Assembly: GCA_934668285.1 (NCBI GenBank)
Contig: CAKUNB010000013.1
Coordinates: 1 to 20,489 of the forward strand
DNA: 20,489 bases
Source of the DNA: an uncultured Oscillospiraceae bacterium
Lineage (GTDB): Bacteria; Bacillota; Clostridia; Oscillospirales; Oscillospiraceae
Reading direction: 5' to 3'
Shown: positions 1 through 20,489 of the stretch, piece by piece
How the letters are laid out: each line of letters starts with the position of its first letter
Numbering within the stretch: position 1 is the first letter of the stretch
The notes under the pieces: generated by a model
The model's database searches: none
The model's input: the letters and a program-made list of their open reading frames with translations, nothing else
Told to the model about the DNA's origin: nothing
Program-made: the position numbers and the translations under genes

Positions 1-74
1 ATGAGGTAAGCCTTGTTAAATACGATATTCTTGGTTTGAAGAATATTGAGATTATCAAGGATGCGTATGACTAA
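1..74 (+). pseudogene. DNA polymerase III alpha subunit, upstream fragment ending at an in-frame TAA
   Basis: Reading from base 3, this stretch encodes a recognisable polymerase segment, including VKYDILGLKNIEII, which matches the DnaE/PolC motif around '(V/L)K(F/Y)DxLGLK' next to a catalytic aspartate. The frame is the same as the large ORF downstream, but a TAA stands at 72-74. Beyond it the same frame continues without a gap in homology (IGLPYPKSHEINW, then GVFQFEG). A single base change from TAC or TAT (Tyr) would explain the stop. The gene begins outside the window. Three explanations fit: a real nonsense mutation, a split gene with reinitiation, or an assembly/sequencing error. The family call is confident; the status of the gene is not. 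Confidence 0.7.
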
Positions 75-137
75 ATTGGACTTCCGTATCCAAAGTCGCA
101 TGAGATTAACTGGTCTGATGAAGCCGTATGGAAAGAT

Positions 138-1538
138 ATGCTTCGCTCGCCTGTTGGGGTGTTCCAGTTTGAAGGAGATTTCGCACATTCCATGTTGAGG
201 CAGTATGTTCCTCATAGCATCTTTGACATGTCGTTGATTACTGCAGCATTAAGACCGTCCGGTGCTTCTTATCGTGATGATTTGATGCAACATAAGCCGC
301 ACAAGAATCCGTCAGCAATTATCGACGATCTTCTGAAAGACAATAACGGATATTTGATCTATCAGGAGGATGTTATTAAGTTCTTGCAACAGATTTGCGG
401 CTTTTCTGGTTCTGACGCAGATAACACGCGCCGTGCTATTGGTCGTAAGGATGAAGAGCGTTTGAAAAAAGCGCTTCCTCAGATTCTTGAGGGATATTGT
501 GAAAAGTCAACGCAGCCGCGTAACATTGCGGAGCAGGAAGCGAAAGAGTTCCTACAAATTATCGAAGACGCTTCCAGCTATATGTTCGGTTATAATCATT
601 CAATTGGTTATTGTATGATTGGCTATTTGTGTGCCTATCTCCGTTATTATTATCCGTTTGAGTTCATCACTGCATATTTGAACAATGCAAATAACGAGGA
701 TGATATTAAAAACGGAAGCGCACTTGCCGAACTGTATGGAATTCAGATTGTTCCTCCGAGGTTTGGCTTGTCAAAAGACAAGTATCTGTTTGATAAGAAG
801 TCTCAGGTAATTGCTAAGGGCATTGAGTCTATCAAATACATGAACAGCACTGTGGCGAATGAGTTGTACGAAATCTCTCAAAAGCATAAGCCAAATACTT
901 TCATGGAGCTGCTGTGTCTAATGGCGGTTGAAAGCTCGTTAGATACGAGACAAAGAGATATCCTTATCAAGATTGACTACTTTAGAGATTTTGGTAATAT
1001 CCCAGAGCTAAGCAGAATCGTCAGTTTCTTCTCATTCTTCAAAAATGGCACAGCAAAGCGAGTTCAGAAAGATAAGCTGAGCGATGAAATGATTAAGCTG
1101 GTTTCTCAGTATGGCACAGATAAAAACAAAGACGGAACATCTGGTAAATCATTTGTGATTACAGATATTGGCGGTTTGCTTGTAGCCTGTGAGAAAGCTG
1201 TAAAATCACTGAATCTCCCCGATGTTGATTTGAAAAATAAGATTCAGACGCAGCTTGAGCTTATGGGGTATATTGATCTGACAACAAAAAAGCCAGAAGA
1301 TCGCCGTAAGCTTCTGATTACGGATGTGTTTCCCCTTGTAAGCAAAAAGGATAATAACATCTGGGGATATGCAGTTCAAACAAGGTCAATCGGTAGTGGC
1401 AAGGCTGCGCGGCTTACTATTCGTAGCTACCGATATAAAAAGAATCCTATTAAGAGATTCGATATTATTCAGGCAAAAGAGTTAGGAAAAAACAAGAGTG
1501 GGTATTGGTATTTGCTCGATTACGAACTAATTGCCTAA
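138..1538 (+). CDS. dnaE: DNA polymerase III alpha subunit (DnaE-like), C-terminal part
   Basis: This is the 3' part of a replicative C-family DNA polymerase. Seen in the protein are GVFQFEG (residues 7-13), the LRPSGASYRDDLMQHK region (39-53), LIYQEDVIKF (73-82) with SGSDADNTRRAIGRK (90-104), and NHSIGYCMIGYLCAYLRYYYPFEF (from 153), equivalent to the 'FNKSHAAAYA...YPAEF' block of bacterial DnaE. The ATG at 138 is simply the first one after the in-frame TAA at 72-74. Its only purine-rich upstream stretch (130-135) is 2 nt away, so it is a poor start, and the true reading frame almost certainly came from upstream. Conserved polymerase sequence lies on both sides of the stop. Bacterial DnaE is usually over 1,000 residues; this piece has 466. 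It lies 21 nt before the hydrolase gene. A phage-encoded PolIII alpha suggests a large element that does not depend fully on the host replisome. Confidence 0.85.
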   Translation: MLRSPVGVFQFEGDFAHSMLRQYVPHSIFDMSLITAALRPSGASYRDDLMQHKPHKNPSAIIDDLLKDNNGYLIYQEDVIKFLQQICGFSGSDADNTRRAIGRKDEERLKKALPQILEGYCEKSTQPRNIAEQEAKEFLQIIEDASSYMFGYNHSIGYCMIGYLCAYLRYYYPFEFITAYLNNANNEDDIKNGSALAELYGIQIVPPRFGLSKDKYLFDKKSQVIAKGIESIKYMNSTVANELYEISQKHKPNTFMELLCLMAVESSLDTRQRDILIKIDYFRDFGNIPELSRIVSFFSFFKNGTAKRVQKDKLSDEMIKLVSQYGTDKNKDGTSGKSFVITDIGGLLVACEKAVKSLNLPDVDLKNKIQTQLELMGYIDLTTKKPEDRRKLLITDVFPLVSKKDNNIWGYAVQTRSIGSGKAARLTIRSYRYKKNPIKRFDIIQAKELGKNKSGYWYLLDYELIA

Positions 1539-1559
1539 ACAAGAAAGGACGTAACGAAC

Positions 1560-2246
1560 ATGTGTGGTAAACACTTAGCAAAACGCAAAAAAAATCACGC
1601 ACCGCTGGTTGCTGTACTTGCAATCTGCGCTATCGTGGCTGTTGTTATTACAGAAGTGATAAGCTGTTCTCAGGACGCAAAGGCGTATGAGTTTTATGAT
1701 TCGTACAGTTATCCAGTGACTACATCATATGTAACTCCGTCGAAAGAAATTGTTGTAGACAACACGGAAGAATTTGATGTTAAAGCTGAGGACATTGAGT
1801 ATGTCGATGTTGAATTTGCAGATTTGGTTATAAGCGAACCAGAACCAGTTGTCGAATCAGAGCCGCAGTATTCGGAAGAAGATCTTGATTTACTTGCGAG
1901 GTTGATGACGGCAGAAATGGGAAGCGAATGGGTTTCGGATGAGGTGCAGTTATATGTCGGCAGCGTACCACTTAACAGAATGAAGAGCGATGCTTTTCCA
2001 GGTGAGACATTATACGATGTGATTTATCAAGAAGGTCAATACTCCCCGACTTGGACTGGCGCAATTAACAACACACCAGATGAACGCACGATTGAAAATG
2101 CCAAGAAACTTCTAACAGAAGGTAGCGTTTTGCCAGAAAATGTTGTGTTCCAAGCGAATTTTAAGCAAGGCGATGGTGTTTACTATGAATACTATGATGA
2201 GATCCTTGGCACAACCACTTATTTTTGCTACTTAGGAAATAGTTAA
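1560..2246 (+). CDS. Membrane-anchored SleB-like cell wall hydrolase
   Basis: Predicted peptidoglycan hydrolase of the SleB/Hydrolase_2 family. The N-terminus is basic (KRKKNH) and is followed by one hydrophobic segment (about residues 15-35). VISC at 33-36 fits a lipobox, so the protein may be a lipoprotein instead of a simple membrane anchor. A Glu/Asp-rich linker (about 65-108) leads to the hydrolase domain (about 108-228). ARLMTAEMGSEW carries the expected catalytic Glu (E119), and VGSVPLNR, YQEGQYSPTW and the VVFQAN segment match the family pattern. An AAGAAAGGA ribosome site lies about 11 nt before the ATG. The gene sits between the polymerase and thyX, outside any visible lysis module, and no holin is beside it. 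A role in cell wall remodelling, exclusion of other elements, or lysis is possible; the sequence does not decide. Confidence 0.8.
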   Translation: MCGKHLAKRKKNHAPLVAVLAICAIVAVVITEVISCSQDAKAYEFYDSYSYPVTTSYVTPSKEIVVDNTEEFDVKAEDIEYVDVEFADLVISEPEPVVESEPQYSEEDLDLLARLMTAEMGSEWVSDEVQLYVGSVPLNRMKSDAFPGETLYDVIYQEGQYSPTWTGAINNTPDERTIENAKKLLTEGSVLPENVVFQANFKQGDGVYYEYYDEILGTTTYFCYLGNS

Positions 2247-2265
2247 ACAATCGGAGGAATGAAGA

Positions 2266-3273
2266 TTGAAGATTGTAAAACCAAATGCTGAACTTATGTT
2301 TGCCCCCAATAATGATGATCTTTTTGCATTAAAGCACTTAGAGTCAGTCGGGAGAACATGCTATAAGAGCGAAAACAATATTACCGATGATTCGTGTATC
2401 AATTTTGTTTCCGGAATTATTAAGCGTGGACATGAAGCCGTTATTGAACACTATTCTTTCATCTATGAGCTGAATGATGTGAGCTTGGACAGTCTTGAGT
2501 TTTTAATTAAAAATCTGTCTGATAATGGATTCAATAGTTACCTTCGTATTACATACGATAAGCGTCCGGTTGTTTCTGGAAATGTGAGAGCATGGAGAGA
2601 ACTTTTCAAGTGGGCGACAAAGCTTGGATACCGTATTCCTGGATATATGAAGTCATTTGTATATGCGTATCCTTTGTTTTTCCCAGAATACAAAGACTCG
2701 TTGTTTTCAACAGAGGTAGATGAAGATTATGTGTTTACACCATTGAGTGTAGCTGGTTTGCATGGCGATATCGAGCTGCTGACGCATGTTGATATCACAG
2801 CTCGTCTTACAAACGACCGTGGCGTGTCTCACGAGGAAGTCCGCCATCGCCCAGCGAGTTTTGCGCAGGAAAGTACACGATACTGCAACTATTCTAAGGA
2901 CAAATTTGACAATACGATTTCCTATATTGATCTTTTTGGCGGTATGGAGCTTGATAACAAGGTCAAAAGAATGTCTGCAAATGAAAAATCTGCAATTTAT
3001 GATGAATGGGTATCGGCCTGTGAAGATGCAGAGCGTCACTACTTCAAAATGCTTGAGCTTGGGGCAACTCCGCAGATTGCTCGTTCCGTGCTAAATAACT
3101 CTACAAAAACAGAAATTTGCATTACGATGAATCTTGCTGAATGGAGGCACTTCTTTACCTTGCGACTCTCACCGGCAGCGCATCCGCAAATGCGTGAAGT
3201 AGCGTCTATGCTACTTGATCGGTTTGATACGGAATTTCCTCAGTATCATAAATATGTTGGGGTGAGCGAATGA
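2266..3273 (+). CDS. thyX: FAD-dependent thymidylate synthase ThyX
   Basis: Flavin-dependent thymidylate synthase, making dTMP from dUMP with methylenetetrahydrofolate and reduced FAD. The diagnostic ThyX motif RHRxxSxxxxSxR is present exactly as RHRPASFAQESTRY at residues 193-206. The SVGRTCYKSE segment near the N-terminus and the C-terminal WRHFFTLRLSPAAHPQMREVA segment also fit the family. The start is a TTG at 2266, 8 nt after a strong GGAGG (2253-2257). The ATG at 2259 is out of frame and too close to that ribosome site. At 335 residues it is longer than many bacterial ThyX proteins. It heads the coupled nucleotide cassette, and its stop overlaps the next start (ATGA, 3270-3273). Confidence 0.95.
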   Translation: MKIVKPNAELMFAPNNDDLFALKHLESVGRTCYKSENNITDDSCINFVSGIIKRGHEAVIEHYSFIYELNDVSLDSLEFLIKNLSDNGFNSYLRITYDKRPVVSGNVRAWRELFKWATKLGYRIPGYMKSFVYAYPLFFPEYKDSLFSTEVDEDYVFTPLSVAGLHGDIELLTHVDITARLTNDRGVSHEEVRHRPASFAQESTRYCNYSKDKFDNTISYIDLFGGMELDNKVKRMSANEKSAIYDEWVSACEDAERHYFKMLELGATPQIARSVLNNSTKTEICITMNLAEWRHFFTLRLSPAAHPQMREVASMLLDRFDTEFPQYHKYVGVSE

Positions 3274-3800
3274 AAGTGATTTGTATTTCTGGTAAAGCGC
3301 AACACGGGAAAGATACATCTGCAAATTTACTTCGTGAGGAATTAGTTAATCAATGTCAAAGCGTCCTTGTAACGCACTATGCCGATTTGCTGAAGTACAT
3401 CTGCCGTAATTTCTTTGATTGGGACGGAAAGAAAGACGATGCTGGTCGCAAGCTTTTACAGTATGTTGGGACGGATGTGGTTCGTCAGAAGCGTCCGGAT
3501 TTCTGGGTGAGTTTTCTCGTCAATGTACTCGATCTGTTTCCAGATGAATGGGATTATGTTTTAATTCCGGATTGTCGTTTTCCAAACGAAATTGAGGCTA
3601 TGAGAAACGCTGGCTTTGATGTAACGCATTTACGAATTGTGCGACCAAATTTTAATAGTCCACTCACAGTGGAGCAACAGCAGCATCCGTCAGAAACAGC
3701 GCTTGATAGCTACCATGCAGATTATGTGATTTGCAACGATGGTACAATCTCAGATCTAAAACGCAAACTATCAAATTGGCTTGGAGGTGAACAGCATTAA
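3270..3800 (+). CDS. Phage-type deoxynucleoside monophosphate kinase
   Basis: Predicted dNMP kinase, converting dNMPs to dNDPs. The N-terminus is a P-loop, ISGKAQHGKDT (G8 to T16), of the GKxxxGKDT type typical of phage dNMP kinases and adenylate kinase-like enzymes. DYVLIPDCRFPNEIEAM resembles the conserved 'D.RF.NE' segment of these kinases, and DFWV(S) comes before it. The start overlaps the thyX stop (ATGA), so translation is coupled. In context it would phosphorylate the dTMP made by ThyX and other dNMPs recovered from degraded host DNA. Substrate range cannot be read from the sequence. 176 residues is a normal size for a compact NMP kinase. Confidence 0.8.
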   Translation: MKVICISGKAQHGKDTSANLLREELVNQCQSVLVTHYADLLKYICRNFFDWDGKKDDAGRKLLQYVGTDVVRQKRPDFWVSFLVNVLDLFPDEWDYVLIPDCRFPNEIEAMRNAGFDVTHLRIVRPNFNSPLTVEQQQHPSETALDSYHADYVICNDGTISDLKRKLSNWLGGEQH

Positions 3801-4356
3801 GCGTTTGACAATTCTTATTGATATGGACGATGTGTTAGAAAACCTTGTTGAATGTTGGGTTGCTGCGCTGAACCGAAAACACGGAACTACGGTTAAGCCA
3901 GAAGATATCACAAACTGGCTGATCGGTGAATTCTTCCCGTCTCTTACAAAAGAAGAACTGTTTGCCCCTTTGAATGATCCAGCATTCTGGGGAAATCTTT
4001 CTCCTATGCCGTTCGCACAGGATGTTATTTGCCGGCTGATTGACGATGGACATTTGGTTCGGGTTGTAACTTCGTCTTACTACAACACCGTTCCGCCAAA
4101 GATGACTTGGCTATTTAAGCATTATCCGTACCTATGTTGGAAAGATGTCATTATTGCACATGACAAGAAACTTATTAACGGTGACGTTCTGATTGATGAC
4201 GGCGTTCACAATCTCGAAAACGCAAAATACAAAAAGCTTCTTTTTGATCAGCCGCACAACAGAAGCTATAACGCAGAAGAAAATGGCATGATTCGTGTTC
4301 ACGATTGGAACGAGATTTACCGTGCTATTTGCGAAATCGCAGGAGGCGAAGAATGA
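3781..4356 (+). CDS. 5'(3')-deoxyribonucleotidase, NT5C-like HAD phosphatase
   Basis: HAD-superfamily phosphatase of the NT5C type, which removes phosphate from deoxyribonucleoside monophosphates. HAD motif I is ILIDMDDVLENL, with the DxD nucleophile and acid/base pair. VVTSSYYNT fits motif II, and GDVLIDDG fits the acidic motif IV (IDD). The start is uncertain. The first available codon is TTG at 3781, but GGAGGTGA at 3783-3790 is a strong ribosome site that would place an in-frame ATT at 3796 5 nt downstream. A TTG at 3805 is 14 nt away. The gene overlaps the dNMP kinase end and meets nrdD through ATGA (4353-4356). Having a kinase and a phosphatase side by side suggests tuning of dNMP pools. 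Confidence 0.8.
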   Translation: MEVNSIKRLTILIDMDDVLENLVECWVAALNRKHGTTVKPEDITNWLIGEFFPSLTKEELFAPLNDPAFWGNLSPMPFAQDVICRLIDDGHLVRVVTSSYYNTVPPKMTWLFKHYPYLCWKDVIIAHDKKLINGDVLIDDGVHNLENAKYKKLLFDQPHNRSYNAEENGMIRVHDWNEIYRAICEIAGGEE

Positions 4357-6653
4357 TTACAGAAATTCGGAAAAGAGACGGTCGTATTGAACCGTTTGAT
4401 GCAAGTAAAATTGCCAATGCAATTACAAAGGCGATGGTATCTGTCGATGAAGTCGATGGCGATGTAGCTTTGCGCGTTACAAGCAAAATCTCAAATTCTA
4501 ACCTTTCTGGAGTTGTTGATGTTGAGCAGATTCAGGACATGGTTGAAGACGGTTTGATGGGAAGCCGCTGTAAGAAGACTGCGAAAGCTTACATCAAGTA
4601 TCGTGAGAAACGCAATCAGGAGCGCCAGAAGAACAACGAACTGAATAAGCAGATTGAAGATATCCTCTTGTGCAACAATGTTCAAAACCAGAACGCAAAT
4701 GTCGATGAGCATTCGTTTGGCGGCAGAAAATTTGAAAGCGCAAATGTACTCCACAAAAATATTGCAATGAATGTGTTTGTACGACCTGAGGTTGCGCAGG
4801 CTCATAGGGAGTCGAGAATCTATCTGCACGATTTGTCAGAGTACGATATTGGAGATCATAACTGCCTATTTGCAGATCTTGGACGATTGCTCCATAACGG
4901 CTTTGCCACAAGAAATGGTGATGTTCGCCCAGCAAACAGCTTTTCTACGGCCTGCCAGCTTATCGCTGTTATTTTCCAGATTCAGAGTCAGGTTCAGTTT
5001 GGCGGAGTCGCATCTTGCCATATTGACTATGATCTTGCTCCGTTTGTGAAAAAGAGTTTTGTCAAAAAGTATGTCATGGCTCTTGTAAAAGCAAGCGCAG
5101 AATTTGGAGAAACTGACTTTTCTATTATGACAGATGAAGAGCTTGATGATTTTATCAAGAAAATCAAGCCTGTAATTTTAGAGCGCGTCGGTTTATCCGA
5201 AAGCGATATTTATATCGACAACAAGGCGAACCTTGATCCTGTTATGTACAATCAGGCGTATTTTGACTTGATGTGTGAGGGCAAACAGTCGGCACAAAGC
5301 TTGTATCACAATCTGAACACACTGGAAAGCCGCGCGGGATCTCAGATTCCGTTTACATCAATCAATTTTGGTACGGACACATCGACAGAGGGCAAGCTCG
5401 TTTCAAAGTGGCTTATGGCTGCAAGTCTTGATGGTATTGGCAAATATCACCTCACACCAATTTTCCCAATCAGTATCTTCAAGTACAAAAACGGTGTGAA
5501 CGCTCATAATGGTGATCCGAACTACGATATCAAAAAGCTTGCCATTAAGTCACTGAGCAGAAGAATTTATCCCAATATTGTCAACTGCAATTTCTCAGGA
5601 AACATTGAAGAACCTGGCAATCCAGATACGGAGATGGCAACAATGGGTTGTAGAACGATGATGGGATATGACAGAAATGGGCTTGGATATTCTAAACTTG
5701 GGCGCGGAAATGTTTGCCCGACTACAATCAACCTCCCGAAGCTTGGTATCAAACATGGTATTTGTCTTGGCGAGCGTGATACCGCTGATTTAGACGGATT
5801 CTGGGAAGAGCTTGACGAAGTGCTACATCTTACAGAAATGTCCCTTGTAGACCGATTCTATCATGTGTGCAAACAGTCCGTTGCCTCTGCAAAGTTTATG
5901 TATGGCAATGGAACGATCGCAGATTATGATAAGGCTTCTTATAAGGGCATTTACGAAGCGATGAAGCATGGAACTCTCGCCGTTGGCTATATCGGTATTG
6001 CAGAGATGTGTCAGGCGCTTTTTGGAAAAGATCATTCTGAAGATGATGAGGTCTGGAAGTTTGCATTGAGCGTCGTAAAACACATTTATGATTTTTGCGT
6101 AGAGGCAAGCGAAAAGCACGGGCTGAACTTCTCATGCTATGCTACGCCGGCAGAAAATCTGTGCCGCACTTATGCTACTGCTTTGAAAAAGGAATTCGGT
6201 GTAATTCCGAAAGTAACAGATCGTGAGTATATCACAAATTCTCACCATGTTCCCGTTTGGCAGAAGGTATCTATCTACAGAAAGCTTGAATTGGAAGCTC
6301 CGTTCTGCAAGTATCCGACTGGCGGCTGCATTACCTATATCGAACTGGAAAGCTCGATTATGAAGAACGAAAAGGCTGTTGAAGATATCATTGACTACGC
6401 TATGTCGCTTGATATTCCGTATCTTGCATTTAACTTCCCGATTGACTCATGCCTCAAGTGTGGGTATCAGGGTGAGATTGGATATAACTGCCCCAAGTGC
6501 GGCAATACGGAAATTCAGCGTCTTCGTCGAGTTACCGGATATCTTACGACAGATTACCGTAATTTCAATGCTGGAAAAATCAAAGAATGCCTTGATCGAG
6601 TTAAGCACAGCAACTATACAGACTTCAATCAAATGAAGGATGATGCTGAGTGA
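4353..6653 (+). CDS. nrdD: Anaerobic (class III) ribonucleoside-triphosphate reductase NrdD
   Basis: Oxygen-sensitive glycyl-radical enzyme that reduces NTPs to dNTPs. The start chosen is ATG 4353, 6 nt after AGGAGG (4341-4346); an in-frame ATG at 4305 would add 16 residues inside the previous gene. The N-terminal ~95 residues (ITEIRKRDGRIEPFD...) form an ATP-cone regulatory domain. MGCRTMMG holds the likely thiyl-radical cysteine (C433), followed by GRGNVCPTTINLPKLGI. The C-terminus has two CxxC pairs for zinc (C700/C703 and C713/C716), then RVTGYLTTDYRNFNAGK with the radical glycine at G729. The 766-residue length is normal for the family. The presence of a class III enzyme means the element replicates in an anaerobic host. 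The downstream activase overlaps the stop (GTGA). Confidence 0.97.
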   Translation: MITEIRKRDGRIEPFDASKIANAITKAMVSVDEVDGDVALRVTSKISNSNLSGVVDVEQIQDMVEDGLMGSRCKKTAKAYIKYREKRNQERQKNNELNKQIEDILLCNNVQNQNANVDEHSFGGRKFESANVLHKNIAMNVFVRPEVAQAHRESRIYLHDLSEYDIGDHNCLFADLGRLLHNGFATRNGDVRPANSFSTACQLIAVIFQIQSQVQFGGVASCHIDYDLAPFVKKSFVKKYVMALVKASAEFGETDFSIMTDEELDDFIKKIKPVILERVGLSESDIYIDNKANLDPVMYNQAYFDLMCEGKQSAQSLYHNLNTLESRAGSQIPFTSINFGTDTSTEGKLVSKWLMAASLDGIGKYHLTPIFPISIFKYKNGVNAHNGDPNYDIKKLAIKSLSRRIYPNIVNCNFSGNIEEPGNPDTEMATMGCRTMMGYDRNGLGYSKLGRGNVCPTTINLPKLGIKHGICLGERDTADLDGFWEELDEVLHLTEMSLVDRFYHVCKQSVASAKFMYGNGTIADYDKASYKGIYEAMKHGTLAVGYIGIAEMCQALFGKDHSEDDEVWKFALSVVKHIYDFCVEASEKHGLNFSCYATPAENLCRTYATALKKEFGVIPKVTDREYITNSHHVPVWQKVSIYRKLELEAPFCKYPTGGCITYIELESSIMKNEKAVEDIIDYAMSLDIPYLAFNFPIDSCLKCGYQGEIGYNCPKCGNTEIQRLRRVTGYLTTDYRNFNAGKIKECLDRVKHSNYTDFNQMKDDAE

Positions 6654-7183
6654 ATGTATCTGGCATTAACTTTGAATCCATAGCGGATGGTGATGGTGTT
6701 CGGGTTGTGGTGTATATTAGCGGCTGTTTGCACAACTGCAAGGGATGCCACAATCCAACATCCCACTCTTTCACGGCTGGCAGACCTTTTACAGAAGAGC
6801 TGCAGCGTGAGGTTATAGAGTACATCAAGAAAACACCATTTATTTCTGGATTAACATTAAGCGGTGGAGATCCTATGTATTCTGCAAGTGAGCTTGTGCC
6901 GTTTGTGACAGCTTTGAAAGAGGATATAAAAGATATCTCCGTGTGGATTTACTCAGGATTTAGCTATGAAAAAATACTGGAAAACAGTGAAATGCTAAGT
7001 CTTTTATCATTGTGTGATGTGCTTGTTGATGGAGAGTTCATTCTTGAGCAGAGAGATATGACGCTTTGCTATAAAGGAAGCTCAAATCAAAGAATCATTG
7101 ACATTCCCAAATCGCTCTCATCTGGAGAGATTATTCTATGGAAAAGCGAGGTAGTCGCAGTTGAACAGAATTGCAAAGTTTGA
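6650..7183 (+). CDS. nrdG: Anaerobic RNR activating protein NrdG (radical SAM)
   Basis: Radical SAM activase that generates the glycyl radical on NrdD using a 4Fe-4S cluster and S-adenosylmethionine. The cluster motif CX3CX2C is CLHNCKGC (from about residue 26), followed by HNPTSH as in NrdG/PflA-type activases. SGGDPMY is the typical SAM-binding 'GGEP'-like segment, and VLVDGEF further on also fits. The start is GTG at 6650, overlapping the nrdD TGA (GTGA), with GAAGGA at 6635-6640 as ribosome site. At 177 residues it is a standard length. It partners the upstream nrdD and ends 23 nt inside the dUTPase gene. Confidence 0.95.
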   Translation: MNVSGINFESIADGDGVRVVVYISGCLHNCKGCHNPTSHSFTAGRPFTEELQREVIEYIKKTPFISGLTLSGGDPMYSASELVPFVTALKEDIKDISVWIYSGFSYEKILENSEMLSLLSLCDVLVDGEFILEQRDMTLCYKGSSNQRIIDIPKSLSSGEIILWKSEVVAVEQNCKV

Positions 7184-7700
7184 AAAGTTGAGCAAGCAGC
7201 AGTTCGCGGAAGCTATGCTTAACACCTTTGGAAATATTTTTACAGCAAACATTGATGATGTATCGCTCCCTGTCCGTGCGACCTCTGGATCGGCAGGATA
7301 TGATTTTGTCAGCCCAATTTCATTTGAACTTGCCGCTGGTGAGTCAATCAAAGTCCCAACTGGTATCCGTGTTAATATCCGAGAAGGCTGGTGGCTCGCT
7401 ATTGTTCCTCGTAGTAGCCTTGGCTTCAAGTATCGGATGCAGCTTGATAATACCGTTGGTGTAGTCGATAGCGATTATTACCATTCAGATAATGAGGGAC
7501 ATATTTTCGTGAAAATTACAAATGACAGCCGCGATGGAAAGTCACTTGTGGTAAACGCGGGTGATAAATTCGCGCAGGCCATTTTTCTTCCTTATGGCAT
7601 TACATATGACGATGCAGCAAGTGGGATTAGAAATGGCGGTTTTGGATCTACGAATACTCCCCATGTAATTGAGTTTGGACAGGCAGAAAAGGTCGGCTAA
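7161..7700 (+). CDS. dut: dUTP diphosphatase (trimeric dUTPase)
   Basis: Hydrolyses dUTP to dUMP and pyrophosphate, limiting uracil in DNA and supplying ThyX with dUMP. All five trimeric dUTPase motifs are visible: motif 1 RATSGSAGYDF (39-49), motif 2 PRSSLGF (83-89), motif 3 NTVGVVDSDYY (97-107), motif 4 GDKFAQAIF (134-142), and the C-terminal P-loop-like motif 5 RNGGFGST (157-164). The start is TTG at 7161 inside the nrdG end, with a GAGG at 7147-7150 upstream. The N-terminal ~35 residues precede the usual core and form a small extension. It is the last clearly coupled enzyme of the nucleotide cassette. Confidence 0.95.
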   Translation: MNRIAKFEKLSKQQFAEAMLNTFGNIFTANIDDVSLPVRATSGSAGYDFVSPISFELAAGESIKVPTGIRVNIREGWWLAIVPRSSLGFKYRMQLDNTVGVVDSDYYHSDNEGHIFVKITNDSRDGKSLVVNAGDKFAQAIFLPYGITYDDAASGIRNGGFGSTNTPHVIEFGQAEKVG

Positions 7701-7705
7701 ATAGC

Positions 7706-8479
7706 GTGGAATTAGACAGAGTTTATAATGTGGACTGTCTGATCGGAATGAGGGAGATTGCGGATGAATCTATTGATATGATCTTTTGTGATCTCCCTTA
7801 TGGGGTAACTAAGAACAAGTGGGATTCTGTTATTCCACCAGAATTGCTCTGGGCGCAATACAAAAGAATCATCAAACCAAATGGTGCAATCCTTTTGTTC
7901 GGTCAAGATAAGTTTACGGCTAAGATGATGTTGTCAAATGAAAAACTACATCGTTACAACATCATTTGGCGTAAGGTTTTGAAAAGCGGATTTCTGAATG
8001 CGAACAGAATGCCGCTACGAGAACATGAAGATATCATGGTCTTTTATAAATCGCAGCCAGTCTATAATCCACAAATGGTAAAAGGACAAAAGAATCATAG
8101 TAAAGGTAAAGCAAAGGGCGAAAATGCGGAAGATATTCTGAATAATCGCGTGTACGGTGCGTATAAAGTCGTAGAAACGACCGGAGACATGAAACACCCG
8201 TCTTCGATTTGGGAGTTTCCAAAGTCTCATCCGTCTGTTGCAATCAGCTCAACTGAGAAACCTATTGAACTATGCAGATATGCAATTCGCACCTTTACGA
8301 ATCCAGGCGCAGTTGTTCTTGATAATTGTTGTGGTTGTGGTTCTATTCCGATTGCTGCAAAGCTTGAAGGACGTCATTACATAGGCATGGATAATGGCGT
8401 TTGCGATAATAAAAAGAGTAAATATTTTGGAATGCCTTGGGCTGATGTTGCAACACAGCGCTTGGCGGAAATTGCGTGA
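7706..8479 (+). CDS. N4/N6 site-specific DNA methyltransferase (beta-type order)
   Basis: Predicted adenine-N6 or cytosine-N4 DNA methyltransferase of the N6_N4_Mtase family. Catalytic motif IV is D29-LPYG (the DPPY equivalent), near the N-terminus. The SAM-binding motif I comes late, as VVLDNCCGCGS (about 203-213), preceded by STEKPIELCRYAIRTFTNPG, the usual 'KP..L....I' helix. Motif IV before motif I is the beta-class order. The central part (about 100-170) is the likely recognition region. DNCCGCGS departs from the common DPFxGSGT but keeps the G-x-G. The start is GTG at 7706, 5 nt after dut, with no strong ribosome site, so coupling to dut is likely. No restriction enzyme is adjacent, so it is probably an orphan that protects or marks the element's DNA. 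Confidence 0.9.
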   Translation: MELDRVYNVDCLIGMREIADESIDMIFCDLPYGVTKNKWDSVIPPELLWAQYKRIIKPNGAILLFGQDKFTAKMMLSNEKLHRYNIIWRKVLKSGFLNANRMPLREHEDIMVFYKSQPVYNPQMVKGQKNHSKGKAKGENAEDILNNRVYGAYKVVETTGDMKHPSSIWEFPKSHPSVAISSTEKPIELCRYAIRTFTNPGAVVLDNCCGCGSIPIAAKLEGRHYIGMDNGVCDNKKSKYFGMPWADVATQRLAEIA

Positions 8480-8487
8480 GGTGTGAT

Positions 8488-8661
8488 ATGTACTATTGTG
8501 TTGGCAGATGCGGTTCTGAGATTCTTGTAGAGCTTGGTTGCAACGGAGAATGTGTAGCGACTTGTGGTTACTGTCGCTGTATGCAGGGCGATGAATGTTT
8601 TGATCCTACGGAGCTTTGTGATGGCTGCTCAATGTGCAAAAGCGAGGATCGTTATGCCTAA
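8488..8661 (+). CDS. Cys-rich mini-protein (57 aa)
   Basis: Small protein with 11 cysteines in 57 residues, arranged in several pairs (CNGEC, CGYCRC, CDGCSMC). I do not recognise a named family. The spacing suggests binding of one or two metal ions, most likely zinc in the cytoplasm, since no signal peptide is visible. The start chosen is ATG 8488, 3 nt after GAGGTG (8479-8484). A GTG at 8476, overlapping the methyltransferase stop, would add four residues. It overlaps the next gene by 8 nt. It is the first of a series of small Cys-rich proteins in this element. Confidence 0.7.
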   Translation: MYYCVGRCGSEILVELGCNGECVATCGYCRCMQGDECFDPTELCDGCSMCKSEDRYA

Positions 8662-8908
8662 TGAAAATTTGAACTTAGTTCCAGCAATTCGCGCGATTGA
8701 AGAACAAATTAGCGAGCTGAATAGTGAATATGTAAAGAAGATTACACCATACAAAGAGAGTTTAGCTAAGCTCAAAGAAATCAATACAGCTTGCGAAACA
8801 TGCTGTGGAACAGGAAAAGTGTTTAGGCGTTCATGCGCAGAAGACGAGGGAGACTACTATACATGTCCAGACTGTAAGGGTTCTGGCAAATGTGCAGATC
8901 ATGTTTAA
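8654..8908 (+). CDS. Small protein with DnaJ-type CxxCxGxG zinc motifs
   Basis: 84-residue protein. The first ~45 residues are helical and charged (IRAIEEQISELNSEYVKKI), probably a short coiled coil. The C-terminal half has CETCCGTGK and CPDCKGSGKC, both of the CxxCxGxG form found in the DnaJ zinc centre; together they can bind one zinc. It is not a DnaJ: there is no J domain. The start is ATG 8654 (MPNENLNLVP), 6 nt after GAGG (8644-8647). The frame is open further upstream, but that would lie entirely inside the preceding gene. It overlaps the SLOG gene by 8 nt. The function is unknown; an adaptor or chaperone-like contact is possible. Confidence 0.75.
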   Translation: MPNENLNLVPAIRAIEEQISELNSEYVKKITPYKESLAKLKEINTACETCCGTGKVFRRSCAEDEGDYYTCPDCKGSGKCADHV

Positions 8909-9278
8909 GCTTATAATCGCTGGCGGGCGTGATTTTAACAACTATGACGGCATGTCGAAATGTCTTGACCGTCTGCTGAAAAACATCAACGATAATATTG
9001 AAATTGTTTGTGGTATGGCTCGCGGCGCAGATCGTCTTGGAGAACGCTATGCAAAAGAGCATGGCTATAAAGTAATCTACATGCCTGCCGATTGGGATTT
9101 GTATGGAAAATCTGCTGGCTTCAAACGCAATGTACAGATGGCTGAGTATGCAGATGCGCTCGTTGCTTTTTGGGATGGAGTATCGTCCGGTACGAAACAT
9201 ATGATAGAAACAGCGCAAAAGATGGGACTTGATGTGCGCGTAAAAAAGTACCTAATGGTAAAGAGGGATTCCACATGA
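8901..9278 (+). CDS. SLOG/DUF2493 family (YspA-like) nucleotide-binding protein
   Basis: 125-residue protein of the cpYpsA-related SLOG (DUF2493) family, a Rossmann-like fold thought to bind nucleotides or nucleotide-derived ligands. Visible marks are FKLIIAGGRDFNNY at the N-terminus, VCGMARGADRLGERYA in the middle (the family G-x-A-x-G-A-D segment), YMPADWDLYGKSAGFKRN, and the later VAFWDGVSSGTKHMI with its SGTK loop. The start is ATG 8901 inside the end of the previous gene. No good ribosome site is seen, so translational coupling is likely. The ligand is unknown. The family is common in phages and next to defence genes, so a role in sensing or removing signalling nucleotides is a possibility, not a demonstrated function. 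Confidence 0.85.
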   Translation: MFKLIIAGGRDFNNYDGMSKCLDRLLKNINDNIEIVCGMARGADRLGERYAKEHGYKVIYMPADWDLYGKSAGFKRNVQMAEYADALVAFWDGVSSGTKHMIETAQKMGLDVRVKKYLMVKRDST

Positions 9279-9430
9279 ATGAGCTTAAAAAGTATGAAGA
9301 ATTGAAAAACAAGCTACATGATGCGGTAAATGAATTATGTGTATTATGCGGAAAGTATCAGTTTGAGCATATTGGTATGTGTGATGGGTGTAGATGGAAG
9401 CAGGAAAAACACGCATGGACGAAAGAGTAA
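9275..9430 (+). CDS. Small CxxC/CxxC protein (51 aa)
   Basis: 51-residue ORF starting with an ATG that overlaps the SLOG stop (ATGA, 9275-9278), with AGAGGGA upstream (9261-9267). The first 20 residues are a charged helix (MNELKKYEELKNKLHDAVNE), followed by two knuckles, CVLC and CDGC, separated by 13 residues. This is a plausible single zinc ribbon. No named family is recognised. The tight spacing, ribosome site and Cys pattern support a real gene despite its size. It overlaps the next small gene by 16 nt. Confidence 0.65.
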   Translation: MNELKKYEELKNKLHDAVNELCVLCGKYQFEHIGMCDGCRWKQEKHAWTKE

Positions 9431-9546
9431 ATAATAGTATCTGCCCGTTTGTCCGCTCTGGCGAATGTGATGTTCCTCCGTGTAATTCGTGCTTTTTATA
9501 CCATTTGAGTTGTCATGAAGATAAAAAGGAGCAGCGAGAAAATTGA
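9415..9546 (+). CDS. Cys-rich mini-protein (43 aa)
   Basis: 43-residue ORF with six cysteines. CPFVRSGECDVPPCNSCFLY and a later SC resemble the short 'CPF...C..PC..C' pattern of small phage proteins. Start is ATG 9415, with AGGA at 9402-9405. It overlaps the preceding gene by 16 nt and the following TTG start by 4 nt (TTGA, 9543-9546). This chain of coupled junctions is the main support for it being expressed. Its function is unknown; it is probably a metal-binding peptide. Confidence 0.55.
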   Translation: MDERVNNSICPFVRSGECDVPPCNSCFLYHLSCHEDKKEQREN

Positions 9547-10427
9547 AACGACCAGAAATCACAAAGCAATTATCAGAGCTGTTAGAAAAACACATTGATC
9601 CGCATAACGATCCGCGTGTGTATTGGGCAAAAGAAGTGACATTTGATTATGCAACAAGCAATACCGTAAGAGTTGACTACATGCTTTTCAAACCAATAAA
9701 CAACTCCGTTTCTGGCATTGAAAAAGGAGATTTCTCTTGCTATGAGATTAAATCCTCCGTCGATGATTTTCACTCGAAAAATGGACATAACTTTATTGGC
9801 GATAAGAACTACTATGTCATGCCAGAGAGCGTGTTTGAGAATGTGAAAAATGAAATCCCTTATTTTGTTGGTGTCCTATGCCCGCGTCAGGTATTTAGCG
9901 GTAGCTCTACATATCAACTTGTCGTTGTGAAAAACGCAAAGAAACACGACCGTACAAAATCAGTCTCAGAAATGCTGTTAATGATGTGGCGCTCGTCCAG
10001 ACGCGAAATTGTTAAGGCAAGGCGTGTTAAGAAAGTGGAGGAAATAATGGAAACTGATGTTTTAATCAAAAATCTCCGTGAAGCTGCAAATAAATGGGAC
10101 AGAGATAACCCAAGTCCACCGACATTCTCGACGGTTTATTCTGCTGCCCTGCGTGATGCAGCAAGCAGATTAGAAGAGTATGAGAAGATTATTGCGGAGA
10201 CGCAGAAATCAAACAATGTACTTAGTATCGAAGATCTTCAGCGTATGAATGGGCAACCAGTGTGGATTGAAGATATTCATGAGTGGGCTATCGTTTCTGT
10301 TGATGAAAATGGTTATTATGAGGGTATCCCATTTGCACAAGGACATTGTTTTAACTGGAATATTAAAGATCGAAATCTGAAATGTTATCGGAAACCGCCA
10401 GTCAGTAATACTCAGGAGAATAACTAA
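9543..10427 (+). CDS. MmcB-like PD-(D/E)XK nuclease-fold protein with a C-terminal phage domain
   Basis: 294 residues in two parts. Residues 1-~165 resemble MmcB-like DNA repair/PD-(D/E)XK proteins. VDYMLF (D45) is followed by FSCYEIKSSVDDF (E68-x-K70), then GDKNYYVMPESV, matching the core D...ExK layout of a nuclease fold. Residues 169-294 look like a separate phage protein: a helical part, then LSIEDLQRMNGQPVWIEDI...WNIKDRNLKCYRKPP, similar to a small beta domain common in phages of Firmicutes. An in-frame ATG at 10047 has a strong GGAGG (10037-10041) in front of it, so the second part may also be made alone. The gene starts with TTG at 9543 (AAGGAG at 9527-9532). Nuclease activity is inferred from the motif only. 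Confidence 0.7.
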   Translation: MKRPEITKQLSELLEKHIDPHNDPRVYWAKEVTFDYATSNTVRVDYMLFKPINNSVSGIEKGDFSCYEIKSSVDDFHSKNGHNFIGDKNYYVMPESVFENVKNEIPYFVGVLCPRQVFSGSSTYQLVVVKNAKKHDRTKSVSEMLLMMWRSSRREIVKARRVKKVEEIMETDVLIKNLREAANKWDRDNPSPPTFSTVYSAALRDAASRLEEYEKIIAETQKSNNVLSIEDLQRMNGQPVWIEDIHEWAIVSVDENGYYEGIPFAQGHCFNWNIKDRNLKCYRKPPVSNTQENN

Positions 10428-10849
10428 TGGAGCGACTGACCAATAAACGCGAGGCAGACGTTCAGCGTAAGGACTACGAAAATCGTATTAAAAACGGTTA
10501 TCCTCGCAACATTCCGGAAGAGCGTTTTCTTCGCCTCGCTGCATACGAAGATACAAAGATGCCTCCAGAACTCGTTGAAAATGTCGCCAAGTTTGCAATG
10601 TGGGTAAATGAAAATGGGATTGATCGGCTACGGCATCTTGCAGAAGCAGATGAAGAAAATCGCATCATCATCTTGCCGTCAAAAGAGTCTCGAAAGAAAT
10701 TACAAGAAGCATTCAACATCGTTGTAAAATATGGCTTTTGTAGCGATTGCGTACAGAAATACGATGGAACACTTTGCCACCAGTGCGATTGTTTTCAGAA
10801 TGGTGTTGATGTGATTAGGCAAGCTTTATTTGAATCGGAGGATTTGTAA
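10427..10849 (+). CDS. Phage accessory protein with C-terminal Cys cluster
   Basis: 140-residue protein starting MERLTNKR, a beginning often seen in small hypothetical proteins of Firmicutes phages. The first two thirds are helical and charged (FLRLAAYEDTKMPPELVENV). The last third has CSDC and CHQCDC, a likely zinc site. The ATG overlaps the previous stop by one base (TAATG, 10425-10429), with CAGGAG upstream. Nothing suggests an enzyme. Function unknown. Confidence 0.65.
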   Translation: MERLTNKREADVQRKDYENRIKNGYPRNIPEERFLRLAAYEDTKMPPELVENVAKFAMWVNENGIDRLRHLAEADEENRIIILPSKESRKKLQEAFNIVVKYGFCSDCVQKYDGTLCHQCDCFQNGVDVIRQALFESEDL

Positions 10850-11152
10850 ATGCCGGAATATATTTCAAAGGATGTAGCATTTCAGAGGTTGCTTTGTAAA
10901 GAAAGCGAATTCCACCATTGGAATGACTATAATCTTGCTCAATACATCATTGCGCAGATTGTTCCGGAAGATGTAGTTCCAGCCACGCATATACAAAAAC
11001 TTGGTAATATTGTTCAAACAATAAAAAATGGGCGGGCTTGTAGAACCTTTTCGTGCTGCGGAACTGACTGTACAGAAATGACATCATGGATGTGGCCTAA
11101 ATACTGCCCTTGGTGCGGCACTAAATTGAATGGTGGTGTCTGTAATGCCTAA
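10850..11152 (+). CDS. Phage protein with C-terminal zinc ribbon
   Basis: 100-residue protein. The N-terminal half (SKDVAFQRLLCKES, then IIAQIVPEDVVPATH) resembles the 'I..I..apaVd' region of small clostridial phage proteins. The C-terminal part has cysteines at RTFSCCGTDC and ends with YCPWCGTKL, a classic zinc-ribbon knuckle. GGAGG precedes the ATG (CGGAGGATTTGTAA). The gene abuts the previous one and overlaps the next by 8 nt. It may bind nucleic acid or a partner protein; the specific function is unknown. Confidence 0.7.
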   Translation: MPEYISKDVAFQRLLCKESEFHHWNDYNLAQYIIAQIVPEDVVPATHIQKLGNIVQTIKNGRACRTFSCCGTDCTEMTSWMWPKYCPWCGTKLNGGVCNA

Positions 11153-11426
11153 ATACATAGAATTATCCTCCCTTTTAGAAAAGCTTCAGACAACAAGTAT
11201 AGTCACAGATGATTTGTATGGCATGGGGATTATGAGTGGCATGGATACTGCGAGAAAGATTGTAGCTGAACAACCAATCATAGACGCAGAGCCGGTTGTA
11301 AGGTGTCAGCATTGTAAGCACCATGATGAGGGTGAGAATTACATTTATTGTTGGCTGTTAAAAACAAAATGTCCGAATGATGCAGATTTCTTCTGCGCTT
11401 ATGGTGAAAAAGAAAGCGGTGGCTAA
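11145..11426 (+). CDS. Phage protein with CxxC motifs (93 aa)
   Basis: 93-residue protein starting MPKYIELSSLLEKL. It has the layout of many phage proteins in clostridia: an N-terminal helical region, then IIDAEPVVRCQHCKHHDEGENYIYCW and ending DFFCAYGEKE (the 'VVRC.dCkhy...dfCsyGerk' pattern). Four or more cysteines probably bind zinc. Start is ATG 11145, overlapping the previous stop. An in-frame ATG at 11130 would add five residues but lies deeper in the previous gene. Function unknown. The same architecture in neighbouring genes suggests duplication and divergence. Confidence 0.7.
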   Translation: MPKYIELSSLLEKLQTTSIVTDDLYGMGIMSGMDTARKIVAEQPIIDAEPVVRCQHCKHHDEGENYIYCWLLKTKCPNDADFFCAYGEKESGG

Positions 11427-11427
11427 T

Positions 11428-11742
11428 ATGGCGATGAAAATTGGATATATTCAAGAAATTGATCTTCAACTTAACCCTCAGTGTAAAGAACGATTCCGTT
11501 TCAGAGAAGCGTCGTTTACTCGAAGAATTTCAAGTCGTGGAGACCGCGTGTATTCCAAAATGCTTGCACTTCCAGTTGACTATGAAGAAATCGTAGACAA
11601 TGCAAACATCATGAAGAAAAATAGCAAGGTGATTTTAGTACGAGAGCCATTTCTACTTGATGACGAGCTACGCAAAAAAGTTACAGAGTGGGTTGAGTGG
11701 GCAAATGCAGCAGATCCACATGAATATGATCCATTCGCATAA
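11428..11742 (+). CDS. Hypothetical phage protein (104 aa)
   Basis: I do not recognise a family. The protein (MAMKIGYIQEIDLQLN...) has a basic, Arg-rich central part (CKERFRFREASFTRRISSRGDR), then an acidic and helical C-terminal half (DDELRKKVTEWVEWANAADPHEYDPFA). It has one cysteine, so it is not part of the zinc-protein series. Starts at 11401 and 11434 are also in frame; 11428 is preferred because it follows a GGTGG (11418-11422) and comes just after the previous stop. No membrane segment or signal peptide is visible. Confidence 0.6.
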   Translation: MAMKIGYIQEIDLQLNPQCKERFRFREASFTRRISSRGDRVYSKMLALPVDYEEIVDNANIMKKNSKVILVREPFLLDDELRKKVTEWVEWANAADPHEYDPFA

Positions 11743-11756
11743 GAGAGGTTTGTACA

Positions 11757-11933
11757 ATGGATAACAAAAAGCGTACACAAACTAACAGCACAAATGAACC
11801 TGTTCATTGCAAGGACTGCCAGCATCTTATGTTTTCCGATTGCTACGGAGAATGTACAAAGTGCCATTTAGGAATTGTTCGTCCAGATGATTCTTGCGAG
11901 TTTGGCGAAAGGAGAGCTACAACACATGTCTGA
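11757..11933 (+). CDS. Small Cys-rich protein (58 aa)
   Basis: 58-residue ORF with CKDCQHLMFSDCYGECTKC followed by DSCEFGERR. The CxxC...C...CxxC...CxFGER layout is like that of 11145-11426 in miniature ('CkdC..l....C..G.C.k......D.CefGer'), so the two are probably related. AGAGAGGT lies about 8 nt before the ATG. It overlaps the phosphoesterase start by 8 nt. Probably a zinc-binding phage protein; function unknown. Confidence 0.65.
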   Translation: MDNKKRTQTNSTNEPVHCKDCQHLMFSDCYGECTKCHLGIVRPDDSCEFGERRATTHV

Positions 11934-12486
11934 AAACCGAAAGCTGTATATCGCAGACTGGCATTATGCACATGCAAACATTCTTGCATTTGATAATCGC
12001 CCGTTTAAGACAGTAGAAGAAATGAACGAAGAGCTTGTTAAGCGTTGGAACGCTGCGGTCGATCCTGGCGATACGGTTTATGTGCTTGGCGATATGTTCT
12101 GGTGCATTTCCTCTCAGGCTGTACCAATTCTGCAAGCATTGAACGGGCAGAAATTTCTTATCAAAGGAAATCACGACAGATCAAACGATGGCAAGTTTGT
12201 AAAAGAGTTTGCAAAAATTACAGAATACCTTGAAGTAAATGATAATTTTAGAAACATCGTGCTTTGCCATTATCCAATTCCGTGTTTCAAAAATCATTAT
12301 TACGGTTGGTATCACCTATATGGGCATGTACATAATTCGTTTGAGTATCAGATGATGGAGCATGACAAATATCTGATGCAGGAATTATACGGAAAGCAGT
12401 GTCAAATGTTTAATGTAGGTGCAATGATGCCATATATGGATTATACGCCACGAACCCTTGATGAAATCCTAAAAGGAGCAAGTTAA
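11926..12486 (+). CDS. Calcineurin-like metallophosphoesterase
   Basis: 186-residue metal-dependent phosphoesterase. The expected motif series is present: DWHYAHANI (D-x-H with a second His, residues 10-18), VLGDMFW (GD), KGNHDRS (GNHD), LCHYPIP (H), and YGHVHN (GHxH). This is the compact phage type ('phosphoesterase or phosphohydrolase'), unlike the Ser/Thr-phosphatase-like gene at 15002-15685. The start is ATG 11926, with AAAGGAG about 11 nt upstream; an in-frame ATG at 11875 would extend it into the small gene before. Substrate is unknown and could be a cyclic nucleotide, a nucleic acid end or a phosphomonoester. Confidence 0.88.
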   Translation: MSENRKLYIADWHYAHANILAFDNRPFKTVEEMNEELVKRWNAAVDPGDTVYVLGDMFWCISSQAVPILQALNGQKFLIKGNHDRSNDGKFVKEFAKITEYLEVNDNFRNIVLCHYPIPCFKNHYYGWYHLYGHVHNSFEYQMMEHDKYLMQELYGKQCQMFNVGAMMPYMDYTPRTLDEILKGAS

Positions 12487-12491
12487 ACAAT

Positions 12492-12992
12492 ATGGAAAAA
12501 TTCTATGTGATAAAACCTGAGTGTGGATTTTACAAGCAGGTATTCGACTATTTAGAAAACGCGCAGATCGTAAACAGGTTGTTCAATCAGTTCTCTCATG
12601 ATATGGAAATCGAATCCAATCTTTATTATGCCAGTAATGATACGGTGTCAATCGTACCGACGGCAAAAGACAAAGAGAAATTTGCAAATCAATTCAAAAA
12701 ATATGCTGACGGCGCAACCGGTCTAATGTTCTTCAAACAGAATAGTAAGGTTTATAAGGAATGGATCGCTTTATTGAAAAAGAATGATCTGAAAGTAAAA
12801 TGCCGTCCGCAGCCAGGATTCTATTTTGGAATTTGGGGCAGAGGAAGTTCCCGTTTATTTGAACACGACGGGAAACTGTATATGTCATTAAACTACAATG
12901 AAGATTTTGAAGATCCACAGGATTGTGAGCCTATTCTTGGTAGTGAGTTTTACAAGGTATTAGAGGAACTCGAACATAGCGAAAAGAAGTAA
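12492..12992 (+). CDS. Hypothetical phage protein (166 aa)
   Basis: No family is recognised with confidence. The protein is soluble, mixed alpha/beta, with aromatic-rich stretches (ATGLMFFKQNSKVYKEW and PGFYFGIWGRGSSRLF). It has no signal peptide, membrane segment or Cys cluster. A strong ribosome site (AAAAGGAG) ends 13 nt before the ATG. The gene follows the phosphoesterase after 5 nt and precedes the Dam-type methyltransferase. Similar proteins with the 'tglmyF.k.s...k.w' pattern are, from memory, found in phages of Firmicutes, so a phage origin is likely. Confidence 0.65.
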   Translation: MEKFYVIKPECGFYKQVFDYLENAQIVNRLFNQFSHDMEIESNLYYASNDTVSIVPTAKDKEKFANQFKKYADGATGLMFFKQNSKVYKEWIALLKKNDLKVKCRPQPGFYFGIWGRGSSRLFEHDGKLYMSLNYNEDFEDPQDCEPILGSEFYKVLEELEHSEKK

Positions 12993-13003
12993 TGAGGTGA
13001 AAT

Positions 13004-13450
13004 ATGAACACAGGAGTAATGTTCTCATCGAAGTCTATGAATTGGGCAACGCCGCAAGACTTCTTTGATAAACTCAACTCCGAGTTTCACTTTACCCTTG
13101 ATCCGTGTGCAGACAGTAAAAACCATAAATGCGCTACATATTACACAGAGCGCGAAAATGGTCTTGCACAGTGCTGGGGGGGGCAAACGGTCTTCTGTAA
13201 TCCGCCATACGGAAGAGCGATTAAGGATTGGGTAAAGAAATGCTCGGAGGAATCGTTAAAACCAAATACAACGGTTGTAATGCTGATTCCAGCACGAACC
13301 GATACGAGTTATTTCCACGATTATATCTATCAAAAACCGAATGTTGAAATTCGTTTTATTCGTGGACGATTAAAATTCGGAGATGGAAAGAACTCCGCCC
13401 CATTCCCAAGCATGGTGGTTATATTCAAATCTAAAAAGGATGGAACATAA
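13004..13450 (+). CDS. dam: Phage Dam-type N6-adenine DNA methyltransferase, with G8 tract
   Basis: Phage N6-adenine methyltransferase of the Dam (PF05869-like) family. The N-terminus WATPQDFFDKLNSEFHFTLDPCAD and the catalytic NPPYGR (66-71) are diagnostic, followed by VVMLIPARTDTSYFHDYIY and FIRGRLKFGDGKNSAPFPSMVV. The complete ~148-residue domain is present. A run of eight G at 13176-13183 encodes W58-G59-G60 just before the catalytic motif; gain or loss of one G would cut off NPPY and the rest of the enzyme. GAGGTG precedes the ATG. The stop meets the next start (TAATGG, shared A). It probably methylates adenine in GATC or a related site, protecting the element from restriction; the site is not readable from sequence. 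Confidence 0.92.
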   Translation: MNTGVMFSSKSMNWATPQDFFDKLNSEFHFTLDPCADSKNHKCATYYTERENGLAQCWGGQTVFCNPPYGRAIKDWVKKCSEESLKPNTTVVMLIPARTDTSYFHDYIYQKPNVEIRFIRGRLKFGDGKNSAPFPSMVVIFKSKKDGT

Positions 13451-13992
13451 TGGCTATCAAAGAAAATATGGACTTATACAGATGTGAAAAATGCAAAAAG
13501 CTTTATACATCTGAGTACGCTGCGAATATATGTTGTAAGCAATATCATTGTAGAGTATGCGGAAAAGAAACACCGCAGTATATGTTGATTTGCGATTCTT
13601 GCGCAGAGCATGAACGCTTTGAAAAAGCAAGAAAAATGACTCTGGCAGAGTATTATGAAGAGTTCCCAGGCAACATGCTCTATTACGGAGAAGAATTCTA
13701 TGACGATATCGAATCTCTATTAGACAGCATTGATTGTGACTATGAGGATATTCCAAAGTATGTATATGGAACAACAATGGAAAGCATGGAGATCGACGCA
13801 AATCAAATGCTGCAGCAAGCAGAAGAAGATTCGGATGTGGAAGACTTTTATTTTGATGATGTCGCCGCTAAAGAACTAAGAGAATTTGTTAAGCAGTGGA
13901 ACGCAAAATACGCTAAAAGCTACTATTCGTGGAATGACAAGGTAGTTGTTATGCTTCCTCCGGAATACCAGAAGGAGCGTGTCAATGATTAA
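13450..13992 (+). CDS. Zinc-finger N-terminal protein of unknown function
   Basis: 180 residues. The N-terminal ~50 carry four Cys pairs or near-pairs (YRCEKCKKLY, ICCKQYHCRVCGKE, LICDSCAEHE), a double zinc-ribbon. The rest is acidic and helical (YYGEEFYDDIESLLDSIDCDYEDI; EEDSDVEDFYFDDVAAKELREF). The pattern resembles small clostridial phage proteins that pair a ribbon with a charged helical domain. The ATG overlaps the Dam-type gene stop by one base. It overlaps the macro domain gene by 8 nt. Function unknown; the strong negative charge could suggest DNA mimicry or protein binding, but this is speculation. Confidence 0.7.
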   Translation: MAIKENMDLYRCEKCKKLYTSEYAANICCKQYHCRVCGKETPQYMLICDSCAEHERFEKARKMTLAEYYEEFPGNMLYYGEEFYDDIESLLDSIDCDYEDIPKYVYGTTMESMEIDANQMLQQAEEDSDVEDFYFDDVAAKELREFVKQWNAKYAKSYYSWNDKVVVMLPPEYQKERVND

Positions 13993-14455
13993 AACAGTTA
14001 TTGGAGACATTCTTGATGCAACGGAAGATATTATCTGCCATCAGGTAAATTGTCGGGGTGTAATGGGAGCCGGTGTAGCCAAAACGCTTTGTACTCGTTG
14101 GCCTATCATCAAGAAGACATACATCCGATATTGCAGAAGATTTGAAAATCAAAATGAACTTCTTGGTCATGTTCTTTCTGTAGAAGTTGATCCGAATAAG
14201 ACTGTTCTGAATATTTTTGGGCAGCTTGATTATGGCAGAGACAAGTACCGCAAGTACACGGACTATGTTGCTCTCACAAAAGCATTTGATGAGATCCGCA
14301 GTAAGTATCATAACAAATCACTTGCATTCCCATATGGATTTGGCTGTGGATTAGCAAATGGTGACTGGAATATCGTTGAAAATATGCTCAACACATACTT
14401 TGGGGATATGGATGTTACTATTTACAGGCTTTCGGCAAAGGATGGTGAAGTATGA
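13985..14455 (+). CDS. Macro domain protein (Poa1p/ADP-ribose phosphatase type)
   Basis: 156-residue macro domain, which binds ADP-ribose or its derivatives. The key segments are HQVNCRGVMGAGVAKTL (19-35, the ADP-ribose binding N-x-x-G-x-x-G-x-G stretch) and SLAFPYGFGCGLANGDWNIV, resembling the Poa1p-like 'P.G.G.G.gG.W' loop. FGQLDYGRDKYRKYTDYVAL lies between them. The start is ATG 13985 with AAGGAG 8 nt before it, inside the previous stop. The enzyme could remove phosphate from ADP-ribose-1''-phosphate or strip ADP-ribose. Phage macro domains are candidates for repairing tRNA-splicing by-products or for reversing NAD-based defence, but the activity is not shown. Confidence 0.88.
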   Translation: MIKTVIGDILDATEDIICHQVNCRGVMGAGVAKTLCTRWPIIKKTYIRYCRRFENQNELLGHVLSVEVDPNKTVLNIFGQLDYGRDKYRKYTDYVALTKAFDEIRSKYHNKSLAFPYGFGCGLANGDWNIVENMLNTYFGDMDVTIYRLSAKDGEV

Positions 14456-14718
14456 AACTATACTTTCGCAATAGCAGAGCTAAATTCCGTCCTATCGCCA
14501 ATATTGACGGCAGAAAGCCAGACAAAGAGATTGCCAAACAGATAGTTGCAAAAATCAATGAGTTTTGTAGTGAACGAAACTTTAAGATTTATTACACAAG
14601 GATATGGCATGAGGAATGCAAGGGAAAGCAAATGACAAAATTTGATGTAGGAAGCCACACGGAATTTTTCTATTTTGAAAAAGCTCTTCCGTTCGCAGCA
14701 TTTCAAGGAGACGAATAA
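14452..14718 (+). CDS. Hypothetical protein (88 aa)
   Basis: I do not recognise it. It is basic at the N-terminus (MKLYFRNSRAKFRPIA), then has a helix (DKEIAKQIVAKINEFCSERNF) and a beta-like C-terminal half (KIYYTRIWHEECKGKQMTKFDVGSHTEFFYFEK). Its ATG overlaps the macro domain stop (ATGA), so the two are probably co-translated and may act together. No signal peptide or membrane segment is visible. Confidence 0.6.
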   Translation: MKLYFRNSRAKFRPIANIDGRKPDKEIAKQIVAKINEFCSERNFKIYYTRIWHEECKGKQMTKFDVGSHTEFFYFEKALPFAAFQGDE

Positions 14719-15009
14719 ATGAAAGTATTACTTATTCCAGACTGGCAAGGATGTACGATCATTACGGACAATGGGTACTGTACGATTCAGGGCTTGCCAA
14801 ATGACATTGTAAACAAGGTGTTCGTATCTGAAATCCCTATTAGTAATGGGATTGGGCTGATTACCCCGCTTGTAAATGAACTTACTATCGTATCTGGTAG
14901 CAGCGCAGCAAGCCTGTATTGCAAATTGTTCAATGAACACCATATCGACACAAAAGAGATTTTTAACACAAAGCCGTCCGTATTGCTGAAAGGAATCCGA
15001 AATGGATAG
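14719..15009 (+). CDS. Hypothetical protein (96 aa), the only TAG stop among the element's genes
   Basis: No family is recognised. The sequence is rich in beta-type residues (KVLLIPDWQGCTIITDNGYCTIQGL; GLITPLVNELTIVSGSSAASLYC). Start is ATG 14719, directly after the previous stop, with AAGGAG (14705-14710) in front. The gene ends with TAG at 15007-15009, the only TAG terminator among the element genes in this window. It overlaps the phosphatase start by 8 nt. Function unknown. Confidence 0.6.
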   Translation: MKVLLIPDWQGCTIITDNGYCTIQGLPNDIVNKVFVSEIPISNGIGLITPLVNELTIVSGSSAASLYCKLFNEHHIDTKEIFNTKPSVLLKGIRNG

Positions 15010-15685
15010 GCTAATTGCCATCGGAGACATTCACGGATGTCTCCACACACTAAAAGAGCTTCTGAAAAGTGTGGATTATAGCAGTCAGACAGATACATTA
15101 GTGTTTGTTGGTGACTACATAGATCGCGGAGCAAATAGCTGTGAGACAGTGGCGTTTCTTCGCAAGCTTCAGCAACAGGTAGGAAAAGATAATTGTATTT
15201 GTCTTCGCGGCAATCATGAACAAATGGCGATTGACGCATTTATAAGCGGAGATAATTCGCTTTGGTTTTACAATGGTGGATACTCGACCGTATGTAGTTA
15301 CGATAGAAATGGCACAGATATTGAATCGGATATTGGTTGGTTTAAGACTCTTCCGCTTGTGTACGATACACCAGAAATTATATTCTGTCATGCCGGTCTG
15401 TCAAAACCACTACTAAAGGACAATACTGCACACGATTTGATTTGGGGACGCGACTGGATTCGACATAATGACCGTAGACCACGGGAAAAGCAAGTGATTT
15501 TCGGGCATACCCCAAGTAGAACTGGTGCTGCCTACACCGTAGCAACTGGCGATATTTGCATCGACTCAGCATGTGTTTATGGCGGAAAGCTATGCGCCTT
15601 AGCAATCAACGAAGATGGAAACAGTAAACTATTCTATGCAGACAAGTCCGAAGAGGACGATGAAAACTTGCAAGGAATTAGTTAA
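15002..15685 (+). CDS. Protein phosphatase-like metallophosphoesterase (lambda PP/PrpE type)
   Basis: 227-residue metallophosphatase with the Ser/Thr protein phosphatase signatures: IGDIHGC (7-13), FVGDYIDRG (35-43), and LRGNHEQM (68-75). FCHAG and a late IFGHTPSRTG follow. This matches the bacteriophage lambda phosphatase (NinI) and PrpE/ApaH-like class, which act on phosphoproteins or Ap4A. It is a different subgroup from the phosphoesterase at 11926-12486. ATG at 15002 overlaps the previous stop. The stop (15685) lies just upstream of the next start. Possible targets include host kinases used in defence or dinucleoside polyphosphates; neither is shown. Confidence 0.88.
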   Translation: MDRLIAIGDIHGCLHTLKELLKSVDYSSQTDTLVFVGDYIDRGANSCETVAFLRKLQQQVGKDNCICLRGNHEQMAIDAFISGDNSLWFYNGGYSTVCSYDRNGTDIESDIGWFKTLPLVYDTPEIIFCHAGLSKPLLKDNTAHDLIWGRDWIRHNDRRPREKQVIFGHTPSRTGAAYTVATGDICIDSACVYGGKLCALAINEDGNSKLFYADKSEEDDENLQGIS

Positions 15686-15707
15686 ACAGCATTTGGAGTG
15701 TGAATTG

Positions 15708-16034
15708 ATGTTCAAAATTCTTATTTTCTATAAGAGCATTTCTGCGGTTAAAAACTACCTCGAAATGTTTAGAAATATGCCATTGATGATTTTTGAAGAA
15801 ACTCGCAACGGCTTCACATTCAGTGGTGAAAAAATATGCGTGAAAGGTATCCGACGTGCCAAAATCTCAGATCAGCACCGTGGACATCGAGCGCATATTA
15901 TCGCTGTGCAAGAAGAACTCACATGGGCTGAAGATTGGAACGAGGTTCGAGACCGCATCGTTTACCCAGTGCTTCAAACACCGATTGATATTCAAATCTT
16001 TGATGGAGATTACCCAGATGAACAAGCAGCCTAA
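15708..16034 (+). CDS. Hypothetical protein (108 aa)
   Basis: No named family is recognised. Start chosen is ATG 15708 (MFKILIFYKSISAVKN), 9 nt after GGAG (15695-15698). An in-frame ATG at 15660 would add 16 residues and overlap the previous gene, and has a purine-rich AGAGGA only 2 nt upstream. The protein is mixed alpha/beta with a basic middle (GIRRAKISDQHRGHRAHIIAVQ) and ends TPIDIQIFDGDYPDEQAA. It overlaps the next small gene by 17 nt. It lies at the end of the accessory run, before the integration module. Confidence 0.6.
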   Translation: MFKILIFYKSISAVKNYLEMFRNMPLMIFEETRNGFTFSGEKICVKGIRRAKISDQHRGHRAHIIAVQEELTWAEDWNEVRDRIVYPVLQTPIDIQIFDGDYPDEQAA

Positions 16035-16191
16035 AGAAGAAAAGCCTAAGTATATTACGGATGAAAGCGGTACGCAGTTTTTCGTAATTGGCAATACGAA
16101 AATCCGTGTAACAGAACATTTTAATAGCAAGGGTAAACATATCAAAGATCTCGTAGAAAATGCCGTACAATACGCCGCAAATGCGGCTTAA
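16018..16191 (+). CDS. Small TnpW-like protein upstream of the recombinase
   Basis: 57-residue protein: lysine-rich start (MNKQPKEEKPKYITDE), then a beta-like GTQFFVIGNTKIRVTEHFN and a helical end (GKHIKDLVENAVQYAAN). The 'IGNT.y.V..hF....k....k...' pattern and position immediately before a large serine recombinase match the TnpW-like small proteins of Tn4451/Tn1549-type elements in Clostridia. That is my recognition from memory, at moderate confidence. GGAG at 16005-16008 is 9 nt before the ATG. A GCCGCA/TGCGGC hairpin covers its last codons. A role as accessory factor for the recombinase is possible; none is proven. Confidence 0.55.
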   Translation: MNKQPKEEKPKYITDESGTQFFVIGNTKIRVTEHFNSKGKHIKDLVENAVQYAANAA

Positions 16192-16195
16192 TACC

Positions 16196-16263
16196 GGTGA
16201 CAACAGCTCGTACTTGTGATATAATTACGCGGTAAGCTTATCATAAGTGCGAGTTGTTTCACT
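16196..16263 (+). repeat. Long inverted repeat overlapping the recombinase promoter
   Basis: Arms at 16202-16221 and 16239-16258 are 20 nt each. In the plus-strand RNA every position pairs: 17 Watson-Crick pairs and three G-U pairs. After a single bulged C (16201), GGTGA (16196-16200) pairs with TCACT (16259-16263), with one further G-U pair. Inside the 17-nt loop, TTAC (16225-16228) can pair with GTAA (16232-16235). The first arm contains the promoter spacer and part of the -10, so a transcript started from this promoter lacks that arm. A read-through transcript would carry the full stem. It could act as a DNA operator, an RNA structure, or both. Confidence 0.8.
16197..16225 (+). promoter_or_regulatory. 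Near-consensus sigma-A promoter for the serine recombinase
   Basis: GTGACA (16197-16202) is five of six bases of the -35 consensus. After exactly 17 nt follows TATAAT (16220-16225), a perfect -10 box, with TGA (16217-16219) giving an extended -10. Transcription would start near 16232, about 56 nt before the GTG start codon. No other good promoter was seen in the 96-nt gap. The promoter lies within the long inverted repeat listed next. Confidence 0.65.
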
Positions 16264-16287
16264 ACTAAAGGAGGTTGCTAAACAACG

Positions 16288-17898
16288 GTGAAACAACTGA
16301 TTTATCGCGTCGCGCTCTATATGCGATTGAGCCGAGACGATGAGGATTACGGAGAAAGCGTTAGTATTGAAACCCAGCGCAAAATCATCACACAATTTGC
16401 TAATGAACAGCACTTCATTATAGTTGACGAGTACATTGATGATGGTTGGAGCGGTACGAACTTTGATCGCCCAGCATTCCAACGCATGATGGAAGATGTC
16501 GAGTCTGGAAAGGTGAATTGCATTATTACCAAGGATCTCTCCCGCCTTGGTCGTGAGCATATTATGATGGACTATTATCTGGAATTCTACTTTCCAGAAA
16601 AACGAATCCGCTATATTGCCGTCACAGAAAATGAAGATACAGAAAAAGGCTTGTCTGACTTCGTTCCGTTCAAGAACCTATTCAATGAATGGTTTGCAAA
16701 GGATACAAGCCGTAAAGTCAAAGCTGCTTTCAAAGCAAAGTTTGCTGCTGGAGATCGTATTTGCGCGTATGTTAAAATCGGATATAAGCGGCATCCAGAG
16801 ATCAAAAACCGTATTGTGCCAGATGAAGAAACAAGGTGGATACCTGAGAAAATCTTTGATTTGGCTTATCATGGTGCTGGAGCTGCTAAAATTACAAGGA
16901 CTCTAATTGCAGAGAAAGTTCCTACGCCGTCCTGGATTAACTACCAGAGATTCGGGACATTCGCTCATGTATATCAAAATGCCTCAGAAGAAAAACGGTA
17001 CGCATGGACGGTTGCACAAGTTAAGTACATCTTGAAAGATGAAACCTACATTGGGAATACAGTTCACTACAAACAGACGAACATATCTTTCAAGAACAAG
17101 AAACGCATTCGCAAGCCAGAAGATGAATGGTGGAGAATAGAAAACACTCACGAGGGATTGATTCCAAAGGAGATGTTTGATTCTGTTCAGGCGCAAATTG
17201 CCACCAGACGTCGGATGCAGAAAGATCATACAACGCATATCTTCTCCGGACTTGTCAAATGTGCCGATTGCGGATGGTCAATGCGTTTCGGTACGAACAG
17301 GCAAAACAAAAACCCATACAGCCACTACACATGCAGCAAGTATGGGCAAGTAGGAATTCATTGTTCTGCACACTATATCCGATATGATGTACTGTATGCC
17401 TATGTGCTATCAAGAATTCAGTATTGGGCGGCACAAGCCGTACAAGACGAGGATGCTCTTTTAGAAAGGCTTCTTCAAACTGGCAATGCAAAGCAGAATG
17501 CCGAGCGAAAAAAGATCGCTGACGATTTGAAGAGAGCTGAAAAACGGCAAAAGGAGTTGGACAACCTTTTCGCTAAGCTATATGAGGATCGAATTGCTGA
17601 GAGGATTACAGAGCGAAACTTCATTATGCTATCTGCAAAATATCAGGAAGAGCAAAATGCTTTGGATGGTAAGATAGACCTACTTAATGGGCAAATCAGT
17701 GAAAATTCTGAGCGATATAGCAATATTGAAACTTGGGTGAAACTGATTAAGCAGTACGCATCTCCAACGGAATTAGACTCAATTTTACTCAATGCTCTTG
17801 TGGAAAAAATCACAGTCCACGAGGCAGTTAAACACGAAGATGGAAGTCGAGAGCAAGAGGTCGAGATTTTCTATAAGTTTGTAGGAAAGATCGACTGA
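16288..17898 (+). CDS. Large serine recombinase (TnpX-like integrase)
   Basis: Site-specific integrase of the large serine recombinase family. The N-terminal resolvase domain shows ALYMRLSRDDED with the catalytic serine at S15 and R13, then DDGWSGTNFDRPAF and ITKDLSRLGREH. A recombinase domain follows (about 165-285), then a zinc ribbon (C325, C328, C349, C359) and a helical, charged coiled-coil region (about 400-475) before the C-terminal DUF4368-like part. 536 residues is normal. The start is GTG 16288; an in-frame TAA at 16279 excludes earlier starts. AAAGGAGG (16267-16274) is 13 nt away, longer than usual. The gene is the last of the element and ends about 15-30 nt from the host junction, as integrases often do. 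Confidence 0.95.
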   Translation: MKQLIYRVALYMRLSRDDEDYGESVSIETQRKIITQFANEQHFIIVDEYIDDGWSGTNFDRPAFQRMMEDVESGKVNCIITKDLSRLGREHIMMDYYLEFYFPEKRIRYIAVTENEDTEKGLSDFVPFKNLFNEWFAKDTSRKVKAAFKAKFAAGDRICAYVKIGYKRHPEIKNRIVPDEETRWIPEKIFDLAYHGAGAAKITRTLIAEKVPTPSWINYQRFGTFAHVYQNASEEKRYAWTVAQVKYILKDETYIGNTVHYKQTNISFKNKKRIRKPEDEWWRIENTHEGLIPKEMFDSVQAQIATRRRMQKDHTTHIFSGLVKCADCGWSMRFGTNRQNKNPYSHYTCSKYGQVGIHCSAHYIRYDVLYAYVLSRIQYWAAQAVQDEDALLERLLQTGNAKQNAERKKIADDLKRAEKRQKELDNLFAKLYEDRIAERITERNFIMLSAKYQEEQNALDGKIDLLNGQISENSERYSNIETWVKLIKQYASPTELDSILLNALVEKITVHEAVKHEDGSREQEVEIFYKFVGKID

Positions 17899-17931
17899 AA
17901 GACCAATATCTTTAAGTATGTGAATGGGGGC
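17899..17931 (+). other. Right attachment site (element-host junction)
   Basis: Composition and codon use change abruptly just after the recombinase stop (17896-17898). The host regulator's frame is open from 17916 (after TAA 17913-17915), and its recognisable protein sequence begins at about E-W-G-L-S-A-P-E-L (17922 onward), in the part of an XRE domain that normally reads 'SKWE.G...P'. The crossover therefore lies between about 17913 and 17931, with GAATGGGGG as the likely host-derived or shared core. The left junction is outside the window, so the core cannot be confirmed by a direct repeat. Confidence 0.75.
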
Positions 17932-18887
17932 TGTCTGCGCCGGAGCTGCGGCTGATCGTGGAGCTGGCGGACTTCTTCGACACGTCAGTCGACGTTCTTC
18001 TGGGCTACGAGATGAAGGACAACCGGCTGGACGCGACGCTGGCGCTGCTCGAGCGATGCCGTCGGGAGAAGGATCCTGCCGGTCTGGCGGAGGCGGAAAA
18101 GGCGCTGAAAAAATATCCCAACAGCTTTGCGGTCGTCTATCGCAGTGCGGCAATGTATCGTGTCTTTGCCATTGAAGGCAGCGATCCGGCGCTGGCTCGG
18201 CGGGCGCTGGAGCTTTATGACCGCGCGCGGCTGCTGCTTGCGCAAAACAGCGACCCGGCGATCAGCGAGGCAACGCTCGGCGGCGAAACGGCGCAGGTCT
18301 GGCTTGCGCTGGGCCAGCCCGAGCGGGCCGTCGCACTGTGGAAGCAGCACAACGCGGGCGGCCTGTATAATGATCAGCTCGGCATGACGCTGGCGGCGGA
18401 CTGCAATCGGCCGGACGAGGCGCAGCCGTACCTTTCCGCCGCGCTGCTGGGCATCGTCGCCGCCGTCATTCACGTCGTCATGGGCTTTGTCAACGTCTAT
18501 CTCAACCGCCGCGCCTACCTTGACGCGCAGGCCGTCCTCCGCTGGGGGCTGGCGGCGCTGGACGGCCTGCGGTGGGACGACGCACCCTGTTTTCTGGACA
18601 AAACCGTCTGCGTGCTGCTCGTCTGCCTCGCCGAGGCGCAGGAAAGGCTGGGCGACGCGCCCGCCGCGCGGGACACGCTCACGCAGGCACGGGTACTGGC
18701 CGCCCGTTTCGATGCCGCGCCGAGCTACCGCGTCGATTCCATCCGCTTCGTCACGCCCTCAACGCTGACCAGCATCTACGACGATCTCGGCGCGACCGCG
18801 CTCGACGGCCTGCGCGGCGCCGTCCGCTCGATGGAGAACGACGCTCTGACCGCGCTTTGGAAGGAAGTGGAAGAAAATGAACCGTAA
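17916..18887 (+). pseudogene. Host XRE-family regulator with TPR-like domain, 5' part displaced by the integration
   Basis: The reading frame starts in the middle of an HTH domain: EWGLSAPELRLIVELADFFDTSVDVLLGYEM is the standard end of an XRE/Cro helix-turn-helix ('SKWE.G...P.L..L..LA..F.vSvD.LLG.e'). The first ~30-40 residues, including the recognition helix, are missing and must lie at the left end of the element. The remaining ~290 residues are Ala/Leu-rich and helical (TPR-like repeats, about 45-300). A GTG at 17958 could serve as a start for a truncated product, but without DNA-binding function. The stop overlaps the ABC gene by 11 nt. XRE/TPR proteins beside ABC exporters commonly regulate them, so integration probably disables this control. 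Confidence 0.85.
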
Positions 18888-20489
18888 ACCGCTCGCGCGG
18901 CAGCTGAAATCGCAGTTTTACCGCAAAAATCACATCATTTACTGTCTCGCCGTGGCCGCCGCGCTGCTGGCAAGCACGCTCAACCTGATCGTCTCGTGGA
19001 TCATGCAGCAGCTCATCGACGTCGCCTCCGGCGCGGCGGGGACGCTGGGCCTCGTGGCGCTGCTCCGGCTCAGCCTCGCCTTTCTGGTCTATTGCGCCGC
19101 CGTCATGCTGCTAGCTTACGCGACCGAGCCGCGCTTTTTGTCGCGGGCCATCCGGCAGTATCGGGACTTCGCCTTCCGGCGGCTGACGGAGAAGAGCATT
19201 TCCTCCTTCCGCGACGAAAGCACGGCGCTCTATCTCTCCGCGCTGACCAATGACGCGGCAAGCGTCGAGGCGGACGATCTGGCGCAGCAGCTCGCCATCC
19301 TCACCAAGCTCGCCACGGCGCTCGGCGCGCTGGCGATGATGCTGTACTATTCGCCGCTGCTGACCGCCGTCGCCATCGGCCTGACGCTGCTGCCTCTGCT
19401 CGCGTCGCTGCTGACAGGGCGGCAGCTGCAGGCAGTCGAGCGCCGTGTTTCCGATCGGAACCGCGATTTCACCGCCGCACTGACCGACTGCCTGAACGGC
19501 TTTTCCGTCGTCAAGACCTTCCGCGCGGAAAAAGAGATTTTCCGGCTCTTCGCCGCGAGCAATCAGGCGCTGGAGCAGGAAAAGCTCCGCAGGAACCGCA
19601 TCAAGCGCCTCATCGGCATGATCGGCGCGCTAACGGGTATCGTCGCGCAGCTCGGCGTGTTCCTCATCGGCGCGGCCATGGCGCTGAGCGGCAGCGGCCT
19701 GACCGCCGGTACGGTTATTTTATTCGTCAATCTGATGAACTTCCTTATCGAGCCGGTGGCGACGCTGCCGGGGCTGCTCGCCGGACGGCGGGCGGCGCGC
19801 GGGCTGATTGACAAACTGGCCGCCGCGCTGGAAAAAGACGACCGCGCGGGCGGCACGGTGCAGCTCCCGCCGCTGACGGACAGTCTCCGGCTGGAGCACG
19901 TTTCCTTCGGCTACGAGGCGGGCAAGGACGTGCTGCACGACGTCTCCGCCACGTTCGAGGCGGGGAAGGCCTACGCCGTCGTCGGCGGCAGCGGCAGCGG
20001 CAAGTCCACCCTGCTGCGCCTGCTCACGGCGGGCAGCACCGGCTACCGCGGGGCCATCCGCTTCGACGGAACGGAGCTTGCCGATATCGCGCCGGAGGCG
20101 CTTTACGAGCAGCTATCTATCATTCAACAGAACGTGTTCGTTTTCGACGCGTCGCTGCGCGACAACATCACCATGTTCCGCGACTTCCCCGCGCCCGCGC
20201 TGAATGCCGCGATCGATCGGGCGCATCTGCGGGAGCTTGTCGACGCGCGCGGCGAAAATTACCGCTGCGGCGAGGGCGGCAAGGCGCTCTCCGGCGGAGA
20301 AAAGCAGCGCGTTTCCATCGCGCGGAGCCTTTTGAAGCAGTCGAGCCTTCTGTTGGCCGACGAAATGACCGCCGCCCTCGACGCGCAGACCGCCCACGAG
20401 GTCGCAGACGACCTGCTCAGCCTCGACGGCATCACGCGCATCGTCGTCACGCATAGTCTGGAGGCCGCCCTCCTGCGCCGCTACGACGC
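18877..20489 (+). CDS. ABC exporter, fused membrane and ATPase domains (3' end outside the window)
   Basis: Open to the window's end with no stop. The first ~310 residues form a six-helix exporter membrane domain (e.g. IIYCLAVAAALLASTLNLIV near 21; LVALLRLSLAFLVYCAAVML; SPLLTAVAIGLTLLPLLASL; LIGMIGALTGIVAQLGVFLI). The ATPase domain follows, with Walker A GGSGSGKST (370-378), a Q-loop at SIIQQNVFVF, signature LSGGEKQ (471-477), Walker B SSLLLADEM with catalytic E496, D-loop AALD, and H-loop VVTHS. The ATG overlaps the regulator's stop by 11 nt, so the two were one operon. About 10-50 C-terminal residues are likely to be missing. The substrate is not readable; peptide, drug or lipid export are all possible. 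Codon use is high-GC, unlike the element. Confidence 0.93.
   Translation, partial: MNRKPLARQLKSQFYRKNHIIYCLAVAAALLASTLNLIVSWIMQQLIDVASGAAGTLGLVALLRLSLAFLVYCAAVMLLAYATEPRFLSRAIRQYRDFAFRRLTEKSISSFRDESTALYLSALTNDAASVEADDLAQQLAILTKLATALGALAMMLYYSPLLTAVAIGLTLLPLLASLLTGRQLQAVERRVSDRNRDFTAALTDCLNGFSVVKTFRAEKEIFRLFAASNQALEQEKLRRNRIKRLIGMIGALTGIVAQLGVFLIGAAMALSGSGLTAGTVILFVNLMNFLIEPVATLPGLLAGRRAARGLIDKLAAALEKDDRAGGTVQLPPLTDSLRLEHVSFGYEAGKDVLHDVSATFEAGKAYAVVGGSGSGKSTLLRLLTAGSTGYRGAIRFDGTELADIAPEALYEQLSIIQQNVFVFDASLRDNITMFRDFPAPALNAAIDRAHLRELVDARGENYRCGEGGKALSGGEKQRVSIARSLLKQSSLLLADEMTAALDAQTAHEVADDLLSLDGITRIVVTHSLEAALLRRYD

Follow-up and report, generated by a model that had tools for sequence, protein, structure and literature searches.

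In the insertion sequences IS10 and IS50 (Tn5), read-through RNA hides the transposase start and RNA from the element's own promoter leaves it open. Gene e of phage T4 and genes like it are transcribed as a long early RNA that is closed and a short late RNA that is open. In attenuators and riboswitches, mutually exclusive hairpins, with A/B pairing in competition with B/C pairing, decide access to the start. In IS200, structure around the ribosome binding site of the transposase leader keeps transposase low, and small/antisense RNA acts as well. A leader structure around the ribosome binding site also holds transposase low in ISPpu9, again with small/antisense RNA, and the available part of the report on that element describes no origin-dependent exchange of pairing partners (PMC8450116). 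The int gene of ICEKp1 has two alternative promoters, and stem-loops in its leader attenuate full-length transcripts that come from a host tRNA promoter; the effect reported is attenuation, and neither translational control nor a swap at the start codon (PMC13023037).

The leader described here, in front of a large serine recombinase gene, shares features with each of these systems. With IS10 and IS50 it has in common an inverted repeat around the promoter, an own-promoter RNA that would lack one arm, and translation that would be set by the origin of the RNA, but a third arm is predicted to close the own-promoter RNA and to leave the read-through RNA open. As with T4 e, one gene would have two transcription start sites whose RNAs differ in leader fold and translation; here, however, the long RNA is predicted to be the open one and the short RNA the closed one. 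The structure near the ribosome binding site recalls IS200 and ISPpu9, and leader stem-loops that act on RNA reading in from outside recall ICEKp1. Unlike in attenuators and riboswitches, the input would be the presence or absence of one arm, determined by where transcription starts, and not a ligand or a stalled ribosome. Competing hairpins are known, as are start-site-dependent leaders; their combination in a three-arm leader of reversed logic, in front of large serine recombinase genes, seems not to have been described, as no account of such a leader was found in the open-licence papers searched.

Large serine recombinases mobilise phages and other elements and serve as tools of genome engineering, and to our knowledge little has been described of how those of integrated elements stay low and rise with transfer or lytic genes. 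An origin-sensing leader, if true, would explain how excision is coupled to an operon without a dedicated activator. It would also reverse the textbook logic of IS10 and IS50, and its signature can be searched for. The results below further suggest that the first codons of recombinase genes carry regulatory RNA, which matters for recombinase annotation.

Of the window, that is, the whole stretch of 20,489 nucleotides analysed, about 17.9 kb is phage-like and carries plus-strand genes in a row; Pfam matches include anaerobic ribonucleotide reductase, a DNA polymerase III finger domain and a calcineurin-like phosphoesterase (coordinates refer to the plus strand unless otherwise stated). The last gene of the row (16288-17898) starts with GTG at 16288 and encodes a large serine recombinase of 536 amino acids, whose Resolvase, Recombinase, zinc ribbon and DUF4368 domains all score above the Pfam cut-offs and so assign it, by domain content, to the DUF4368 or TndX-TnpX-like large serine recombinases. 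DUF4368 is present in 63% of the enzymes of a clade rich in multi-targeting recombinases, a clade that takes in TndX-like enzymes, according to the report describing it (PMC10083194). A recombinase 99% identical to that of the window (L001) is found at the end of an IMG/VR viral contig of 127 kb. Past the recombinase the G+C content climbs from 0.43 to 0.66, suggesting the end of the element, and the junction between element and host likely lies at 17899-17960, just 3' of the gene. By eye, the open reading frame (ORF) after the junction resembles the tail end of a DNA-binding regulator that the element has disrupted, but it matched none of the Pfam and NCBIfam families searched. Elsewhere in the window, a protein encoded at 13946-14455 has a sub-cut-off match to the DarG antitoxin, and the minus strand has a perfect promoter-like sequence, TTGACA-16-TATAAT (15377-15404), which lies within the phosphoesterase ORF and is directed away from the recombinase.

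For comparison we used a set of 7 and a set of 80 viral-contig loci, with overlap between the two, and 80 genome loci, the two sets of 80 being the best 80 of 291 and the best 80 of 164 relatives. Among the best 80 of 164, the phages and mobile elements that carry DUF4368 recombinases are mostly from Firmicutes by their record titles. The loci that are at least 48% identical and have sufficient upstream DNA provided 44 distinct leaders, which redundancy reduction brought to 28, and 26 of these, the window among them, were analysed as the close loci.

The first-pass annotation of this DNA had drawn a 25-pair hairpin in plus-strand RNA directly upstream of the recombinase, with a promoter in its left arm, and our folds reproduce it in detail. 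In the fold of 16196-16264, positions 16196-16200 and 16202-16221 (arm A, 16196-16221, with C16201 bulged) pair with 16239-16263 (arm B) in 25 pairs, such that two 20-nt arms are paired throughout, three of the pairs being G-U, and five extra pairs form around the bulged C. At -36.5 kcal/mol the hairpin is far beyond chance (z -8.8), as 200 dinucleotide shuffles averaged -13.5 kcal/mol (sd 2.6) and none of them folded as low; the minus strand of the same segment folds at -20.3 kcal/mol. As had been annotated, 3 nt separate the end of the stem (16263) from the Shine-Dalgarno sequence AAAGGAGG (16267-16274). A search of 15900-16600 against Rfam returned no match up to E 1, and nothing reached the gathering score at the hairpin site in nine relatives. 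In one of the relatives a pemK RNA match (L022:2560-2657, E 1e-7) lies about 340 nt upstream of the recombinase.

Arm A holds the -35 and the spacer of the promoter, which consists of a -35-like hexamer GTGACA (16197-16202), a 17-nt spacer and a -10 TATAAT with a TG extension (16220-16225), an 11/12 match. By itself such a site is weak evidence, because our promoter scan found 11 promoter-like sites in 4.5 kb where 8.0 were expected. The site gains weight because it recurs: when relatives were grouped into 50 lineages of less than 70% mutual identity, a promoter score that reached or exceeded the coding-background 95th percentile was found in this position in 9/9 lineages of at least 48% identity, and upstream of the gene in 11/16 at 35-48% and in 13/25 below 35%. 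Given the promoter's position within the left arm, its transcript is predicted to start near 16232, in the hairpin loop, which supports the annotation's view that RNA from this promoter lacks arm A. Arm A would be found in read-through RNA only and, as in IS10 and IS50, an inverted-repeat arm lies upstream of the predicted internal transcription start.

Read-through from an upstream operon, also part of the annotation, is physically plausible, as in 26/26 close loci the same strand has an ORF, at least 45 codons long, whose end lies 67-156 nt 5' of the recombinase (the call in L012 looks to be in the wrong frame). In the window a small ORF of 57 amino acids from its ATG (16018-16191), whose stop lies 4 nt before arm A, could encode a directionality factor or a regulator. 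The C-termini of many of the upstream ORFs in the close loci look similar by eye. "TnpW-like" is a weak label for these ORFs, because of six sequences searched against Pfam only that of L046 matched TnpW, and below the cut-off.

The annotation missed a third arm. In 15900-18100 a repeat search found two unrelated pairs and one perfect 11-nt inverted repeat that links 16252-16262 with 16288-16298 and through which the 3' half of arm B (16252-16263) is complementary to arm C (16287-16298), which consists of the GTG start and the next codons. Counting one flanking G-U pair, B:C amounts to 12 contiguous pairs with the Shine-Dalgarno sequence in the loop, and its stacking energy in the window is -20.3 kcal/mol. 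As controls we took 329 genes of the fetched DNA that have a good Shine-Dalgarno sequence; only one was as low, and that gene was the window's own, re-fetched as L168 and included among the 329. Because 16252-16263 is common to both, A:B and B:C are mutually exclusive. Read-through RNA (16180-16290 and 16150-16330) folds into the A:B hairpin, and RNA from the predicted start (16232-16330) forms the B:C hairpin instead; one segment thus serves either of two stable helices, and the B:C helix closes the start. As a whole the promoter-started RNA folds unexceptionally, with z -2.1 for 16232-16305 (8/200 shuffles as good) and z -1.0 for 16232-16330 (32/200). In its fold a small GUUG/CAAC hairpin of 4 pairs (16274-16286) forms between the Shine-Dalgarno sequence and the start, and may cut down their long 13-nt spacing.

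The layout of A, B and promoter is fixed throughout the close clade, with typical letters CCCACGCTTAT...ATAC/AT for A, GTATTGTAAGCGTGGGTTGTTTC for B and ATGAAACAACCATACAATAC for C; the middle of B pairs with A and its flanks pair with C. When segments were positioned by their likeness to the consensus, regardless of pairing, 27 loci (L029 added to the 26) had 203/216 and 220/243 positions paired in the two B:C helices and 275/324 in A:B, in a segment table where L022 and L046, both left in, are misplaced. In alignment A4, which holds only 12 loci chosen for a common register, 17 B:C pairs were paired in 202/202 cells, in comparison with 33-58.9% when one partner was slid. Two of 500 shuffles reached the paired percentage and covariation score of B:C in these 12 loci, and 52 reached its number of double-changed pairs. 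The double changes are of two kinds: in L013 and L014 a G-C pair is replaced by A-U, with a silent Tyr codon change (TAC to TAT) on the coding side, and in L006 U-A is replaced by C-G. Four loci with a shifted register and altered N-terminal residues (L018, L023, L093 and L096) keep a B:C helix, by eye in general and by score in L018; L029 has one B:C pair broken by an A-C mismatch.

Compensatory change in homologues, the test that the annotation had set for its hairpin, came out positive for A:B, with moderate strength. Over 20 pairs and 26 sequences, 82.6% of A:B cells were paired as against at most 49.6% when slid, and the misplacement of arm A in L022 and L046, which also affects alignment A2, lowers A:B counts there. 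The five measures applied to A:B were reached by 46, 304, 6, 327 and 30 of 500 shuffles, respectively, the 46 referring to paired percentage, the 6 to double-changed cells and the 30 to the covariation score; columns 32/77 and 34/75 changed on both sides in six sequences each. Covariation is thus present in both helices, that of A:B being modest by shuffles and stronger across lineages. Two close loci, L054 and L065, were left out of the 26 because arm A is partly replaced: they share B, -10 and gene start with L047, but carry different sequence at the -35 region and in place of the left part of arm A.

Two further observations are consistent with pairing in plus-strand RNA. With locked registers, G-U exceeded A-C combinations over the 26 close loci by 41 to 15 in A:B and by 24 to 6 in B:C (relatedness uncorrected, and L022 and L046 misplaced in this table as well), as expected under selection on plus-strand RNA, which the annotation had proposed from the three G-U pairs and which the better plus-strand fold likewise supports. 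In addition, 11 distinct genes contain two copies of Tyr-Asn-Thr, and the copy facing B reads TACAATAC in 11/11, the other copy in 1/11; several of the 11 come from one close group, so they do not count as independent cases.

In the window, opening 15 nt around the start is predicted to cost 3.6 kcal/mol when the RNA reads through and 9.5 kcal/mol when it starts at the promoter and its right arm pairs with the start codon. The proposal that read-through is off and the own promoter on was thus not borne out. Across the 26 close loci the start was harder to open in promoter-started RNA by more than 0.5 kcal/mol in 25 and easier in none, with a mean difference of +4.5 kcal/mol and mean opening costs of 8.2 (promoter-started) and 3.7 kcal/mol (read-through). 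After dinucleotide shuffling of the first codons, the promoter-started cost fell to 4.9 kcal/mol, the read-through cost stayed at 3.8 kcal/mol and the mean difference shrank to +1.2 kcal/mol. The real first codons therefore specifically close the short RNA, and the read-through RNA is no tighter than its shuffles. Individually, 13 of the 26 loci exceed 95% of their 30 shuffles and the other 13 do not, and the predicted difference is only 0.4-0.8 kcal/mol in L002, L004, L015 and L016. In L015 and L016 an extra insert between B and the Shine-Dalgarno sequence can form a hairpin of its own, by eye, and the accessibility difference nearly vanishes. Among 32 hand-picked more distant loci the promoter-started RNA was harder to open in 14 and easier in 7 (mean +0.7 kcal/mol), with automatic promoter calls that are doubtful at some distant loci and probably also at L004.

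The reading that best accounts for the computed features, namely two competing helices, their conservation and covariation, the position of the promoter and the difference in start accessibility, is a switch that responds to transcript origin and would couple recombinase synthesis to the upstream operon; on balance we think this reading is probably correct. Segment B would alternate between A, upstream of the internal start, and C, the start and first codons. RNA from the internal promoter would begin in the loop between A and B and carry only B and C; lacking A, it would fold B onto the start codon, and translation starts would be blocked or reduced. Repression may be partial, since the Shine-Dalgarno sequence stays unpaired in the B:C loop. 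Read-through RNA from the upstream operon of the element would contain A, which would pair with B, leave C free and allow the recombinase to be translated. Because A:B is made before C is transcribed and is more stable, such RNA should stay open, and the A:B stem should little hinder the ribosome because it ends 24 nt before the start codon. Synthesis of the recombinase, and hence excision, would in this way be coupled to expression of the upstream operon, with the internal promoter giving only a low basal level. We infer from the computed features that the promoter is active, that B:C reduces translation in vivo, that the operon and the recombinase are coupled and that this is the biological purpose of the leader. 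The switch gives no reason for keeping a good promoter whose RNA is closed; a low basal supply for integration is one possible reason. A cut by RNase III in the long stem could part A from B, re-close the start and add a layer of control.

Pairing between B and C recurs in distant lineages with unrelated letters, for instance TAGTCCTGTT:AACAGGACTA in L102 (38% identity), CGGCTCTCA:TGAGAGCCG in L104 (37%) and TTTGTTGCCG:CGGCAACAAA in L105, and also in L113, L115 and L130. We scored it in fixed windows, 32 nt before the Shine-Dalgarno sequence for B and -2 to +30 for C. In the 50 lineages, a lineage's own B:C averaged -12.5 kcal/mol and foreign combinations -9.0 kcal/mol, a difference reached in 0/10,000 permutations. 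The own pairing was within the best 5% of foreign pairs in 18/50 lineages, which by identity divide into 7/9 (at least 48%), 6/16 (35-48%) and 5/25 (below 35%); measured against the 329 other genes, 8/9, 6/16 and 5/25 lineages were at or below the 5th percentile. For A:B, the 33 lineages with a promoter had a mean of -13.9 kcal/mol for their own arms and -9.8 kcal/mol for foreign ones (0/10,000 permutations), with 7/33 in the best 5%. RNAduplex also separated own from foreign pairings (-18.0 and -13.3 kcal/mol; 0/2000 permutations) in 148 of 162 loci, the others being excluded for insufficient DNA upstream or for lack of a start with a Shine-Dalgarno sequence. Its energies are noisy because long gapped duplexes arise by chance, and for that reason we used contiguous helices. 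When only the upstream strand was shuffled, locus by locus, 24/54 loci reached p 0.05 and 6 reached 0.01; single loci are thus weak and the case rests on sets.

A second sample of 65 further genome loci (L169-L233) yielded 49 loci, 16 being dropped because the match started too far in, there was no start or Shine-Dalgarno sequence, or there was no recombinase. Of 42 distinct loci, 20 were at or below the 5th percentile of the controls and 6 at or below the 1st. L200 and L202 are circular, as they were found only by an RNA model built on B:C; without them and five exact copies of first-sample loci, 13/35 were at or below the 5th percentile, some of the 35 being kin of first-sample loci (for example L213, 82% identical to L120). 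The RNA model R1 is narrow: 5/291 genomes matched, and four of the matches lie before recombinases, the weakest (L203) being without one. The strongest locus of the second sample, L208, has 17 contiguous B:C pairs, and the 12 letters of its A are found again in C. Arm A of L130, near -116, duplicates the start region, ATG included, in the manner of a start-codon decoy. Overall, B:C is less frequent in distant loci and the on/off difference there is weak. We give about even weight to the broader proposition that this is a widespread device of DUF4368 large serine recombinases, in which the promoter would sit within the very arm that can free the start codon, own-promoter mRNA would be silent and read-through mRNA alone translated, with a three-arm logic that outlasts complete sequence turnover and has shaped the N-terminal codons.

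Among the alternatives, one keeps B:C and drops the origin signal: B:C would be a general brake or a thermometer on promoter-started RNA, or be targeted there by an unknown factor, and A:B would mainly be a by-product or stabiliser. A promoter with a closed product does invite a further signal, and strong B:C (34 of the 87 loci, counting those with enough upstream DNA) is wider than a significant A partner, since an upstream partner for the same B was found at p <=0.05 in 16/34 and not in the other 18. Those 16 are, however, about nine times what is expected at the 5% level, and in most cases (12/16) the partner has 3 nt or more in common with the B:C segment (without L200 and L202, 14/32 loci have a partner and 11 overlap). 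The fixed arrangement of both arms and promoter in the close clade also speaks against this explanation, which we consider unlikely.

Somewhat less likely still is protection of the IS10/IS50 type, as the annotation had it, with read-through RNA silenced by the stem next to the Shine-Dalgarno sequence or by RNase III, and promoter-started RNA translated. The short distance between long stem and Shine-Dalgarno sequence and the conserved left-arm promoter agree with it, and RNase III cleavage could conceivably remove A and let the remaining B pair with C. But the A:B stem leaves the Shine-Dalgarno sequence and start free, the conserved B:C pairing has no use in such a logic, and it is the promoter-started RNA whose start is harder to open in nearly all close loci. 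The analogy with IS10 and IS50 therefore survives in the layout of arm and promoter and fails in direction, which thermodynamic prediction reverses in the window and in the same 25 of the 26 close loci.

A purely DNA-level role, with the inverted repeats as binding sites for a repressor or the recombinase over the promoter, is very improbable. The arms do overlap the -35 and -10, and palindromes close to promoters are common; against this stand the plus-strand preference for G-U over A-C, the far better fold of the plus strand, silent codon choice that tracks pairing, and the variable spacing of a B that has two different partners.

Least probable of all is that A:B is a terminator or attenuator of read-through, after which the promoter restarts transcription: the ICEKp1 int leader offers a precedent (PMC13023037) and 23/26 close loci have 5 or 6 T among the eight bases after the GGG of B (GAG in the window), but the U-rich stretch of the window lies inside the stem, itself paired with A, and not as a T run directly after it, the window scan called no terminator-like site at the hairpin, and L018, L023 and L096, with 2 to 4 T, keep a B:C helix, so that complementarity to C explains the letters better.

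Other pairing plans were seen at some distant loci. The promoter spacer of L120 is complementary to codons ~8-12, with 13 contiguous pairs, and by eye the same holds for L129 and L213. In L144, L155, L161, L162 and L164 an upstream segment pairs with the stretch from the Shine-Dalgarno sequence to the ATG, and not with the first codons.
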